Assembly (NCBI RefSeq): GCF_000284015.1
Contig: NC_016943.1
Location: forward strand, 2,893,541 to 2,957,540
Length of the DNA stretch: 64,000 nt
Origin: Blastococcus saxobsidens DD2
GTDB taxonomy: Bacteria > Actinomycetota > Actinomycetes > Mycobacteriales > Geodermatophilaceae
Direction of reading: 5' to 3'
This document shows positions 1-64,000 of this stretch, in pieces. The translations under genes and the position numbers were made by a program. The first letter of the stretch is position 1; each line of letters starts with the position of its first letter. The notes under the pieces were generated by a model. That model did not search any database, was not told the origin of the DNA, and worked only from the letters and a program-made list of their open reading frames with translations.

Positions 1-871
1 GGAGCAGGGCCAGGACGGTGCCGAAGCGCGGCGGCCCGGCCGTTCCGGTCGAGGTCCGGTCCCCACCACCCGAGGGCGCGGCGACCGCGGGGGCGGTGCC
101 GGCCACCGTGCTCTCCGGCGCCGGCGGCACCGCTTCCGGCCGGGGCGTGCCACCCTCGGCCGGGGTCTCCGGCGCTCCGGCCGCGTCCGGGCCGGTGCGG
201 CCACCGGAGGACAGGATGTCGGGGACGGCGATGTCGTAGCGGCGCCCGGCCCAGAGGCCGAACAGGTACCCGCCCAGGTACCAGGTCGGCAGCCCGATCA
301 GGAGCCCGAAGACCAGGACCAGCCCGATGTCGGCGCCGACCAGCTCGGCCGCGGCCACCGGCCCCGGGTGGGGCGGCACGAACGCGTGCATGACGGCGAA
401 CGCCCCGGCCACCGGCAGTCCGTAGGTGAGCAGCGAGCCGCCCAGCCGGCGGGCCACGGTGAAGACGATCGGCAGGAAGACGACGAGCCCGGCGTCGAAG
501 AAGATCGGGAAGCCGAAGAGGAGTGCGGCGACGCCGAGGGCCAAGGGGGCCCGCTGCTCGCCGAAGCGGCGCACCAGGCTGTCGGCCAGCACCTGCGCCC
601 CGCCGCTGAACTCCAGCAGCCGGCCGAGCATCGCGCCGAGCCCCACCAGCAGGGCGACGGCGGCGAGCGTGCTGCCGAAGCCGGTGGTCAGCGTGCCGAC
701 CACGTCCGCCAGGGGCACCTGGGCGGCCAGTGCCACGAGGAAGCTGACCAGCACCAGCGCCAGGAAGGCGTGCAGCTTGAGCTTCATGATCAGGAACAGC
801 AGGAGGGCGACCCCCGCGGCGGCGATGAGCAACAGCGGACCGGCACCCAGTGCGGGTTCGACCTCGGGCAT
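1..871 (-). CDS. gntP: GntP-family gluconate/H+ symporter, 3' end cut by window edge
   Basis: Reading from an ATG at 871, the frame stays open for 290 codons to the left edge, so the C-terminal part lies outside the window. The protein starts with a hydrophobic segment (LLLIAAAGVALLLFLIMKLK) followed by several more membrane helices. It carries GntP-type signatures such as VGLGAMLGRLLEFSGGAQ and FGFPIFFDAGLVVFLPI, and HAFVPPHPGPVAAAE. A long Pro/Gly/Ala-rich cytoplasmic loop covers roughly residues 215-280. A strong ribosome site (AGGAGG, 4 nt before ATG) supports the start. It lies 30 bp downstream of the gluconokinase gene on the same strand, which supports gluconate as the substrate. GntP relatives also carry other sugar acids, so the exact substrate is inferred from the neighbour. 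Confidence 0.85.
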   Translation of the reverse strand, partial: MPEVEPALGAGPLLLIAAAGVALLLFLIMKLKLHAFLALVLVSFLVALAAQVPLADVVGTLTTGFGSTLAAVALLVGLGAMLGRLLEFSGGAQVLADSLVRRFGEQRAPLALGVAALLFGFPIFFDAGLVVFLPIVFTVARRLGGSLLTYGLPVAGAFAVMHAFVPPHPGPVAAAELVGADIGLVLVFGLLIGLPTWYLGGYLFGLWAGRRYDIAVPDILSSGGRTGPDAAGAPETPAEGGTPRPEAVPPAPESTVAGTAPAVAAPSGGGDRTSTGTAGPPRFGTVLALL

Positions 872-901
872 GGTTCCTCCTCGAGCGGCGGGTGGGCCTG
901 G

Positions 902-2458
902 CTACGTCTGCACGGTGGGGAGCACCTCGTCCAGCGCGTCGAGCGTGGTGAGCACGTCGGCCAGCGCACGGGTGGACCGCTCGGCGAGCGGGCGCAGCTG
1001 CCGGTACACGGCAACGGCGTCCGGATCCGGGAGGACCGGGTCGTGGACGGCGACCAGCGCCGTCGCGGCGGTCAGGTCGGGCAGCGCGCCCAGCGCGTGC
1101 CAGCCCAGCAGGCAGGCCCCCAGTCCGGTGCCCTCGGGCGAGTCGGCGATCCGGACGGGCAGGTCGAGTGCCGCCGCCAGCGTGCTGACCCACAGCGGTG
1201 AGGCCACCGCGCCGCCGGTCGCCCGCACCTCGCGCACCGGCAGGCCGGTTGCGGCGAAGGCGTCGCGGACCAGCGCCAGCTGCTGGCAGACCCCCTCGAC
1301 CGCGGCCCGTACGAGGTGCTCGCGGCGGTGCTCCCGGCGCAGGCCGAGGTAGGCCCCGCGCAGCCCCGACCGCCACCACGGCGCTCGCTCGCCCAGCAGG
1401 TAGGGCAGGCACAGCAGCCCGCCGCTGCCCACCGGCACCGTCTCGGCCTCGGCCAGCAGCCGGGCGTCGAGCTCGTCGGCGTCCTCCCCCACCAGGTCGG
1501 GCGCCGGCTCGAGGCCGGCGGCGAGCGCCTGCGCGGCCCACCGCACCACCGACCCGCCGTTGTTGATCGCGCCGCCCACCACCCAGGCCTCGTCGGTGAG
1601 CGCGTAGCAGAACAGCCGGCGGTCCGCGTCCACCGTCGGCGCCGGGACGACGACGCGCATCGCACCGCTGGTGCCCAGCGACACCGCGGCGACATCCGGC
1701 CGCACGGCCCCGATGCCGAGGTTGGCGAGCACGCCGTCCGACGCCCCGATGACCACCGGCAGGTCGGCCGGCAGCCCGGTGGCCGACGTGATCTCGGACC
1801 GCAGCCCGCGCAGCGCCGCCGTGGTGGGCAGCACCTCGCCCAGCTGCTCGGCGCGGACGCCGGCGATCTGCAGCGCCTCGCCGTCCCAGCGGCCGGCCCG
1901 GATGTCGTAGAGGCCGGTGGCCGAGGCGCAGGAACGGTCGACCACGTGCCGGCCGCCGCAGAGCGCCGCCACCACCAGCTCCTTGACCCCGCCCCAGCGC
2001 GGCACCCGGGCCACCCGGTCGGGGTCGGCCGCCCGCTCCCACGACAGCTTCACCAGGGGCGACATCGCGTGGACGGGGGTGCCGGTGCGGGCGTGCAGGT
2101 CCGGCGCCCGGCCGTCGGCGACCAGCGCCTGCGCCCACTGCGCGGCCCGGTCGTCGGCCCAGGTCAGCAGCGGCCCGAGCGGGCGGCCGTCGTCGTCCAT
2201 GGGTACCAGCCCGTGCATCGCCGCGCTGAGGGCGACGGCGACGACCCGGTCGCCCCGTTCACGGGCACAGGCTGCGACCGCGGTGAGCGCCTCGATCGCC
2301 GCGCCGACGAGCTCACCGGCGTCCAGCTCGGCGCGTCCGGGGGCCGGCACGAGCAGCGGGTACCCCACGCTGACGACGTCACGGACCCGCCCGTCGACGC
2401 CGGCGGTGACCGCTTTCGTCGACGTCGTCCCCGAGTCGAGACCGACGACGACGTCCAC
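902..2458 (-). CDS. gntK: gluconokinase, FGGY family
   Basis: Phosphorylates D-gluconate to 6-phosphogluconate with ATP in the cytoplasm. The N-terminus carries the FGGY phosphate loop (VVVGLDSGTTSTKAV). SAAMHGLVPMDDDGRPL, TWADDR and RTGTPVHAMSPL match the Bacillus-type GntK branch better than xylulokinases. A second ATP-site motif (SLGTSGAMRVVV) lies near the middle and a Gly-rich ATGGAVASPLW segment toward the end. I chose the GTG at 2458 because AGAGGG sits 7 nt upstream; in-frame GTG 2464 and ATG 2497 are alternatives. The product is about 518 residues, normal for the family. The gene ends in TAG (902-904), which matters because an in-frame TAG elsewhere in this window appears to be decoded. 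The permease gene follows directly, making a gluconate-use pair. Confidence 0.85.
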   Translation of the reverse strand: MDVVVGLDSGTTSTKAVTAGVDGRVRDVVSVGYPLLVPAPGRAELDAGELVGAAIEALTAVAACARERGDRVVAVALSAAMHGLVPMDDDGRPLGPLLTWADDRAAQWAQALVADGRAPDLHARTGTPVHAMSPLVKLSWERAADPDRVARVPRWGGVKELVVAALCGGRHVVDRSCASATGLYDIRAGRWDGEALQIAGVRAEQLGEVLPTTAALRGLRSEITSATGLPADLPVVIGASDGVLANLGIGAVRPDVAAVSLGTSGAMRVVVPAPTVDADRRLFCYALTDEAWVVGGAINNGGSVVRWAAQALAAGLEPAPDLVGEDADELDARLLAEAETVPVGSGGLLCLPYLLGERAPWWRSGLRGAYLGLRREHRREHLVRAAVEGVCQQLALVRDAFAATGLPVREVRATGGAVASPLWVSTLAAALDLPVRIADSPEGTGLGACLLGWHALGALPDLTAATALVAVHDPVLPDPDAVAVYRQLRPLAERSTRALADVLTTLDALDEVLPTVQT

Positions 2459-2543
2459 GCCCACCCCCTCTGCGACCAGCCGGTTCGCTGGCCGCATCCT
2501 GCCCGGGTGGCGGACCGGGGGGCAACCGCGACCGGCGCGCCGC

Positions 2544-3866
2544 TCAGCGGTAGGCGGAGGTGCCGCGCATCCGGGCCCGCACGGCCGCGTGCAACGGCGC
2601 CAGCACGACGCCGTCCCGGGCCAGCCGCCCACGGAGCTCTCGGCGGTGGCGGAGGACGCCTCCCAGCCCGATGGCCCAGAACAGGTACTGGGCGGCGAAC
2701 GCCGCCCGGAAGGCGTCCAGGTCGTAGTCCGCGGAGGTACCCGGGGTGAGGACGTCGAGGACGACGCCCACGACCAGGATGGTGAGCAACGAGGCCACGA
2801 ACCCGCCCACGTTCACCACGCCGCTGGCGCTGCCGTGCCGCTCCGCCGGGTTCTCCGTGCGGGCGAAGTCGAAGCCGATCATCGAGCCGGGCCCGTTGGT
2901 GCCCAGCACCGCCACGAGCAGCACGAGCAGCGGCAGGGGCGCGCGCCCGGGCCAGAGGAGGACCACGGTCCACACCGTCGCGGTCGCCGCCAGGATGCCG
3001 AAGACGAGGTCCGACCGGCGCAGCGGCCAGCGGCCGCACAGCCGCCCGAAGGCGGGCCCGACAGCCATGCCGACGACGACCAGGAGGGTGAGCAGCCCGG
3101 CCGCCGTGCCGGGGGCCAGCCCCTGCCCGACGACGAGGAACGGATAGCCCCAGAGCAGCACGAACACCGTGCCCGAGAACTGGGTGACCAGGTGCGTGTA
3201 CAGGCCGATCCGGGTGCCCGGCTCCCGCCACGTCTCGCCCAGCCCTCGGCGCAGCTGGGCCAGCCCGACCGCGGGCGGCCGCGGGGTGCCCTCCGGTGCG
3301 TCGCGCAACGCGAGGAGCACCAGGAGCGCCACCAGCACCCCGGTCGCCGCGGCGCCCACGAACGTCGCCGTCCACGACGTCGCATGCAGCAGCGTGACCA
3401 GCGGGTAGGCGGCCACGATCGACCCGACCTGACCGAGGATGCCGGTCAGCTGGGTGACCAGCGGGGCCGCCGCCCCCGGGAACCAGAAGGAGACGATCCG
3501 CAGCACGCTGATGAAGGTCATCGCGTCGCCGGCGCCCACCAGCACCCGGGCAGCGATCGCCGTGGGGACGTCGGTGGCCAGGCCGAGCGCCAGCTGACCG
3601 GCGGCCATCGTCACTGCGCCGGCCAGGATCATCCGGCGCGAGCCCCAGGCGTCCAGCGCCACACCCACCGGCACCTGCAGTCCGGCGTACACGGCCAGCT
3701 GCAGCACCAGGAACAGCGACACCGCCGATGCGCCGGCGGAGAACCGCTCCTGCGCCTCGACCGTCGCCACACCCAGCGAGGAGCGGTGGAACACCGCGAC
3801 GGCGTAGGCCAGCAGCCCGATGCCCCACATCGCGTAGGCGCGGGCCGACGGCCGGGTCGCGGGCAC
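2544..3866 (-). CDS. major facilitator superfamily transporter
   Basis: A 440-residue, 12-helix-type MFS permease. Typical features are an N-terminal helix (YAMWGIGLLAYAVAVFHR), the loop 2-3 motif region with GVALDAWGSRR, and the GxGD segment (RVLVGAGDAMTFISVLRIV) seen in helix 4-5. The substrate cannot be told from sequence. I chose GTG 3866, which follows AGGTGA by 5 nt; a longer reading from GTG 3929 is open but adds a low-complexity leader. It is read in the same direction as gntK and ends 86 bp before it, so co-transcription is possible. It diverges from the cupin gene at 4114. Confidence 0.8.
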   Translation of the reverse strand: MPATRPSARAYAMWGIGLLAYAVAVFHRSSLGVATVEAQERFSAGASAVSLFLVLQLAVYAGLQVPVGVALDAWGSRRMILAGAVTMAAGQLALGLATDVPTAIAARVLVGAGDAMTFISVLRIVSFWFPGAAAPLVTQLTGILGQVGSIVAAYPLVTLLHATSWTATFVGAAATGVLVALLVLLALRDAPEGTPRPPAVGLAQLRRGLGETWREPGTRIGLYTHLVTQFSGTVFVLLWGYPFLVVGQGLAPGTAAGLLTLLVVVGMAVGPAFGRLCGRWPLRRSDLVFGILAATATVWTVVLLWPGRAPLPLLVLLVAVLGTNGPGSMIGFDFARTENPAERHGSASGVVNVGGFVASLLTILVVGVVLDVLTPGTSADYDLDAFRAAFAAQYLFWAIGLGGVLRHRRELRGRLARDGVVLAPLHAAVRARMRGTSAYR

Positions 3867-4113
3867 GGAGGTCACCTGGGGACGACACCGGCGGACGCCC
3901 GGACCTTCCCCGGGCCGTGGTGAGTTCACTCACGCACCAGCTCCGGCAGGGCGATCAGCATCGACTGGCGCCGGCCGGCCGGTGATCCACACCGCCGGGT
4001 GCCGACGACTACTCCCGGTGCGGACCGGGCAGGAGCAGGCCGTCACCGGTCCGGACCGCCGTGGAGGCGGACCGACCGCAGCCCTTGCCCGCGAGACGAG
4101 AGGAGCGCCGTCC

Positions 4114-4515
4114 ATGGCGTCCGTCATCCACTACACGATCGCGACCGAAGCAGAGAAGAGCCCCGACTTCCGGCGGGTCCTCTGGACCGGCACGAACACC
4201 CAGCTGGTGATCATGACGATCCCGAAGGGCGGGGAGATCGGCGAGGAGACCCACGAGGACATCGACCAGATCCTCACCTTCGTCAGCGGGACCGGGAAGG
4301 CGATCGTCTCCGGCTCGGAGAAGAACGTCGCGCAGGGCGACCTCGTCGTCGTCCCGGCCGGCACGAAGCACAACTTCGTCAACACCGGCGAGAACCCGCT
4401 GATCCTCTACACCGTCTACGGCCCGCCGGAGCACGCCGACGGCGCGGTGCACACGACCAAGGAAGAGGCCGACGAGGCCGAGGAGTCGGGCAAGGACGAG
4501 CCCCCCACGTCCTGA
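4114..4515 (+). CDS. cupin-domain protein
   Basis: A 133-residue single-cupin protein. The first cupin motif is visible around EETHEDIDQILTFVSGTGKA and the second around GDLVVVPAGTKHNFVNTGENP. The metal-ligand pattern (H near residue 45, E, then H near 93) is plausible for a small metal-binding cupin of the cupin_2 type. The C-terminus is strongly acidic (KEEADEAEESGKDEPP). ATG 4114 lies 8 nt after AGGAG. The gene stands alone and is followed by a strong hairpin. The reaction is unknown; relatives are generally annotated only as cupin-domain proteins. Confidence 0.85.
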   Translation: MASVIHYTIATEAEKSPDFRRVLWTGTNTQLVIMTIPKGGEIGEETHEDIDQILTFVSGTGKAIVSGSEKNVAQGDLVVVPAGTKHNFVNTGENPLILYTVYGPPEHADGAVHTTKEEADEAEESGKDEPPTS

Positions 4516-4533
4516 GCGGCTCGTCCCCACCAC

Positions 4534-4571
4534 CGGCGGCGGCCGGGCACCCCGGTGCCCGGCCGCCGCCG
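4534..4571 (+). terminator. strong GC hairpin after the cupin gene
   Basis: A perfect 17-bp inverted repeat (4534-4550 and 4555-4571) with a CCCG loop, 19 bp after the cupin stop codon and 60 bp before the next gene. There is no T-run, as is usual for terminators in high-GC actinobacteria. Confidence 0.7.
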
Positions 4572-4631
4572 TCTCCGTGCACCGCCACCCGGGTGTGGCC
4601 GGCCCACTGCCCGGGGACCAGACTCGTCGCC

Positions 4632-7493
4632 ATGAGCGCTCCGGCCACCGGCTCCCCGACCACGCGTGAGGAAGCGGGCCGCACGGTCGTCGCCGAGCTC
4701 CGCCGCGCCGGCATCGGCGACGTCGACGACTCCGGGCTGGCCCGGGCCCTGTACTCCTCGGACGCGTCGCTGTACCGGGTGCTGCCCCGGGCCGTCGTCC
4801 GGCCCCGTCACCCCGACGAGATCGTGGCGACCCTCGAGGTGTGCCGGTCCCTCGGGGTCCCGCTGACCGCCCGCGGCGCGGGGACGTCGATCGCCGGGAA
4901 CGCCGTCGGCACCGGCGTCGTCCTGGACACCAGCCGCCACCTAGACCGGGTGCGTGCCGTCGACCAGGAGGCCGGGACGGCCACCGTGGATCCCGGGGTG
5001 GTGCAGGCGGCGCTGCAGACGGCCGCCCGCCCGCACGGGTTGCGCTTCGGCCCGGACCCGAGCACGCACAACCGCTGCACCGTCGGCGGGATGATCGGCA
5101 ACAACGCGTGCGGCTCCCGGGCGCTGGGCTACGGCCGGACGTCGGACAACGTCGTGGCGCTGGACGTGGTCACCGGGAGCGGCACCCGCCTGACCGTCGG
5201 CCCGGGCACCGGCCCCCGCGACGGCGTCCTCGCCGACCTGCACCGTCTGGTCGCCGCCGAGCTCGCGACCATCCGCACCGAGTTCGGCCGCTTCGGCCGG
5301 CAGGTGTCCGGCTACTCGCTGGAGCACCTGCTGCCCGAACGCGGCTTCGACGTCGCGCGTGCGCTGGTGGGCAGCGAGGGCACGCTCGCGGTGGTGCTGG
5401 GCGCGACGGTGCGGCTGGTCACCGACGCCCCGGTGCGCGGCCTGGTCGTGCTGGGCTACCCCACGATGGCCGACGCCGCCGACGCCACCCCGGGGCTGCT
5501 GCCCCACGAGCCCACGGCGGTCGAGGGGCTCGACTCGCGCATGGTGCAGCGGCTGCGGGACGTGCCGGCCGCCGTCGTCCCCGAGCTGCCCCGCGGAGAG
5601 GGCTGGCTGGTCGTCGAGCTGACCGGCGAGACCGTGGCCGAGGTGGTGGCCAAGGCCCGCGGGGTGCTGGCCGACGCGGGCGCCCTGGACTCCCTCGTCG
5701 TCACCGACCCGGCGGAGGCCGCGGCCATCTGGCGGATCCGCGAGGACGGTGCGGGGCTCGCCGCCCGAACCAGCGACGGGCACCCCGCGCACGCCGGCTG
5801 GGAGGACGCCGCCGTCCCGGTCGAGCGGCTCGGCGCCTACCTGCGCGACTTCGACGCCCTGCTGGACCAGCACGGCCTGCAGTGCGTGCCCTACGGGCAC
5901 TTCGGGGACGGCTGCGTGCACGGCCGGATCGACTTCCCGTTCGGTTCCGGTGGTGACCGGGGTCGCGGCGCCTACCGGGCCTTCGTCGAGGACGCCGCCC
6001 GGCTGGTCGCCGGCTACGGGGGCTCGCTGTCCGGGGAGCACGGTGACGGCCGGGCACGCAGCGAGCTGCTGCCGCACATGTACTCCCCCGCCGCCCTGTC
6101 GCTGTTCGAGCGGGTCAAGGGCCTGTTCGACCCGGCCGACGTGCTCAACCCGGGGGTACTGGTGCGCCCGGCTCCGCTCGACGAGGACGTGCGGATGGCC
6201 GCCGCGCCGGCGCTCAGGAAGGGGCTGGCGCTGGCCTACCGGCACGACGACGGCGACTTCTCCGCCGCCGTGCACCGCTGCACCGGCGTCGGCAAGTGCC
6301 GGGCCGACCTGCAGTCCTCCGGCGGGGTCATGTGCCCGTCCTGGCCGGCGACCCGCGAGGAGAAGGACACGACCCGCGGCCGGGCGCGGGTGCTGCAGGA
6401 GATGCTCGCCCCGGGCGGCCCGGTGACGGACTGGCGGTCGCCGGAGGTGCACGCGGCGCTGGACCTCTGCCTGTCCTGCAAGGGCTGCTCGCGCGACTGC
6501 CCCACCGGCGTGGACATGGCGACCTACAAGGCCGAGGTGCTGCACCAGTCCTACAAGCGTCGGCTGCGGCCGATCTCGCACTACACGCTGGGCCGGCTGC
6601 CGTTCTGGGCCGACCTGGCCGCACGGGCGCCGCGGCTGGTCAACGCCGTGCTCACCTCGCGTCTCGGCGGGCGGCTGGCCAAGTGGGGAGCGGGCATGGA
6701 CCAGCGGCGGGAGGTGCCCCCGTTCGCACCCCGCACCTTCCGCCAGCAGTGGGCCGACCGGCCGGCGCACGGCGAGGGCGGGGTGGGCGGGCAGGCAGTG
6801 GCGCTGTGGGTCGACTCGTTCACCGACCACTTCGCCCCCGAGGTCGCCGTCGCCGCCGCGCGGGTGCTCACCGACGCGGGATACCGGGTGGAGGTGCCCG
6901 GCGCGGACACCTGCTGCGGGCTGACCTGGATCACCACCGGCCAGCTCGACGCCGCCCGGGGCATCCTGGGGGGCACCGTGCGCGCCCTCGCCCCGCTCGC
7001 GGCGGCCGGCGTCCCGGTCGTCGGCATCGAACCCTCGTGCACCGCGGTCCTGCGCAGCGAGGCGCTGGAGCTGGTGGGCGGGCCGGAGGCCGAGCAGGTC
7101 GCCGCCGCCACCCGCACCCTGGCCGAGCTGCTCGCCGCCACCCCGGGCTGGACGCCGCCGTCGCTGGACGGCCTGGAGATCGTCGCCCAGCCGCACTGCC
7201 ACCACGCCTCGGTGCTGGGCTGGTCGGCCGACGCCAAGCTCCTCGAGCAGGCCGGCGCCCGGGTGACGCGGCTCGGCGGCTGCTGCGGGCTGGCCGGCAA
7301 CTGGGGCGTGGAGCGCGGGCACCACGACGTCTCCGTGGCGGTCGCCGAGCAGCAGCTGCTGCCCGCCGTCCGCGACCTGGCGCCCGACGCGGTGGTGCTG
7401 GCCGACGGCTTCTCCTGCCGGACCCAGCTCGACCAGCTGGCGGGCCGGCGGGGCCGGCACCTCGCGGAGCTGCTGGCGGAACGGCTGCCCTGA
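4632..7493 (+). CDS. FAD-linked oxidase fused to 4Fe-4S/CCG domains (GlcD-GlcF type)
   Basis: A 953-residue fusion of a GlcD-like flavoprotein and a GlcF/LutA-like iron-sulfur part. An FAD-binding PCMH domain covers roughly residues 45-230 (TARGAGTSIAGNAVGTG, GGMIGNNACGSRALGYG). The FAD-oxidase C-terminal domain follows to about 530 (YGHFGDGCVHGRIDFP, SGEHGDGRARSELLPHMY). Then come the cluster motifs CTGVGKCR and CLSCKGCSRDCP (about 550-640). Two CCG domains follow (CCGLTW, PSCTAVL, CCGLAGNWG). The family oxidises 2-hydroxy acids such as D-lactate, glycolate or D-2-hydroxyglutarate and passes electrons to quinone or an electron carrier; the substrate here is not determinable. ATG 4632 gives a start typical of the family. 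A longer paralogue lies at 30319-33438. Confidence 0.85.
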   Translation: MSAPATGSPTTREEAGRTVVAELRRAGIGDVDDSGLARALYSSDASLYRVLPRAVVRPRHPDEIVATLEVCRSLGVPLTARGAGTSIAGNAVGTGVVLDTSRHLDRVRAVDQEAGTATVDPGVVQAALQTAARPHGLRFGPDPSTHNRCTVGGMIGNNACGSRALGYGRTSDNVVALDVVTGSGTRLTVGPGTGPRDGVLADLHRLVAAELATIRTEFGRFGRQVSGYSLEHLLPERGFDVARALVGSEGTLAVVLGATVRLVTDAPVRGLVVLGYPTMADAADATPGLLPHEPTAVEGLDSRMVQRLRDVPAAVVPELPRGEGWLVVELTGETVAEVVAKARGVLADAGALDSLVVTDPAEAAAIWRIREDGAGLAARTSDGHPAHAGWEDAAVPVERLGAYLRDFDALLDQHGLQCVPYGHFGDGCVHGRIDFPFGSGGDRGRGAYRAFVEDAARLVAGYGGSLSGEHGDGRARSELLPHMYSPAALSLFERVKGLFDPADVLNPGVLVRPAPLDEDVRMAAAPALRKGLALAYRHDDGDFSAAVHRCTGVGKCRADLQSSGGVMCPSWPATREEKDTTRGRARVLQEMLAPGGPVTDWRSPEVHAALDLCLSCKGCSRDCPTGVDMATYKAEVLHQSYKRRLRPISHYTLGRLPFWADLAARAPRLVNAVLTSRLGGRLAKWGAGMDQRREVPPFAPRTFRQQWADRPAHGEGGVGGQAVALWVDSFTDHFAPEVAVAAARVLTDAGYRVEVPGADTCCGLTWITTGQLDAARGILGGTVRALAPLAAAGVPVVGIEPSCTAVLRSEALELVGGPEAEQVAAATRTLAELLAATPGWTPPSLDGLEIVAQPHCHHASVLGWSADAKLLEQAGARVTRLGGCCGLAGNWGVERGHHDVSVAVAEQQLLPAVRDLAPDAVVLADGFSCRTQLDQLAGRRGRHLAELLAERLP

Positions 7494-7514
7494 CCGGCTG
7501 CCACGATGCCGGTC
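7492..7514. terminator. hairpin between convergent genes
   Basis: A perfect 7-bp inverted repeat (GACCGGC at 7492-7498, GCCGGTC at 7508-7514) with a 9-nt loop. It begins at the stop codon of the FAD/4Fe-4S gene and lies 28 bp from the end of the convergent SGNH gene. It could serve either strand. There is no T-run. Confidence 0.45.
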
Positions 7515-7542
7515 GCGGACCACAGCGGTACCGGCCCGACGC

Positions 7543-8202
7543 TCAGGCCGCCGCGTCGTCGTCCCGGCGGGCGCGGGCCGCGGTCAGGACGTACGGTCCC
7601 ACGGCCTCGGCGATGCGCCCGTAGCCGGCCGACGACGGGTGGAACCGGTCCCCGGAGAAGAACGCCGGATCGGTGACGAAGGCACGGGCCACCTCGGCCG
7701 CCACCGCGGCGACCGAGGCGCCGCCGGCCAGGGCGACCTCGGCCTGCCGCTGCTGCAGCACTCCGCAGGCGCCGCGGACGAGGGGCCGCAGCGCCGGGGG
7801 GACGAACGGCACCATCGACATGTCCGGTGCCGGGACGACGACGACGTCGGTGCCGGCGGCGCGGAGCGCCGTCACCGCGGCCGACAGTGCGGCGGCGGCC
7901 TGCTGCGCCGGTACGAACCGGGCGAGGTCGTTGGCGCCGACGACCACGACGGCCAGGTCGGCGGCCAGCGGCAGTGCCCGGCGCACCTGCGCCGCCAGGT
8001 CGGCCGAGACGGCACCGGGGACGGCGAGGACGTGCAGGTCGACGTCGAACCCGTCGTCGGAGAGCGCGCGGGCCAGCCGCGGTCCGAGGGCGTCGGAGAG
8101 GCGGGCGGCGCCGGTGCCGAAGGCGAGCGAGTCACCGAGGACGGCGAGGCGGAGAGCTGTGCGGACCACGCCCGGTGCAACACCGGACCGGGCACCGGCC
8201 AT
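7543..8202 (-). CDS. SGNH/GDSL-family hydrolase
   Basis: A 219-residue esterase or lipase of the SGNH superfamily. Block I is LAVLGDSLAFGTG, with the nucleophile near Ser25. Block III is VVVVGANDLARF, and the catalytic His sits in GDRFHPSSAGYGRI near the C-terminus. No signal peptide is evident, so a cytoplasmic enzyme is likely. The start at ATG 8202 lies 16 bp after the stop of the crotonase gene; it has only a weak ribosome site, so a GTG about 11 codons in is possible. The natural ester substrate is unknown. Confidence 0.8.
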   Translation of the reverse strand: MAGARSGVAPGVVRTALRLAVLGDSLAFGTGAARLSDALGPRLARALSDDGFDVDLHVLAVPGAVSADLAAQVRRALPLAADLAVVVVGANDLARFVPAQQAAAALSAAVTALRAAGTDVVVVPAPDMSMVPFVPPALRPLVRGACGVLQQRQAEVALAGGASVAAVAAEVARAFVTDPAFFSGDRFHPSSAGYGRIAEAVGPYVLTAARARRDDDAAA

Positions 8203-8218
8203 GCCGTGCCCGGGCCCG

Positions 8219-8986
8219 TCAGCGACCGCGCCAGACCGGCTCCCGCCGCTCGGCGAACGCGGTCGAGCCCTCGCGGGCGTCCTCGGACGTGAACACCGGC
8301 GCGGTCACCTCGTCGTGCCGTGCCCATGCCTCCTCGGGTGCCCAGCCCGGCGCCTCCTGGACGATCCGCTTGGTCGCGGCCACCGCGAGCGGGCCGTTGG
8401 CGGCGATCGTCCCGGCGAGCTCCACGGCTGCGTCGACGGCGTCTCCCTCGTCCACCAGCCGGTTCACCAGCCCGGCGGCGGCGGCCCGCTCCGCGCCGAT
8501 CGGCTCCCCGGTCAGCAGCAGCTCCAGCGCCACGGCGCGCGGGACGCGCTGCGGCAGGAGCAGCGCGGCACCTCCGGCGGCCACCAGCGACCGCTTGACC
8601 TCCGGGACGCCGAACCGCGCCGTCCGGCCGGCGACGACCAGGTCGCAGGCGAGGACCAGCTCGAAGCCGCCGGCCAGCGCCCAGCCCTCGACGGCGGCGA
8701 TCAGCGGCTTGCGTGGCGGCGTGCGGGTGATCCCGCACAGCCCGCGGCCGGGCAGCGACGGGCTCTCCCCGCGCAGGAACGCCTTGAGGTCCATCCCGGC
8801 CGAGAAGGTGCCCCCGGAGCCGGTGAGCACGCCGGCCCGCAGCTGGTCGTCGGCGTCGAGCTCGTCGACCGCGGCGGCGACCGCCGTGGCCACCTCGGCG
8901 TCGAGGGCGTTGCGGGCCGACGGCCGGTTGATGGTGATCACCTGGACGGCGCCGCGGCGCTCCACCAGGACCTTGCGCTCGTCCAT
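8219..8986 (-). CDS. enoyl-CoA hydratase/isomerase (crotonase) family protein
   Basis: A 255-residue crotonase-fold protein. The oxyanion-hole segment GGTFSAGMDLKAF is present. So are both glutamates that act in true enoyl-CoA hydratases: one in LAGGFELVLACDL and the other in FGVPEVKRSLVAAGG. Hydration of 2-enoyl-CoA in fatty-acid breakdown is therefore likely. ATG 8986 follows GGAGG by 5 nt. It lies downstream of a FabG-like reductase on the same strand but is separated from it by two hairpins, so partial uncoupling is expected. Substrate chain length cannot be told. Confidence 0.85.
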   Translation of the reverse strand: MDERKVLVERRGAVQVITINRPSARNALDAEVATAVAAAVDELDADDQLRAGVLTGSGGTFSAGMDLKAFLRGESPSLPGRGLCGITRTPPRKPLIAAVEGWALAGGFELVLACDLVVAGRTARFGVPEVKRSLVAAGGAALLLPQRVPRAVALELLLTGEPIGAERAAAAGLVNRLVDEGDAVDAAVELAGTIAANGPLAVAATKRIVQEAPGWAPEEAWARHDEVTAPVFTSEDAREGSTAFAERREPVWRGR

Positions 8987-9013
8987 GACGCCTCCTCGGC
9001 GGGGAAGGGAAGC

Positions 9014-9072
9014 GGGGCCGGGCAGCCGGTGCGGCTGCCCGGCCCCGGAAGGCCTGCTGAAGCGGGCCTTCC
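9014..9072 (-). terminator. tandem hairpins after the fabG-like gene
   Basis: Two inverted repeats lie back to back. One is a perfect 14-bp stem at 9014-9027/9033-9046 with a 5-nt loop. The other is an 8-bp stem at 9047-9054/9065-9072 with a 10-nt loop. The second begins right at the stop codon of the SDR gene. They would terminate, or attenuate, transcription of the SDR gene before the crotonase gene. Confidence 0.65.
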
Positions 9073-9846
9073 TCAGGCCTTGGGGCCACCGGCGGCGTAG
9101 ACGACCTGCCCGGAGACGAAGCCGGCGCCCTCGCTGACGAAGAACGACACCAGGTGCGCGATGTCCTCGGGCTTGCCCGTGCGGGACACCGGGATCATGG
9201 ACGCCGCGCCCTTGATGAAGTCGTCGAACGGGATGCCCATGCGCTCGGCCGTCGCCTTGGTCATCTCGGTCTCGATGAAGCCCGGGGCGATGGCGTTGGC
9301 GGTGACGCCGAACTTGCCCAGCTCGATGGCGAGGGTCTTGGTGAAGCCCTGCAGCCCGGCCTTGGCCGTCGAGTAGTTCGCCTGCCCGCGGTTGCCCAGG
9401 GCGGAGGTGCTCGACAGGTTCACGATCCGGCCCCACGTGGCCTCGATCATGTGCTTCTGCGCGGCCCGGGTCATCAGGAAAGCGCCCTTGAGGTGCACGT
9501 TCATGACGATGTCCCAGTCGGACTCGCTCATCTTGAACAGCATGTTGTCGCGCAGGACGCCGGCGTTGTTGACCAGCACGGTGGGCGCGCCCAGCTCGCT
9601 GGCGATGCGCGCGACGGCGGCCTCGACCTGCTCGGCGTCGCTGACGTCGGCCCCGATGGCCAGCGCCCGGCCGCCGGCTGCCTCGATCGCCTCGACGGTG
9701 CCCTTCGCCTGCCCCTCGTCCAGGTCGAGGACCGCGACGGCGAAGCCGTCCTGCGCCAGCCGCTGGGCGGTCGCCGCGCCGATGCCGCGCGCCGCACCGG
9801 TCACGATGGCCACGCGGGGTGCCCCCGTGGTGCCTGCCTCGCTCAT
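9073..9846 (-). CDS. fabG: SDR-family oxidoreductase, FabG-like 3-oxoacyl-(ACP/CoA) reductase
   Basis: A 257-residue classical short-chain dehydrogenase. The cofactor loop TGAARGIG is at residues 16-23, NNAG at 93-96, and the active-site pair is Tyr158 and Lys162 (YSTAK). An aspartate after the second strand (VLDLDEG) favours NAD over NADP. The segment GFIETEMT and the C-terminus VSGQVVYAAGG are typical of FabG-type reductases. ATG 9846 has AAGGGA 6 nt upstream. The adjacent crotonase suggests a 3-hydroxyacyl-CoA/ketoacyl step rather than the essential fatty-acid-synthesis reductase, but this is inference. Confidence 0.85.
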   Translation of the reverse strand: MSEAGTTGAPRVAIVTGAARGIGAATAQRLAQDGFAVAVLDLDEGQAKGTVEAIEAAGGRALAIGADVSDAEQVEAAVARIASELGAPTVLVNNAGVLRDNMLFKMSESDWDIVMNVHLKGAFLMTRAAQKHMIEATWGRIVNLSSTSALGNRGQANYSTAKAGLQGFTKTLAIELGKFGVTANAIAPGFIETEMTKATAERMGIPFDDFIKGAASMIPVSRTGKPEDIAHLVSFFVSEGAGFVSGQVVYAAGGPKA

Positions 9847-9948
9847 GAGAGTTCCCTTCGTCTCGGATGCCGGCGGTCACCGGGGCGGGGAGCCCCGGCG
9901 CGCGGCGAGCTGCGCCCGACACGTTACGGCCGCGGGTCCGGGCGGCCG

Positions 9949-10398
9949 TCACATGGTCCGGGCCGCGTTCCCGCCGGCGGACGGGCCGCTGCCGCTCCGG
10001 ACGACGTCGACGCGGGTGAAGCCCTCGTCCGTCGACGGCGGGACGAGCCGGGCCCGGGTGCCGTACAGCCCGGCGAGCGGCACGCGTGCCCGGCCCGCAC
10101 GGCGGGCGTTGCGCTCCAGGCAGACCTCCAGCGGGGTGTCCACCCACACCGCCCGCACCGGTACACCGGCCTGCCGGGCGAGGGCCACGAGCGGGGCGCG
10201 GTCCTCCGGTGCGGCGTTGGTGTTGTCCACGACCACGCTGCGCCCATCGGCCAGGAGCTCGGCGACGACGCGCTGCTGCCGGGCCTGCCGGCGCCGGGCG
10301 TTGGGCCAGTGGTCCTTGCTGACCACGACGTGCGTGCCGGCCAGGTGCGCACCCACCCACGAGGACTTGCCACTGCCCTGCAGGCCGACCAGCACCAC
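9949..10398 (-). CDS. P-loop kinase-like ATP-binding protein (AAA_33/zeta-toxin fold)
   Basis: About 149 residues. Walker A (GLQGSGKSS) is within the first 15 residues, followed by SKDHWPNARRRQARQQ, then SVVVDNTNAAPEDR and VRAVWVDTPLEVCLERN. This is the pattern of small polynucleotide- or metabolite-kinase-like P-loop proteins. I chose GTG 10398. An unusual CTG at 10428 overlaps the stop of the upstream AI-2E gene and has GGAGG 7 nt before it, so the true start is uncertain. It is probably translated together with the AI-2E gene. The substrate is unknown. Confidence 0.7.
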   Translation of the reverse strand: MVLVGLQGSGKSSWVGAHLAGTHVVVSKDHWPNARRRQARQQRVVAELLADGRSVVVDNTNAAPEDRAPLVALARQAGVPVRAVWVDTPLEVCLERNARRAGRARVPLAGLYGTRARLVPPSTDEGFTRVDVVRSGSGPSAGGNAARTM

Positions 10399-10424
10399 GA
10401 GCTCCGGGCCACCCCTGGCTGCGG

Positions 10425-11717
10425 TCAGTCGTTCCCTCCGACCACCTCGTCGGCCGGCTCCGCCGCCCCGCGGCGGGTCGGGTGGGAGTGGAACCGGCGG
10501 ATCGAGGCGAGCGTCGCGCGCCGGTCGTCCATCCGTCGACGGGCCCGCACGGTGCGGGGGGCCCGCGGTTCCTCCCGGAGCAGGGCGTCCAGCCAGTGCC
10601 CGCGCGGGTCGACGTCGACGAGCAGGGCCTTGACGAGCAAGGTCAGCGGGATGGCCAGCAGGGCGCCGAGCGCGCCCAGCACCCAGCTCCAGAAGAGCAG
10701 GGCGACGAAGGTGACGGTCATGGACAGGCCCACGGAGTCGCCCACGAACCGCGGCTGGATCAGGGTCTGGACGACGAAGTTCAGCAGCGAGTACACGACG
10801 AGGACCGCGACGAAATCGCCCCAGCCGCCGGCCAGCAGACCCAGCACGGCCGGCGGCGCCACACCCAGCAGGAAGCCGATGTTGGGCACGTAGTTGGTGA
10901 TGAACGCCAGCAGGCCCCACAGCGGTGCGGCCGGGACGTCCAGGAACGCGAGGGCGATGGTGTCGCCGACCGCCACGATCGCCCCGAACACCGTGCTCAC
11001 CAGCAGGTAGCTGCGGGTGCCGCGGGTGAACAGGCTCATCGCCACCGGCAGGTGCGGGCGCTCCGCGCCCACCAGGGCCATGCGGTGGCGGACCCCGCCG
11101 GACTCGATGGCCATGAAGACCAGCGCGGTGAGCAGCAGGACCAGCGTGCTCGCCGTGTCGGTGAGCCGGGTGAGCAGCCCGGTGGCCAGGCCGACCAGCG
11201 CGCTGTAGTCCAGCTGGGCGACCAGATCGGAGAGCTGCCCGGAGACGATGCCGGCGTCGTTCAGATCGGCGACGACGTCGTTGATCAGGGTCTGGGCCTG
11301 CCCGGCGTAGTCCGGGAGCAGGGCGGCGAACTGCGCCACGGACACGATGAGGAGAGCGGCGAAGGCGAGCAGGACGGTCCAGACCAGCAGCAGCAGCACC
11401 GTCGTCGCCACCCAGCGCGGGGCGCCCAGCCGGCGCAGCCAGTGCTGCACCGGGGTCAGCGCGACGACGACCACCACGGCGAGGAGGACCGGGGCCACGA
11501 GCCAGGCGATGGCCCGCAGCCCGGCGATGGCCAGCGTGGCGGCGGCCACCCCACCGACCAGCACCAGCCACCGGGGAACCACCGGCGCCGCGCCGGTGGT
11601 CCCCGCAGGGACGGGAACCGGGGTCAGGTCGGCACTGCTCTCGGCGACCAGCCGGTCGGCCTCGCGCCGCCCGTGCGGCGGCGGGCCGACGTCCGGCGTC
11701 TCAGGCCGTGCTGACAT
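10425..11717 (-). CDS. AI-2E family transporter
   Basis: A 430-residue polytopic membrane protein of the AI-2E/PerM exporter family. Paired N-terminal helices (WLVLVGGVAAATLAIAGLRA and a valine-rich second helix) precede a soluble middle domain (about residues 130-200). The conserved block AFITNYVPNIGFLLGVAPP comes later, followed by QTLIQPRFVGDSVGLS. The C-terminus is basic and cytoplasmic. ATG 11717 lies 5 nt after GGGGAGG. Family members have been linked to export of small molecules or Na+/H+ exchange; the cargo is unknown here. Confidence 0.85.
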   Translation of the reverse strand: MSARPETPDVGPPPHGRREADRLVAESSADLTPVPVPAGTTGAAPVVPRWLVLVGGVAAATLAIAGLRAIAWLVAPVLLAVVVVVALTPVQHWLRRLGAPRWVATTVLLLLVWTVLLAFAALLIVSVAQFAALLPDYAGQAQTLINDVVADLNDAGIVSGQLSDLVAQLDYSALVGLATGLLTRLTDTASTLVLLLTALVFMAIESGGVRHRMALVGAERPHLPVAMSLFTRGTRSYLLVSTVFGAIVAVGDTIALAFLDVPAAPLWGLLAFITNYVPNIGFLLGVAPPAVLGLLAGGWGDFVAVLVVYSLLNFVVQTLIQPRFVGDSVGLSMTVTFVALLFWSWVLGALGALLAIPLTLLVKALLVDVDPRGHWLDALLREEPRAPRTVRARRRMDDRRATLASIRRFHSHPTRRGAAEPADEVVGGND

Positions 11718-11778
11718 GCCGCCCTCCCCTCGGTGGCGCCCTGCGTGTGGTCGGTGCCCACCAGCGGCCGGTCCGACG

Positions 11779-12177
11779 TTAGCCGCGCCCGTCCAGCAGC
11801 GCCGTCATTGCGGGGAGCTCGAAGAACTGCGCCGTCGCCCGGGCGCTCGGTCCGCCGGCGTCGGGGTCGGCACCGGCGGCCACGAGCGCCTGCACGGTCC
11901 CGGTCGACTGCTTGAACACCGCGGCGGCCAGCGCGGTCTGACCGCGGTCGTTGGCCCGGCCGTGGTCCGCTCCCCGGGCCAGCAGCGCGGCCACCGTCTC
12001 GGCGTGCCCGTGGTAGGCGGCCAGGATCAGCAGGGTGTCGCCCTTGTCGTTGGTGAGGTTCACCGGCACACCGGCGTCCATGTAGGCGGCGAGCTCCTCG
12101 GTGTGCCCGCCACGGGCCAGGTCGAAGACCCGCCCGGCGAGTTCGACGACTCCGGGATCGATCGGCTGGCCGCTCAC
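11779..12177 (-). CDS. ankyrin-repeat protein
   Basis: A 132-residue protein made mostly of ankyrin repeats. GDTLLILAAYHGHAETVAAL followed by LARGAD is a full repeat, and RGQTALAAAVFKQSTGTVQA plus LVAAGADPD is a second; the first helix pair is more diverged. It presumably binds a partner protein in the cytoplasm. I chose GTG 12177, with an AGG about 10 nt upstream. It stands between the dienelactone hydrolase and AI-2E genes with short gaps. The partner is unknown. Confidence 0.75.
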   Translation of the reverse strand: MSGQPIDPGVVELAGRVFDLARGGHTEELAAYMDAGVPVNLTNDKGDTLLILAAYHGHAETVAALLARGADHGRANDRGQTALAAAVFKQSTGTVQALVAAGADPDAGGPSARATAQFFELPAMTALLDGRG

Positions 12178-12245
12178 GACGCCCAGCCTAGGAGACCGGC
12201 ACAGCACCGGCCCGATGCCGGCGGCTGGTGCCGGGCCGCGGGAGG

Positions 12246-12986
12246 TCAGCGGCCGACGCGGTCGGTCAGCGCCAGCACGTGCTCCCACGCGTCCATGCAG
12301 GCGTCGGCCCACTCGCCGTGCGCCCGGTCGAAGAAGGAGTGCGGCGCCCCGTCGTACACGACGGCGTCCACCTCGGCGCCGGCCGCGCGCATCCGCTCGG
12401 CCAGGGCCAGCTGGTCGTCGACCGGTGTCGCGGTGTCCGCTCCCGCGATCAGCATCACCGTGGGGAGGTGTGCCGCGTCGGCGGCGTCGCCGACCAACGC
12501 CGGCCGGCCGTAGAACCCGGCGAGGTCCAGCCGGCCGTCGGCCAGCCGCCAGGAGTGGCTGCCCCCGAAGCAGAAGCCGACGGTCACGACTGGCAGGCCG
12601 GCGCCGGCGCGCTCGCGCAGGTGCGCGATGGCGGCGGTGACGTCGGCATCGATCCCCTCGGGCGTCGTCCGCGGGATGTGCGACTGCCAGTCGAAGCCCT
12701 CGGGACGGACGCCCTCCGGGCACACGCCGGCGGTGCGCCCGAACCAGTCGATGGCCACCGCGGCCAGGCCCGCCTGCGCGAACCGCTCGGCCAGTGCCAC
12801 GTAGTAGGGATGGAGCCCCCGGATGTCGGGGAGGATGACGACGCCGGCCGTCGGGTCCGTGGCCGGCAGCGCAGTCGCCACCGAGAACTCCGTGCCGTCG
12901 GCGGCGGTGAGGGTGGAGGTGGCGCACTCCCCCAGCGCGCCGCTGCGAGGCGGCGCCGGCGGGCGGCTGTCGTGGCTGTGGCACAT
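12246..12986 (-). CDS. dienelactone hydrolase family protein
   Basis: A 246-residue alpha/beta-hydrolase with the dienelactone-hydrolase cysteine nucleophile at residue 139 (GFCFGG). The catalytic aspartate is near ADTATPVDD and the histidine is in GAPHSFFDR. LPDIRGLHPYY near residue 55 is a family signature. The N-terminus is the odd MCHSHDS segment, which could bind a metal. ATG 12986 lies 5 nt after GAGG. It starts 7 bp after the stop of the upstream conserved gene, so the two are probably co-transcribed. Family members hydrolyse lactones or esters; the substrate is not known. Confidence 0.85.
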   Translation of the reverse strand: MCHSHDSRPPAPPRSGALGECATSTLTAADGTEFSVATALPATDPTAGVVILPDIRGLHPYYVALAERFAQAGLAAVAIDWFGRTAGVCPEGVRPEGFDWQSHIPRTTPEGIDADVTAAIAHLRERAGAGLPVVTVGFCFGGSHSWRLADGRLDLAGFYGRPALVGDAADAAHLPTVMLIAGADTATPVDDQLALAERMRAAGAEVDAVVYDGAPHSFFDRAHGEWADACMDAWEHVLALTDRVGR

Positions 12987-12993
12987 GGGCGCC

Positions 12994-13536
12994 TCAATCG
13001 CGCGCGGCCTGGTCCGCGGCCTCCGGGCTGCCGCCGAACAGACGGCCGGCCACGTCGCGGCGGGCATGTGTCAGCCAGTCGTGCTGCCGGTTGGCCTGAT
13101 CGACGAGCCGGTCGATCTCCGCCACGTCCAACCGGTCGTCGATCGCCGCGATCTCCCGCAGGGTCTCGAACCCGCTGCGCTTGGCGCGGACCGCCGAGGC
13201 GAGGAACTCGAACTCGACCAAGGTGCTCAGCGGTGACCGGCGCAGCAGCCGCCCGTTCAGCTTGACGCGGCTCACCTTCTCCCCGATCCACAGCCCCAGC
13301 TGCTTGTAGTGCCGCCGGGGCAGCCCGAGAGCCACCATGAGGATCTGGACGGACTCGTTCTCCTCGCGTAGTTCGTCCAGCAGCTTCCGCAGGGGCTCCT
13401 CGTAGGACGAGCCACGGTGAACACCCACCATCCGCTTGACCAGCTCGATGCCACCCACCGAGGCGGCGAGGTGGTCGTTGCAGTAGATGGCCAGCAGGTC
13501 GGTGTTGCGAATGGCGCCACTCCCGGATCGGGACAC
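12994..13536 (-). CDS. conserved hypothetical protein, helical, ferritin-like length
   Basis: A 180-residue charged, mostly helical protein. The N-terminal half contains YCNDHLAASVGGIELVKRMV, RGSSYEEPLRKLLDELREE and LGLPRRHYKQLGLWIGEKVS. The C-terminal half (ETLREIAAIDDRLDVAEID...ANRQHDWLTHARRDVAG) also looks helical. I do not recognise a catalytic motif. A very good ribosome site (AGGAGG, 4 nt spacer) fixes the start at GTG 13536. Its stop is 7 bp before the dienelactone hydrolase start. Function unknown. Confidence 0.75.
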   Translation of the reverse strand: MSRSGSGAIRNTDLLAIYCNDHLAASVGGIELVKRMVGVHRGSSYEEPLRKLLDELREENESVQILMVALGLPRRHYKQLGLWIGEKVSRVKLNGRLLRRSPLSTLVEFEFLASAVRAKRSGFETLREIAAIDDRLDVAEIDRLVDQANRQHDWLTHARRDVAGRLFGGSPEAADQAARD

Positions 13537-13603
13537 GGAACCTCCTGGTGGTGATCGGGGATCGGCTGCATTGTTACCGGTGCGGGAGAGGTCCACACCT
13601 CGT

Positions 13604-13626
13604 CGACCATCCCCGTCGGATGGTCG
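13604..13626 (-). terminator. hairpin after the formate dehydrogenase operon
   Basis: A perfect 9-bp inverted repeat (13604-13612 and 13618-13626) with a CCGTC loop, 18 bp past the nrfD stop codon. It likely ends the fdhA-fdhB-nrfD transcript before the next gene at 13536. There is no T-run. Confidence 0.55.
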
Positions 13627-13644
13627 GCCCTGCCGGGGCACCGG

Positions 13645-14676
13645 TCAGGTGCGGCTCTCCGAGGCCGCCTCCTCCGCGGCGGCGGCGGCCGCACGGGCTC
13701 GCTGCGGCTCCACCGTGTACCTGGGGTCCCTGGCGCTGGCCATGCCGGCCTCGTAGACCCCGAACCGGGTCAGCACCGCCCCTGCGGCCAGCAGTGTCCC
13801 GCTGGCCACACCGAGCACCCGCCGCCGGCCGGCGGCCAGCGCCAGACCCGCGCCCGTCGCCGTGCAGGCACGGGCCGCCCGCAGCAGCTTCCCCGCCTTG
13901 CCGTCGCGGTACGGCTCGCTGACGATGCCGTGCTCGTGCTCGATGCGGTGCATGGTGGCCAGGTCGAGCACCGCCCCCGCGATGGCGGTGCGTCGCGCCG
14001 GTCCGGCCTCCGTCACGGGGCTCAGCGCCGTGGCGATCCCTCCCCCGGCAGCCAGGGCGGAGCCCGCGAAGACGAACGGGAGTTCCCGGTGCGCCGCGTG
14101 CCAGGCGGGCACCGCGGTGTTGGCCAGCAGGGCCGCGGTGTAGGTCATCATGGGTCCGCCGAGTGCGGCGGCACCGGCCGACGAGACCGCGCGGACCAGG
14201 GGGAACCGGCCCAGCAGGTGGGCGCCCGCGGTCACGGTCGTCAGCGCGCCGAACGGGGCGAGGATCCAGGAGCCCACCGACAGCGGCGAGGTCGTCTTGA
14301 ACACCCGCAGCATGTTGAGGAAACGGCTCGGCCGCCCCAGGTCGTGGATGAGGAAACCCACCGAGGACAACGCCGTGCCGGCCGCGGTCAGGTGGGCCGC
14401 CCTGGCCATGGCGGATCGGCCGGTCATCTCGGCGAAGCAGCCGAGGACGGCCGAGGAACCCGCCGTTCCGCCCAGGAACAGGTACAGCGGGACGTCGGGT
14501 TGCTTCCACACCGGCGGCTTGATGACCGGCCGTCCGTAGTAGGAGGTGAACTCCGCCTCCTCGACCATGAGCGCCTCGCCGGCCCCCCGCCGGCGTCGCC
14601 GGTGCCGCTCCCGGCGCTGTGCCGGCGCACCGTCCGCGCGGTGCCACCCGGCGCCCGGGTCGCCGCCCGCGGTCAT
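13645..14676 (-). CDS. nrfD: NrfD-type membrane subunit of formate dehydrogenase
   Basis: A 343-residue NrfD/PsrC-family membrane protein that would anchor the formate dehydrogenase and pass electrons to quinone. After a basic leader (RRERHRRRRRG) comes the family start EFTSYYGRPVIKPPVW. Helices follow, including YLFLGGTAGSSAVLGCFAE, and the conserved loop DLGRPSRFLNMLRVFKTTSP. I chose ATG 14676, which overlaps the fdhB stop as ATGA. An in-frame ATG at 14568 with a better GAGG site would drop the basic leader. The last third is alanine-rich. The gene is the last in the operon. Confidence 0.85.
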   Translation of the reverse strand: MTAGGDPGAGWHRADGAPAQRRERHRRRRRGAGEALMVEEAEFTSYYGRPVIKPPVWKQPDVPLYLFLGGTAGSSAVLGCFAEMTGRSAMARAAHLTAAGTALSSVGFLIHDLGRPSRFLNMLRVFKTTSPLSVGSWILAPFGALTTVTAGAHLLGRFPLVRAVSSAGAAALGGPMMTYTAALLANTAVPAWHAAHRELPFVFAGSALAAGGGIATALSPVTEAGPARRTAIAGAVLDLATMHRIEHEHGIVSEPYRDGKAGKLLRAARACTATGAGLALAAGRRRVLGVASGTLLAAGAVLTRFGVYEAGMASARDPRYTVEPQRARAAAAAAEEAASESRT

Positions 14677-15710
14677 CGCCGCCATCCCAGGAAGGCCGTG
14701 GCGATCAGACCCACGGCCGCCGCCGCTCCGGCTGCCACGGCTCGCCACATCGCCGGCAGGTCACGGGTGGTGACCACCGGGTCCGGCGGCAGGCCGTAGA
14801 CCTCGGGTTCGTCGAGCAGCAGGAAGAATGCGCCGGCTCCGCCCACCCCGTCGGTCTCGTCGCGCCCGTAGAGCCGGGCGCCCTCGACGCCCTGCTCCTG
14901 CAGCGCGGCCAGCCGCTGGTCGGCGCGGGCCTGCAACACGTCCAGGTCGCCGAACTGGATGGACTCGGTCGGGCACGCGGACGCGCACGCCGGCTGCAGC
15001 CCGTCGGTGAGCCGGTCGTAGCACAGGGTGCACTTGAACACCCGTCCGTCGCTCTCCCGCTGGTCGATGACGCCGTACGGGCAGGCCGGCACGCAGTAGC
15101 CGCAGCCGTTGCAGATGTCCTCCTGGACCACCACCGTGCCGAACTCGGTGCGGAACAGGGAGCCCGTCGGGCAGACGTCCAGGCACGCGGCGTGGGTGCA
15201 ATGCTTGCAGACGTCGGAGCTCATCAGCCACCGGACCTCCCGGCCCTGCGACGGCGTCTGCTGCGGGGCGCTCTGCTCCGCCGTCGTGGCCGACGCCGGC
15301 ACCCGGTCGTGCACCACCGGAAGGTCCACCAGCGGACGGGCGCTGCCGAGGTCCTCGGGGCTGCCCACCGTCGGCATGGGCAGGTCGACGGTCCGGCTCT
15401 GCTCGATGAACGCGACGTGCCGCCAGCTGCTCGCCCCGAGTGTCCCGGTGTTGTCGTAGGACTCACCGGTCAGGCCCAGCACGTCGACGTTTCCGCGGGC
15501 GTCGTCCATCGGCAGCAGGTTCCACTCCTTGCACGCCACCTCGCACGCCTTGCAGCCGATGCACACCGAGGTGTCGGTGAAGAAGCCCACCCGGGCCGGG
15601 TGGTCGTCCCCGTAGCCACGGTCTCCGGTGACGTCGGGTACCGGGCCGAACAGCCGGTTCTCCGGATCCTGGCCCGTGAGGGCGGCGCTCGCCGAACTGA
15701 TCGGGGTCAT
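14673..15710 (-). CDS. fdhB: formate dehydrogenase iron-sulfur (beta) subunit
   Basis: A 345-residue ferredoxin-type electron-transfer subunit. Four 4Fe-4S motif groups are visible: CIGCKACEVACKEWN (Cys50, 53, 56, 60), CKHCTHAACLDVCP, CNGCGYCVPACP and CTLCYDRLTDGLQPACASACP. A single C-terminal helix (about residues 322-344) would fix it to the membrane. An insertion between the first and second cluster motifs (about residues 85-160) is typical of the FdnH/HybA-like group. ATG 15710 overlaps the fdhA stop as ATGA and has GAGGAG 6 nt before it. It should carry electrons from FdhA to the NrfD subunit. Confidence 0.9.
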   Translation of the reverse strand: MTPISSASAALTGQDPENRLFGPVPDVTGDRGYGDDHPARVGFFTDTSVCIGCKACEVACKEWNLLPMDDARGNVDVLGLTGESYDNTGTLGASSWRHVAFIEQSRTVDLPMPTVGSPEDLGSARPLVDLPVVHDRVPASATTAEQSAPQQTPSQGREVRWLMSSDVCKHCTHAACLDVCPTGSLFRTEFGTVVVQEDICNGCGYCVPACPYGVIDQRESDGRVFKCTLCYDRLTDGLQPACASACPTESIQFGDLDVLQARADQRLAALQEQGVEGARLYGRDETDGVGGAGAFFLLLDEPEVYGLPPDPVVTTRDLPAMWRAVAAGAAAAVGLIATAFLGWRR

Positions 15711-18700
15711 GATCGCTCCTCGATGGGCGCGCGCCCGTTGGGTCCCAGCAGCCCGCTCTCGACCCCCGCGCGCCGGCGGTACCCCTCCACGAACTCCACC
15801 AGCGCCGGGCCGCGCGGCCGCCGACCGGGCCGGATGTCGCAGGTGGCGACCTTGGACTCCTGGATGTGCACGTTCGGGTCCATCACCACGCCGAGCAGCT
15901 CGTTGGCCGAGTCCCCGGTGGTGATGCCGTTCTGGCCCCAGTGGTACGGGATGCCCACCTGGTGCACCTCGCGGCCGGCGATCCGCAGCGGTCGCATCCG
16001 CTCGGTGACCAGCACGCGCGCCTCGATCGCGCTGCGCGTGCTCACCAGGGTCGCCCAGCCCATGTGCTCCAGGCCGCGCTCCTCGGCGAGCTCCGGGCTC
16101 ACCTCGCAGAAGAACTCGGGTTGCAGCTCCGCCAGGTACTCCAGGCTCCGGCTCATGCCCCCGGCGGTGTGGTGCTCGGTCAGCCGGTAGGTGGTGAAGA
16201 CGAACGGGAACACGTCGTTCATCGCGGGGTTGGCCCGGTTCCAGGCGCCGCGGAGCTCCTTGCGCGCGGGGTTCGCCTGCCGCTCGTACAGCGGGTTGGG
16301 CACCGGCGACTCGGCCGGCTCGTAGTGCGTCGGCATCGGCCCGTCGGCGAGCCCGGCCGGCACGAACAGCCAGGCCTTGCCGTCGCCCTGCATGATGAAC
16401 GGGTCGGCGCCGCCGAGCGCGTCCTCCGCCTGGGCGCCCTCCGGCGGGACGTGGTCCGGCCGCTTGGTCGCCTGGAAGTCGGGGACGTCGGGGCCGCTCC
16501 ACCTGCCGGCGTCCTCGTCCCAGTAGACGTACTTCTTCCGCTCGCTCCACGGCTTGCCGTCCGGGTCGGCGGAGGCCCGGTTGTACAGGATCCGCCGGTT
16601 CATGGGCCACGCCCAGCCCCACTCCGCCGCGACGAGGTCCTGCTCGGTGTGCGGCTTCTTGCGGTTGGCCTGGTTCACCTCGTCGGCGAACACCCCGGAG
16701 TAGATCCAGCAGCCGCAGCTGGTCGAGCCGTCGTCCTTCAATGCGGTGTAGCCGTCCACCGCCGTGCCGTCCGGCCCGGTGCCGCTGATCTCCCGGAGCA
16801 CGGCATGGGCGCTGGGTTCGTCCACCGGTCCGTGCGTCGGGTAGTCCCATGTGAGGTCCAGGATCGGGCGGTCCCTGGGGTCGGGAGAGCCGGCCAGCTT
16901 CTCCTGGATGATGCGGCCGAGGTGGAAGTAGAACCACAGGTCGCTGCGGCAGTCCCCGGGAGGCTGGAGCGCCTGGGAGTGCCACTGCAGCAGCCGCTGG
17001 GTGTTGGTGAACGAGCCGTCCTTCTCCACGTGCGCCGCCGCGGGGAGGAAGAAGATCTCGGTGCCGATCTCCTCGGTGTTCAGCTCGCCGGTCTCGATCT
17101 CCGGGCCGTTCTCCCAGAAGGTGGCCGACTCGATCAGCTGCAGGTCGCGGACCACGAGCCACTCGAGGTTGGCCAGCCCGAGCCGCGCCATCTTGGCGTT
17201 GGCGTGCCCGACCGCCGGGTTCTCCCCGACCAGGAAGTAGCCGGGGACGGTGCCCTGGATCTGCTGGGCGATCGTCTGGTACGAGCTGTGGTCGCCGGTC
17301 AGCCGCGGCAGGTAGTCGAAGCAGAAGTCGTTGTCCGGCTGCGCGGCGTCCCCCCACCATGCCTTGAGCAGGCTGACCGCGTACTTCTTCATGTTGCCCC
17401 AGTAGCCGACGGTGCCGGCCGCCTCGGCGACGAAGTCGTCGAGGTCACGGTCCTCTTGCGCGTGCGGCATCGGGATGTAGCCGGGGAGGATGTTGTACAG
17501 CGTCGGGATGTCGGTGGACCCCTGGATGCTGGCGTGCCCGCGGAGCGCCAGGATGCCGCCGCCGGGCCGGCCCATGTTCCCCAGCAGCGCCTGCAGGACG
17601 CTGGCCGCCCGGATGTACTGGACCCCCACGGTGTGGTGGGTCCAGCCCACGGAGTAGACGAAGGCGCTGGTCCGCTCGCGGCCGGAGTTGCGCGTCAGGG
17701 CCTTGGCCACCTTCAAGAACAGCCGCGGTTCGATGCCGCACACCTCGTGCACCATCTCCGGGGTGTAGCGGGCGTAGTGCCCCTTGAGCACCTGGAAGAC
17801 GCAGCGCGGGTGCTGCAGCGTCTCGTCGCGCCGGGGTTTCCCGCCGACGGGGAGGCCGCCGCTGCCGGCCTGCTCCGAGGTGCCCTGATCGTGCTCCTCG
17901 GCGTCCGACTCCTCCTGACCGGGCTCGTTCCCGGCGGCCCCCGAGGCCCCTGGCTTGGGCGACTGGCGCTGGCCGGCCGCGGCGGTGACCTCGACCCCCT
18001 CGTACTGCCAGGTGGTCTCGTCGTACTGCCCCTTCTCCGGGTCGTAGCCGGAGAACAGCCCGCCGAGGTCCTCGGTGTCCTGGAAGTCCTCCCGCAGGAT
18101 CGCGGCCGCGTTGGTGTAGGCCACGACGTACTCGCGGAACTCCAGTTCGTGCTGCAGGACGTAGTTGATCAGGCCACCGAGGAAGGCGATGTCGCTTCCC
18201 GCGCGCAGCGGCACGTGCAGGTCGGCCAGTGCGCTCGTGCGGGTGAACCGGGGGTCGACGTGGATGACCGTGGCACCGCGCGCCTTGGCCTCCATCACCC
18301 ACTGGAAGCCCACCGGGTGGGCCTCGGCCATGTTGGAGCCCTCGATGACGATGCAGTCCGAGTTGGCCAGGTCCTGCTGGAACGTCGTGGCGCCGCCACG
18401 ACCGAACGAGGTCCCCAGACCGGGGACCGTGGAGGAGTGCTATATGCGCGCCTGGTTCTCGACCTGCACGGCACCCAGGGCCGTGTAGAGCTTCTTCATG
18501 AGGTAGTTCTCCTCGTTGTCGAGGGTCGCCCCTCCGAGGCTCGCTATCCCCATGGTCCGGTTGACCCGCTTGCCGTCGACCTCGTCCTGCCAGGTCTCCC
18601 GGCGGGTCTTCAGCACCCGCTCGGCGATCATGTCCATCGCCGTGTCCAGATCGAGGTCTTCCCACTCCGTGCCGTGCGGACGGCGGTACCTGACCTTCGC

Positions 18701-19000
18701 CTGGCGGGTCGCGCTGGTCACCAGGCTCTTGCTCGCCGCCCCCTTCGGGCACAGCCGGCCGCGGCTGATCGGCGAGTCGGGGTCGCCCTCGATCTGGGTG
18801 ACCTGCTCGTCCTCGACGAACACCCGCTGGGAGCAGCCGACGGCGCAGTAGGGGCAGATGCTCTGCACGACCCGATCCGCCGTGGCGGTCCGTGGCGTCA
18901 GGGTGTCGGTCCGCTTGCTGCGTACCGCCTCCCCCCGCCCCGACGGGTCCGAACCGGTCAGCTGCCGCACCACCGGCCACGCGTCCAGCCACGTCTTCAT
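15707..19000 (-). CDS. fdhA: formate dehydrogenase catalytic subunit, selenoprotein with Sec encoded by in-frame TAG
   Basis: Oxidises formate at a molybdopterin (Mo/W-bisMGD) centre. Annotated as one 1097-residue reading frame from ATG 19000 to TGA 15707, with the in-frame TAG at 18440-18442 (codon 187) read as selenocysteine. Residues 1-186 begin MKTWLDAWPVVRQLTG and hold the 4Fe-4S site Cys49, Cys52, Cys56 and Cys84. The TAG lies between VENQARI and HSSTVPGLGTSFGRGG, exactly where homologues carry the metal-binding Sec or Cys. Downstream, family blocks continue in the same frame (NMAEAHPVGFQWVMEAKARG; IHVDPRFTRTSALADLHVPL; SVGWTHHTVGVQYIRAASVL; PYHWGQNGITTGDSANELLG). No Tat signal is evident, so the active site probably faces the cytoplasm. 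A Gly/Glu-rich stretch at about residues 370-420 is a loop insertion. A simple caller would split this into 18440-19000 and 15707-18331. A nonsense mutation is the main alternative. Confidence 0.85.
18410..18428 (-). promoter_or_regulatory. bacterial SECIS-like hairpin just after the UAG codon
   Basis: On the minus strand the mRNA reads GGTCCCC, loop GGTCT, then GGGGACC: a perfect 7-bp stem with a 5-nt loop. It starts 11 nt after the TAG codon. The E. coli fdhF SECIS, as I recall it, has the same 11-nt spacing after UGA and a GGUCU loop read by SelB. Two more outer pairs (C-G, A-T) can form past a two-base bulge on the 3' side. The hairpin lies within coding sequence (TVPGLGT) and keeps the family protein sequence. 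Confidence 0.75.
18440..18442 (-). other. UAG codon proposed to specify selenocysteine
   Basis: The triplet CTA on the plus strand is TAG in the fdhA frame, at the position of the catalytic Sec/Cys. The context is CGC ATA TAG CAC TCC. Translation continues with conserved family sequence on the far side. Reading it as Sec needs a tRNA-Sec with a CUA anticodon, which is not in this window. Confidence 0.75.
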
Positions 19001-19175
19001 GCGGTTCTCCTCGCCAGGCGCCAGGACAGGCGCATCGGTAGCGGAGTGCTGCCGGTTCCGGCCAGCGTCCCGGCTCGCCGATCACCGTGCCGCCACCGTA
19101 ACGAGGAGCTCCGGGGCCCGCACCCGCGATCGCCCCGGATGGCCGAGGTCCCGGGCAGTGGGCACCATGGTGACG

Positions 19176-20645
19176 ATGAGCGGGAAGCCGGATGCTGTCG
19201 TCGTCGGGTCCGGCCCCAACGGCCTGGCCGCAGCCTTGCGTCTCGCTGCTGCCGGGCTGCAGGTCCGGGTCGTCGAGCGGAACTCGCGAGCGGGCGGGGG
19301 CATCCGGACGGCCGAGCTGACCCGGCCGGGCTTCGCTCACGACATCTGCGCGTCGGTGCACCCGATGGCCGCCGCGGCCCCGTTCTTCCGTGAGTTCGAC
19401 CTCCTCAGCCGGGGCGTGCGCCTTCTCCACCCGGACGTCCCCTACGCCCATCCGTTCGACGGCGGGCGGGCCGCCGTCGCCCACCGGTCGCTGGCCGAGA
19501 CCGCCGAGGGCCTCGGTCGGGACGCCGGCGCATATCGCCGGCTGATGGGACCGCTGGCCGAGTCCGGGGAGGCCGTCGTCGACTTCATCCTGGGCAGCGC
19601 CTTCCGCCGGCTGCCCACGCGGGCCGTCCCGGCGCTGACCTCCTTCGCCGTGAACGGACTCCCGACGATCGGCTGGCTGACGCGCCGCTGGTTCTCGACC
19701 GACGAACCCCGGGCTCTGCTCGCCGGCGCCGCCGCCCACGGGATGCTGGAGCTGACCCGGCCGATCACCGGCGGGCTGGGGCTGCTGCTGGGCATGCTCG
19801 CCCACCACAGCGGCTGGCCGGTGGTCGAGGGCGGCTCCCAGCGGATGGCCGACGCGATGGTGACCGCGCTCGAGGAGCAGGGCGGCGAGGTGGTCACGGG
19901 GCACGAGGTCACCGACCTGCGCGAGTTCGACGGCGTTCCCGCCGTCCTGTTCGACACCACCCCGCAGGCCTTCGTGCGGATGGCCGGCGACCGGGTGCAC
20001 GAGGGCTACCGGCGCTGGGTCGAGCGGTACCAGCACGGGCCCGGCGTCTTCAAGATGGACTGGGCGCTGTCGGAACCGGTGCCCTGGACCCATCCCGACG
20101 TCCGCCGCGCCGGCACGGTGCACCTGTCGGGCACGCTCGAGGAGACCGTCGCCGCCGAGTCCGCCCCGTCATCAGGGCGCAACGCCGACCGGCCCTTCGT
20201 GATCGCCGTCCAGCCGACCCTGGTCGACCCCACCAGGGCACCGTCAGGGGGACACGTGTTGTGGGCGTATGCGCACGTGTCGCGTGGGTCCGACGTCGAC
20301 ATGCGCGGGGCGATCGAGGCGCAGATCGAACGGTTCGCCCCCGGCTTCCGGGACACGGTCCTCGACCGGCACACGATGAACGCGCCCCAGCTCGAGGCGT
20401 ACAACCCGAACTACATCGGCGGGGAGATCTCCAACGGCGAGGCCTCGCTCCGGCAGATGCTCGCCCGCCCGGTGCCGCGGTGGAACACCTACAAGACGCC
20501 CGTGCCGGGCACCTACCTGGCCTCGGCCGCCACTCCGCCCGGCCCCGCCGTGCACGGGATGTGCGGGGACAACGCCGCCCGGGTGGCGCTGCGCGAGGTC
20601 TTCGGCGTCCGCGACGCGCCGACGCTGCGCCCGGCCCGCACCTGA
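19176..20645 (+). CDS. phytoene-desaturase-like FAD-dependent oxidoreductase
   Basis: A 489-residue NAD(P)/FAD-dependent oxidoreductase. The N-terminal Rossmann motif AVVVGSGPNGLAAALRLAAA and the following acidic VVERNSRAGGGIRT mark the FAD site. WPVVEGGSQRMADAMVTALEE is the family's central signature, and the C-terminal FAD segment is PPGPAVHGMCGDNAARVAL. The group resembles carotenoid desaturases and retinol-saturase-like proteins, but the substrate is unknown. I chose ATG 19176 by protein start; ATG 19167 in the same frame is equally possible because neither has a strong ribosome site. It diverges from fdhA (175 bp apart) and converges with the CtaG-like gene. Confidence 0.8.
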   Translation: MSGKPDAVVVGSGPNGLAAALRLAAAGLQVRVVERNSRAGGGIRTAELTRPGFAHDICASVHPMAAAAPFFREFDLLSRGVRLLHPDVPYAHPFDGGRAAVAHRSLAETAEGLGRDAGAYRRLMGPLAESGEAVVDFILGSAFRRLPTRAVPALTSFAVNGLPTIGWLTRRWFSTDEPRALLAGAAAHGMLELTRPITGGLGLLLGMLAHHSGWPVVEGGSQRMADAMVTALEEQGGEVVTGHEVTDLREFDGVPAVLFDTTPQAFVRMAGDRVHEGYRRWVERYQHGPGVFKMDWALSEPVPWTHPDVRRAGTVHLSGTLEETVAAESAPSSGRNADRPFVIAVQPTLVDPTRAPSGGHVLWAYAHVSRGSDVDMRGAIEAQIERFAPGFRDTVLDRHTMNAPQLEAYNPNYIGGEISNGEASLRQMLARPVPRWNTYKTPVPGTYLASAATPPGPAVHGMCGDNAARVALREVFGVRDAPTLRPART

Positions 20646-20662
20646 CCGCCGTCACCCCCCGT

Positions 20663-21601
20663 TCACGGGTCTTCCGGGACATCGTCGGCATCCCGGTCCC
20701 GTGGTCGGCCGGCCGTCGCGGTGACCAGCCCGGTGGCTACGGGCGTGGCGGCGCCCTCGCCGTCCTCGGTTCCGCGGATCCACGTGATGAGCAGGCCGAG
20801 TGCGACCGCGACGTGCACGAAGCCGGCGGGGACCCACATGATGGCGCCGGCCAGCTGCTGGTCGGTGAGCGGATCGAGTCCCCAGGAATGCGCCGTCTCC
20901 GCATAGGCGGTGTACCACGGGCTGCGGCCGAACGTGAGCAGGACGGAGAGCAGCGCACTCGACATCGCCATGCCGAACACCAGGAGGACGCCGAGGCCTG
21001 CGGGAACCCGCGCCGCGCGGACGCCGATGACGGTGCGCCAGAACAGCACGCCGGTGACCAGGAAGGTCGCGTGCTCGAGGGCGTGGACGGCGGGGTGCTC
21101 GATGGCGGCGTCGTACAGCACGGCGGCATGCCACGCCCAGAACGTCCCCACGTGCAGCAGCCACGCCATCCCCGGATGGCGCAACGCGTGGGCGACGGGG
21201 GCCAGCCGCAGGCGCCGTCGCCACGGGGTTATCGCGCGGCGGACGGCGGCGGGGCTGCCGCGCAGCACCCTGCCCGCGGGAGCGCTCAGCACGAGCAGCG
21301 GAGCGGCGACCAGGGTGAGCAGCAGGTGCTGCACCATGTGGGCGGACGCCAGGGCGCCGGACAGCGCGTCCAGCGGCGAGAGCAGTGCGATGGCGAGTGC
21401 GGCGAGCGCGCCGGCGAAGCACCGTGCGCGCCACTTCTCGGCGGCCCGGGCCCGACCGCGGCTGCGGCCCCGCAGGTAGGCCCAGGTCGCCAGCAGCAGA
21501 CCGGCGATGATCACCGGATCCGCGGTCCAGGCCGACCACAGCTCCTGCGGTGCCAGGTGCGAGCCGTCGTGGGCGAGCACCGCCTCCTTCCCGGGGCTCA
21601 T
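20663..21601 (-). CDS. ctaG: CtaG-like cytochrome c oxidase assembly protein (caa3_CtaG family)
   Basis: A 312-residue membrane protein with about seven helices. Family marks are SAHMVQHLLLTLVAAPLLVL, the repeated histidines in HVGTFWAWHAAVLYD and HALEHATFLVTGVLFW, and DQQLAGAIMWVPAGFVHVAV. It is expected to help copper insertion or assembly of the adjacent oxidase. ATG 21601 overlaps the stop of the preceding small membrane gene as ATGA, so translation is coupled. A second member of the family is at 49487-50413. It is the last gene of the first oxidase operon. Confidence 0.85.
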   Translation of the reverse strand: MSPGKEAVLAHDGSHLAPQELWSAWTADPVIIAGLLLATWAYLRGRSRGRARAAEKWRARCFAGALAALAIALLSPLDALSGALASAHMVQHLLLTLVAAPLLVLSAPAGRVLRGSPAAVRRAITPWRRRLRLAPVAHALRHPGMAWLLHVGTFWAWHAAVLYDAAIEHPAVHALEHATFLVTGVLFWRTVIGVRAARVPAGLGVLLVFGMAMSSALLSVLLTFGRSPWYTAYAETAHSWGLDPLTDQQLAGAIMWVPAGFVHVAVALGLLITWIRGTEDGEGAATPVATGLVTATAGRPRDRDADDVPEDP

Positions 21602-22068
21602 GCGCAGGCCTGCAGGAACAGCGCCGGCAGGCCGACGAAGAGCACGGTGGCCAGCCCCAGCAGCGACAGCAGGAAGCCCCCGAAGGCCAGCGGCCGCCGG
21701 TCGACGAGTTCCTCGGTGCCGGCGTCCGGCCGCGCCCGGCCGATCGCCCGCCACCGGGCGAAGCCCCACCACGCCGTCGCTGCACAGGCGAGGGCGGCGA
21801 CCGCGGTGGCGACCAGCGTGACGACGGTCGGTACCGGCGGGTCGAACAGACCCAGCCCCGGGCCGTCCCCGGTGCAGCCGGCCTCCACCACCAGGTAGAC
21901 CAGCAGGAAGTGGACGGAGCTGATCACCGGGCCGGCGAGGAGGACGGCGACCGCCGTCACCGCCCGGGTGTCGACCGACACGTCGACCGGGGCGGGCGTG
22001 CCTTCGCTCGCCGTGGCCGTCTCGTCCGGTCGGGAGGGACGGTCCTGCGGAGGGTCCGGGGCGCTCAT
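21598..22068 (-). CDS. small membrane protein of the cytochrome oxidase operon
   Basis: A 156-residue protein with three predicted helices: about 34-58 (AVTAVAVLLAGPVISSVHFL), about 78-100, and a C-terminal one (GGFLLSLLGLATVLFVGL). It ends in FLQACA. There is no known catalytic motif. A similar small membrane protein (54097-54579) occupies the matching place after subunit III in the second oxidase operon, so a role in oxidase assembly or stability is likely. ATG 22068 overlaps the subunit I-III stop as ATGA. Confidence 0.75.
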   Translation of the reverse strand: MSAPDPPQDRPSRPDETATASEGTPAPVDVSVDTRAVTAVAVLLAGPVISSVHFLLVYLVVEAGCTGDGPGLGLFDPPVPTVVTLVATAVAALACAATAWWGFARWRAIGRARPDAGTEELVDRRPLAFGGFLLSLLGLATVLFVGLPALFLQACA

Positions 22069-24626
22069 GTCAGTGCCGGTCCGAGGTAGAGGGTGGCGAA
22101 GCCCAGGACCCAGACGACGGCCATCGCCATCCACAAGCGGGCCACGTTGGCGATCGGGGCGTACCGGCGATACGTGTACGTCCCCCGGGACGCCCAGAAG
22201 ACGACCATCGCCAGCATGATCAGCGCAGCCATCGCGACCACGACCACGAAGCCGGCCAGGGTGTAGAAGATCGAGCCGTAGGCGTGCGCCGTCCACCCCA
22301 CGTCGAGCCGCACCAGGTCGACGACCTGGACCACCACCCCGCTCCCGGCCAGGAGCAGGGCGGCGTACAGCCCGCCCCGGAAGTTGCGCATGTCGCCCTG
22401 GGCGATCTGCCGGTGTGCGAACGGCACGCCCGCTGCACCCAGGACGACGAGTACCGCCGCGACGGCCGCCAGGCCCAGCGGCGGATCACTGACACCCGCC
22501 GGCGGCCACTGCGGGTTCTCCAGCCGCAGGTAGAAGTAGCTGAGCAGCAGGGCGGAGAAGGCGACGGCGACGAAGAGGATGGCGAGCAGGGTCCCCGTCC
22601 GGGCGACGATCACGCTGCCGTGGGCGTTGACCGGGACCCCGTACTCCCGCTCGAACTCGTCCTCCTCGTCCGGGGTCATCGGCGGCGGCTGCGGCCAGTT
22701 CCAGGCGATGACGCTGGCGATGATGATCGCGGCGCCGACGGCGGCGCCCCACCGGATCTTGACCAGCTCGGCCAGGAAGATCAGCACCACGCCGCCCGCG
22801 GTGGTCAGCGGCCATATCGACGGGTTCGAGACGCGGAAGACCTCCACGGGGCGTCCGTCCGCGGTGCCGACGACCACTGCCGCCCGCCACTTCAGCGGCC
22901 ACTGCCCGAGCCCGCGCACGAAGTGCATCAGCTGCGGGTCGCCCCGGTCGAGCCGCTCCTGGTCCCACAGCGGGTGCCGGCTGCGCACGATGGGCGGCTG
23001 GGTCCAGCTGTGCTGCTTGGGCGGTGACGGCAGCGCCCACTCCAGGGTGTCGGCGCCCCACGGGTTGGCATCGGCCGGCTCCCCGCGCCGGATCGTGCGG
23101 ACGACGTTCCACACGAAGATCCCGATGCCGGGCACGATGATGAGCACCCCGATCGTCGAGATCAGGTTGTAGATGTCCCAGCCCTGACCGGCCGCGTAGG
23201 TCCAGACGCGACGCGGCATCCCCATCAGACCGACCTGGTGCATCGGGAGGAAGGCGACGTTCACACCGATGAACAGCAGCCAGAAGTTCCACTTGCCCAG
23301 CCGCTCGTCCAGCAGCTTGCCGCTGAACTTGGGGAACCAGTAGTAGACGCCGGCGAAGATCGGGAAGGCCACGCCGCCGATCAGCACGTAGTGCAGGTGC
23401 CCCACCACGAAGTAGGTGTCGTGGGCCTGCAGGTCGAAGGGCACGGAGGCCACCATCACGCCGGTGATGCCACCGATCACGAAGATGATCAGGAAGCCGA
23501 TGACGAACAGGAACGGTGTCTTCCACACCGGCCGGCCGGCCCAGATGGTCGCCAGCCAGGAGAAGATCTGGACGCCCGCGGGGATGGAGATCGCCATGCT
23601 CGCCGCGGCGAAGAAGCTGAGCACCAGCGGCGGCAGCCCGACGGCGAACATGTGGTGCGCCCACAGCGCGAACGACAGGAACCCGATGCCGACCAGCGAG
23701 GCGACGAACCAGATGTAGCCGACCGGGCGGTGGCGGACGAAGACCGGCAGGATCATCGCGACGACCCCGACCGCGGGGATGAACTGGATGTAGACCTCGG
23801 GGTGCCCGAAGATCCAGAACAGGTGCTGCCAGAGCAGCGAGCTGCCGCCGAGTTCGGGATCGAAGAACTGGGTGCCGAAGCCGCGATCCAGCTCCAGCAG
23901 CAGGCTGCCGATGATCAGCGGCGTGAAGGCGAAGAGGATCATGAACGCCATCACCAGGAACGCCCAGGCGAACAGCGGCATCCGGGTGAGCGTCATCCCG
24001 GGGGCGCGCATCTTCAGGATGCCGATGATGATCTCGACCCCGGCGGCGATGGCACCGACCTCCGCGACACCCAGTCCGAGGATCCAGAAGTCGACCGCCA
24101 GGTCCGGCGAGTACTCCGGTCCGCTCAGCGGCACGTAGGCGAACCAGCCGACGTCCGGCACCAGCTGGAACAGCGCGCTGCTGTAGTAGAGCAGCCCGCC
24201 GAACAGGAAGGTCCAGTACGAGAAGGCGCCGAGGCGCGGGAACGGCATCTCCCGGCTGCCGAGCATGGAGGGCAGGATGAGGATCGCGAAGCCCTCGAAG
24301 ATCGGCAGGATGACGAGGAACATCGTCACCGAGCCGTGGTTGGTGAACAGCTCGTTGTAGAACTGCGGGCTGACCAGCTCCTGCTCGGGGAAGGCGAGCT
24401 GCAGGCGCATCACCAGCGAGTCGAAGCTGCCCCCGAGCAGGAGGAAGAAGAAGCCGGTCAGCACCAACCGCTTGCCGACCAGGTCGTTCTGGACGCCGGT
24501 CAGCTGGCCGCGCAGGCCGGGCGGGTCGTCCCAGAGGCGGTTCAGCTCCTCGGCCGTCCCCGGGTCGCTGACCTCCGGTGTGTACCTGCCGGGATCCCCA
24601 CCCGTGTCGGCGCTCGTCTCGCTCAC
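22065..24626 (-). CDS. ctaD: cytochrome c oxidase subunits I and III fused
   Basis: An 853-residue fusion. Subunit I covers about 1-620. Heme and CuB ligands are the His in ELFTNHGSVTMF, HPEVY (with the cross-linking Tyr and channel Glu), WAHHMF and VGHLHYVL. The subunit III part begins after VNAHGSVIVARTGTLLAI. Family-unusual points: the K-channel lysine position reads Q (IPAGVQIFSW) and the D-channel aspartate position reads E (GSREMPFPRL). GTG 24626 overlaps the subunit II stop as GTGA. It reduces O2 to water and pumps protons in the plasma membrane. Confidence 0.9.
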   Translation of the reverse strand: MSETSADTGGDPGRYTPEVSDPGTAEELNRLWDDPPGLRGQLTGVQNDLVGKRLVLTGFFFLLLGGSFDSLVMRLQLAFPEQELVSPQFYNELFTNHGSVTMFLVILPIFEGFAILILPSMLGSREMPFPRLGAFSYWTFLFGGLLYYSSALFQLVPDVGWFAYVPLSGPEYSPDLAVDFWILGLGVAEVGAIAAGVEIIIGILKMRAPGMTLTRMPLFAWAFLVMAFMILFAFTPLIIGSLLLELDRGFGTQFFDPELGGSSLLWQHLFWIFGHPEVYIQFIPAVGVVAMILPVFVRHRPVGYIWFVASLVGIGFLSFALWAHHMFAVGLPPLVLSFFAAASMAISIPAGVQIFSWLATIWAGRPVWKTPFLFVIGFLIIFVIGGITGVMVASVPFDLQAHDTYFVVGHLHYVLIGGVAFPIFAGVYYWFPKFSGKLLDERLGKWNFWLLFIGVNVAFLPMHQVGLMGMPRRVWTYAAGQGWDIYNLISTIGVLIIVPGIGIFVWNVVRTIRRGEPADANPWGADTLEWALPSPPKQHSWTQPPIVRSRHPLWDQERLDRGDPQLMHFVRGLGQWPLKWRAAVVVGTADGRPVEVFRVSNPSIWPLTTAGGVVLIFLAELVKIRWGAAVGAAIIIASVIAWNWPQPPPMTPDEEDEFEREYGVPVNAHGSVIVARTGTLLAILFVAVAFSALLLSYFYLRLENPQWPPAGVSDPPLGLAAVAAVLVVLGAAGVPFAHRQIAQGDMRNFRGGLYAALLLAGSGVVVQVVDLVRLDVGWTAHAYGSIFYTLAGFVVVVAMAALIMLAMVVFWASRGTYTYRRYAPIANVARLWMAMAVVWVLGFATLYLGPALT

Positions 24627-25249
24627 TGCTGACGCTCGATCCAGGCGGCAAAGTCCTCGGGGCTCTCGGCCACGACGGTCAGCCGCATGGTCGCGTGCTC
24701 GAGCCCGCAGAACTCCGCGCACTGCGTGCCCCACTCCCCCGGCTCGTCCGCCTGGAGCACCAGGACGTTCACGCCGTCCGGCAGCATGTCCATCTTGCCG
24801 CCCAGTTCCGGCACCCAGAAGCTGTGGATCACGTCCGCCGACGTCAGGTGGAACTCGACCGGCTGGCCGACCGGGAGGTGCAGCTCGCCGACCGTGGTGA
24901 CCCCGGCCTCCGGGTAGCCGACCTCGAAGTACCACTGATGACCGGTGACCTCGACCACCAGCGCCCCCGGCGGGGCGTCCTCCGCCAGCGTCCGCATCGC
25001 GCCGATCGTCGCGCCGAACACGACGACCAGGACGATCACCGGCAGTACCACGCCACCGCCCACGATCCAGCGCCGCTCCGAGGGCTGCGCCTCCCCTTCG
25101 CGTCGTCGCCGGAACAGACCGACGGCGAGCAGGACGGCGAAGAGGACGAAGACGGCTGTACCGAGGCCGAGCATCAGCCACCACGTGTCCGCGATCGACT
25201 CCGCTCTCGGGCCCTTCGGGTCGAGGCTGCCGCTGCTGCCCCCGTTCAT
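24623..25249 (-). CDS. ctaC: cytochrome c oxidase subunit II
   Basis: A 208-residue subunit II with two helices (about 22-46 and 62-84) and an outside cupredoxin domain. CuA ligands are all present: the His in SADVIHSFW, and Cys177, Glu179, Cys181, His185 and Met188 in CAEFCGLEHATM. The aromatic GHQWYFEVGYPE segment is the electron-entry region. No heme c domain is attached, unlike the second oxidase. ATG 25249 has only a weak ribosome site. It is the first gene of a four-gene minus-strand operon. Confidence 0.88.
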   Translation of the reverse strand: MNGGSSGSLDPKGPRAESIADTWWLMLGLGTAVFVLFAVLLAVGLFRRRREGEAQPSERRWIVGGGVVLPVIVLVVVFGATIGAMRTLAEDAPPGALVVEVTGHQWYFEVGYPEAGVTTVGELHLPVGQPVEFHLTSADVIHSFWVPELGGKMDMLPDGVNVLVLQADEPGEWGTQCAEFCGLEHATMRLTVVAESPEDFAAWIERQQ

Positions 25250-25604
25250 CGGCGGCCCGCCCCGTCAGCGGACCGGCCGACGCGTCCGGAGGGCGATGCG
25301 CGGACCGAGGACGGCTGCGAGCCACGCAGCACGTCGGCCGACGGAACACAGGTCATGCCGCCTCCACCAGGATCGGAGCCGCTCGACCGTATCGGGCGCA
25401 GGCCGTGGGAGCGACCTCAACTCGTGCCGATCCTGCAGGTCCTCGGCGGGCCGCCGGCAGCACCGAGCTCTGCGGTCGCGTGCCCGTACGACGTCCGGGA
25501 TGGTGGAGATGCTGACGTCGTCCTGACGTCGTCCGAACTGCGGCCGTGGCCGTGCCCGGCCTCCGCCGCGCCTGGCAGGTCGTCCGTCCACGAGGAGCAG
25601 ATGC
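25250..25604. other. divergent intergenic region
   Basis: A 355-bp gap between the subunit II gene (leftward) and the SDR gene (rightward). It must hold both promoters. I see no convincing -10/-35 pair and no small gene. The one clear structure is the 11-bp tandem repeat at 25512-25533. Confidence 0.6.
25512..25533. repeat. perfect 11-bp tandem repeat, possible operator
   Basis: CTGACGTCGTC occurs twice head to tail (25512-25522 and 25523-25533), 71 bp before the SDR start. Each unit contains the palindrome GACGTC. An 11-bp period places both copies on the same face of the helix, as in many direct-repeat operators. No regulator is identified. Confidence 0.4.
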
Positions 25605-26636
25605 ATGGTGCAGCCCGCTGGAGAAGCCGCCGCCCACCGGAAGGTGATCGTGGTGACCGGGGCCAGCGGAGGAATCGGCCGGGCCACCGCGGTGGCCTTC
25701 GCCCGCCGCGGCGACGCGGTGGCACTGCTGGCCCGGGGCGAGACGGGGCTGGCCGCCGCCGCCGACGACGTCCGTACCGCCGGCGGCACGCCCCTGACGA
25801 TCTCCGTGGACGTGTCCGATGCCGACGCCGTCGAGGCGGCCGCCGACCGCGTGGAGGCAGAGCTCGGCCCGATCGACGTCTGGTGCAACGTCGCCTTCAG
25901 CACGGTCTTCGCCCGCTTCTCCGACATCACCGCGGACGAGTGGAGGCGGGTCACCGAGGTGACCTACCTCGGCTTCGTGCACGGCACGATGGCCGCGCTG
26001 AAGAGGATGCGCCTCCGCAACGACGGCGTCGTCGTCCAGGCCGGCTCGGCGCTGGCCTACCGCGGCATTCCCCTGCAGAGCGTCTACTGCGGCGCCAAGC
26101 ACGCGATCAAGGGCTTCTCCGAGTCGGTCCGGACCGAACTGCAGCACGAGGGCAGCGCCGTGCGCCTCACGGTGGTCAACCTGCCGGGGGTCAACACCCC
26201 CCAGTTCGACTGGGTGCTCAACAAGCTGCCCCAGCGGCCGCAGCCGGTGGCGCCGGTCTACCAGCCCGAGGTCGCGGCCGAGGCGATCGTGCACGCCAGC
26301 GAGCACGCCGGCCGACGGGTGTGGTGGATCGGCATCCCGACGGTGTACACGATCCTCGGCGAGCGGTTCGCACCCTGGTTCCTCGACCGCTACCTGGCCC
26401 GCACCGCCTACCAGGGGCAGAAGTCGGGGCAACCGGCTGCACCGGACGACCCGGTCAACCTGTGGCAGCCGGCCGACGGCGAGGACGGCCGCGACTTCGG
26501 CGCCCACGGCCGCTTCGACGACGGCGCCTGGACCCGCGACCCGCAGATCTGGGCCGCCCGCCACCGCGGCCCGCTCGCCGCCGCAGGCGCCGGCGTGCTC
26601 GCCGGTGCGGTGGCCCTGCGCCGCAGGACACGCTGA
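25605..26636 (+). CDS. SDR-family oxidoreductase with C-terminal hydrophobic tail
   Basis: A 343-residue short-chain dehydrogenase. The cofactor motif TGASGGIG is near residue 19, and the active site is Ser in [11 protein letters not shown] with YCGAK (Tyr/Lys). The usual NNAG is replaced by NVAF, an atypical form. After the SDR domain (about 260 residues) comes an extension with acidic and Trp-rich patches, ending in [19 protein letters not shown], which could touch the membrane. ATG 25605 has GAGGAG 7 nt upstream. The GH15 gene begins 5 bp after its stop. The substrate is unknown. Confidence 0.82.
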
Positions 26637-26641
26637 CCGGC

Positions 26642-28435
26642 GTGGTCGGCCGGATCGAGGACTACGGGTTGATCGGAGATCTGCAGACGGCGGCGCTCGT
26701 GGGCCGGGACGGCTCCATCGACTGGCTGTGCCTGCCGCGGTTCGACTCCGGAGCGTGCTTCGCCGCGCTCCTGCACGACGAGCGCGCGGGCCGCTGGCTG
26801 CTGGCGCCCGCCGCCGGCGGCAGGAGCAACCGGCGGTACCGCGACGGCACGCTGATCCTCGAGACGGAATGGGAGACGCCGGAGGGCTCGGTCCGCGTCG
26901 TCGACTTCATGCCACCCCGGGGCGAGGCCGCCGACGTCGTCCGCATCGTCGAGGGCATCTCCGGGAGGGTGCCGATGCGGATGGAGCTCGCACTCCGCTT
27001 CGACTACGGCCACGTCGTGCCGTGGGTACGGGAGGACGACGGCGACCTGGTCGCGATCGGCGGCCCCGATGCGGTGTGGGTGCACACCGATGCCCCGCTG
27101 CACCAGGAGGAGGGAGACGTCCGATCGGAGTTCGAGGTCGGCGCGGGCGACCAGGTGTCCTTCGTGCTGACCTACGCCCCCTCGCACCGGCCCCGTCCAC
27201 GCATGGCGGCCGCCGAGCGCGCCCTGCTCGACACCGAGAACTTCTGGACCGACTGGCTGTCCCGCTGCCGCTACGAGGGGCGTTGGCGCGACGCCGTCCA
27301 CCGTTCGCTGCTCACCCTCAAGGCCCTGACCTACGCCCCGACCGGGGGCGTCGTCGCCGCCGCCACCACATCGTTGCCGGAGGAGCTCGGGGGATCGCGC
27401 AACTGGGACTACCGCTACACGTGGTTGCGTGACGCGACGTTCACGCTGCGTGCTCTGCTCGGCACCGGTTACGTGGCCGAGGCCCGGGCCTGGCGCGACT
27501 GGCTGCTGCGCGCGGTGGCCGGGGACCCGGCCGACCTGCGGATCATGTACGGCATCGACGGCAGCCGGCGCCTCCCCGAGCAGGTATTGCCCTGGCTCGC
27601 CGGGTACGAGGGGGCGGCTCCGGTCCGGGTGGGCAACGCCGCGGTCGAGCAGTTCCAGCTCGACGTCTGGGGCGAGGTGCTCGGCGGCCTGCACGTGGCC
27701 CGGGAGGCCGGCCTGTCCAGCAGCCCGGACGCGTGGTCGCTGCAACGGGCTCTCCTGGACTTCCTGGAGGGCGCGTGGACCGAGCCGGACAACAGCCTGT
27801 GGGAGATGCGCGGCCCGCCCCGGCACTTCGTCCACTCGAAGGTCATGGCCTGGGCCGGCGTGGACCGCGCGGTCCAGGCCGTCGAGCGGCACGGCCTCGA
27901 CGGTCCGCTGGACCGCTGGCGGACCCTGCGCCAGGACATCCACGACGAGGTCTGCACGCGGGGTTACGACTCCGAGCGCAACACGTTCACGCAGTACTAC
28001 GGCTCTCGCGAGCTCGACGCCGCGTTGCTGCTCATCCCCCAGACCGGCTTCCTGGGCTGGGCCGACGAACGGGTCGTCGGCACGGTCGACGCCGTGCAGC
28101 GCGAGCTGACCGAGGACGGCCTGGTCCTGCGCTACCGCGCCGAGACGAATGCCGTGGACGGGTTACCCGGTCGCGAGGGCACCTTCGTCATCGGCACCTT
28201 CTGGCTCGCCGACGCCCTCGCCAGCCTCGAGCGGGTGGGCGAGGCCGAGCAGCTGTTCGAGCGGCTGCTCGGCCTGCGCAACGACCTGGGGTTGCTCAGC
28301 GAGCAGTACGACACCCGGGCCCGGCGGCAGGTCGGCAACATGCCACAGGCGTTCAGCCACGTCGGCCTGGTCAACACCGCTCGCCACCTCAGCGGCAGCT
28401 CTCCGGCGGAGGAGGAGGGCGACGCCCCCAGGTGA
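26642..28435 (+). CDS. glycoside hydrolase family 15 protein (glucoamylase/trehalase-like)
   Basis: A 597-residue GH15 enzyme. The N-terminal beta domain starts IEDYGLIGDLQTAALVGRDG and SIDWLCLPRFDS, a family hallmark. The (alpha/alpha)6 domain begins near 260 and includes RNWDYRYTWLRDATFTLRAL and AAVEQFQLDVWGEVL, then YYGSRELDAALLLIPQTGF. Bacterial members hydrolyse alpha-glucosides; several actinobacterial ones are trehalases, so trehalose is a fair guess. No signal peptide, so cytoplasmic. GTG 26642 is chosen because it starts the family sequence directly; the ribosome site is weak and translation may be coupled to the SDR gene 5 bp upstream. Confidence 0.85.
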   Translation: MVGRIEDYGLIGDLQTAALVGRDGSIDWLCLPRFDSGACFAALLHDERAGRWLLAPAAGGRSNRRYRDGTLILETEWETPEGSVRVVDFMPPRGEAADVVRIVEGISGRVPMRMELALRFDYGHVVPWVREDDGDLVAIGGPDAVWVHTDAPLHQEEGDVRSEFEVGAGDQVSFVLTYAPSHRPRPRMAAAERALLDTENFWTDWLSRCRYEGRWRDAVHRSLLTLKALTYAPTGGVVAAATTSLPEELGGSRNWDYRYTWLRDATFTLRALLGTGYVAEARAWRDWLLRAVAGDPADLRIMYGIDGSRRLPEQVLPWLAGYEGAAPVRVGNAAVEQFQLDVWGEVLGGLHVAREAGLSSSPDAWSLQRALLDFLEGAWTEPDNSLWEMRGPPRHFVHSKVMAWAGVDRAVQAVERHGLDGPLDRWRTLRQDIHDEVCTRGYDSERNTFTQYYGSRELDAALLLIPQTGFLGWADERVVGTVDAVQRELTEDGLVLRYRAETNAVDGLPGREGTFVIGTFWLADALASLERVGEAEQLFERLLGLRNDLGLLSEQYDTRARRQVGNMPQAFSHVGLVNTARHLSGSSPAEEEGDAPR

Positions 28436-28529
28436 CGAACCCGGGACAGGTCGGGGATCGGGGTTTAGCCGACGGGGGGGTCCGGCTAGCGGAGACCGAA
28501 GAGCCCAGCACCGACAACCGGAGGTCCTC

Positions 28530-30326
28530 ATGGCCCAGACCGTCGCCGACTACCTGCTCGCCCGACTGCGCGAATGGGGTGTGCGGCAGGTGTTCGGCTA
28601 TCCCGGCGACGGGATCAACGGCCTGCTCGCGGCCTGGGGGCGCGCGGACAACGACCCCGAGTTCATCCAGTCCCGCCACGAGGAGATGTCGGCGTTCGAG
28701 GCCGTCGGCTTCGCCAAGTTCAGCGGCGGCTTCGGCGTCTGCGCCGCGACCAGCGGACCCGGGGCCATCCACCTGCTCAACGGCCTCTACGACGCCAAGC
28801 TCGACCACGTCCCGGTGGTCGCGATCGTCGGGCAGACCGAGCGCTCGGCGATGGGCGGTTCCTACCAGCAGGAAGTGGACCTGCTGAGTCTGTACAAGGA
28901 CGTCTGCAGCGACTACGTGCAGATGTGCACCGTGCCCGAACAGCTGCCCAACCTGATCGACCGCGCCATCCGGATCGCGGTGAGCGAGCGCGCTCCGACG
29001 GCGCTGATCTTCCCCTCCGACGTCCTCGAACTCGAGTACGAGCCGCCCGCCCACGAGTTCAAGAACGTCCCCTCCAGCCTCGGCATCGCCCAGTCGTCGC
29101 CCCAGCCTGATCCGGCTGCCGTCCAGCAGACCGCCGATCTGCTCAACGCCGGCGAGAAGGTGGCGCTGCTGGTCGGCCAGGGCGCCCGGGACTGCCAGGC
29201 CGAGCTCACCGAGGTGGCCGACCTGCTCGGCGCCGGCGCGGCCAAGGCGCTGCTGGGCAAGGACGTGCTGCCCGACACCCTGCCGTGGGTGACCGGCTCC
29301 ATCGGACTGCTGGGCACGCGGCCCAGCTACGAGATGATGATGGGCTGCGACACGCTCCTGACGGTCGGCTCCAACTTCCCGTACACCCAGTTCATGCCGA
29401 AGCTGGACCAGGCCCGGGCGGTCCAGATCGACCGGTCCGGCAGCTGGATCGGGATGCGGTACCCGTACGAGCTCAACGTCGTCGGCGACGCCAAGGCGAC
29501 GCTGCAAGCGCTCATCCCGCTGCTGCGCCGCAAGGAGGACCGGTCGTGGCAGGAGAAGATCACTGCCGACGTGGCCGACTGGTGGCAGACCGTCGAGCGG
29601 CGCGCGCTGACCGACGCCGACCCGGTCAACCCGATGCGGATCGTGCACGAGCTGTCGGAGCGGCTGCCGGCGAACGCCATCGTCACCAGCGACTCCGGCA
29701 GCGCCGCGAACTGGTACGCCCGGCACCTGAAGGTGCGCGGCGAGGTCAAGTGCTCGCTGTCCGGCACGCTGGCCACCATGGGCCCCGGCGTGCCCTACGC
29801 CATCGGCGCGAAGTGGGCGCACCCCGAGCGCCCGGCGATCGCGCTGGTCGGTGACGGCGCGATGCAGATGAACGGCCTGGCCGAGCAGATCACCATCGCC
29901 CGGTACTGGCAGGAGTGGGCCGATCCGCGGCTGATCACCGTGGTCTTCCACAACAACGACCTCAATCAGGTCACCTGGGAGATGCGGGCGATGGAGGGGG
30001 CGCCGAAGTTCACCGAGTCGCAAACCATCCCCGACATCGACTACGCCGCCTTCGCCCGGGGCCTGGGCCTCGAGGGGATCAACGTCGACAAGCCCGAGGA
30101 CGTCGGGCCGGCCTGGGACGCCGCCCTGGCCGCGAACAGGCCGGTCGTGCTCGACATCCGCTGCGATCCCGACGTGCCTCCCATCCCCCCGCACGCGACG
30201 TTCGAGCAGGCGCTGTCCACCGCGAAGTCGGCGCTCAAGGGTGACGAGGACGCCGCCGGCTTCATCAAGCAGGGGGTCAAGCAGAAGGTGCAGGAGTTCC
30301 TGCCCGGCTCCAAGGGCGATGGCTGA
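28530..30326 (+). CDS. thiamine-pyrophosphate enzyme, pyruvate oxidase/acetolactate synthase-like
   Basis: A 598-residue TPP-dependent enzyme of the PoxB/AHAS class. The N-terminal Pyr domain has the conserved Glu in SRHEEMSAFEAVG and the glycine-rich ATSGPGAIHLLNGLYDAK. The middle domain is nucleotide-fold. The PP domain carries GDGAMQMNGLAEQ with the closing asparagines in FHNNDLNQV. It probably decarboxylates a 2-keto acid such as pyruvate. GGAGG lies 5 nt before ATG 28530. Its end overlaps the next gene by 8 bp (ATGGCTGA), so they are translated together. The 94 bp upstream gap could hold its own promoter. Confidence 0.82.
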   Translation: MAQTVADYLLARLREWGVRQVFGYPGDGINGLLAAWGRADNDPEFIQSRHEEMSAFEAVGFAKFSGGFGVCAATSGPGAIHLLNGLYDAKLDHVPVVAIVGQTERSAMGGSYQQEVDLLSLYKDVCSDYVQMCTVPEQLPNLIDRAIRIAVSERAPTALIFPSDVLELEYEPPAHEFKNVPSSLGIAQSSPQPDPAAVQQTADLLNAGEKVALLVGQGARDCQAELTEVADLLGAGAAKALLGKDVLPDTLPWVTGSIGLLGTRPSYEMMMGCDTLLTVGSNFPYTQFMPKLDQARAVQIDRSGSWIGMRYPYELNVVGDAKATLQALIPLLRRKEDRSWQEKITADVADWWQTVERRALTDADPVNPMRIVHELSERLPANAIVTSDSGSAANWYARHLKVRGEVKCSLSGTLATMGPGVPYAIGAKWAHPERPAIALVGDGAMQMNGLAEQITIARYWQEWADPRLITVVFHNNDLNQVTWEMRAMEGAPKFTESQTIPDIDYAAFARGLGLEGINVDKPEDVGPAWDAALAANRPVVLDIRCDPDVPPIPPHATFEQALSTAKSALKGDEDAAGFIKQGVKQKVQEFLPGSKGDG

Positions 30327-33300
30327 GGCCCAGCCGGTGACCTCGGTCGATCTGCCCGCCCCCGTCGTCCGGCCACCGGAGGACGCCGGTCCCGCGGCCG
30401 GCCTCGACGTCGCCGCCCTGGAGCGCGACCTGCGCGCCCGGGTGGACGGCGAGGTGCGGTTCGATGCCGGTTCCCGCGGGGCCTACAGCACCGACGCCTC
30501 CAACTACCGGCAGGTGCCGATCGGGGTGGTGGTGCCGCGCTCGGTGGACGCGGCCGCGGATGCGGTCGCGGTGTGCCGGGAGCACGGCGCCCCCGTGCTG
30601 CCACGGGGAGGCGGGACCAGCCTGGCCGGAGAGTGCACCAACACCGCCGTCGTCCTGGACTTCACCAAGTACTGCAACCGGCTGCTGACGGTCGACCCCG
30701 AGGCGGGCACCTGCGTGGTGGAGCCGGGCATCGTGCTGGACGAGCTGAACCGGCAGCTGGCGCCCTCCGGGCTGGAGTTCGGGCCCGAGCCGGCAACCCA
30801 CAACCACTGCGCGCTCGGCGGGATGATCGGCAACAACGCCTGCGGGGCGACCGCGCAGCGCACCGGCAAGGTCGTCGACAACGTCGTGTCGCTGGACGTG
30901 CTGCTCTACGACGGCACGCGGATGACCGTGGGCGCCACCTCCGACGAGGAGTACGCCGCGATCGTGCAGGCCGGTGGACGGCGCGGCGAGGTGTACCGGC
31001 AGCTGCGCGAGCTGCGCGACCGGTACGGCGAGGAAGTCCGTGCGCGTTACCCCGACATCCCGCGCCGGGTGTCGGGCTACAACCTCGACTCGCTGCTGCC
31101 CGAGCGGGGCTTCGACCTCGCCGGCGCGCTGATCGGCTCCGAGGGCAGCTGCGTCACGGTGCTGGGGGCCGAGCTGCGGCTCGTCCCCGTGGTGCTCCAC
31201 CGCGCCCTGGTGCTGCTCGGCTATCCCGACGTGGTGACCTCGGCGCGCGACGTGCCGGCCATCGTCGAGCAGGAGCCGATCGCCCTCGAGGGCCTGGACC
31301 GCCATCTGATCACCTTCCAGCAGGAGAAGGACCTCAACCCCGACACGCTCGAGCTGCTGCCCGAGGGACCCCGCGCGTGGTTGCTGGTCCAGTTCGGCGG
31401 CGAGACGCACGAGGAGGCCGGCGGCCGGGCGCACGACTTCGCGGACCTGGCCGGCGGCTGGTCGAGTGCACCCACGGCCACCGTCTTCGACGAGGGCGTG
31501 CACCAGGCCGACATCTGGCAGGTCCGCGAGGCGGGGCTCGGCGCCACCGCCCGCGTGCCCGGGCGGCCCGACACCTGGCCGGGCTGGGAGGACTCCGCCG
31601 TCGCCCCGGCCGACCTGGCCGACTACCTCGCCGACCTGCAGCGGCTCTACGACGAATTCGGCTTCGACCAGGTGTCGCTGTACGGGCACTTCGGGCAGGG
31701 CTGCGTGCACACCCGCATCCCGTTCGACCTGCAGACCGCCGACGGGGTGCAGCACTTCCGGGCGTTCACCGAGCGGGCCGCGGACCTGGTCGTCTCCTAC
31801 GGCGGCTCCTTCTCCGGCGAGCACGGCGACGGCCAGGCCCGCGGCGAGCTGCTGCCGAAGATGTACGGCGAGGAGCTGGTGGAGGCCTTCGCCCGGTTCA
31901 AGGCGATCTTCGATCCCGGGAACCGGATGAACCCGGGCAAGGTCGCCGCCCCGTACCGGCTCGACGAGAACCTGCGGCTGGGCCGCGACTACCAGCCCCG
32001 GCAGGTGGAGACCCACTTCCGCTATCCGCACGACGACGGCAGCTTCGACCGCGCCGTGCTGCGCTGCGTCGGCGTCGGCAAGTGCCGCCGGCAGGAGAGC
32101 GAGGGGACGGTGATGTGCCCCTCCTACATGGTCACCCGGGAGGAGGAGCACTCCACCCGCGGCCGGGCCCGTCTGCTGTTCGAGATGATGCAGGGCCACG
32201 ACGACTCACCCATCGGCGACGGCTGGCGCTCGGAGGCCGTCCGGGACTCGCTCGACCTGTGCCTGGCCTGCAAGGGCTGCAAGAGCGACTGCCCGGTCAA
32301 CGTGGACATGGCCACCTACAAGGCCGAATTCCTGTCCCACCACTACGCCGGCCGGCTGCGTCCGATCACGCACTACACGCTGGGCTGGCTACCGCTGCTG
32401 GCCAGAGCGGCCTCCATGGCGCCTCGGGTGGTCAACGCCCTCACCCAGGCGCCGGGCATCCGGCGGATCGCCACGGCGGTGGGTGGCGTCGCCCCGGAGC
32501 GGGAGATCCCGCAGTTCGCCGACCAGACCTTCCAGGCATGGTACGGCGCTCGCGGCCCGCGCGGGAGCGGCGAGCGCGGCGAGGTGCTCCTCTGGCCGGA
32601 CACGTTCAGCAACTCCTTCCAGCCGGGGCTGGCGAAGGCCGCCGTCGAGGTACTCGAGGACGCCGGCTGGCGGGTCGTCGTCCCGCAGGATGCGGTCTGC
32701 TGCGGGCTCACCTGGATCTCGACCGGGCAACTGGACGTCGCCAAGCGGGTGCTGCGCCGCACGATCGATGTGCTGCGCCCGCACGTGCAGGCCGGGACCT
32801 TGGTGCTCGGGCTCGAGCCGTCGTGCACGGCGGTGTTCCGCTCCGATGCCGCCGAGCTCTACCCGGACGATCCCGACGTGCAGCTGCTGCGCGATCAGAC
32901 GGTGACGCTCGCCGAGCTGCTCACCGAGCACACCCCAGGCTGGGAACCGCCCCGGCTGAGCCGGCGGGCCGTCGTGCAGACGCACTGCCACCAGCACGCG
33001 GTCATGGGCTTCGATCGCGATGTCGAGCTCATGCAGCAGATGGGCATGGACGTCGACGTCCTCGACTCCGGCTGTTGCGGACTGGCCGGCAACTTCGGGT
33101 TCGAGCGCGACCACTACGACGTCTCGATGGCCTGCGCCGAGCGGGTGCTGCTGCCGGAGGTCCGCAAGGCCGGACCCGACGACGTCGTCCTCGCCGACGG
33201 GTTCAGCTGCCGCACCCAGATCGAGCAGGGCGACCCCGGAGGCCGGGAAGGCCTGCACCTGGCCGAGGTGCTGGCGGCTGCCCTGCGCGGCGATCCTGCG

Positions 33301-33438
33301 ATGCCCGGCGAGCCGCCCGAGCGGGCCTGGGCCGACCGGCCGTCGACCCCGCGGGCGGCGTCCTGGGCAGCCCTCGGCGCGGCGGCCGTGGCCGGGCTCG
33401 GTGCGGCCGGGGCAGCGACCCGGGCACTGCGGCGATGA
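30319..33438 (+). CDS. FAD-linked oxidase fused to 4Fe-4S/CCG domains, second copy
   Basis: A 1039-residue paralogue of the 4632-7493 protein with the same domain order. The FAD-binding domain has PRGGGTSLAGECTNTAV and GGMIGNNACGATAQRTG, and the FAD C-terminal domain YGHFGQGCVHTRIPFD and SGEHGDGQARGELLPKMY. The 4Fe-4S motifs are CVGVGKCR and CLACKGCKSDCP. The CCG domains carry CCGLTW, PSCTAVF and CCGLAGNFG. It has a longer N-terminus and a C-terminal hydrophobic tail (AASWAALGAAAVAGLGAAGAA) followed by arginines, which could hold it to the membrane. It overlaps the TPP enzyme gene by 8 bp and the next gene by 4 bp. The likely role is 2-hydroxyacid oxidation; the substrate is unknown. Confidence 0.85.
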   Translation: MAEAQPVTSVDLPAPVVRPPEDAGPAAGLDVAALERDLRARVDGEVRFDAGSRGAYSTDASNYRQVPIGVVVPRSVDAAADAVAVCREHGAPVLPRGGGTSLAGECTNTAVVLDFTKYCNRLLTVDPEAGTCVVEPGIVLDELNRQLAPSGLEFGPEPATHNHCALGGMIGNNACGATAQRTGKVVDNVVSLDVLLYDGTRMTVGATSDEEYAAIVQAGGRRGEVYRQLRELRDRYGEEVRARYPDIPRRVSGYNLDSLLPERGFDLAGALIGSEGSCVTVLGAELRLVPVVLHRALVLLGYPDVVTSARDVPAIVEQEPIALEGLDRHLITFQQEKDLNPDTLELLPEGPRAWLLVQFGGETHEEAGGRAHDFADLAGGWSSAPTATVFDEGVHQADIWQVREAGLGATARVPGRPDTWPGWEDSAVAPADLADYLADLQRLYDEFGFDQVSLYGHFGQGCVHTRIPFDLQTADGVQHFRAFTERAADLVVSYGGSFSGEHGDGQARGELLPKMYGEELVEAFARFKAIFDPGNRMNPGKVAAPYRLDENLRLGRDYQPRQVETHFRYPHDDGSFDRAVLRCVGVGKCRRQESEGTVMCPSYMVTREEEHSTRGRARLLFEMMQGHDDSPIGDGWRSEAVRDSLDLCLACKGCKSDCPVNVDMATYKAEFLSHHYAGRLRPITHYTLGWLPLLARAASMAPRVVNALTQAPGIRRIATAVGGVAPEREIPQFADQTFQAWYGARGPRGSGERGEVLLWPDTFSNSFQPGLAKAAVEVLEDAGWRVVVPQDAVCCGLTWISTGQLDVAKRVLRRTIDVLRPHVQAGTLVLGLEPSCTAVFRSDAAELYPDDPDVQLLRDQTVTLAELLTEHTPGWEPPRLSRRAVVQTHCHQHAVMGFDRDVELMQQMGMDVDVLDSGCCGLAGNFGFERDHYDVSMACAERVLLPEVRKAGPDDVVLADGFSCRTQIEQGDPGGREGLHLAEVLAAALRGDPAMPGEPPERAWADRPSTPRAASWAALGAAAVAGLGAAGAATRALRR

Positions 33439-34547
33439 CCGGCTCGCCATCCGCCCCGACGATCGATGCGGTCGAGGTCTCGGTGTTCGTCGTCCGCACC
33501 GAGGGGCCGGAGGCCGATGGCACCCTGGCGTGGGACTCGACGACCTGCGTCGTGGTCCGTGCCTCCGGCGGCGGCCGGACCGGACTGGGCTGGACCTACG
33601 GGCCCGCGGCCTGTGCGGAGCTGGTCACCGCCGTGCTCGCCGACGTGGTCCGCGGCCGGTCGGCGCTGGCCGTGCCGGCCGCGTGGGAGGCGATGGTGCG
33701 GCGGTGCCGCAACGCAGGTCGCCCGGGCATCGTGTCGATGGCGGTCGCGGCGGTGGACACCGCGCTGTGGGACCTCGCCGCCCAGCTGCTCGACGTCCCC
33801 CTCGTGGTGCTGCTCGGTCAGGCGCGCGACGACGTCCCGACCTACGGCAGCGGTGGCTTCCCCACCTACGACGACGACCGGCTGACCACCCAGCTGGAGT
33901 ACTGGGTCGGCGAGCTCGGGGTCGCGGCGGTGAAGATCAAGATCGGCGAGTCGTGGGGTCAGCGGACCGGGCGCGATCTCGACCGCGTGCGGCGCACCCG
34001 TGAGGTCGTCGGGGACGGGGTCGAGGTCTTCGTCGACGCCAACGGTGGCTACACACCAGGCCAGGCGCGGCGAGTCGGCCGGGAACTCGACGATCTGGGC
34101 GTGACCTGGTTCGAGGAGCCGGTGTCATCCGACGACCTCTCCGGGCTGGCGGAGCTGCGCGGTGCCCTGGCCACCGACGTCGCCGCGGGCGAGTACGCCT
34201 ACGACCTCGCGTACGTGCGGCGCATGTGCGCGGCGCGCGCCGTCGACTGCCTGCAGCTGGACGTCACCCGCATCGGTGGGATAACCGAGTGGCGCCGCGC
34301 CGCGGCCGTCGCCGCCGCGTTCGGCCTGCAGGTCAGCGCACACTGCGCGCCGGCCCTGCACGCCGCGGTCGCGGCGAGCGTCCCGAACCTGCGGCACGTC
34401 GAGTACTTCACCGACCACGGCCGCCTCGAGCCCCTGCTGTTCGACGGGGTGCCGGAAGTTCGCGACGGACGCATGACCCCACAGGTGGACCGGCCGGGCA
34501 ACGGACTGCGGCTGCGGCCCGACGCCGAGCGCTTCCGGTCCGGCTGA
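33435..34547 (+). CDS. enolase-superfamily enzyme (mandelate racemase/muconate lactonizing group)
   Basis: A 370-residue enzyme. The barrel carries VKIKIG (KxK catalytic lysines), the metal ligands in VFVDANGGY, WFEEPV and AGEYAYD, and a histidine in SAHCAPALH. These fit acid-sugar dehydratases or racemases of the mandelate racemase group. The 20-30s loop capping domain (GLGWTYGPAACAE) would set substrate choice. ATG 33435 overlaps the preceding stop as ATGA. Being the last gene after a 2-hydroxyacid-type oxidase and a TPP enzyme, it may feed a sugar-acid route; this is inference. Confidence 0.8.
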   Translation: MTGSPSAPTIDAVEVSVFVVRTEGPEADGTLAWDSTTCVVVRASGGGRTGLGWTYGPAACAELVTAVLADVVRGRSALAVPAAWEAMVRRCRNAGRPGIVSMAVAAVDTALWDLAAQLLDVPLVVLLGQARDDVPTYGSGGFPTYDDDRLTTQLEYWVGELGVAAVKIKIGESWGQRTGRDLDRVRRTREVVGDGVEVFVDANGGYTPGQARRVGRELDDLGVTWFEEPVSSDDLSGLAELRGALATDVAAGEYAYDLAYVRRMCAARAVDCLQLDVTRIGGITEWRRAAAVAAAFGLQVSAHCAPALHAAVAASVPNLRHVEYFTDHGRLEPLLFDGVPEVRDGRMTPQVDRPGNGLRLRPDAERFRSG

Positions 34548-34572
34548 CCGAGCGGCGCTGCTGTGCGCTCGG
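34548..34572 (+). terminator. hairpin after the enolase-superfamily gene
   Basis: CCGAGCG (34548-34554) and CGCTCGG (34566-34572) form a perfect 7-bp stem with an 11-nt loop, starting at the base after the stop codon. It probably ends the five-gene run that began at 25605. There is no T-run. Confidence 0.45.
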
Positions 34573-34968
34573 CGCACGACGGGCCGAGTGGGGTTCCCCT
34601 CCCTCGGTGGCCCGTCGCCGGCGGGCACCAGCGACCGTGCCAGCGGCCCTGCCCGGCACGTTCACGGGCATGCGACCACCCGCACCGGGATGACGCCACC
34701 TCGCGGTGCCGCGCGCCAGGTGCATACCGAGGACGGCCGGGGTACCGCGCACGTCATGAGACGGGCACGCGAGACCCACGGCGACGCCGGCGACGTGACC
34801 GAGGGCCTGCCCGACCAGCACCGGATCGAACGCCTGCACCCGGAGCTACATCGACGGCCCGTTCGCCGCGACGCCGGACCGCGCCCGGGGCGCCTTCAGG
34901 TCCTGAACCGGTAGCTGCACGCCGACGCCCCGAGAAAGCACGCCGACGCCCCGAGGAAGAAGGCCACC
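34573..34968. other. gene-free stretch upstream of the PPC gene
   Basis: About 400 bp with no reading frame that looks like a protein on either strand; those that are open are Arg/Pro/His-rich shadows. It should hold the promoter of the 34969 gene. Its one clear feature is the tandem repeat at 34917-34958. Confidence 0.6.
34917..34958 (+). repeat. 21-bp tandem repeat in the PPC gene leader
   Basis: Two head-to-tail copies of a 21-bp unit (34917-34937 and 34938-34958) beginning GCACGCCGACGCCCCGAG differ at one base. The end of the second copy supplies the GAGGAAGAAGG ribosome site of the ATG at 34969. A unit length of 21 (seven codons) and the place in the leader suggest a recent duplication. 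Confidence 0.6.
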
Positions 34969-35418
34969 ATGAAAGCCACGACGCTCACCGACGGCCCTCC
35001 GGAGCAGCACGTCCTGGTCTTCGAGACCGGGGACGAGGTCGTCACCGGTCTCACGGACTGGGCGGCCGGGAACGACCTGCCGGGCAGTTCGTTCACCGCC
35101 ATCGGCGCCTTCTCCGAGGCGACGCTGGGGTACTACGACCTGGACGAGCAGGAGTACGCCGAGATCCCGGTCGACGGCCAGGTCGAGGTGCTGACCCTCG
35201 CCGGTGACATCACCCTCGACGGGGAGGGCGGGTGGAAGGTGCACGGCCACGTCGTCTGCGGACGGCGAGACGGCTCCACGGTCGGCGGGCATCTGCTGCG
35301 CGCCGTCGTCCGGCCGACCCTGGAAGTGGTGGTGACGGCCGGGGCCGCTCACCTCCGGCGCCGCCACGATCCCGCATCCGGACTCGCCCTCATCGACCCG
35401 GCGGCGAAAGCCGGCTGA
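34969..35418 (+). CDS. PPC (DUF296) domain protein
   Basis: A 149-residue single-domain protein of the plant-and-prokaryote-conserved (PPC/DUF296) family. The features are VLVFETGDEVVTGLTDWAAG at the N-terminus, FTAIGAFSEATLGYYD in the middle, and the family block HGHVVCGRRDGSTVGGHLL. In PPC proteins the clustered histidines can bind a metal. Bacterial PPC proteins form trimers; a DNA-binding role is known mainly for plant members that carry an AT-hook, which is absent here. It stands alone, after a tandem repeat and before the ABC importer operon. Confidence 0.82.
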   Translation: MKATTLTDGPPEQHVLVFETGDEVVTGLTDWAAGNDLPGSSFTAIGAFSEATLGYYDLDEQEYAEIPVDGQVEVLTLAGDITLDGEGGWKVHGHVVCGRRDGSTVGGHLLRAVVRPTLEVVVTAGAAHLRRRHDPASGLALIDPAAKAG

Positions 35419-35492
35419 GCACTCCGGCTCGCGACGTTTCCTGCTGCACGTGCTGATCCTCCCCCGTAGCCTGCGCTCGGGGTGATCATCCG

Positions 35493-36527
35493 ATGAGAAC
35501 GGGACCGCTCGATCGACCTGCCGGACACGCCGCACGGCGCCGCGGACGGCGAACCTGCGCACTGCTCTCGGCGGCGCTCCTGGCCCTGGCCGCCTGCGGC
35601 GGGGAGGGCGGCGAGGGCAGCGAGGCGGAGACCGGAACGGCAGGGCCGATCACCCTGTACACCTGCGTCAGCGACACGACGATCCAGCCGGTGATCGACG
35701 CCTTCGAGAGCCGCGCCGACGGCGCGCAGGTCGAGTTGTTCCGCGCCCCGACCGGGGAGCTGAACGCACGGGTGGCGGCCGACGCCCGGTCGGGTGGGCT
35801 CCGCGCCGACGTGATCTGGGGCTGCGACCCGCTGACCATGCAGGGCTTCGTCGACCAGGGCCTCGTCGGCGGGTGGACACCGCCCGAGGCAGCGGCCGTC
35901 CCCGGAGACTTCCGTACCGAGGACTACGTCGGCGTCCACGTGCTGTACATGCTCGCCGTGCACCGCACGGACGCCCCGGCGCCGGAGGCGTGGTCGGACC
36001 TCGCCACGGGCGGCCATGCGGTGGCCGTGCCCGATCCGTCGGTGGCTGCTTCGGCGCTGGGCGCGCTGGGTTGGTTCGCCGAGGAGCCGGGGTACGGCGT
36101 GGACTTCTACGCCGACCTCGAGCGCAACGGTGCGGTGCAGGTGAGCACGCCCAACGACGTCACCACCGGGGTGGCCCAGGGCATCTACGACGCCGGCATC
36201 ACGCACGCGAACTCGGCGTACGCGGCGCTGGAGGACGGCTCCCCGATCGAGGTCGTCTGGCCCGATCCCGGCGCTGTGGCGATCCACGGGCCGATCGCGC
36301 TGGCCACCGACAGCGCCGACTCCGAGGCCGCGAAGGACTTCATCTCCTTCGTCGTCGGGGAAGAGGGCCAGGCCGTGGTCGGCGAGTCCGGGTCCTACCC
36401 GACCCGGCCAGGAGCACCCACGCCGACCATCCCCGCCAACGCGCCGATCGTCTTCCCCGACTGGGCCGCGATCGGCGACGACAAGGACGCCATCCTCAGC
36501 GAGTACCAGCAGGTCTTCGGCGGCTGA
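35493..36527 (+). CDS. ABC transporter substrate-binding lipoprotein, ferric-iron type
   Basis: A 344-residue periplasmic-binding-type lipoprotein. A basic start (ARRRGRRT) and a hydrophobic stretch end in the lipobox LAAC near residue 35. The mature part starts ITLYTCVSDTTIQPVIDAFE, the fold-I opening common to iron (FbpA) and 2-aminoethylphosphonate binders, with ADVIWGCDPLTMQGF after it. GGTGA sits about 7 nt before ATG 35493. It is followed by the matching permease and ATPase genes. Iron is the most likely cargo from the two-domain permease layout; phosphonate or thiamine are alternatives. Confidence 0.82.
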   Translation: MRTGPLDRPAGHAARRRGRRTCALLSAALLALAACGGEGGEGSEAETGTAGPITLYTCVSDTTIQPVIDAFESRADGAQVELFRAPTGELNARVAADARSGGLRADVIWGCDPLTMQGFVDQGLVGGWTPPEAAAVPGDFRTEDYVGVHVLYMLAVHRTDAPAPEAWSDLATGGHAVAVPDPSVAASALGALGWFAEEPGYGVDFYADLERNGAVQVSTPNDVTTGVAQGIYDAGITHANSAYAALEDGSPIEVVWPDPGAVAIHGPIALATDSADSEAAKDFISFVVGEEGQAVVGESGSYPTRPGAPTPTIPANAPIVFPDWAAIGDDKDAILSEYQQVFGG

Positions 36528-36530
36528 TCG

Positions 36531-38240
36531 ATGCACCGCGGCGGTGCGCCGATCCTGATCCGGGAGCTTCTCATCAGGCCGTCCCTGATCAGGCGCAGCG
36601 CCACCGTCGCGGTGCTCGCGCTCGTGGTCGCCCTCGTCGCCTTCCCGCTACTGCGGCTGGGTGCGGTGCTCTGGCAGGAGAGCGACGGCGACCTCGCCCG
36701 CATCCTCGGCACGGCCCGGCTGGGCACGGCGGTGCGGAACACCCTCCTGCTCGCCGCAGCCGTGACCGCCGCCGCGGTGCCCCTCGGGGTCGCGATCGCG
36801 CTGGTCCTGCGTCGGCCCGACCTGCCCGGCCGGACCTTCTGGCGGGTGGCGGTGCTGCTGCCGGTGGTGGTGCCCGACTTCGTCCTCGGCTACAGCTGGA
36901 CCCAGGCCTACGCGCGGGCCGGCTTCACCGACACCGTCGCCGGGCTGCACTGGGCGGGGCTGCTCGGCCCCGTCGGTGTGTGGGTGGTCCTGGTCGTGAA
37001 CGCCGCCCCGTTGGTCTACCTCATCACCGCCGCCGGGCTGGCCGCGCGCGCCGAGCCCGACCTCGAGCGCGCGGCCCGCGTGTCCGGGGCGGGGAGCGGG
37101 ACGGCTTTGCTCACCGTCACGCTCCAGCTGCTGCTGCCGGCGGTGGCGGCGGCAGCAGTGCTGGTGTTCGTCCTCACGCTCGGCTCGTTCGCGATCCCGC
37201 AGGTCCTCGGCGCGCCCGCCGGGTTCAGCACGGTGACCACGCGCATCTACGCCGACCTGTCGGTCGGCGGTGATCCCGCCTCCTTCCTCGAGGCGGTCGC
37301 CCTCGCACTGCTGCTTGTCGTCCTCGCCGCCGTCTGCGTGGCCCCAGCCGACGCGCTGCTCGGCCCGCGGCTGCGGACCGAGCGATCCGCCGGAGCGCAG
37401 GGCACGAGCGCCGTGGCCGGGAGCCGGCCGGTACGGCGGGCCCAGGCGCTCGTCCTGGCCGGCTACCTGGTCCTCACCGTGGCGCTGCCACTGGCCGCCC
37501 TCGCCCTGGCCGCGGTCACCCGCGCGCTCGGGATCCCGCCGACCCCCGGCAACTGGACCCTGGACCACTTCCGCGAGGTCCTCACCCCGCGCACCGTCGA
37601 GGCCCTCGGCCGGAGCCTCGCCCTGGCGCTCGCGGCCGCCTCGCTGCTCGTCCTGCTGGGCGCCCTCGTCGCGGTGCTCGAACGCCGCCGGGCCGGTCGG
37701 GCGACCGGCACCCTGATCACCCTCACCCTCGTGCTCCCCGGCTCGACCCTCGCGGTCGGCCTGCTGATCGCCTACGGGCGCTGGCTGTCCGGCACCCTCA
37801 CGCTCATCCTGCTGGCCTACCTCGCCAAGCTCTGGGCGTTCGCGCACCGGCCGATCGCCGGGGCGCTCGACCGCCTGCCCCCCGACGAACTGCGCGCCGC
37901 ACGGGTCAGCGGCGCCGGCGCGCTCACCGCCGTCCGCACCGTCGCGCTGCGCCCGCTCGCCCCCGCCCTGCTGGCGGCGTGGCTGATCTGCTTCCTCACC
38001 GCGCTGTACGAGGTCACCATGTCCAGCCTGCTCTACGGACCGGGGACGGAGACGTTGGCGGTCGTCGTGCTGAACAGTCAGGAGCTGGGCCGGATCGGCC
38101 CGACCGCCGCCCTGTCGATGGTGCTGTCCCTGCTGCTCGCCGTCCCGGCGCTCGCGCTGTGGCCGGTGTTCCGCACGCTCCGCGCCGGAGGCGGCGCACC
38201 GCCGGCCGGCTTCCGCACGGACATGACCCGTGCCGGCTGA
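36531..38240 (+). CDS. ABC transporter permease, FbpB-type double permease
   Basis: A 569-residue permease with two fused transport domains, about 12 helices. Each half carries the loop that contacts the ATPase: ERAARVSGAGSGTALLTVTL (about residue 185) and ELRAARVSGAGALTAVRTVA (about 455). This duplicated form is typical of ferric-iron importers and related families. ATG 36531 begins 3 bp after the binding-protein stop, and the ATPase start lies inside its end (10-bp overlap). The inner-membrane location is clear from the helices. Confidence 0.85.
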   Translation: MHRGGAPILIRELLIRPSLIRRSATVAVLALVVALVAFPLLRLGAVLWQESDGDLARILGTARLGTAVRNTLLLAAAVTAAAVPLGVAIALVLRRPDLPGRTFWRVAVLLPVVVPDFVLGYSWTQAYARAGFTDTVAGLHWAGLLGPVGVWVVLVVNAAPLVYLITAAGLAARAEPDLERAARVSGAGSGTALLTVTLQLLLPAVAAAAVLVFVLTLGSFAIPQVLGAPAGFSTVTTRIYADLSVGGDPASFLEAVALALLLVVLAAVCVAPADALLGPRLRTERSAGAQGTSAVAGSRPVRRAQALVLAGYLVLTVALPLAALALAAVTRALGIPPTPGNWTLDHFREVLTPRTVEALGRSLALALAAASLLVLLGALVAVLERRRAGRATGTLITLTLVLPGSTLAVGLLIAYGRWLSGTLTLILLAYLAKLWAFAHRPIAGALDRLPPDELRAARVSGAGALTAVRTVALRPLAPALLAAWLICFLTALYEVTMSSLLYGPGTETLAVVVLNSQELGRIGPTAALSMVLSLLLAVPALALWPVFRTLRAGGGAPPAGFRTDMTRAG

Positions 38241-39201
38241 GCCCGTCCTCGAGATCGCCGATCTCGTCGTGCAGTACGACGGGACGACGGCGCTGCGCGG
38301 GATGACCCTGAGCGTCCGACCCGGGGAGGTGCTGGCCCTGCTGGGCCCGTCCGGCTCGGGCAAGTCCACCCTGCTGCACACCGTGGCCGGCTTTCTCCTG
38401 CCCACGTCCGGCACCGTCCGCCTCGCCGGCACGACGGTCGCCGGCGACGGCCGGCCGGTGCCCCCCGAGCGCCGGGACCTCGCCGTGGTGTTCCAGAACT
38501 ACGCGTTGTGGCCGCACCTGTCCGCTCTCGACACCGTCGCCTATCCCGCGCGGCGCCGCGGGACCGGCCGGGTACGGGCCCGCGCCGAGGCGCTGGCGAT
38601 CCTGGACCGGCTGCGCATCGCCCACCTGGCCGACCGCAGGCCCGCGGAGCTCTCCGGCGGGGAACAGCAGCGCGTGGGACTGGCGCGGGCGCTCGCCCGC
38701 CGGCCGTCGGTGTATCTCTTCGACGAGCCGACCGCGCACCTGGACACGCACGTCCGCGGTGTCTTCCTCGAGGAACTCGTCGCGCGCCAGCGGGACAGCG
38801 GTGCCGCCGCGCTCTACGCCACGCACGACGCGGAGGAGGCGCTCGGCCTCGCCGACCGGATCGCGCTGCTGCGCGAAGGGCGGCTGCTGCAGGTCGGCAC
38901 GCCGCAGCAGGTCTACGAGGAGCCGGTGGACCTGTTCGCCGCCCGCCTCACGGGGCCGGCGTCGGTGATCGACGATCCGGACGGCGCCGGGACGGTGCTG
39001 GTGCGCCCCGGCTGGGCCCGGCTCGGCGGCCCGCTCCAGGCGGAGCTGCGCGGAGTGTGGTTCCGCGGCCCGCACTCCGACTACCTGCTCGAGAGCTCCC
39101 TGGGGAACGTGCTGATCCGTGAGCCCGGTCCGCCCCGTCACGCGGCGGGCACCCCGGTCGGGTGGGCCCTGGATCGACGCTGGGCCCTGGCGGAGCGCTG
39201 A
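38230..39201 (+). CDS. ABC transporter ATP-binding protein, FbpC-like
   Basis: A 323-residue ATPase. Walker A is GPSGSGKST (about residue 40), the Q-loop is VVFQNYALWPHL, the signature LSGGEQQRVGLARALARRP, Walker B VYLFDEPTAHLD, and the switch His is in ATHDAEEALGLAD. A C-terminal TOBE-like segment follows from about 245. GTG 38230 overlaps the permease gene by 11 bases. It supplies energy for the importer encoded just upstream. It converges with the hydrogenase cluster, ending 5 bp from it. Confidence 0.88.
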   Translation: MPAEPVLEIADLVVQYDGTTALRGMTLSVRPGEVLALLGPSGSGKSTLLHTVAGFLLPTSGTVRLAGTTVAGDGRPVPPERRDLAVVFQNYALWPHLSALDTVAYPARRRGTGRVRARAEALAILDRLRIAHLADRRPAELSGGEQQRVGLARALARRPSVYLFDEPTAHLDTHVRGVFLEELVARQRDSGAAALYATHDAEEALGLADRIALLREGRLLQVGTPQQVYEEPVDLFAARLTGPASVIDDPDGAGTVLVRPGWARLGGPLQAELRGVWFRGPHSDYLLESSLGNVLIREPGPPRHAAGTPVGWALDRRWALAER

Positions 39202-39206
39202 GCGCA

Positions 39207-39995
39207 TCAGTCCAGGAGCGCGGGCACCCTGGAACGGTTGTGCCGGTCGTTGACGATGGCCAGGTGCTTCTCGGTGTACCGGCGCAGCCGGCCGACCTGC
39301 TGCTCGGTCAGCGTGTCGCACACCCACTCCCAGTGCAGGGACACCCAGTCGCCGGGGTGCACCGTGCCCACCATCCCGACGCCGTCGACCGACTGCACGA
39401 CCGTCTCGGTCTCCGGCGGCCCCAGCCCGAGACTGCCACCGTCCCAGGTCAGCGGCCGGCTCTGCACCACGACCTGGTCGCCCTGCACTGCCAGCACCCG
39501 TCCCCAGCGGATCCGGCACCGGTCCAGCACGGTGAGCGCGTGCGGCGCCTTGCGCCCCTCGGTCAGCAGGCCGGTGTAGGGATAGATGCAGAACACCGCG
39601 AAGCTGTGGTGCGGCACTCCCCCGGCCAGCACACCTTCGGTGAGGGTCGAGAACGTGCCGGCCGTGACGGCGCGGAACCGGTCCTCCATCGAGTCGCCCA
39701 CCGCGCGCGTGCCGACCTGGTCCAACCGGGGGCTGCCGACCCAGTAGGCCTCCACCACCCGGCGGTCCAGCGGATCGTCCAGACCGGTGGCGCCCGCGAT
39801 CAGCTGCAGGTACGGCCACGCGCCGGCGAACTGCTGGGCCATCGCGCGCAGGCCTCCGTCGTCCCGCCCGGCGACGCCGTACTCGAAGAACCCGCCGTGG
39901 TCCGGCGGCCCGCAGAAGCCGTGGGAGTTCGGCGGGAAGGCGTAGCGCGCGAACAGGACCGGTCCGGGGACGACCGCTGAGTTCGCCGTCACCAC
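39207..39995 (-). CDS. hydrogenase-cluster protein (DUF6390-like)
   Basis: A 262-residue soluble protein that recurs with actinobacterial group 1h hydrogenases, as I recall. It starts FARYAFPPNSHGFCGPPDHG, has an EYGVAGRDDGGLRAMAQQF segment, and ends DWVSLHWEWVCDTLTEQQVG then RRYTEKHLAIVN. No catalytic motif is recognised. Its job is unknown; cofactor handling or maturation is inferred from position. GTG 39995 has AGGAGG 5 nt upstream and overlaps the hypC stop. It is the last gene of the cluster. Confidence 0.75.
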   Translation of the reverse strand: MVTANSAVVPGPVLFARYAFPPNSHGFCGPPDHGGFFEYGVAGRDDGGLRAMAQQFAGAWPYLQLIAGATGLDDPLDRRVVEAYWVGSPRLDQVGTRAVGDSMEDRFRAVTAGTFSTLTEGVLAGGVPHHSFAVFCIYPYTGLLTEGRKAPHALTVLDRCRIRWGRVLAVQGDQVVVQSRPLTWDGGSLGLGPPETETVVQSVDGVGMVGTVHPGDWVSLHWEWVCDTLTEQQVGRLRRYTEKHLAIVNDRHNRSRVPALLD

Positions 39996-40306
39996 GGCGT
40001 CCTCCTCTCGTCGGCCGGCACCCCGGTCGGCGGGCTCGGCACGCCGTCGGCGAGCGCCGCATCGACGGCGCCGAACTCGTCGAGGGCCCCGAGCTCTTCG
40101 AGCACGGCGAGGGTCTCCAGCGCCGACGTCTCGTCCAGCTGCCGAAGGGCCATGCCGAGGTGCACGACCACCCAGTCCCCGACGGAGGCGTCTGCCACGT
40201 AGACCAGGCAGGCCTCCCTCCGGACGCCGCGGACGTCCACGTCGGCCATGGGGGTGTCCCCCCGCTCGTGGACCGACACGATCCGGCCCGGTACTGCGAT
40301 GCACAC
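39989..40306 (-). CDS. hypC: HypC hydrogenase maturation chaperone
   Basis: A 105-residue HypC/HupF protein, identified by the start MCIAVPGRIV, whose Cys2 carries the Fe(CN)2CO precursor, and by VGDWVVVHLGMALRQLDE. HypC works with HypD to build the iron centre of [NiFe] hydrogenase and hands it to the large subunit. The C-terminal 35 residues are longer than usual. The start is GTG 40306, with GAGGTGA 5 nt upstream. hypD, hypE and hypF are not in this window. Confidence 0.9.
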   Translation of the reverse strand: MCIAVPGRIVSVHERGDTPMADVDVRGVRREACLVYVADASVGDWVVVHLGMALRQLDETSALETLAVLEELGALDEFGAVDAALADGVPSPPTGVPADERRTPW

Positions 40307-40354
40307 GGCGTCACCTCTTCTCGGTGGGACACGACCGACGGCTGTGCTGAGCCG

Positions 40355-40462
40355 TCACATCCGCGTGATCTTGATGTAACGGGTCAGCGCCGGGAACTCC
40401 TTCCACATCAGCGCGACCGCGGCCACGACAGGGAGCAGCAGCACCCACTTCGGCACGTACAC
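40355..40462 (-). CDS. small membrane protein, 35 residues (DUF6893-like)
   Basis: A 35-residue protein reading VPKWVLLLPVVAAVALMWKE, then FPALTRYIKITRM at its end. It has one hydrophobic helix and a basic tail, and matches small actinobacterial proteins known as the DUF6893 family, as I recall. GGAGG lies 5 nt before GTG 40462. It sits inside the hydrogenase cluster, between the 74-residue protein and hypC. Too short for automated callers. Function unknown; a membrane anchor or accessory role is possible. Confidence 0.7.
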   Translation of the reverse strand: MYVPKWVLLLPVVAAVALMWKEFPALTRYIKITRM

Positions 40463-40519
40463 GGCGTCCTCCAGTCCTCTCCGGTCCCGGTGATGTGTCG
40501 GCTCCGATGCGCTGGGGGC

Positions 40520-40744
40520 TCACCCCGGCGGCAGGTTGGGCATGATCGGCAGGATCGGATCGTGCTTCTTCGGCCGCACCCCGGTGGAGCGACGCGCGTC
40601 CGCCGTCCCGTCCGGGTGGTGCCCGACCTGCTTCTCGTACGGGCCGTGGTTGCCCTGCTTCACGCCCTTCGTGTGGGATCCGGTGTCCGGTCGGGCGTCG
40701 GGTCTGCCCACCCGGATTCCGGCCGGCCTGTTCTCGGTCGCCAT
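40520..40744 (-). CDS. small hydrogenase-cluster protein, unknown function
   Basis: A 74-residue hydrophilic protein rich in Pro, Gly, Lys and His (MATENRPAGIRVGRP; KQGNHGPYEKQVGHHPDG; PKKHDPILPIMPNLPPG). Likely unstructured. A good purine-rich ribosome site (GAGGAGAGG) lies just before ATG 40744. It lies between the DUF5947-like and DUF6893-like genes of the hydrogenase cluster. No motif is recognised. Confidence 0.6.
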   Translation of the reverse strand: MATENRPAGIRVGRPDARPDTGSHTKGVKQGNHGPYEKQVGHHPDGTADARRSTGVRPKKHDPILPIMPNLPPG

Positions 40745-40774
40745 CGCGCCTCTCCTCTCACTGCGTGCTGAGCC

Positions 40775-41380
40775 TCAGTAGGTGCTGCGCCGCGGTTCGG
40801 CCAGCCCGTCGAAGAACGCCCGGATCGCCGGCCACACCGTGCTGCCACCGGAGAGCCCCGTCCACTCCCGCTTGATCACGGCCACCAGCCGGTAGCAGTC
40901 GTCGATCGGGACCAGCCAGTGCTCGTCGGCGCCCCGGGCGGTGTTCAGCAGCAACGCCTGCACCCCGGGGGTCATGGCGGACAGTTCGGGACAGCGCTGC
41001 TGCAGAGCCCGCCACGTGCCGGCGTCGACCTCCGACCGGGTCGGGCCCATGGGACTGGGATAGTTCGCGAGCACCGAGCCGTCGCCCTGCACGACGAAGT
41101 AGACCAGGCCCACGGGGACGCCGAACTCCGTCGGTGACAGGTCGGTCAGCCGCATCCGCGTCTCCGGGACGAGCTGGTAGTGCCCCCGTCCGGCGGCGTC
41201 CCGCTGGAACAGCAGCGTGCACGCCTGACAGGTGCACATCAGCTCTCCGGCCTGCTCGTCGAGCACGTGCCGGTGCTGCCCCGGCAGGGCGAGCCCGCAC
41301 ATGTCGCAGCGCTCGGTGTTCTGCGCCGGTGAGCTCGACGACCGGCGGACGACACGTTCCAGCGCCCCGGTGCTCAACAC
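40775..41380 (-). CDS. hydrogenase-cluster protein with Cys motifs (DUF5947-like)
   Basis: A 201-residue protein with paired cysteine motifs near the N-terminus (CDMCGLAL at about residue 25 and CTCQACTLLF at about 49), which look like a zinc or iron-sulfur site. The rest is a compact domain (LSPTEFGVPVGLVYFVVQGD; YPSPMGPTRSEVDAGTWR). Such proteins accompany the hhySL genes in actinobacteria, as I recall. The start is GTG 41380 with GGAG close by; 34 bp separate it from the NifU-like gene. A rubredoxin-like or maturation role is only a guess. Confidence 0.7.
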   Translation of the reverse strand: MLSTGALERVVRRSSSSPAQNTERCDMCGLALPGQHRHVLDEQAGELMCTCQACTLLFQRDAAGRGHYQLVPETRMRLTDLSPTEFGVPVGLVYFVVQGDGSVLANYPSPMGPTRSEVDAGTWRALQQRCPELSAMTPGVQALLLNTARGADEHWLVPIDDCYRLVAVIKREWTGLSGGSTVWPAIRAFFDGLAEPRRSTY

Positions 41381-41414
41381 TGCTCCGCAGTGGAACCGGA
41401 CGCCCTGGGCGCGT

Positions 41415-42098
41415 TCACCGTGGACTCGGCTGGGCCGGTGAGCGCAGCAGCGAGTCCAGCGGGATGAACGTCGCCGGACGGGCCGCCTGCACGACGACGA
41501 CCCGGACGTCGGACAGCTCGGGCGCCGTCGCCAGTACAGCGTTTCGCACGAGTGCGTCCGGCGGCTCGGTGGACGCCGACGAGCAGCCGCAGCCGCTACC
41601 GCAGCCGCCGCCGCCGCCGCCGGTGACCCGTACCTCGGCCACGCCGTCCTCGATGCCGAGGAAGGTCACCTCCCCCTGTGCTTCCAGCTGCGCCCGGACG
41701 TCGTCGAGGGCGCGGGCGATGCGCACCTCCACCGGGTCGGGGTGGATGCCGTGCAGCGCCAGCAGGTGTCCGAGCAGGTCGTCCCCGGTGAAGGCCTCGA
41801 CGAGCGGCGTCCCGGTGGAACGTGTCGCGCCGGATGCGTAGGCCACCGCCCGGGTGAGCGCCGCACCGTAGACCTCCGCCAGCGCGGCGACGGCTTCGAG
41901 GGCCAGCTCGCCGGCCGGCCCCGGAAGCTGCTCCACCCGACCGAGCAGCTCGTCGAGCTCCGTGAGCCGCTGCTCGACCTCCGGATCGCCGAGCGGGCCG
42001 AGCGGTGATGGCCCGTCCGGTGGCGGTGCGCCGGCAGCGGCGAACAGTCCGGCCACCGCCGCATCCGCCGCGCCGGCCACCGCCGGCTCAGCCGCCAT
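41415..42098 (-). CDS. NifU C-terminal-like protein of the hydrogenase cluster
   Basis: A 227-residue protein. A helical N-terminal half (RLTELDELLGRVEQLPGPAG) leads into a NifU-like domain (about residues 110-190). It has DVRAQLEAQGEVTFLGIEDG and then a Gly/Cys-rich stretch GGCGSGCGCSS in the place of the usual CxxC. It may supply or transfer an iron-sulfur cluster to the hydrogenase small subunit. Its ATG at 42098 lies inside the end of hhyL (11-bp overlap), so it is translated with the large subunit. Confidence 0.72.
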   Translation of the reverse strand: MAAEPAVAGAADAAVAGLFAAAGAPPPDGPSPLGPLGDPEVEQRLTELDELLGRVEQLPGPAGELALEAVAALAEVYGAALTRAVAYASGATRSTGTPLVEAFTGDDLLGHLLALHGIHPDPVEVRIARALDDVRAQLEAQGEVTFLGIEDGVAEVRVTGGGGGGCGSGCGCSSASTEPPDALVRNAVLATAPELSDVRVVVVQAARPATFIPLDSLLRSPAQPSPR

Positions 42099-43884
42099 TG
42101 CCGGCCCCGAACATCGGGGAGTGCAGCTTCTGCAGCGTGCGCCCGTTGCCCAGGTACATGTGCACGCCGCACGGCAGGCAGGGGTCGAAGCTGCGCACCG
42201 CCCGCATGATGTCGATGCCGCGGAAGTCGTCCGGCCCGTTCTCCTCGAAGATCGGCATGTCCTGCACCGCGTCCTCGTACGGGCCCGGCGTGCCGTACAT
42301 GTCCCGGGGGCTGCCGTTCCACGGCGTGGGCGGGTACGGGTGGTAGTTGGCGATCTTGCCGTCCTTGATCACCAGGTGGTGGGACAGCACGCCCCGGACG
42401 GCCTCGTGGAAGCCGACGCCGATCGCCTCGTCGGGCACCTCGAAGTCCTGGAAGACCTTGGTGTCCCCGGCCCGCATCCGCGCCATGCCCTGCTCGAGGA
42501 AGTAGATGGCCATCGCCGCGGCGTAGGCGATGAAGTAGACGCGGGCACGGTCCCGTTCGAGGGCGTTGGACCACTTCGGAATCTGCCACTCGATGGTCTG
42601 CTCGGGCAGCTCGTGGCTCTTGGGCAGGCTTATCTGCACGCTGTGCCCGGTGGACTTCACGTACGGGGTGTCCACGAGACCGGACAGCGCCGTCGTGTAG
42701 AGCCGGGCGAACGGTCCGCCGCCGGTGTCCAGCGCCAGGTGCTCGCCGGTGTCCGGGTGCAGCCAGCGGGGGCTCATCACCCAGCTGTACTTGTCGGCGA
42801 AGTCGCGTTTCCCCGGCGCGGGCAGGGTCGTCTGGTTCCACGGGTGCCGCATGTCGACCGGGTTGCCGAGCGGGTCGTGGGTGACGAACGGCTCCTCGTT
42901 GACCCAGTCCTGGTAGTAGGAGCTGCCCAGCAGGATCCGCATGCCCAGGTTGATGTCGACCAGATTGTTGGTCAGCAGCTTTCCGTCGATGACGATGCCC
43001 GGCGTCACGTACATCGCCTTGCCCCACTCGTTCATGTTCTCGTACGAGTAGTCGACGACCTCCGGGTCCTGGAAGGCGCCCCAGCAGCCGAGCAGCACGC
43101 GCCGGCGGCCGACCTCCTCGTAGCCGGGCAGCGCCTCGTACCAGAAGTCGAAGATGTCGTCGTTGAGCGCGACCGCCTTCTTGCAGAAGTCCAGGATGGA
43201 GATGAGCTTGCTCAGGTAGTCGGTGAACAGCGTCGGCGTGGGCATCGTGCCGACACCGCCCGGATAGACGGTCGAGGGGTGGACGTGCCGGCCCTCCATC
43301 AGGCAGAACATCTCCCGGGTGGTCCGGCTGACCTTGAGCGCCTCCTTGTAGACGTCTCCTTCGAACGGGTTGAACGCCCGCATGATGTCGGCGATCGTCC
43401 GGTAGCCGTGGATGCCGGCGTGCGGCGCCTCGGTGTTCTCCGCCCGCGCCAGCACGCTGGGATTCGTGTCCTTGACCATCGCCTCGCAGAAGTCCACGAA
43501 GACGAGGTTGTCCTGGAAGATCGTGTGGTCGAACAGGTACTCGGCCGCCTCGCCGAGGTTCATGATCCACTCGGCCATCTTCGGCGTCTTGATCCCGTAG
43601 GCCATGTTCTGGGCGTACACCGAGCACGTGGTGTGGTTGTCCCCGCAGATACCGCAGATCCGGCTGGTGATGAAGCCGGCGTCGCGGGGGTCCTTGCCCT
43701 TCATGAACACCGAGTAGCCGCGGAACAGCGACGAGGTGCTGTGGCACTCGGCGACCCGGCGGTTGGCGAAGTCGATCTTCGTGTAGATGCCGAGGTTGCC
43801 GATGATCCGGGTGATCGGATCCCAGGACATCTCGACGAGCTGCCCTTGCTGCGCGTCCGGGGGCCGGTGCTGCGTCGCCGTCAT
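42088..43884 (-). CDS. hhyL: group 1h [NiFe] hydrogenase large subunit
   Basis: A 598-residue large subunit holding the Ni-Fe active site. The L1 motif RICGICG (Cys77, Cys80) and L2 motif DPCLPCGVHMY (Cys569, Cys572) supply the four metal cysteines. Sequence such as EMSWDPITRIIGNLGIYTKI and HPSTVYPGGVGTMP fits the actinobacterial high-affinity group (Hhy, formerly group 5), as in Mycobacterium smegmatis Hyd2. A tail of about 23 residues after His575 is probably removed by the protease encoded at 45636-46166. GAGGAG lies about 6 nt before ATG 43884. The protein oxidises H2 at trace levels. Confidence 0.93.
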   Translation of the reverse strand: MTATQHRPPDAQQGQLVEMSWDPITRIIGNLGIYTKIDFANRRVAECHSTSSLFRGYSVFMKGKDPRDAGFITSRICGICGDNHTTCSVYAQNMAYGIKTPKMAEWIMNLGEAAEYLFDHTIFQDNLVFVDFCEAMVKDTNPSVLARAENTEAPHAGIHGYRTIADIMRAFNPFEGDVYKEALKVSRTTREMFCLMEGRHVHPSTVYPGGVGTMPTPTLFTDYLSKLISILDFCKKAVALNDDIFDFWYEALPGYEEVGRRRVLLGCWGAFQDPEVVDYSYENMNEWGKAMYVTPGIVIDGKLLTNNLVDINLGMRILLGSSYYQDWVNEEPFVTHDPLGNPVDMRHPWNQTTLPAPGKRDFADKYSWVMSPRWLHPDTGEHLALDTGGGPFARLYTTALSGLVDTPYVKSTGHSVQISLPKSHELPEQTIEWQIPKWSNALERDRARVYFIAYAAAMAIYFLEQGMARMRAGDTKVFQDFEVPDEAIGVGFHEAVRGVLSHHLVIKDGKIANYHPYPPTPWNGSPRDMYGTPGPYEDAVQDMPIFEENGPDDFRGIDIMRAVRSFDPCLPCGVHMYLGNGRTLQKLHSPMFGAGNGG

Positions 43885-43927
43885 GTCCTGCTCCTCAGGT
43901 CGTGGGCTGTCCGGTCGAGGTCGGTTC

Positions 43928-44992
43928 TCACGGGCGGTACCGCGGGTCGTAGCCGGTGGTGAGCGCGTCGCGGTTGTGCCGCCACTTCGGTTCCTTGTTG
44001 GCCGTGGCGTTCGTGATGCCGCGCATGCGCCGGACGAAGGCGCCGTAGGGCTTGCCGAGCATCGAGGAGAGGCTTCCGCCGGGGGGCATGTCCATGAACG
44101 GCATGAACTTGTCGGGGAAGCCCGGCATGGTGCAGGCGATGCAGATCCCGCCCACGTTGGGGCACCCGCCGACACCGTTCATCCAGCCCCGCTTGGGCAC
44201 GTTGCAGTTGACGACCGGGCCCCAGCAGCCGATCTTGACCTGGCACTTGGGCGAGTTGTAGTCCTTGGCGAAATCGGCCTGCTCGTAGTACGAGCCGCGG
44301 TCGCACCCCTCGTGCACGGTCTTGCCGAACAGCCACTGCGGTCGCAGCAGCTCGTCCAGCGGCGGCGGGGGCGCCGAACCCGCCGCGTGGTACAGCACCC
44401 AGGTCAGCGTCTCCATGAAGTTCTCCGGCTGCACCGGGCAGCCGGGGATGTTGACGATCGGCAGCGCCCCGGCGGACGTGAAGTCCCAGCCCAGGTAGTC
44501 GGCCAGCCCCATGGAGCCGGTCGGGTTGCCGGCCATGGCGTGGATGCCGCCGTAGGTGGCGCAGGTGCCGATCGCGACGACCGCCCAGGCCTTGGGCGCC
44601 AGCTGGTCGATCCACCAGTTCAGGGTCAGCGGCTGACCGGTCTCCAGGTCGTTGCCGAAGGAGGTCCAGTACCCTTCGCCGTTGATCTTCTCGTTCGGGA
44701 TCGAGCCCTCGATCACCAGGATGAACGGTGCGTCCAGCTCCCCCCGGGCCGCCGCCCGGAAGGGGGCCAGGAACTCCTCGCCGCCCACCGTCGGGGACAG
44801 CACCTTGTTGTGCAGGTGGACCGTCGGCAGGCCGGGGATCATGCCGGTGACGACGTCCTCGATCGACGGCTGGCTGGACGCGGTGATCGACACGGTGTCG
44901 CCGTCGCAGCTCATCCCCTCCGAGATCCAGAGGATGTGCACCTCGTCGAAGCCCCCCGCCGTCGGCGTCGTCGCCTCTCTCAGCTGGGTCAT
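43928..44992 (-). CDS. hhyS: group 1h [NiFe] hydrogenase small subunit
   Basis: A 354-residue small subunit carrying the iron-sulfur relay. Near the N-terminus the proximal-cluster motif reads EGMSCDGDTVS: Cys29 is kept but the next ligand position is Asp32 instead of Cys, the form seen in oxygen-insensitive group 1h enzymes. Further cluster ligands lie in IGTCATYGG, NIPGCPVQPENF and the C-terminal GCWGPVVNC, GGCPNVGGICIACTMPG. No Tat signal is present. ATG 44992 has AAGGA upstream. It lies 43 bp before hhyL. Confidence 0.92.
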   Translation of the reverse strand: MTQLREATTPTAGGFDEVHILWISEGMSCDGDTVSITASSQPSIEDVVTGMIPGLPTVHLHNKVLSPTVGGEEFLAPFRAAARGELDAPFILVIEGSIPNEKINGEGYWTSFGNDLETGQPLTLNWWIDQLAPKAWAVVAIGTCATYGGIHAMAGNPTGSMGLADYLGWDFTSAGALPIVNIPGCPVQPENFMETLTWVLYHAAGSAPPPPLDELLRPQWLFGKTVHEGCDRGSYYEQADFAKDYNSPKCQVKIGCWGPVVNCNVPKRGWMNGVGGCPNVGGICIACTMPGFPDKFMPFMDMPPGGSLSSMLGKPYGAFVRRMRGITNATANKEPKWRHNRDALTTGYDPRYRP

Positions 44993-45056
44993 CACGCGTC
45001 CTTCCGTCGCCGGTTGCCGGTCATCGCTGCGTGCGCGTGCAGCTCCATGTGCGTGG

Positions 45057-45602
45057 TCATGTGCGGGGCCGGCCCTGCACCCGGTCCCGCAGCCGGTCGT
45101 AGATCGCCGCGACCGGGGCCGCGAGGGCCAGCAGCGGCGGCTCGTCGGGAGCGAGCGGATGCGGCCGCGTGGGCGCGCGCTGCTTGGCCGCATCGAGCTC
45201 GGCCCCCAGTTCGGTGAGCGCCTGCTCGTCGAGGTGCTCGCGCAGCTGCGGCATGAGCTCCTGCTCGTCCTCCTGGACGTGGCCGGCGACGACATCCTGC
45301 AGCTGCGCCATGAGGGCACCGGTCCGCTCGTCGCCCTCGGACAGCCGGTCGAGCTCGATCAGCTGCCGTTTCACCGCGGCGTGCCGGTCCAGGCGCCGGC
45401 AGACCGCGGTCTCCCCGTCCGGCAGCACTCGCCTGGCCAGCGGGTAGAACATCAGCTCCTCCAGCGCCGCGTGCTTGGACAGCTCCCGGACGAGCATCTC
45501 CACCACGCCGCGGCGCTGGCTGTCGGAAGCCGCCGCCGGGTAGTCGCGGAAGAGCTGCTCCACCATCCGGTGGTCGTGGCTGAGCAGTTCGATGGCGTCC
45601 AT
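45057..45602 (-). CDS. hemerythrin-domain protein
   Basis: A 181-residue four-helix protein with hemerythrin/HHE-type ligands: HDH (about 9-11), His-Glu in KHAALEELMFYP, His in DRHAAVKRQL, and HxxxxE in GHVQEDEQELMP. It should bind a di-iron site that can take up O2 or redox signals. It lies between the hydrogenase protease and hhyS on the same strand, which is unusual for a typical Hyp/Hhy set. A role in oxygen sensing or iron supply for the hydrogenase is inference. Confidence 0.85.
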   Translation of the reverse strand: MDAIELLSHDHRMVEQLFRDYPAAASDSQRRGVVEMLVRELSKHAALEELMFYPLARRVLPDGETAVCRRLDRHAAVKRQLIELDRLSEGDERTGALMAQLQDVVAGHVQEDEQELMPQLREHLDEQALTELGAELDAAKQRAPTRPHPLAPDEPPLLALAAPVAAIYDRLRDRVQGRPRT

Positions 45603-45635
45603 CGCGTCCCCTCTCTGGCGCGCTGCGGATGCTGG

Positions 45636-46166
45636 TCAGGCGACCTCGACGCGGGCCTCCTCCGGATGCTGCGGTCCCGGCAACAGGTCGCGGACGACGT
45701 CGGCGACCAGCCGGCGGGCCGGCTCGACGGCGGCCTGCACCACCGCGGACAGCTCCATGCGCTCCTCGATCACGGCGGGCCGGCAGCCGACGACCAGCAC
45801 CCGCTCGACCGCTCCGCCGAGGCTGCGCATCAGGTCGATCACCGCGATCGGGCTCATCCCGTGCCCGTCGACGGCCGGCACCGCCAACGCGTCGACCGGT
45901 TCGCGCTCGTCGTCGAGCGGCACCTCCAGGACGGCGAGGGTGCCCGGGGGCTCGTCGAGCGGGACGGCGTCGACCATGACCACCGTCGAGTAGCGGCCGT
46001 CCAGCAGCTCGTAGGCCAGGTGCACGCCGCGGATGCCGTAGTCGACGACGTCGACGGCGTCCGGGAGATCGGCCGGGTCGAGCCCGGTGACCACCTCGAC
46101 GCCGAACCCGTCGTCGCCGAGGAAGACGTTGCCGATGCCGGCGACCAGCACACGCGCGCGGTTCAT
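45636..46166 (-). CDS. hydrogenase maturation protease (HyaD/HybD type)
   Basis: A 176-residue endopeptidase that trims the C-terminus of the large subunit after nickel insertion. The N-terminus has GIGNVFLGDDGFGVEVV, containing the acidic metal ligand of the HybD family. VMVDAVPLDEPPG and GHGMSPIAVIDLMRS hold the second and third nickel-ligand positions. ATG 46166 overlaps the stop of the upstream 502-residue gene as ATGA. Its target is most likely HhyL, 2.3 kb downstream. Confidence 0.87.
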   Translation of the reverse strand: MNRARVLVAGIGNVFLGDDGFGVEVVTGLDPADLPDAVDVVDYGIRGVHLAYELLDGRYSTVVMVDAVPLDEPPGTLAVLEVPLDDEREPVDALAVPAVDGHGMSPIAVIDLMRSLGGAVERVLVVGCRPAVIEERMELSAVVQAAVEPARRLVADVVRDLLPGPQHPEEARVEVA

Positions 46167-47671
46167 CCGCTCACCGCCCCCTCCTCGGGCAGCGGTCGCA
46201 GCTCGTCAGGCAGGAAGTAGTGGTAGCGACGGCGCCACTGGTGCAGCTCGGCGGCGGGGTCGTCCTCCAGCGTGACCGCGACCTGCCGCTCGTCGTCCAC
46301 GTCGAGGAAGACGCCCTCCACGCGGGCGGTGCGGCCGGCGAGGAAGACGTCGTGCGCGTCGGTGCCGTGCGTGCGCGGCTGCAGCTCCACCCGCGAACCT
46401 CTGGTCACGGCGACACCGGCCACGACGACGGCATCGGTGTCCGGCGAGAGATGCGCATCGGCACCCGGCTCCCACCAGGGCAGCGCGGACTCCTCGTCGG
46501 CGGCGGCCGACTCCCCCGCGTTCTCCCCGTGCCGGATCGGGCGCAGCGAACGGACGGCGCCGTGCAGCCGCGCCAGCACCTCCTCCGGGAGGTGGTCGAC
46601 CCGGTCGAGGATGGCCGCCGCCTGCGGGTCGGTGGCCCGGACCTCGCGCTTCTCCTCGTCGGTGAGCGTCATCGTGCGCAGCGACAGGATCTCGTCGATC
46701 TCGCCGGAGTCGAACAGCGGCCCCGGGCTCTCCGGCGCGATCTGCGGGTGGTCGTAGAGGATGATCGGCGAGGAGAGCACCACGTCGCGGCCGCCGGACT
46801 CTCCCGCGAGCACCGGGAACGTGTGCACGTTGCGGCACCCCTCCGCTGCGCGGGACGCCCAGATCGGCGGCTCGAGGAGCGACACGAACCGTCCGCCGCG
46901 CACCCCGATCAGCGTGTGCGCCGCCACGAGCGAGTGCCGCAGGGCCTCGGGCCGGGCAACGTCGGCGGCCACCGTGGTCACGGAGTTCGCAGTGACCACC
47001 CGCAGCCGGTGCAGCCGGTACGGGGCCTCCGCCGCCGCGGTCTCGAGCGTGAGCGTGGCCGACACCGGCCAGCTCCGGCGCACGATCCGGCCCACGTCAG
47101 TGCCCGCGCCGTCGCGCAACTGCTCGACCTCCTCCCCGCCGGGCGCGGTGACTTCCGTGGTCCGGGCACCGCCGCGCAGCTCGCCGACGGAGGCATGGAC
47201 GTCGAACTCGCGAGGCAGTGCCTCGTCGAAGGTCAGGTGTCGCTGCCCGTCGACGTCGAGCGCGTCGACCCCGACGAAGGCGCCTGCAGCGGTACGGCGC
47301 TCGACGGCGCGGTGCTGCAGTTGCAGGAAGCGCAGCCGCACGTGCACCTCGGCCTCGTCCGGCGCCTCCAGCAGGCACTCGGTCTGCTGGTGCCACGCGT
47401 CGGCCGAGCCGGCGACGCTGGTGTCGGCGGGCCCGGCGGCCGCCACGACCTCACGGGGAGCCAGCACACCGAACTGCCAGCGCACCCGGTTCTTCGGCGA
47501 GGACCGCCGGTAGGGGTAGAGCAGATATCCCTCGTAGAGGATGGCATCGGCGACCGCACGGGCGTACTCGAACCCGGCCGCCGGGGAAGAGACGGGAGGC
47601 GACCTCAGCGAGGACACGGCCCCCTGGCTGCCCTCGGGCGGCCGGCCGTGCTCGTGGGTCGCCGCACTCAT
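46163..47671 (-). CDS. conserved hypothetical protein of the hydrogenase cluster
   Basis: A 502-residue protein I cannot assign to a known family. It has ADAILYEGYLLYPYRRSS near residue 42. A beta-rich middle follows, then EEKREVRATDPQAAAILDRV and ELHQWRRRYHYFLPDELRPL close to the end. No signal peptide, membrane segment or cofactor motif is evident. Operon position (hypB upstream, protease directly downstream with a 4-base overlap) suggests a job in hydrogenase maturation or regulation. Confidence 0.75.
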   Translation of the reverse strand: MSAATHEHGRPPEGSQGAVSSLRSPPVSSPAAGFEYARAVADAILYEGYLLYPYRRSSPKNRVRWQFGVLAPREVVAAAGPADTSVAGSADAWHQQTECLLEAPDEAEVHVRLRFLQLQHRAVERRTAAGAFVGVDALDVDGQRHLTFDEALPREFDVHASVGELRGGARTTEVTAPGGEEVEQLRDGAGTDVGRIVRRSWPVSATLTLETAAAEAPYRLHRLRVVTANSVTTVAADVARPEALRHSLVAAHTLIGVRGGRFVSLLEPPIWASRAAEGCRNVHTFPVLAGESGGRDVVLSSPIILYDHPQIAPESPGPLFDSGEIDEILSLRTMTLTDEEKREVRATDPQAAAILDRVDHLPEEVLARLHGAVRSLRPIRHGENAGESAAADEESALPWWEPGADAHLSPDTDAVVVAGVAVTRGSRVELQPRTHGTDAHDVFLAGRTARVEGVFLDVDDERQVAVTLEDDPAAELHQWRRRYHYFLPDELRPLPEEGAVSG

Positions 47672-47781
47672 CGCGCGACGCCGTCCGCTGTGGGCGGATC
47701 AGGGGGCCTGGACCGCTGGGACCGCCGGTCGTGCGCCGCTGCTCCGCGCATCCGGCTCACCCCCTCGTCGGCCACTCCGGG

Positions 47782-47797
47782 TGTGATGTGGAGCACA
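47782..47797. promoter_or_regulatory. candidate Crp/GlxR-type operator
   Basis: TGTGATGTGGAGCACA matches the TGTGA-N6-TCACA pattern at 9 of 10 positions. It lies in the 145-bp gap between the hypB stop (47817) and the 502-residue gene (start 47671). It would thus sit 111 bp upstream of the start of the protease-hhySL genes. Crp-family regulation of energy genes is common in actinobacteria. A single site by eye is weak evidence. Confidence 0.35.
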
Positions 47798-47816
47798 CAC
47801 CCGGCGGTTGCCGATG

Positions 47817-48617
47817 TCAACAGGAACGCTGTGGCCGCCGAGCGCGCAACCAGCCGTACCAATCCGTCAGCCCGTCCCCGCGGGTGGCGGAGACCAGCAC
47901 GATCTCGGCGGCGGCGTTGAGCCGGCGGACCTGCTCGGCGCAGCGCTCCGGATCGAAATCGACATACGGCAGCAGGTCCACCTTGTTGATCAGCACCAGA
48001 TCCGCGGTGCGGAACATGTGCGGGTACTTCACCGGTTTGTCGTCGCCCTCGGGCACCGACATGACCACCACACGAACGGTCTCGCCGAGATCGAACAGAG
48101 CCGGGCAGACCAGGTTGCCGACGTTCTCGACGACGACCATCGAACCGTCGGGTGGGCCGAGCTCCTCGAGACCGCGGCGGACCATCTCCGCGTCCAGATG
48201 GCAGCCCGCGCCGGTGTTGATCTGCACCACGGGGCGGCCGGTCGCCCGGATGCGGTCCGCATCCACCAGCGTCTCCTGATCCCCCTCGATCACGAAGATC
48301 GGCCAGCGATCGTCCAGCTCTCGGATCGTCCGTTCCAGCAGGGTGGTCTTCCCGGAGCCCGGTGAACTCATCAGGTTCACCGAGACGATCTGCCGCGCGG
48401 CCAGGGAGCGGCGGTTCTGCGCGGCCAGCTCGTCGTTCTTCGCCAGCACGCGCTGCTCGAGGACGACGGTCCGGGCGGCGGGCCCCGGTTCCGGCGCGTG
48501 CACGTGCGCTTCCGTCCGGTCGTGCCCGTGCCCGTGCTCGTGTCCGTGCTCGTGCGCGGCCGTCAATGCGGTCAGCCGGACTCCGGCGTCGTCGTCGCAG
48601 CCGCAGGTCCGGCACAT
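47817..48617 (-). CDS. hypB: HypB nickel-insertion GTPase
   Basis: A 266-residue GTPase that helps deliver nickel to [NiFe] hydrogenase. It opens with MCRTCGC, a nickel-binding motif, followed by a histidine-rich stretch (HEHGHEHGHGHD). Walker A is NLMSSPGSGKTTLLE. The nucleotide and metal-site segments are GDQETLVDADRI, INTGAGCHLD, VENVGNLVCP and the NKxD motif in INKVDLL. ATG 48617 lies 1 bp after the hypA stop, so they form a pair. A 145-bp gap separates it from the next gene. Confidence 0.93.
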   Translation of the reverse strand: MCRTCGCDDDAGVRLTALTAAHEHGHEHGHGHDRTEAHVHAPEPGPAARTVVLEQRVLAKNDELAAQNRRSLAARQIVSVNLMSSPGSGKTTLLERTIRELDDRWPIFVIEGDQETLVDADRIRATGRPVVQINTGAGCHLDAEMVRRGLEELGPPDGSMVVVENVGNLVCPALFDLGETVRVVVMSVPEGDDKPVKYPHMFRTADLVLINKVDLLPYVDFDPERCAEQVRRLNAAAEIVLVSATRGDGLTDWYGWLRARRPQRSC

Positions 48618-48618
48618 C

Positions 48619-48948
48619 TCACGCCACCTCCACGGATCGGATCAGCAGTTCGTGCCCGGCGGTGACGGCGACGTCGGCGCTACCGCAGGGGCAGAGCAGG
48701 ACGAGGTCGTCGATGCCGAAGTCCGCCCCGCAGCCACGGCAGCGGGCGCGACCGGCGGGTTCCTCGATCACCATCTCGGCACCCTGCAGCGGGGTTCCCT
48801 CGGTGACCAGCTCGAAGGAGAACCGCAGCGCGTCCGGGACGACGCCGGAGAGCCGTCCTACGGCCAGCCGGAGACAGCGCACCGACCGGTCCCCGGTCCG
48901 TTCCAGCACGGCCTCCACCACGGCCTGGCTGATCGCGAGCTCGTGCAC
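48619..48948 (-). CDS. hypA: HypA nickel metallochaperone
   Basis: A 109-residue HypA. The start is VHELAISQAVVEAV (initiator GTG 48948), with His2 as the nickel ligand. The zinc domain has CRGCG as first pair and CPCG as second. The second is CxC instead of the usual CxxC, one residue short. It hands nickel to HypB. It is the first gene of the minus-strand hydrogenase block; 242 bp separate it from the small membrane gene at 49191, leaving room for a promoter. Confidence 0.87.
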   Translation of the reverse strand: MHELAISQAVVEAVLERTGDRSVRCLRLAVGRLSGVVPDALRFSFELVTEGTPLQGAEMVIEEPAGRARCRGCGADFGIDDLVLLCPCGSADVAVTAGHELLIRSVEVA

Positions 48949-49190
48949 CCTGCGCACCCCCGGTCGTCCCTGCCGAGGCCGGAACACCCGCCCCCGGCCG
49001 TGGATCTGCCCGTCGGCCGGCCATGTCCCCTGTCCTAGCCCTCCGGCGAGGACGCCGCAAGCGGACCGAGCCCCGGCCAGCCGGCCGCACGCGCCGCTGT
49101 CGCCCGGCCGGGAACTCTCGCTCGCCAAGGGCTCGGCGGCACCACGGGTCGGCCGTACAGCGCCGGACGACCGACCGACCGACCGCACGG

Positions 49191-49430
49191 TCACGACCGG
49201 GCGTCCACCGACCACCCCGTCGCGGTGCCGGCGGGCGGGCCGAGGGACTCGCTGCCGTCCTCGGCGGTCTCGCTGGCCGCGAAGTAGACGACCAGCCAGA
49301 CCACCAGCACGACCAGGATGACGCCTCCCACGAGCGAGGCGATGAGCCGCAAGGACCGCGGCTGCCGCTGCTCCGGGTCGGCCGGCCCCCGCTGCCGGCG
49401 CCGGTCCCCGGGATCGCCGGGAGTGCTCAT
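49191..49430 (-). CDS. small single-helix membrane protein
   Basis: A 79-residue protein with a basic, hydrophilic N-terminus (GDRRRQRGPADPEQRQPRS), one helix (LIASLVGGVILVVLVVWLVV) and a short acidic outer tail. AGGAGG is 4 nt before ATG 49430, so it is surely translated. It lies 56 bp after the CtaG-like gene on the same strand. The role is unknown; it could be a subunit or assembly factor of the neighbouring oxidase. Confidence 0.7.
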   Translation of the reverse strand: MSTPGDPGDRRRQRGPADPEQRQPRSLRLIASLVGGVILVVLVVWLVVYFAASETAEDGSESLGPPAGTATGWSVDARS

Positions 49431-49486
49431 CGTTCCTCCTCCTCTCGTGGCCCTGGTCCGCCCGTCGCCACGCCGAGGGTCGTCCG

Positions 49487-50413
49487 CTACCGACCGCTCC
49501 GCAAGGTGACCGGCGGCGCTCGACGGCCGGTCACGACCGGCTGCCCGGCCCCCGGTCCTGACGGGACCGGGAGCTGTCCTTCCGCATCGCCGTCCGACCG
49601 CACCAGCCGCCACAGCAGGACGACGGCGGCCAGCAGGTAGACCGGCATGCCGGCCATCCACATGACGGCACCGGCCACCTGCTGGTCGACCACCGGATCG
49701 AAACCGTGCTGGGCGGCGGTTCCGACGTACACGTCGTACCAGGGCGTCGTCGAGAACAGCATCATCCCGCCGAGCACCGCCTCGCCCAACGCCGGGATCA
49801 GCACGGCGACCAGCCCGGCCACCAGTTGCCCCAGGCGCCGGCGCGGAACGCGGAGGACGTGCCACCAGAAGACCAGGCCGACCGCGAGGAACGTCAGGTG
49901 CTCCGCGATGTGCACCGGCGTCGAGAGGACCGCGGCCTCGTAGGCGGCCGGGAGGTGCCAGAGCAGGACGACGGCCAGGTAGAGGACCGCCACGGCCAGG
50001 ACGGCGGCCGGGCGCCGGGCCACCCGGACCAGGCGCGCCCACGGCCGGGCCACGACCGACCGGGCCGGCTCGGGCAGCGCCGCGATGACCCGGGGCATCG
50101 GGTCGGCCAGCACCAGCAGGGGTGCCGCCACGATGGTGAGCAGCAGGTGCTGGACCATGTGTGCGGTGAGGGAGTCCTCGCCGAGCCGCTCGAGCGGCGA
50201 CGCCAGAGCGGCGGCCAGCGCGACCAGGCCCAGGACCCAGGCCGCCGCCGGTCCGGCGGTGGCCCACGGCGTACGCCGGCGCGGCGCCGTCCGGACCAGC
50301 AGGCACAGGTAGGCCAGCCCGGCCAGCGCCAGGGACGCCAGCGGGACCGCCGGCCAGTCCGTGGTCCCCGCCGGATGGGCGAGGACGTCGACCGTCGTTC
50401 CGATCCCGGTCAC
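49487..50413 (-). CDS. ctaG: CtaG-like cytochrome c oxidase assembly protein, second copy
   Basis: A 308-residue membrane protein of the caa3_CtaG family, about seven helices. It shares with the 20663-21601 copy the blocks LTAHMVQHLLLTIVAAPLLV, PVHIAEHLTFLAVGLVFWWH and DQQVAGAVMWMAGMPVYLLA. GGGGAG is 3 nt before GTG 50413. It is divergent from the second oxidase operon (215 bp apart), which it most likely serves in copper-centre assembly. Confidence 0.85.
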   Translation of the reverse strand: MTGIGTTVDVLAHPAGTTDWPAVPLASLALAGLAYLCLLVRTAPRRRTPWATAGPAAAWVLGLVALAAALASPLERLGEDSLTAHMVQHLLLTIVAAPLLVLADPMPRVIAALPEPARSVVARPWARLVRVARRPAAVLAVAVLYLAVVLLWHLPAAYEAAVLSTPVHIAEHLTFLAVGLVFWWHVLRVPRRRLGQLVAGLVAVLIPALGEAVLGGMMLFSTTPWYDVYVGTAAQHGFDPVVDQQVAGAVMWMAGMPVYLLAAVVLLWRLVRSDGDAEGQLPVPSGPGAGQPVVTGRRAPPVTLRSGR

Positions 50414-50544
50414 CGGCTCCCCGCTGCAGCCGGTCGATCGGATCCGTTGCTCATGCCGCCAGTGTGCTGCCTGGCCGTCCTGCACCGCAGGGCGATCCGC
50501 AGCCTGTCCGACGCCACCCATCGACCGGTCGCCGCCTCGTGCGG

Positions 50545-50572
50545 TTGTGCGTTCCAGCGACGCCGTTAAGGT
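50545..50572 (+). promoter_or_regulatory. possible promoter of the caa3-bc operon
   Basis: TTGTGC (50545-50550) and TAAGGT (50567-50572) are 16 bp apart and fit the loose actinobacterial sigma-70 pattern (TTGxxx, TAxxxT). They lie 57 bp before the ctaC start. Only a weak by-eye match. Confidence 0.25.
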
Positions 50573-50628
50573 CAGGAAGATCGCGGGGGGCCTCGACCGG
50601 TCGCCCCCTCCGTGCCCCGGGGAGATCA

Positions 50629-51594
50629 GTGGACGTGCCGAGCGCAGCCGTGCCGCTGGCGGCGCCGGTACCGGGCTCGGTGCTCGACCCTGTCGGCCCG
50701 GTCGCCGAGCAGATCGCCGGTCTCACCTGGTTCATGATCGTGATCGGCACCCTGCTGTGGGCCGCCACGGTGCTGTTCCTGGTGCTCGCGCTGCGCCACC
50801 GCGCGCGCCGGGCACCCCGGCGCAACACCCGGGGTGCCAAGGCCTTCATCGCGGGGTGGGGGGTGGTCGTCCCGATGATCGTCCTGCCGGCGGTGTTCGC
50901 CTACAGCCTGGTGGTCGGCGTGCACATCTCCCGACCCGCACCACCCCAGGCCGTGGACATCGAGGTCGTCGGCTACCAGTTCTGGTGGGAGGTCCGCTAT
51001 CCCGACAGCGGCGTGGTGACCGCGAACGAGGTCCACGTACCCGTCGGGCGCCCGGTCCGGCTCAGGCTGACCTCCGCGGACGTGATCCACAGCCTCTGGG
51101 TGCCTCCCGTCTCCGGCAAGGTCGACCTCGTGCCCGGCCGGGAGAACACCATGACGTTCCAGGTCGACGAACCCGGCACCTACCTCGGTGAGTGCGCCGA
51201 GTTCTGCGGCATCCAGCACGCGCGCATGCAGTTCGTGCTGGTGGCCCAGCCGGAGGAGGAGTTCGAGGAGCACCTGCGCACCCTGCAGCTGGCCTCCAGC
51301 CGGCCGGACACCTCGCTCGAGGCGGCCGGCCGCGAGGTCTTCCTCGCCGCTTCCTGCGGTGAGTGCCACCGCATCGAGGACGTCAGCGGAGGAGGCGTCG
51401 CCCCGGCCCCGGACCTCACCCACCTCGCCTCCCGCGACACCATCGCCGCCGGCATGCTGGAGAACACTCGCGGCAACCTGGCCGGCTGGATCCTCGACCC
51501 CCAGGGCCTCAAGCCCGGCGTCCGGATGCCGCCCAACAACCTCGACGGCGACGAACTGCAGGCGCTCCTGGCCTACCTGGAGAGCCTGGAATGA
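50629..51594 (+). CDS. ctaC: caa3-type cytochrome c oxidase subunit II with fused heme c domain
   Basis: A 321-residue subunit II. Two helices precede the CuA domain with CAEFCGIQHARM. At the C-terminal end a cytochrome c domain is added: CGECH heme site (about residue 245) and the Met ligand in VRMPPNNL. This makes it a caa3-type oxidase able to take electrons directly onto its own heme c. GTG 50629 is preceded by GGGGAG; GTG 50635 is an alternative. The gene overlaps ctaD by ATGA. It heads the eight-gene operon. Confidence 0.88.
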   Translation: MDVPSAAVPLAAPVPGSVLDPVGPVAEQIAGLTWFMIVIGTLLWAATVLFLVLALRHRARRAPRRNTRGAKAFIAGWGVVVPMIVLPAVFAYSLVVGVHISRPAPPQAVDIEVVGYQFWWEVRYPDSGVVTANEVHVPVGRPVRLRLTSADVIHSLWVPPVSGKVDLVPGRENTMTFQVDEPGTYLGECAEFCGIQHARMQFVLVAQPEEEFEEHLRTLQLASSRPDTSLEAAGREVFLAASCGECHRIEDVSGGGVAPAPDLTHLASRDTIAAGMLENTRGNLAGWILDPQGLKPGVRMPPNNLDGDELQALLAYLESLE

Positions 51595-53495
51595 CGCTGG
51601 TGCAGGCCGAGCCCGGCACCGAGGACCGGCTGGCCGCGGCCTGGGCGACCCCGCGGGGGCTGGCCGGGTCCCTGACCGCGCTCAACCACAAGCAGGTCGG
51701 GCAGCGCTTCCTCGTCACCGCGTTCGTCTTCTTCGCCCTCGGCGGCATCCAGTCGCTGTTCATGCGCTGGCAGCTCGGCAGCGCGGAGAGCACGTTCCTC
51801 GACGCGCAGACCTACAACGAGCTGTTCACCATGCACGGCACGACGATGATGTTCCTCTTCGCCGTGCCCGTCGGCGAGGCGCTCGCCATGTACATCCTGC
51901 CGCTGATGCTGGGCACCCGGGACCTGCCCTTTCCCCGGCTGACCGCGTTCGGCTACTACATCTACGTCCTCGGCGGGATCTTCCTGTACGCCAGCTTCCT
52001 CTTCGGCGAGGTGCCGGACGGCGGCTGGTTCTCCTACGTCCCGCTCACCGGCGAGGAGTACTCCCCCGGCTCGTCGATCGACTTCTGGTTGCTCGGCGTG
52101 ACGTTCGTCGAGATCGCGACCATCGGCGGGGCCATCGAGCTGGTGGTGCTCATCCTCCGCAACCGGGCGCCCGGCATGAAGATCAGCCGGATGCCGCTGC
52201 TGGCCTGGAACGTCCTGGTCACCGGGGTGGCGATCATCTTCGCCTTCCCGCCGCTGGTCGTGGCCAGCGTCCTGCTCGAGCTCGACCGGACCGTCGGCAC
52301 CCACTTCTACGACCCCGCCACCGGTGGCGACGCGCTGCTGTGGCAGCACCTGTTCTGGTTCTTCGGCCATCCCGAGGTCTACATCGTCCTGCTGCCCGGC
52401 CTGGGCATCGTCTCCACGATCGTGCCGGTGTTCGCCCGCAGCCGGATCGTGGGCTACAGCCTGATCGCCGTGTCGACGGTCGCGATCGGCATCCTCGGGT
52501 TCGGGGTCTGGGTGCACCATATGTTCACCACCGGCCTGCCCCAGCTCGGCCTCGCATTCTTCTCCCTGGCCAGCCTGTTCATCCCGATCCCGAGCGCGAT
52601 CCAGATCTCGGCGTGGATCGCGACCCTCTGGCAGGGCCACGTGGTGTGGAAGACACCGCTGTACTACGTCGTGGGGTTCATCGTCATCTTCGTGGCCGGC
52701 GGCGTCACCGGCGTGATGGTCGCCTCCGTACCGTTCGACTCCCAGGCGCACGACAGCTACTTCGTGGTCGCGCACTTCCACTACGTCCTCATCGGCGGGA
52801 TGCTGTTCCCGGTCCTGGGCGCGCTGTACTTCTGGATCCCCAAGATGACCGGCCGGCTGCTGTCCGAACGCAGCGGCAGGACGAGCTTCTGGCTGACCTT
52901 CATCGGGTTCAACCTGACCTTCTTCCCGATGCACATCACCGGGTTGCAGGGCATGCCTCGACGGGTCTACACCTACGCCGAGAACACCGGCTGGGAGCCG
53001 ACGCAGGCACTGGCGACGATCGGCAGCATCGTGCTCACCACCGGGCTGCTCGTGACGCTCGGCACCATCATCTCCAGCGCCCGGTACGGCGAGCGGGCGG
53101 GCGACGATCCGTGGGGCGGCGAGACCCTGGACTGGTGGGTGAGCTCGCCACCTCCCGCCTACAACTTCCGCGCCATCCCGGAGGTCGCCGGCCGCTCCCC
53201 GTTGTGGGACACCCGGCCGTTCCAGCCGAAGTACGACCCGTCGACGTGGCAGGACGAGCTGCGCGAGCCACCGGCACACGTACGGCAGGTGGTGCTCACC
53301 AGCCTGCTCGACGCCGCGCCCGAGGAGGTCGTCACGCTGCCCCAGCGGTCCTGGTGGCCGCTGCTGATGGCGTCTCTCCTCGTGCTGGCCCTGCTCGGCG
53401 TGCTCGTCAGCGTCTACCCGCTCGCACTCGCGGGCCTGCTCGGTGCGACCGGCGTCGGGATCGCGTGGAGCTGGAGCAGGGAGGACGAACCGTGA
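51591..53495 (+). CDS. ctaD: cytochrome c oxidase subunit I
   Basis: A 634-residue heme-copper oxidase subunit I. Ligands and channel residues seen: ELFTMHGTTMMF (heme a His), GHPEVYIVLLPGLG (CuB His, Tyr, channel Glu), WVHHMF (CuB), and VAHFHYVL (heme a3 and a). The D-channel aspartate is kept (GTRDLPFPRL), but the K-channel lysine position reads Q (IPSAIQISAW), as in the first oxidase. A C-terminal pair of helices follows. It overlaps ctaC by 4 and ctaE by 4 bases. Confidence 0.9.
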   Translation: MTLVQAEPGTEDRLAAAWATPRGLAGSLTALNHKQVGQRFLVTAFVFFALGGIQSLFMRWQLGSAESTFLDAQTYNELFTMHGTTMMFLFAVPVGEALAMYILPLMLGTRDLPFPRLTAFGYYIYVLGGIFLYASFLFGEVPDGGWFSYVPLTGEEYSPGSSIDFWLLGVTFVEIATIGGAIELVVLILRNRAPGMKISRMPLLAWNVLVTGVAIIFAFPPLVVASVLLELDRTVGTHFYDPATGGDALLWQHLFWFFGHPEVYIVLLPGLGIVSTIVPVFARSRIVGYSLIAVSTVAIGILGFGVWVHHMFTTGLPQLGLAFFSLASLFIPIPSAIQISAWIATLWQGHVVWKTPLYYVVGFIVIFVAGGVTGVMVASVPFDSQAHDSYFVVAHFHYVLIGGMLFPVLGALYFWIPKMTGRLLSERSGRTSFWLTFIGFNLTFFPMHITGLQGMPRRVYTYAENTGWEPTQALATIGSIVLTTGLLVTLGTIISSARYGERAGDDPWGGETLDWWVSSPPPAYNFRAIPEVAGRSPLWDTRPFQPKYDPSTWQDELREPPAHVRQVVLTSLLDAAPEEVVTLPQRSWWPLLMASLLVLALLGVLVSVYPLALAGLLGATGVGIAWSWSREDEP

Positions 53496-54100
53496 GGACC
53501 AGCGGGTACGCCGGCGACCCGGCACCCCGGCCCGCCCCGGCCATCGCGCGGGACAACAGCTGGTGGGGCATGCAGCTGACCCTCTGGGTGCTGATCTCGA
53601 TGCTGGCCGCGCTGCTGTTCTCCTACTACTACCTGCGGACCGGCGCCTCGACCTGGCCGCCACCGCCGGCCGAGGACCCGGTCCTGTGGCGGACCGGGAT
53701 CGCCTCGGCGCTGCTGGTCCTCAGCGCGGTCCCGGCCGCCGTCGTGCACCTCTCGGCGCGCTCGGGGCGGGCCGGCGGGCGGCTGCCGGCTGCGCTCGCC
53801 GTCGCGCTGCTGCTCGGTGCGGTGTTCCTCGCCATCCAGCTGGCCGACTACCCCGCCAACGACATCGACCCCCAGCGGGACGTCTACGGCTCGCTCGTCC
53901 TCGCCCTCGCCGGCTTCCACCACATCAACGCCGTCATCGTCCTCATCGGGTTCGGCGTGGTCCTGCTGCGGGTCCGCGGCGCGCGGATGCGACCGCGGGA
54001 GCAGCAGATGGCGATCACCGTGGCCCACTACTGGTACTTCGTCGTCGGCTCGTGGCTGGTCATCGCGTTCACCCTCTACCTGACCCCGAGGTTCTGGTGA
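53492..54100 (+). CDS. ctaE: cytochrome c oxidase subunit III
   Basis: A 202-residue subunit III with about five helices. It starts with DNSWWGMQLTLWVLISMLAA, then YYLRTGASTWPPP, and includes GFHHINAVIVLIGFGVVLLR and VAHYWYFVVGSWLVIAFTLY. The last two are the family signatures for helices VI-VII. GTG 53492 overlaps the ctaD stop as GTGA. Here subunit III is a separate gene, while in the first oxidase it is fused to subunit I. Confidence 0.85.
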   Translation: MRTSGYAGDPAPRPAPAIARDNSWWGMQLTLWVLISMLAALLFSYYYLRTGASTWPPPPAEDPVLWRTGIASALLVLSAVPAAVVHLSARSGRAGGRLPAALAVALLLGAVFLAIQLADYPANDIDPQRDVYGSLVLALAGFHHINAVIVLIGFGVVLLRVRGARMRPREQQMAITVAHYWYFVVGSWLVIAFTLYLTPRFW

Positions 54101-54579
54101 CGGCGGCGACCCCGGAGACCAAGCGGCCAGGCGTCCGGCCGGTCGTCTTCTGGTTCGCGGTGGCGGGCGGCACCGCCGCCTGGCTGCTGCACCTCCTGGC
54201 CGGCTACTGGACCATCGAGCTCAGCTGCCCGACCGACGCGGGCGCGCTGCCGATCGTCCTGTCCAGCCTCACCGTGCTGCTCACGGCTGTCGCCGCGGCC
54301 GCCTGCTACGCGGCGTGGTGGACCCTGCGGCGGCTGCCCGATCCAGCGGAGGGCGAGGCGGGCGTCCCTCCGCCTCCGCGGCCCCCCCGGCGGCCGCGGA
54401 GCGAACGGCGCCGGGTGCAGGAGCAGGCGCAGACGCACCCGGCCGGAGCCTGGGACGCGGTACCGGGAACGGCGCGCAACCGTTTCCTCGTCACCGGCGG
54501 GCTGTACATGAACCTGCTGTCGCTGGTCATGGTCACGTTGGGCATCTTCCCCGTGCTGGCGATGGGCCCGTGCTGGTGA
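54097..54579 (+). CDS. small membrane protein of the caa3 operon
   Basis: A 160-residue protein with three likely helices: about 14-36 (VVFWFAVAGGTAAWLLHLLA), about 50-72, and a C-terminal one (NLLSLVMVTLGIFPVLAMGP). Between the last two is a Pro/Arg-rich loop. It matches in size, helix order and operon position the 21598-22068 protein. No catalytic motif. GTG 54097 overlaps ctaE as GTGA. Likely an accessory oxidase protein. Confidence 0.75.
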   Translation: MTAATPETKRPGVRPVVFWFAVAGGTAAWLLHLLAGYWTIELSCPTDAGALPIVLSSLTVLLTAVAAAACYAAWWTLRRLPDPAEGEAGVPPPPRPPRRPRSERRRVQEQAQTHPAGAWDAVPGTARNRFLVTGGLYMNLLSLVMVTLGIFPVLAMGPCW

Positions 54580-54962
54580 CCGGGCGACGGGGTCACCGTG
54601 CGTGGCCGGCGGCGAGCCTGCTCGCCGGGGTCGTCGTCCTCAGCGGCTGCAGCAGCCTCACCGAGGACAGCGGGGACCTTCCCGGCCGGCCCGAGGTGGG
54701 GCGGGTGCTGCTGCGCGAGTACGGCTGCATCGCCTGCCACCAGGTTCCCGGAGTTCCCGGCCCGCAGGGCAGCGTCGGCCCGCCGCTCGGCGGCCTCGCC
54801 GACCGCCGCGCGATCGCCGGATCCCTGCCCAACACGTTCGACGACCTCGCCCGGTGGATCCAGGACCCGCAGGAGGTCGAGCCCGGCACCCTCATGCCCG
54901 ACGTCGGCGTGACCGACGAGGACGTCGACGACATCGTGGCCTACCTCTACACGCTGGAGTGA
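54576..54962 (+). CDS. c-type cytochrome lipoprotein
   Basis: A 128-residue mono-heme cytochrome c. The N-terminus is a lipoprotein signal with lipobox LSGC, lipid-linked at Cys25. The heme site is CIACH (Cys51-His55) and the sixth ligand is Met in GTLMPDVGV. It should shuttle electrons outside the membrane from the bc complex to the oxidase. GTG 54576 overlaps the preceding gene as GTGA. It lies directly before the diheme qcrC-like gene. Confidence 0.86.
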   Translation: MTGRRGHRAWPAASLLAGVVVLSGCSSLTEDSGDLPGRPEVGRVLLREYGCIACHQVPGVPGPQGSVGPPLGGLADRRAIAGSLPNTFDDLARWIQDPQEVEPGTLMPDVGVTDEDVDDIVAYLYTLE

Positions 54963-55858
54963 CCGTGACCCCGCGAAACGGAAGGCGACAGCGGCGCGGC
55001 AGGACGCTGCTCCCGCTGCTCGCACTGGTCGCGAGCTGCCTCGGGCTGACCGTCCTCGTGCAGCCGGTCGACGCAGCCCCCGCCCCGGAGCCCGTGACCG
55101 TCGACGTCGCCGCAGGCGGGGCGCTGTACCAACGGTACTGCGGGCTGTGCCACGCGAACGACGGCGACGGCATCGCCGGCACCGGCGTCGAGTCCGGGCC
55201 CGGGCTGCGCGGCCTCCCGGTGGCCTACGTGGACCTGACCATCCGGACCGGGCGGATGCCGATCGTGCATGACGAGGTCGGCGCGATCGAGAAGCGGCTC
55301 ACCGACGAGCAGCGGCAGGCGGTCGTGGCCTGGATGACCCGGGAGTTCGGCCTCGAGGGGGAGATCCCGGAGGTGCTCCCCGGGAACGCCGGGCAGGGCC
55401 AGCCCCTCTGGCTGACCAACTGCGCGCCCTGCCACAGCGCTTCGGGGTCCGGCGGCATCTCCGCCGACGGCTCCCTCGCCCCGGACGTCACCGGGGTGGA
55501 CCCGACCGGCGTCGTCGAGGCCATCCGGGTGGGGCCGTTCGAGATGCCGGAGTTCGGGAATCGGACGCTCACCGACGAGGACGCCGCGGACATCGCCGCC
55601 TACGTGCAGGAGCTGGCCGCCGCGGACACCACCCCCCTGGGGCTCACCCACATCGGCCGGGTCTACGCCGGTGCGGTCACCGGCGTGCTCGCCCTGGTCA
55701 TGGTCGGCGCGCTCGTCCTCGTGGTCCGCACCGGTCGCAGACCGGCGACGCCGCCGCAGGGTGCGCCGCCGGAGGAGGCGGTGGTGGCACGTCGGGCGGA
55801 GGAGGCACGGAAGCCGGAGGGTCCGGCGCCCGGGGAGGACGGAGGGACCCGGTCGTGA
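54959..55858 (+). CDS. qcrC: diheme cytochrome c subunit of a bc complex (QcrC-like)
   Basis: A 299-residue protein with an N-terminal signal or anchor (LLPLLALVASCLGLTVLV), two heme sites (YCGLCHANDGDG and NCAPCHSASGSGG), Met ligands in GRMPIVHDE and FEMPEFG, and a C-terminal helix (TGVLALVMVGALVLVV). This layout matches QcrC of actinobacterial bcc complexes. GTG 54959 overlaps the upstream stop as GTGA; GTG 54965 is an alternative start. It links the Rieske protein with the oxidase heme c. Confidence 0.85.
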   Translation: MTVTPRNGRRQRRGRTLLPLLALVASCLGLTVLVQPVDAAPAPEPVTVDVAAGGALYQRYCGLCHANDGDGIAGTGVESGPGLRGLPVAYVDLTIRTGRMPIVHDEVGAIEKRLTDEQRQAVVAWMTREFGLEGEIPEVLPGNAGQGQPLWLTNCAPCHSASGSGGISADGSLAPDVTGVDPTGVVEAIRVGPFEMPEFGNRTLTDEDAADIAAYVQELAAADTTPLGLTHIGRVYAGAVTGVLALVMVGALVLVVRTGRRPATPPQGAPPEEAVVARRAEEARKPEGPAPGEDGGTRS

Positions 55859-56664
55859 CGGGATCCGGGACGGACCCGGCACAGCGTGGCCGGCTGGTGC
55901 GCGGCGGCGTCCCGATCGCGGTCGCCGGAGCCGTGGTGCTGCTGGTCGGCGCGTTCGCGGCCGGCCTGGTCGCCGGGTGGGCCACCGAGCTGATCGGGCT
56001 GGCCCTGGGCCTCGGCCTGATCGGTGCGGCCTTCCTGGTCGGTCAGCTCCAGGCGCGCACCATGCGCGAACTCGTCTGGCCCGACGAGCGGGAACCCGGG
56101 GACGCGCCCGTGGCGACCGCCGTCGCCCGCCACCCGGTCCGCCGCCGCCGGGTCCTCGGCGGGCTCGGCCTCGGTGCGGTGGCCGGCATCGGGCTGCTCG
56201 CCTGGCTGGGGCGCGACGACCCACGGGGGACGGCGTGGCGGCGTGGCACGCACGTCGTGACCGCCGACGGCACCCGCATCCGGGCCGCCGAGGTCCCGGT
56301 CGGCGGCTTCGCCACGGTGTGGCCCGAGGACGCCCAGCGCGCCGACTCCGCGGCCGCCGTCCTCGTCCGGCTGACCGCCGATCCCGAACCCCCGACCGTG
56401 CTGGAGTGGGTCGTGGGCCGGCGGATCGTCGCCTACTCGAAGATCTGCACGCATGCCGGGTGCCCGGTCGGCCTGTACCAGGACGACGCCGATTCGTTGT
56501 TCTGCCCGTGCCACCAGGCGACGTTCGACGCGGCCCGGGGCGCGGTGCCGACGTTCGGCCCGGCGTCCCGCCCGCTCCCGCAGCTGCCGCTGGGCGTCGA
56601 CGACGAGGGCTTCCTGGTCGCGACCGGGGAGTTCCCGACGCCGGTGGGGCCGGTGCACGGATGA
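55855..56664 (+). CDS. qcrA: Rieske iron-sulfur subunit of a bc complex (QcrA-like)
   Basis: A 269-residue Rieske protein. N-terminal helices (GAVVLLVGAFAAGLVAGWAT and IGLALGLGLIGAAFLVG) and a third near residue 100 precede the soluble domain. The [2Fe-2S] ligands are in CTHAGCPVG and CPCHQATFD. Three helices are the actinobacterial QcrA form rather than the one-helix proteobacterial form. GTG 55855 overlaps qcrC as GTGA. It takes electrons from quinol and passes them to QcrC. Confidence 0.88.
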   Translation: MTGSGTDPAQRGRLVRGGVPIAVAGAVVLLVGAFAAGLVAGWATELIGLALGLGLIGAAFLVGQLQARTMRELVWPDEREPGDAPVATAVARHPVRRRRVLGGLGLGAVAGIGLLAWLGRDDPRGTAWRRGTHVVTADGTRIRAAEVPVGGFATVWPEDAQRADSAAAVLVRLTADPEPPTVLEWVVGRRIVAYSKICTHAGCPVGLYQDDADSLFCPCHQATFDAARGAVPTFGPASRPLPQLPLGVDDEGFLVATGEFPTPVGPVHG

Positions 56665-57944
56665 CCGTCGAGGAGCGGGAACAGGTCTCCGCCACCCGGA
56701 AGGGCGCGCCACGGTGGCTGCGCGAACTGGTCGTGCCCACGCACTGGTCGATGCTGCTGGGGCCGGTCGCGGTGGTGTGCTTCCTCGTGCTCCTCCTGAC
56801 CGGCGCCGTCCTGACGTTCTTCTACGAGCCGTCCGCGCAGCCCGTGGTCTACGAGGGGTCGTCGTCGCTGTACGCCGGGCGCGAGCTGCCCGCCGCCTTC
56901 TCCTCCGTCGTGACGATCAGCGAGGACGTGCCCGGCGGGCTGTTGCTCCGGCGGGTGCACCGCGCAGCCAGCTACCTGTTCCTCGCCGCGATCCTGGGCC
57001 ACCTGCTGCGGGTGCTCCTCGGCGGCGCCTTCCGCGGCCGCCGGGCGTCGAACTACCTGCTCGGCCTGGTGCTGCTGCTGGTCGCCATCGCGCTCGGCTG
57101 GAGCGGCCAGAACCTGATCTACGACGTCGTCACCGGGAGCAGCGTCCGGATCGGCTACACGATCGCGGCGAGCATCCCGTGGCTGGGTCCCGAGCTGGCC
57201 AACCTGGTGTTCGCCGGGCCGGACGTCGACGACGTCGTACCGCGGCTGTTCTGGCTGCACGTCCTGGTGCTGCCGGTGGTGTTCGTGGTGCTGCTCGGCG
57301 GACACCTGTGGCTGGTGGTCCGCCAACGGCACACCGTGCTGCCGCGCCGGCGGTCGAGCGACGGGCGGCCGGTCGTGGCCACGTCCAGCGGCGCGGGGCT
57401 GCGCTCGCGTCTCCTGCTGCTCGGCCTGCTGACGACCGCGGTGCTGGTGCTCGCCGCCGTCCTGGTGCCGTTCGGCGACATCCTCCACATCGGCCCGTTC
57501 CTCCCGGGCTTCGCGAGCAACGACATGTACCCGGACTGGTACCTGCTGTTCGCCGAAGGTGGGATCGCGCTGATTCCCGCGGTCGAGCTCACCGTCCTGG
57601 GCACGACGATCACCAACCCCTTCCTCGGGGGCGTGCTGCTGCCGGGTCTCGTCGGCGCCGTCCTGCTGCTGCTCCCGCTGGTCGAGCGCCTCTTCCGGCG
57701 CAGGCCCGCGGCGGACCTCGACGTGAGCGAGCGCGCGGTCGAGGCCCCCGGTCGGGTCGCGTTCGTCACGGCGATCGTGGTCCTGCTCGTGCTGCTGTCA
57801 CTCGGCGCGGCGAGCGCCGTCATCGCGGAGATCTTCGTGGTCTCCGCGCGGACCGTGGTGCAGGTCTTCCGGGTGGCCGTGGTGGTCGCCCCCCTGCTGT
57901 CGGCCGCCGTGGCCTACTGGTACGCACGGCGGCAGCGCGGCTGA
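56661..57944 (+). CDS. qcrB: cytochrome b subunit of a bc complex (QcrB-like)
   Basis: A 427-residue cytochrome b. Heme ligands are the His pair in RRVHRAASYLFLAAILGHLL and that in FWLHVLVLPVVFVVLLGGHL. The Qo-site motif is PDWY, as in b6f and Gram-positive enzymes, in place of PEWY. It is shorter than the main actinobacterial QcrB (about 550 residues), lacking the long C-terminal part. ATG 56661 overlaps qcrA as ATGA. It ends the operon and converges with the ccm operon 18 bp away. Confidence 0.88.
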   Translation: MTVEEREQVSATRKGAPRWLRELVVPTHWSMLLGPVAVVCFLVLLLTGAVLTFFYEPSAQPVVYEGSSSLYAGRELPAAFSSVVTISEDVPGGLLLRRVHRAASYLFLAAILGHLLRVLLGGAFRGRRASNYLLGLVLLLVAIALGWSGQNLIYDVVTGSSVRIGYTIAASIPWLGPELANLVFAGPDVDDVVPRLFWLHVLVLPVVFVVLLGGHLWLVVRQRHTVLPRRRSSDGRPVVATSSGAGLRSRLLLLGLLTTAVLVLAAVLVPFGDILHIGPFLPGFASNDMYPDWYLLFAEGGIALIPAVELTVLGTTITNPFLGGVLLPGLVGAVLLLLPLVERLFRRRPAADLDVSERAVEAPGRVAFVTAIVVLLVLLSLGAASAVIAEIFVVSARTVVQVFRVAVVVAPLLSAAVAYWYARRQRG

Positions 57945-57962
57945 CCGCGCGCGGAGCCGCCG

Positions 57963-58340
57963 TCAGCCTCCCCCGGCCACCCGGAGAGTGGCGTGCATAC
58001 CGGCCGGGGAGTGGCCCGTCAGCGTGCACTCGAGGTGCACCGGCGTGCCGGGCTCCACCCGCACGTCGAGGACCTGGCGGCCGCCCGGAGACAGGACCTC
58101 GCTGCGAGCCAGCTCGCGGCCGTCCTGCCTCAGCACCACGTCGTGGGCGGCGCTGCCGGCGTTGGTCACGACCACGCTGACCGGGCCGACCGCCAACGTG
58201 CCGGCCGACAGCACGAAGGCGTACTCCTGCATGCCGACGCGCAGCTCGCTGACCGGGGGCCCCGCGGGCGCCGGCTCCGGGTCCGCCGCCCCGCAGGCGG
58301 CGATGAGCAGGAGGGCCGCCGCCGCGACCAGACCTCTCAC
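57963..58340 (-). CDS. blue-copper (cupredoxin) lipoprotein
   Basis: A 125-residue protein. The signal ends in IAAC (lipid-linked Cys16). A type-1 copper site is complete: His66 in GSAAHDVVL, then Cys105, His110 and Met115 in CTLTGHSPAGMH. It could carry electrons between the bc complex and an oxidase as a copper alternative to cytochrome c. GTG 58340 overlaps the ccmH stop as GTGA. It is the last gene of the ccm operon, next to the bc genes. Confidence 0.8.
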   Translation of the reverse strand: MRGLVAAAALLLIAACGAADPEPAPAGPPVSELRVGMQEYAFVLSAGTLAVGPVSVVVTNAGSAAHDVVLRQDGRELARSEVLSPGGRQVLDVRVEPGTPVHLECTLTGHSPAGMHATLRVAGGG

Positions 58341-59536
58341 TGGTCCTCCAGCAGGGCACGGACGCCGGGGGCCGCCGGCGAGTCGGGGGCGAGCTCGAGG
58401 AACCGGCGCAGCGTCTCCGCCGTCTCCGGCGCGCCGGTCGCCTCCTGAGCCAGACCGAGGACGAGCAGCACGTCCGGGTCGTCCGGGTACCGCTCGGCGA
58501 GCTCCTGCATCGGCGGCAGCGCCTCCGCGGCCCGCCCTGCCCGGACCAGCACGTTGCCGCGGAGGAGGACGACGACGTCCGCGGCCGGTTCCAGCGCCAG
58601 CGCCCGGTCGTACGCCTCCACCGCCTGGTCGAACTGCCGCGCCCGGTCGAGAGCACGGCCGAGCGCCACCCACGCCGCCGGATCCTGCGGACGGGTCTCC
58701 GCCCGGGCCTGCAGCTCCGCGATGCCCGACCCGGCCTCCGCCGACACGCCACCCGGGATGCCGCCGGTGACCGGCTCCCCGGCGCCGCGGTGCTGCAGGG
58801 CCGCTCCCACGCCCACTCCGGCGACCGCGAGCAGGACGACGGCCGCCCCGACCGTGACCGCCCGCCGCGGCAGCGCCGCCCCCGGCGTCCGCGATCGCGC
58901 GGACAGGCCTCGGGCGCGGTACCGGCGGAAGGCCGCGCCCAGCCGCCGGTCGGCCCGGGCCAGCGCCTCGGCGTCGGCCGGCCAGTCCTCCTCCGCAGCC
59001 AGCCGGGCGTCCAGCGCCTCCCGCAGCGACTCGGCGGCCGGTGAGTCGTCCAGCACCAGCTGCCCGGCGCGGTGCTCCTCGAGAACGCGGTGCGCCTCGG
59101 GATCCGTGGCCTCCCCGACCGCCTCCGCCGGCGCGCCGCGGGCTCGATGCAGCCAGCGCCAGACGAATCCGCCGCCGGCCGCGACCGCCAGGGCCGGGAG
59201 CAGCCAGACCAGGATTCCCGTGCCGGACGCCTCGGGGCGGAGCAGGACCTGCTCCCCGTATCGGTCCACGAAGTACTGCCGGATCTGGTCGGGACTCCGC
59301 CCCGCCCGGAGCTGATCCTCGATCACCTGGCGGGAGCCGGCAGCGAGGACCGACGCGCTGTCCGCGATCGACAGACCTTGGCAGGTGGGGCACCGGAGGC
59401 CGGCCGCCACGGCGTCGACCTGCTCCCGGAGGGACGCGTTGCCGTCCGGGGCAGCGGCGCGGAGCAGTCCCAGCACCGCCACGACGACCACGCACAGGGC
59501 GACGACCGCGCCCGCGGCACGTCGGACGCCGCTCAT
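58337..59536 (-). CDS. ccmH: CcmH fused to a CcmI-like TPR domain
   Basis: A 399-residue fusion. The CcmH part has an N-terminal helix and the thioreductase motif LRCPTCQGLSIADS (Cys49, Cys52), with a second helix near residue 110. The C-terminal part has another helix (VTVGAAVVLLAVAGVGVGAA) and TPR repeats such as AAWVALGRALDRARQFDQAV and EAYDRALALEP, the apocytochrome-binding part of CcmI. The two are usually separate in proteobacteria. ATG 59536 overlaps ccmG as ATGA. Confidence 0.88.
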   Translation of the reverse strand: MSGVRRAAGAVVALCVVVVAVLGLLRAAAPDGNASLREQVDAVAAGLRCPTCQGLSIADSASVLAAGSRQVIEDQLRAGRSPDQIRQYFVDRYGEQVLLRPEASGTGILVWLLPALAVAAGGGFVWRWLHRARGAPAEAVGEATDPEAHRVLEEHRAGQLVLDDSPAAESLREALDARLAAEEDWPADAEALARADRRLGAAFRRYRARGLSARSRTPGAALPRRAVTVGAAVVLLAVAGVGVGAALQHRGAGEPVTGGIPGGVSAEAGSGIAELQARAETRPQDPAAWVALGRALDRARQFDQAVEAYDRALALEPAADVVVLLRGNVLVRAGRAAEALPPMQELAERYPDDPDVLLVLGLAQEATGAPETAETLRRFLELAPDSPAAPGVRALLEDQ

Positions 59537-60108
59537 GGCCCCTCGCCGTCCAGGAGCGGGATCACCTGCTCCGTGATCCAGGCTGCGTCGAGCTCGCCGC
59601 TCACCTTGGCCACGATCGTCCCGTCGCGGCCGACGAGGTAGGTCTCGGGCAGCGCGAAGGTCCCCCACTCGACCGCGTAGGTCCCCTCCGGGTCGACGAT
59701 GCTGGGCCAGGCGGCGCCGCCGAACTCCGCCAGGAACGCCCGGGCGTCGTCCGGGTCGTCGTGCACGTCGATGCCCACGACCCGCAGGCCCTGGGGCCCG
59801 AGAGAGGCCGCGGTGGCGATCAGCAGGGGGTGTTCCCGGCGGCACGGCTGGCACCACGAGGCCCACAGGTTGACCAGCACGACCTGCCCCTCCCAGCCCG
59901 CGAGGTCGAAGCGGCCGCCGTCGAGGGTGTCGCCCACGAGCGGCGGAGCGGGCTGACCGATCAGCGCGGAGGTCGTCACGGCGGAGTCGCCCAGTCGCGC
60001 GGCGAGCAGTGCGCCGGCCAGGGCGACGACGACCACGAACGCCAGCGCGGCGACCCACCGGCGCCACCGGCGGGTGGGGGCGGGCGGGCTGTCGGCCGGT
60101 TCGGTCAT
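59533..60108 (-). CDS. ccmG: CcmG/DsbE thiol-disulfide oxidoreductase
   Basis: A 191-residue membrane-anchored thioredoxin-like protein. One N-terminal helix (VAALAFVVVVALAGALLAAR) is followed by the redox motif WCQPC (Cys86, Cys89), and the cis-proline turn is in ALPETYLVG. It keeps apocytochrome c cysteines reduced for heme attachment. ATG 60108 overlaps the ccmF stop as ATGA. Confidence 0.9.
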   Translation of the reverse strand: MTEPADSPPAPTRRWRRWVAALAFVVVVALAGALLAARLGDSAVTTSALIGQPAPPLVGDTLDGGRFDLAGWEGQVVLVNLWASWCQPCRREHPLLIATAASLGPQGLRVVGIDVHDDPDDARAFLAEFGGAAWPSIVDPEGTYAVEWGTFALPETYLVGRDGTIVAKVSGELDAAWITEQVIPLLDGEGP

Positions 60109-62120
60109 ACCCGTATCTCCTCGACGTCGGTCGCTCCCACGCGGTTCTCGAGCCGTTCCGCATCCCGTGGGACGGTCCGCCGGACGGGCCAGGCGGCCAC
60201 TCCCGCACCGGCGACCATGACCGGCACCGAGATCCACAGCCACACCACCATCGGGTTGACCACCAGGCGCACCGTGGCGGTGCCGGCGTCCGGGTCCACC
60301 TCGGTGAGGACCAGGTAGGCGTCCTCGGTGAGCGTCGTCCGCACCGACGGGGATCCGACCGCCTGGCTGAGCGAGGGATACATGCTCAGCCGCGGGGCGT
60401 GGACCCCGACGTCGCGCCCGTCCTCGCGGAGCAGCAGGTCGGCGGCGACCGACATGCGCCGCTCGTCGGCCGACCGGCGCACCTCCTGCAGGGTCGCCGT
60501 CCACTCCCCGACCCGAACGGTGTCTCCGACGGCCAGCTGCCGGGTGGCCGAGCTGCTGTAGGTCGAGGACGCGGCCACCGCGACCGCCGCGAGCACGAAG
60601 CCCAGGTGCACGAGCAGCCCGCCGTAGGCCCGCCGGTGCTGGGCCAGGGTCCGCCCGACCGTGCCGGCGAGACGGCCCGGCCGAAGGGTTCTCGTCCGCT
60701 GCACGTCCAGGACCACCCGGGTCAGGGTCGCCCCGGCGACGAACACCGCCAGGCCGAAGGTGAGCAGCGCGCCGACCCCGTCCAGCCCGGACAGGCCCAG
60801 CAGGCCGATCGTGGCCAGGCCGGCGAGCGCCGAGGGCAGCAGTTGGCCGGCCAGGCGCCGACCCTGGGCACTGCCCCACGGCAGCAGGGGTCCCAGTCCC
60901 ATGAGCAGGACGACGAGCAGCGCGAGCGGCACCGTCATCCGGGTGAAGTAGGGGGCGCCCACGCTCAGCCGGTCCCCGGTGAGGGCCTCCACCGCGATCG
61001 GGAAGGTGGTGCCCAGCAGGATGGTGAAGGCCAGACCGGCCAGGAGCAGGTTGTTGGCGAGGAAGGAGGTCTCCCGGGAGACCGTCGCCAGCAGCGGGTC
61101 GTCGTCGCCCAACCGGTCCGAGCGCCACAGGAACAGCGCCCCGGCACCCAGGACCACGGCCAGGAGGAAACCGAGCAGCACCGGGCCGATCGTCGACCGG
61201 GTGAATGCGTGGACGCTCTCGACCACCCCGCTGCGGGTGAGGAAGGTGCCGAAGAGGACGAGGACGAACGTGGCGATCGCCAGGGTGAGGTTCCACAGCC
61301 GCAACGTCGCCCGCCGCCGCTGCACCATGATCGAGTGCAGCAGCGCGGTGGCGGTGAACCACGGCAGCACCGAGACGTTCTCCACCGGGTCCCAGCCCCA
61401 GTAGCCGCCCCAGCCGAGCACCTCGTAGGCCCACCAGCCGCCCATGACCACACCGGCGGTGAGACAGGCCCAGGCGGTCAGCGTCCAGGCGCGGACCACC
61501 GCCACCCACGCCGGCCCGGTGCGCCCGGTGACGAGGGCGGCGACCGCGTAGGCGAACGGAACGGCCATGCCCACGTAGCCCAGGTAGAGCAGGGGCGGGT
61601 GGAGGCCCATCAGGGGATGGTCCTGCAGCAGCGGGTTCGGTCCGGGCCCGTCGGCCGGTACCGGGCTCACCCGGTCGAAGGCACTACCGGCGAACAGGGC
61701 CAGCGCGAAGAAGAAGGCACCCAGCGCCGACAGCACCGACATCGCCCACGGGTGCAGGTCCCCCGCCCGGGGGTGGACGCGCACCACCGCCAGCGCGGTC
61801 AGGGCGGTGAGCACCAGCAGCCACAGCAGCAGCGAGCCCTCGAGCGCCGCCCACAGGCTGATGACGGTGTAGTACGGCGGCACCGCCCGACCGCCGTTCT
61901 CGGCGACGTAGCGCACGGAGAAGTCGTGCTGGACGAGGGCGTCGACCATGACGGCGACGGCGACGGCGGCGCCCAGCAGCGATCCTCCGGTGCCGATCCT
62001 CCCCCATCGGCCCGCACCGCCGCCGTCACCTCGCCGGGCGGTCGCCGCCCAGGCCGCGCAGGCGACCGCGGAGCACACCAGGCCCAGCATCAGACCGAAC
62101 GGGCCGAGCAGGTGCCTCAT
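60105..62120 (-). CDS. ccmF: CcmF cytochrome c heme lyase
   Basis: A 671-residue polytopic protein. The tryptophan-rich heme-handling WWD domain is GWGGYWGWDPVENVSVLPW (about residue 230). Histidines near the start (VMVDALVQHDF, LQDHPLMGLHPPLLYLGYV) and late (AYGGLLVHLGFVLAA) fit the heme ligands of the family. It joins heme from holo-CcmE to apocytochrome c. ATG 62120 overlaps the ccmE stop as ATGA. Confidence 0.92.
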   Translation of the reverse strand: MRHLLGPFGLMLGLVCSAVACAAWAATARRGDGGGAGRWGRIGTGGSLLGAAVAVAVMVDALVQHDFSVRYVAENGGRAVPPYYTVISLWAALEGSLLLWLLVLTALTALAVVRVHPRAGDLHPWAMSVLSALGAFFFALALFAGSAFDRVSPVPADGPGPNPLLQDHPLMGLHPPLLYLGYVGMAVPFAYAVAALVTGRTGPAWVAVVRAWTLTAWACLTAGVVMGGWWAYEVLGWGGYWGWDPVENVSVLPWFTATALLHSIMVQRRRATLRLWNLTLAIATFVLVLFGTFLTRSGVVESVHAFTRSTIGPVLLGFLLAVVLGAGALFLWRSDRLGDDDPLLATVSRETSFLANNLLLAGLAFTILLGTTFPIAVEALTGDRLSVGAPYFTRMTVPLALLVVLLMGLGPLLPWGSAQGRRLAGQLLPSALAGLATIGLLGLSGLDGVGALLTFGLAVFVAGATLTRVVLDVQRTRTLRPGRLAGTVGRTLAQHRRAYGGLLVHLGFVLAAVAVAASSTYSSSATRQLAVGDTVRVGEWTATLQEVRRSADERRMSVAADLLLREDGRDVGVHAPRLSMYPSLSQAVGSPSVRTTLTEDAYLVLTEVDPDAGTATVRLVVNPMVVWLWISVPVMVAGAGVAAWPVRRTVPRDAERLENRVGATDVEEIRV

Positions 62121-62569
62121 CCGCCGTCCTCCGCCGGGCGGGCGGCCCCGCCCACCGGAGCCCGGTACTCGTTGTCGTGCTTGACCAGGAGCACGTCGGA
62201 ACGGAAGACGCCGTCGGCACCGAGGGTGCCCTCGACGACGGCGCCCTGCCCCTCCTGGAAGACGCCGCGCGGCTGCCCGCTGTTGACGACCGGCAGGTCG
62301 TGCACCCCGTCGGTGAGTTCGAACCGGACTCCGTCCGCCGTCGTGGCGACGGACCCGGCCACCACGAGGCCGCCGAGCCGTACCCGCTCACCCACCAGTT
62401 CCGGATCGGCGACCAGTTCGCTGGTCGTCCGGTAGTAGACGAGGCTGCCCTGCAGCCCCCCGACCGCCAGCACCCCGACGGCGACGAGGACCACGCCCGC
62501 GACGAGCAGCAGCCGCACGGGCATCTGCCGGCGTGGACGCTCGGCGGTCTCGCCGTCGCTGCGGATCAC
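62117..62569 (-). CDS. ccmE: CcmE heme chaperone
   Basis: A 150-residue protein. After a short cytoplasmic start comes one helix (VRLLLVAGVVLVAVGVLAVG), then an OB-fold domain. The heme-binding HxxxY motif is complete, with His131 and Tyr135 (HDNEY), spaced as in E. coli CcmE. GTG 62569 overlaps the small ccmD stop as GTGA; ATG 62524 would leave out the first 15 residues. Confidence 0.9.
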   Translation of the reverse strand: MIRSDGETAERPRRQMPVRLLLVAGVVLVAVGVLAVGGLQGSLVYYRTTSELVADPELVGERVRLGGLVVAGSVATTADGVRFELTDGVHDLPVVNSGQPRGVFQEGQGAVVEGTLGADGVFRSDVLLVKHDNEYRAPVGGAARPAEDGG

Positions 62570-62664
62570 CGGGGTCCCCGCCCCGGCCGTGTCCAGTACC
62601 AGTACGCGGTCCAGGTCGTCGCCGTGAGCAGGTAGCCCCCCACCACCCACTCCCAGCCGTTCAC
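62566..62664 (-). CDS. ccmD: CcmD-like small membrane protein
   Basis: A 32-residue peptide. It reads NGWEWVVGGYLLTATTWTAY, then WYWTRPGRGPR: one helix with a basic end and the aromatic pattern of CcmD. In other bacteria CcmD helps release holo-CcmE from CcmABC. GTG 62664 overlaps the ccmC stop as GTGA, and its own stop overlaps ccmE. Too short for most callers; position and shape are the evidence. Confidence 0.75.
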   Translation of the reverse strand: MNGWEWVVGGYLLTATTWTAYWYWTRPGRGPR

Positions 62665-63416
62665 CGGCGCGTCCTCGGGACGACGACGAGCGCCTCGGTC
62701 GGTCCGAGGGCGGCTGCGCCCTGCGGCGGAGCACCCGCCGGCCCGGGGGCGGCGGGGGCGTCGGCCGAGGCGAGCACCCGCAGCCGGCGCCGCACCACCA
62801 GCACCCCGGCCAGCGTGAAGGCCGCCACGGCCGCCCCCAGAGCGGCCGCCATCCACGGGTCCATCGGCGCCGGGTCCGGGGACAGCACGGTCGCCGGCTG
62901 GTGCAGGGTGCGCCACCACACCACCGAGAAGTGCACGACCGGCACGTTGACGAACCCGACGATCCCCACGGCCGCCGCACGACGGGCCCCGGCGGCGCGG
63001 TCGTCCCCCAGGCCGCGGACCCCGAGGTAGCCCAGGTAGACGAGGAGCAGCACGGCGGTGGTGACCAGGCGAGGGTCCCAGACCCACCACACGCCCCACA
63101 CCGGCCGGCCCCAGATGCTGCCCAGCGCGATCGCCAACGCGGTCATGCCGACGCCGAGTTCCGCGGCGGCCTGAGCCCGACGGTCCCACCGCAGGTCCCG
63201 GGTCAGCAGATAGGCCACGCTCGCGCCGAGCACCGCCGCGAACGAGAGGTAGGCCAGCCACGCCGCAGGCACGTGGACGTACATCAGCCGCTGCGGTTCA
63301 CCCTGCACGGTGTCGGTCGGTGCCACCACCAGGGCGAGGATCACCGCGACCGCTGCAACCACCACGGCCGCTGCGCCGTGGATGCGGTCGGCCGTGCCGG
63401 CCGAGGGAGATGCCAT
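62661..63416 (-). CDS. ccmC: CcmC heme exporter subunit
   Basis: A 251-residue membrane protein with six helices and the WWD domain (WGRPVWGVWWVWDPRLVTTA). Heme-ligand histidines are in YVHVPAAWLAY and VVHFSVVWWRTLHQP. It loads heme onto CcmE. A Pro/Ala-rich C-terminal tail of about 40 residues is longer than usual. ATG 63416 lies 4 bp after the ccmB stop. Confidence 0.9.
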   Translation of the reverse strand: MASPSAGTADRIHGAAAVVVAAVAVILALVVAPTDTVQGEPQRLMYVHVPAAWLAYLSFAAVLGASVAYLLTRDLRWDRRAQAAAELGVGMTALAIALGSIWGRPVWGVWWVWDPRLVTTAVLLLVYLGYLGVRGLGDDRAAGARRAAAVGIVGFVNVPVVHFSVVWWRTLHQPATVLSPDPAPMDPWMAAALGAAVAAFTLAGVLVVRRRLRVLASADAPAAPGPAGAPPQGAAALGPTEALVVVPRTRR

Positions 63417-63420
63417 CCGA

Positions 63421-64000
63421 TCACTCCTCGAGTAGGACGGGGAACACCGCCCAGGCGGCCGTCAGCACAGCGCCCGCGTACAGGGTCATGAGGATGCCCC
63501 AGGGGAGCACAGCACTCGCGGAAACGGTCAACTGGGTCCCGGCGAGCAGCACGGGCAGGCCGGTGGGCAGCATCAGGGCCGCCAGCAGCCCGCCCCGGCG
63601 GGCACCGGAGTCGACGAGCACCCCGAACGTCGTCGTCAGCGCCGCGAGCGCCAGCGTGCCCAGGGCACCGCCGTAGATCGCCGCCGGAGGCACCGGGACC
63701 TCGAAGAGGACGGCGACGAGGGCGCCGGCCAGCACCCAGGTCAGGGCGAGCGCGCCCCAGGTCGCCAGCAGCTTGCCGGCGAAGAGCGCATTCGGGGCGA
63801 CCAGCCCGCGCAGCACGTCCCAGCTCTCCTCCGCCATCTCGGCGCCGGCCACGGTCCGGGCCAACGGGACCGTGGCGACGAGGACCGCCAGCCACACCGT
63901 CCCTCCGGCCGTGGCCGCCAGCTGCTGCGGCCCGGGTCCGAAGCCCAGGCCGGCCAGCACCACGAAGGCGGCGACGAAGGGCGCCGTGGTGACCAGCGCC
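63421..64000 (-). CDS. ccmB: CcmB heme exporter permease, 5' end cut by window edge
   Basis: The frame is open from the right edge to TGA at 63421 (193 codons), so only the first residues are missing. Helices and motifs fit CcmB: VPLARTVAGAEMAEESWDVL, LVAPNALFAGKLLATWGALA, LGTLALAALTTTFGVLVDSG and LPTGLPVLLAGTQLT. It forms the CcmAB ABC transporter that frees holo-CcmE. The ATPase gene ccmA is expected just beyond the edge. Confidence 0.87.
   Translation of the reverse strand, partial: ALVTTAPFVAAFVVLAGLGFGPGPQQLAATAGGTVWLAVLVATVPLARTVAGAEMAEESWDVLRGLVAPNALFAGKLLATWGALALTWVLAGALVAVLFEVPVPPAAIYGGALGTLALAALTTTFGVLVDSGARRGGLLAALMLPTGLPVLLAGTQLTVSASAVLPWGILMTLYAGAVLTAAWAVFPVLLEE

What the first reader, a model, noticed from the sequence alone, without database searches (positions are those of the whole stretch)
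18440..18442. In-frame TAG at the catalytic Sec/Cys codon of formate dehydrogenase: UAG-encoded selenocysteine
Seen: one frame of 1097 codons from 19000 to 15707 is broken only by TAG at codon 187, between VENQARI and HSSTVPGLG. In homologues this place holds the Mo/W-binding Sec (UGA) or Cys. Both sides carry full family sequence. The rest of the operon is intact, and there is no frameshift or decay. Known: UAG-programmed selenocysteine has been reported for Geodermatophilus and Blastococcus (work of Mukai and colleagues, 2016, as I recall), which fits this genome type. Inference: this is a selenoprotein read through a recoded stop, a rare variation of the genetic code.
Basis: partly seen in the sequence, partly recalled or inferred. 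Interest (0 to 1): 0.97.

Follow-up and report, generated by a model that had tools for sequence, protein, structure and literature searches.

The report
UAG-encoded selenocysteine in formate dehydrogenase
An actinobacterium's formate dehydrogenase gene carries a UAG stop codon where relatives outside its family carry UGA or a cysteine codon, and its genome holds the matching selenocysteine tRNA, so the codon is likely read as selenocysteine, a change of the genetic code already reported for this bacterial family.

Summary
fdhA (19000-15707, minus strand) has one internal stop, TAG at 18442-18440, codon 187. The genome (4,875,340 bp, one contig) encodes a tRNA-Sec with anticodon CUA between selD and selA, with selB next. 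A SECIS-like hairpin follows the UAG, its loop GGUCU starting 18 bases after it; the stem covaries across relatives. In the family, 101 of 112 genomes hold this CUA tRNA arm, and 105 of 108 fetched fdhA loci carry TAG; none of the 105 read has TGA or Cys. In the outgroup genes read the codon is TGA (77) or TGC (7). The genome has at least four more TAG selenoprotein genes (second fdhA, two UGSC proteins, an AhpC-like protein). UAG-Sec in Geodermatophilaceae FDH and UGSC proteins was reported by Mukai et al. 2016, and in AhpC of Blastococcus saxobsidens DD2 by the Secmarker paper (2017). Less expected: fdhA copies of other gene lineages inside the family also carry TAG, so incoming genes seem to be brought to the host's code, and one relative keeps an orphan tRNA-Sec(UCA) beside its CUA one. 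Incorporation of selenium was not shown here.

The parts
15707..19000 (-). fdhA, formate dehydrogenase alpha subunit, 1097 codons, codon 187 = UAG
   Evidence: NF041513, 1975 bits, cut-off 1400
18440..18442 (-). UAG codon at the Sec/Cys site, likely read as selenocysteine
   Evidence: TAG in 106, TGA in 77 and TGC in 7 distinct fdhA genes read
18410..18428 (-). SECIS-like hairpin: 7-bp stem, loop GGUCU (18417-18421), loop starting 18 bases after the UAG
   Evidence: 98.9% of cells paired, compensatory changes; loop GGUCU in 128 of 129 TAG loci; folding energy alone ordinary, z -0.35
18443..18445 (-). AUA codon directly before the UAG, invariant in the TAG-type fdhA genes read and otherwise very rare in them
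   Evidence: 106 of 106 distinct genes; ATA is 8 of 2657 Ile codons further down the same genes
14673..15698 (-). likely fdhB, 4Fe-4S ferredoxin-type subunit (start not determined)
   Evidence: PF13247 85.9 bits, cut-off 26.2; (a frame ends at 14673)
13645..14748 (-). likely membrane anchor subunit, NrfD family
   Evidence: PF03916 40 bits, cut-off 25.8

Best explanation
Codon 187 of this formate dehydrogenase gene is a UAG that is likely read as selenocysteine by the genome's own tRNA-Sec with a CUA anticodon. The inferred steps are those of the ordinary bacterial pathway: SerRS would charge the tRNA with serine, SelA (with selenophosphate from SelD) would convert it to Sec-tRNA, and SelB would bring it to the UAG while holding the hairpin whose loop starts 18 bases downstream, winning against release factor 1. 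Elsewhere UAG still ends genes: the AhpC-like gene and one UGSC gene of this genome end in TAG. The Sec residue is predicted to sit at the molybdenum/tungsten site of an FdhA-FdhB-NrfD formate dehydrogenase. Shown: codon, tRNA gene, sel genes, hairpin conservation, co-occurrence across the family. Inferred: charging, delivery, selenium in the product.
For: tRNA-Sec at G000:C1:1523196-1523287, 65.3 bits (cut-off 47), anticodon CUA, between selD (387.7 bits, cut-off 125) and selA (418.3, 267.9), with selB (293.1, 242.25) following. Family: exact CUA arm in 101 of 112 genomes; TAG in 105 of 108 fdhA loci; (list cut at its end) the fdhA rows of 60% identity or more that cover the codon have 1 TAG, except one piece of a broken copy in G079, out of frame there. 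Class sample of 394 genomes, list cut at its end: fdhA rows outside the family have TGA or no stop; one (G481) has TGA at the site and a TAG 457 codons later. Stem: 98.9% of 364 cells paired; covariation 0.297 against 0.115 in shuffles, 0 of 500 reaching it; slid versions at most 0.055. Loop codon GGT in 105 of 106 distinct TAG genes against 690 of 6911 Gly codons further down. Further TAG genes in the same genome: fdhA2, two UGSC, AhpC-like. UGSC in the family: 95 matches, 72 with 1 TAG, 23 with no stop, 0 TGA. Of 31 UGSC loci read, 18 of 19 TAG copies have 7 of 7 stem pairs at the same spacing and 1 has 5; 8 TGC copies, from genomes that also hold TAG copies, have 2 to 5; 4 did not match the motif.
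Against: No protein-level evidence. The 45-base folding energy is not unusual for its composition (z -0.35; 70 of 200 shuffles fold as well); the case for the hairpin rests on covariation and fixed spacing. The AhpC-like gene does not show the same 18-base geometry by eye and fold. Two fdhA-TAG genomes (G097, G098, incomplete MAGs) have no exact CUA arm (a variant arm would be missed). ARAGORN labels the tRNA tRNA-Pyl, and pylS was not searched for.
Confidence: 0.95

Rival explanations
1. UAG is read as pyrrolysine: the CUA tRNA is a tRNA-Pyl and the residue is Pyl.
For: ARAGORN names the tRNA gene tRNA-Pyl, with a CUA anticodon.
Against: The tRNA matches the tRNA-Sec covariance model end to end at 65.3 bits and lies between selD and selA; outgroup homologues have TGA or TGC at the site; a SECIS-like hairpin follows.
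Confidence: 0.01
2. A nonsense mutation: fdhA is a pseudogene and the TAG simply ends it.
For: TAG is also a gene end in this genome. One relative, G079, does have broken fdhA copies.
Against: 910 codons beyond the TAG stay open and family-like, and the same TAG stands in 106 distinct genes read.
Confidence: 0.01
3. Near-cognate readthrough of UAG by an ordinary tRNA (Gln, Tyr, Trp) without selenium.
For: An invariant A stands before the UAG in the fdhA genes read; from recall, A at that place favours readthrough in some systems.
Against: A tRNA-Sec(CUA), sel genes and hairpin are present, and Cys-type UGSC paralogues lack the hairpin. The UGSC and AhpC-like TAG codons read do not share the A.
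Confidence: 0.02

Closest known systems
UAG-programmed selenocysteine in Geodermatophilus and Blastococcus (Mukai et al. 2016, Angew Chem, doi 10.1002/anie.201511657; not held; known here through PMC5330540 and from recall)
   Same: Same codon, same tRNA-Sec(CUA), same protein families (FDH and UGSC), same bacterial family.
   Different: No difference in kind.
Secmarker paper, PMC5330540 (passages, section 17)
   Same: [quoted passage not shown] The window's genome has such an AhpC-like gene and, by my recall of the DD2 chromosome size, may be that very strain; 30 family genomes have the gene, so the gene alone does not show it.
   Different: The passages read do not give the fdhA codon context or a count over the family.
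Ordinary bacterial UGA-Sec formate dehydrogenases (E. coli fdhF, recalled; actinobacterial TGA genes)
   Same: Same enzyme site, the same hairpin place and mostly the same loop (GGUCU in 64 of 79 TGA loci).
   Different: Codon and tRNA anticodon are changed together from UGA/UCA to UAG/CUA.

Membership tests
UAG-programmed selenocysteine decoding | TAG at the Sec site of selenoprotein homologues | tested here: met
UAG-programmed selenocysteine decoding | tRNA-Sec with CUA anticodon in the same genome | tested here: met
UAG-programmed selenocysteine decoding | selA, selB, selD present | tested here: met
   selB
UAG-programmed selenocysteine decoding | SECIS hairpin downstream of the codon | tested here: met
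   folding energy alone not unusual; binding by SelB not testable here
UAG-programmed selenocysteine decoding | Selenium shown in the product | not testable with these tools
   needs 75Se labelling or mass spectrometry
Formate dehydrogenase alpha subunit (actinobacterial) | Full-length match over the curated cut-off | tested here: met
   NF041513 1975 bits, cut-off 1400
Pyrrolysine decoding | tRNA-Pyl structure rather than tRNA-Sec | tested here: not met
   full-length tRNA-Sec match, 65.3 bits; ARAGORN's label is tRNA-Pyl
Pyrrolysine decoding | pylS and pylBCD in the genome | not tested
   no search made

The most novel reading that the evidence does not exclude
The family's code takes hold of foreign genes: formate dehydrogenase operons imported from UGA-Sec actinobacteria are brought to UAG after arrival. 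fdhA of G104, and of G001, G092 and G098, sits among TGA genes on the tree yet carries TAG, and in G104 the stretch just before the codon looks like the family's own fdhA, as if gene conversion had brought the host's codon in. An orphan tRNA-Sec(UCA) kept beside the CUA one in G058 could bridge the time in which an imported UGA gene is not yet rewritten.
Probability: 0.45. Interest if true: 0.7.

Novelty: already known. Interest (0 to 1): 0.45.

Why it matters
It supports, over 112 genomes of one bacterial family, that the selenocysteine codon has moved from UGA to UAG in most of the family and stays there, with tRNA and genes changed together. An annotation that knows only UGA as Sec codon would split these proteins in two. 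The fdhA copies of other lineages make it testable how a gene crosses a border between two genetic codes.

Tried and rejected
Invariant AUA before the UAG as a general UAG-Sec signal: rejected, since the UGSC TAG genes read have GAT or GAC and the AhpC-like genes read TGG there, and 9 of 77 TGA-type fdhA genes also have ATA. Pairing of that base with the hairpin: no convincing partner in a mutual-information scan.

Independent point-mutation origins of TAG: on the 189-row tree TAG needs three changes and well-supported branches force three; on a 61-row subset of it three, with two forced. On that subset the AU test rejects one clade for all 26 TAG rows (p 0.0013) and for the main clade plus G104 (p 0.0033), but not for the main clade plus G001/G092/G098 (p 0.37) (groups named after seeing the tree). 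Over the 150 bases before the codon G104 is 0.96 identical to its best resident TAG gene and 0.87 to its best TGA gene; over the 150 after it 0.94 and 0.95. In 60-base windows the resident side leads from -240 to -60, the TGA side at -90 to -30, with a tie at -60 to 0. So gene conversion is as good a reading as mutation for G104. For G001, G092 and G098 no such stretch was seen. Split trees leave G104 among TGA rows after the codon; the part before it is weakly resolved.

UGA at the catalytic site in the same genomes: 8 weak AhpC hits with 1 TGA were fetched; in the 5 that align across it the TGA is the gene's own end, in the other 3 it was not placed.

A genome-wide search with the fdhA-trained SECIS model found the two fdhA genes (75.6 and 69.2 bits; next 16.2) and missed the UGSC and AhpC-like genes, so it does not bound the number of selenoproteins.

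The genome size of Blastococcus saxobsidens DD2 could not be checked in the library.

Full report
Observation. The minus-strand frame from 19000 to 15707 is open for 1097 codons except one TAG at 18442-18440, codon 187. Read through, it is a full-length formate dehydrogenase alpha subunit of the actinobacterial type. Downstream lie a 4Fe-4S protein and an NrfD-type membrane subunit, the order also annotated on two actinobacterial plasmids.

Machinery. The window lies in a one-contig genome of 4,875,340 bases. Two tRNA matches pass the tRNA-Sec cut-off: one at C1:1523196-1523287, 65.3 bits, anticodon CUA, and one at 49.7 bits that ARAGORN calls a tRNA-Ser. Beside the first lie selD on one side and selA, then selB, on the other, over their curated cut-offs. 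The window itself gave no tRNA and no Rfam match at gathering thresholds.

Signal. After the UAG come 11 bases, a 7-bp stem and the loop GGUCU, which begins 18 bases after the codon; E. coli fdhF has the same loop and spacing as I recall. Over 52 distinct family sequences 98.9% of stem cells pair; column pair 18-30 appears as C-G, G-U, G-C and U-A. Folding energy alone is ordinary (z -0.35). The loop is GGUCU in 128 of 129 TAG loci (one AGUCU), in 64 of 79 TGA loci (the rest AGUCU or AGUUU) and in 1 of 7 Cys loci (some genes were fetched twice). In 106 distinct TAG genes the loop Gly codon is GGT 105 times, against 690 of 6911 Gly codons further down.

Family. Of 112 genomes of the family searched, 101 hold the CUA arm exactly; the 11 without are nine of genera g5-g7 and two incomplete MAGs, G097 and G098. 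Seven of those nine were read and have UCA; G067 and G071 were not read. TAG stands in 105 of 108 fetched fdhA loci; the other three are broken or cut at the site. In a sample of 394 genomes of the class the listed fdhA rows outside the family have TGA or no stop (the list was cut), six of them two TGA. Read as distinct genes, 77 outgroup fdhA have TGA and 7 TGC. Relatives found by sequence and bearing names: Blastococcus, Modestobacter, Geodermatophilus, Goekera, Klenkia, Trujillonella and a Frankiales MAG with TAG; Amycolatopsis, Streptomyces, Nocardioides, Actinomycetospora and others with TGA. That the window is from Blastococcus is inferred from these.

Other TAG selenoproteins. The same genome holds a second fdhA with 1 TAG, two UGSC proteins with 1 TAG each and an AhpC-like protein with TAG before P-Y-C. 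Across the family UGSC gives 95 matches in 54 of 112 genomes: 72 with 1 TAG, 23 with no stop, none with TGA or TAA. Of 31 UGSC loci read, 19 TAG copies have loops AGUGU or AGUCU and 7 of 7 stem pairs (one has 5), 8 TGC copies have 2 to 5, and 4 did not match the motif. The AhpC-like protein has TAG in 30 of the 44 genomes with any match (28 whole, 2 in split hits); the other 14 are weak, distant hits. Here UAG also ends genes: the AhpC-like gene and one UGSC gene end in TAG, so UAG has two meanings, told apart, it is inferred, by the hairpin.

Gene history. On a 189-row fdhA tree TAG needs three changes. The window's fdhA and the common family fdhA form one clade; G104, and G001 with G092 and G098, lie apart among TGA genes. 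The AU test on 61 rows rejects a single TAG clade (p 0.0013) and G104 with the main clade (p 0.0033), not the other three (p 0.37). G104 has a resident-like stretch before the codon. Stretches of 18 to 36 kb around fdhA in G104, G001 and G092 show fdhB and nrfD but no sel gene by tblastn; G098 was not looked at.

Literature. PMC5330540 (passages, section 17) states that UAG-Sec FDH and UGSC proteins of Geodermatophilaceae were reported by Mukai et al. 2016 and adds the AhpC of Blastococcus saxobsidens DD2. PMC10778597, passages, says that some species use UAG, UAA and sense codons for Sec; PMC7609411, passages, cites tRNA-Sec with sense anticodons. Mukai et al. itself is not held. A 2026 review, PMC13188914, passages, speaks of UAG only for engineered Sec insertion and as a stop. 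The listings (12 of 26 shown; 10 of 20 shown) name no paper on UGA-type fdhA genes turned to TAG; the library is only the open part of the literature.

Verdict. What I did not find in print are the scale of the count, the Cys-paralogue comparison, the fdhA genes of other lineages with TAG, and the orphan tRNA-Sec(UCA).

Noticed in passing
L070 (G058:C17) 1169-1263, minus strand: Orphan tRNA-Sec with UCA anticodon (81.8 bits) in a family member whose other tRNA-Sec is CUA; its 20-kb stretch has lower GC (0.70 against 0.75-0.77) and an IS21 istB gene, and no sel or fdh gene was found on that 69-kb contig by tblastn. The genome has one selB over the cut-off.
   Followed up: partly
L330 (Arthrobacter plasmid pYA7-1a) and L331 (Tsukamurella plasmid): Plasmid modules annotated fdh, 4Fe-4S subunit, nrfD, selD, selA, selB, with a match to the UCA tRNA-Sec between selD and selA: a portable selenocysteine trait. 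No match among phages.
   Followed up: partly
L104 (G104) and L083, L087, L088: fdhA genes placed among TGA-type genes on the tree but carrying TAG.
   Followed up: partly
window:18443-18445: ATA before the TAG in 106 of 106 distinct fdhA-TAG genes, although ATA is 8 of 2657 Ile codons further down the genes; TGA-type genes mostly have ATT (51 of 77) or GTT (16). Unexplained.
   Followed up: partly
G198, G242, G410, G272, G127, G252 (class sample): fdhA hits with two in-frame TGA codons; not fetched.
   Followed up: no
L084, L085 (G079): Two fdhA copies whose frame is broken near the Sec site in one family member.
   Followed up: partly
window:22065-25349, minus strand: Open frame with a haem-copper oxidase subunit I domain and a subunit III domain in one chain (PF00115 479 bits, PF00510 39 bits).
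   Followed up: no
   Followed up: no
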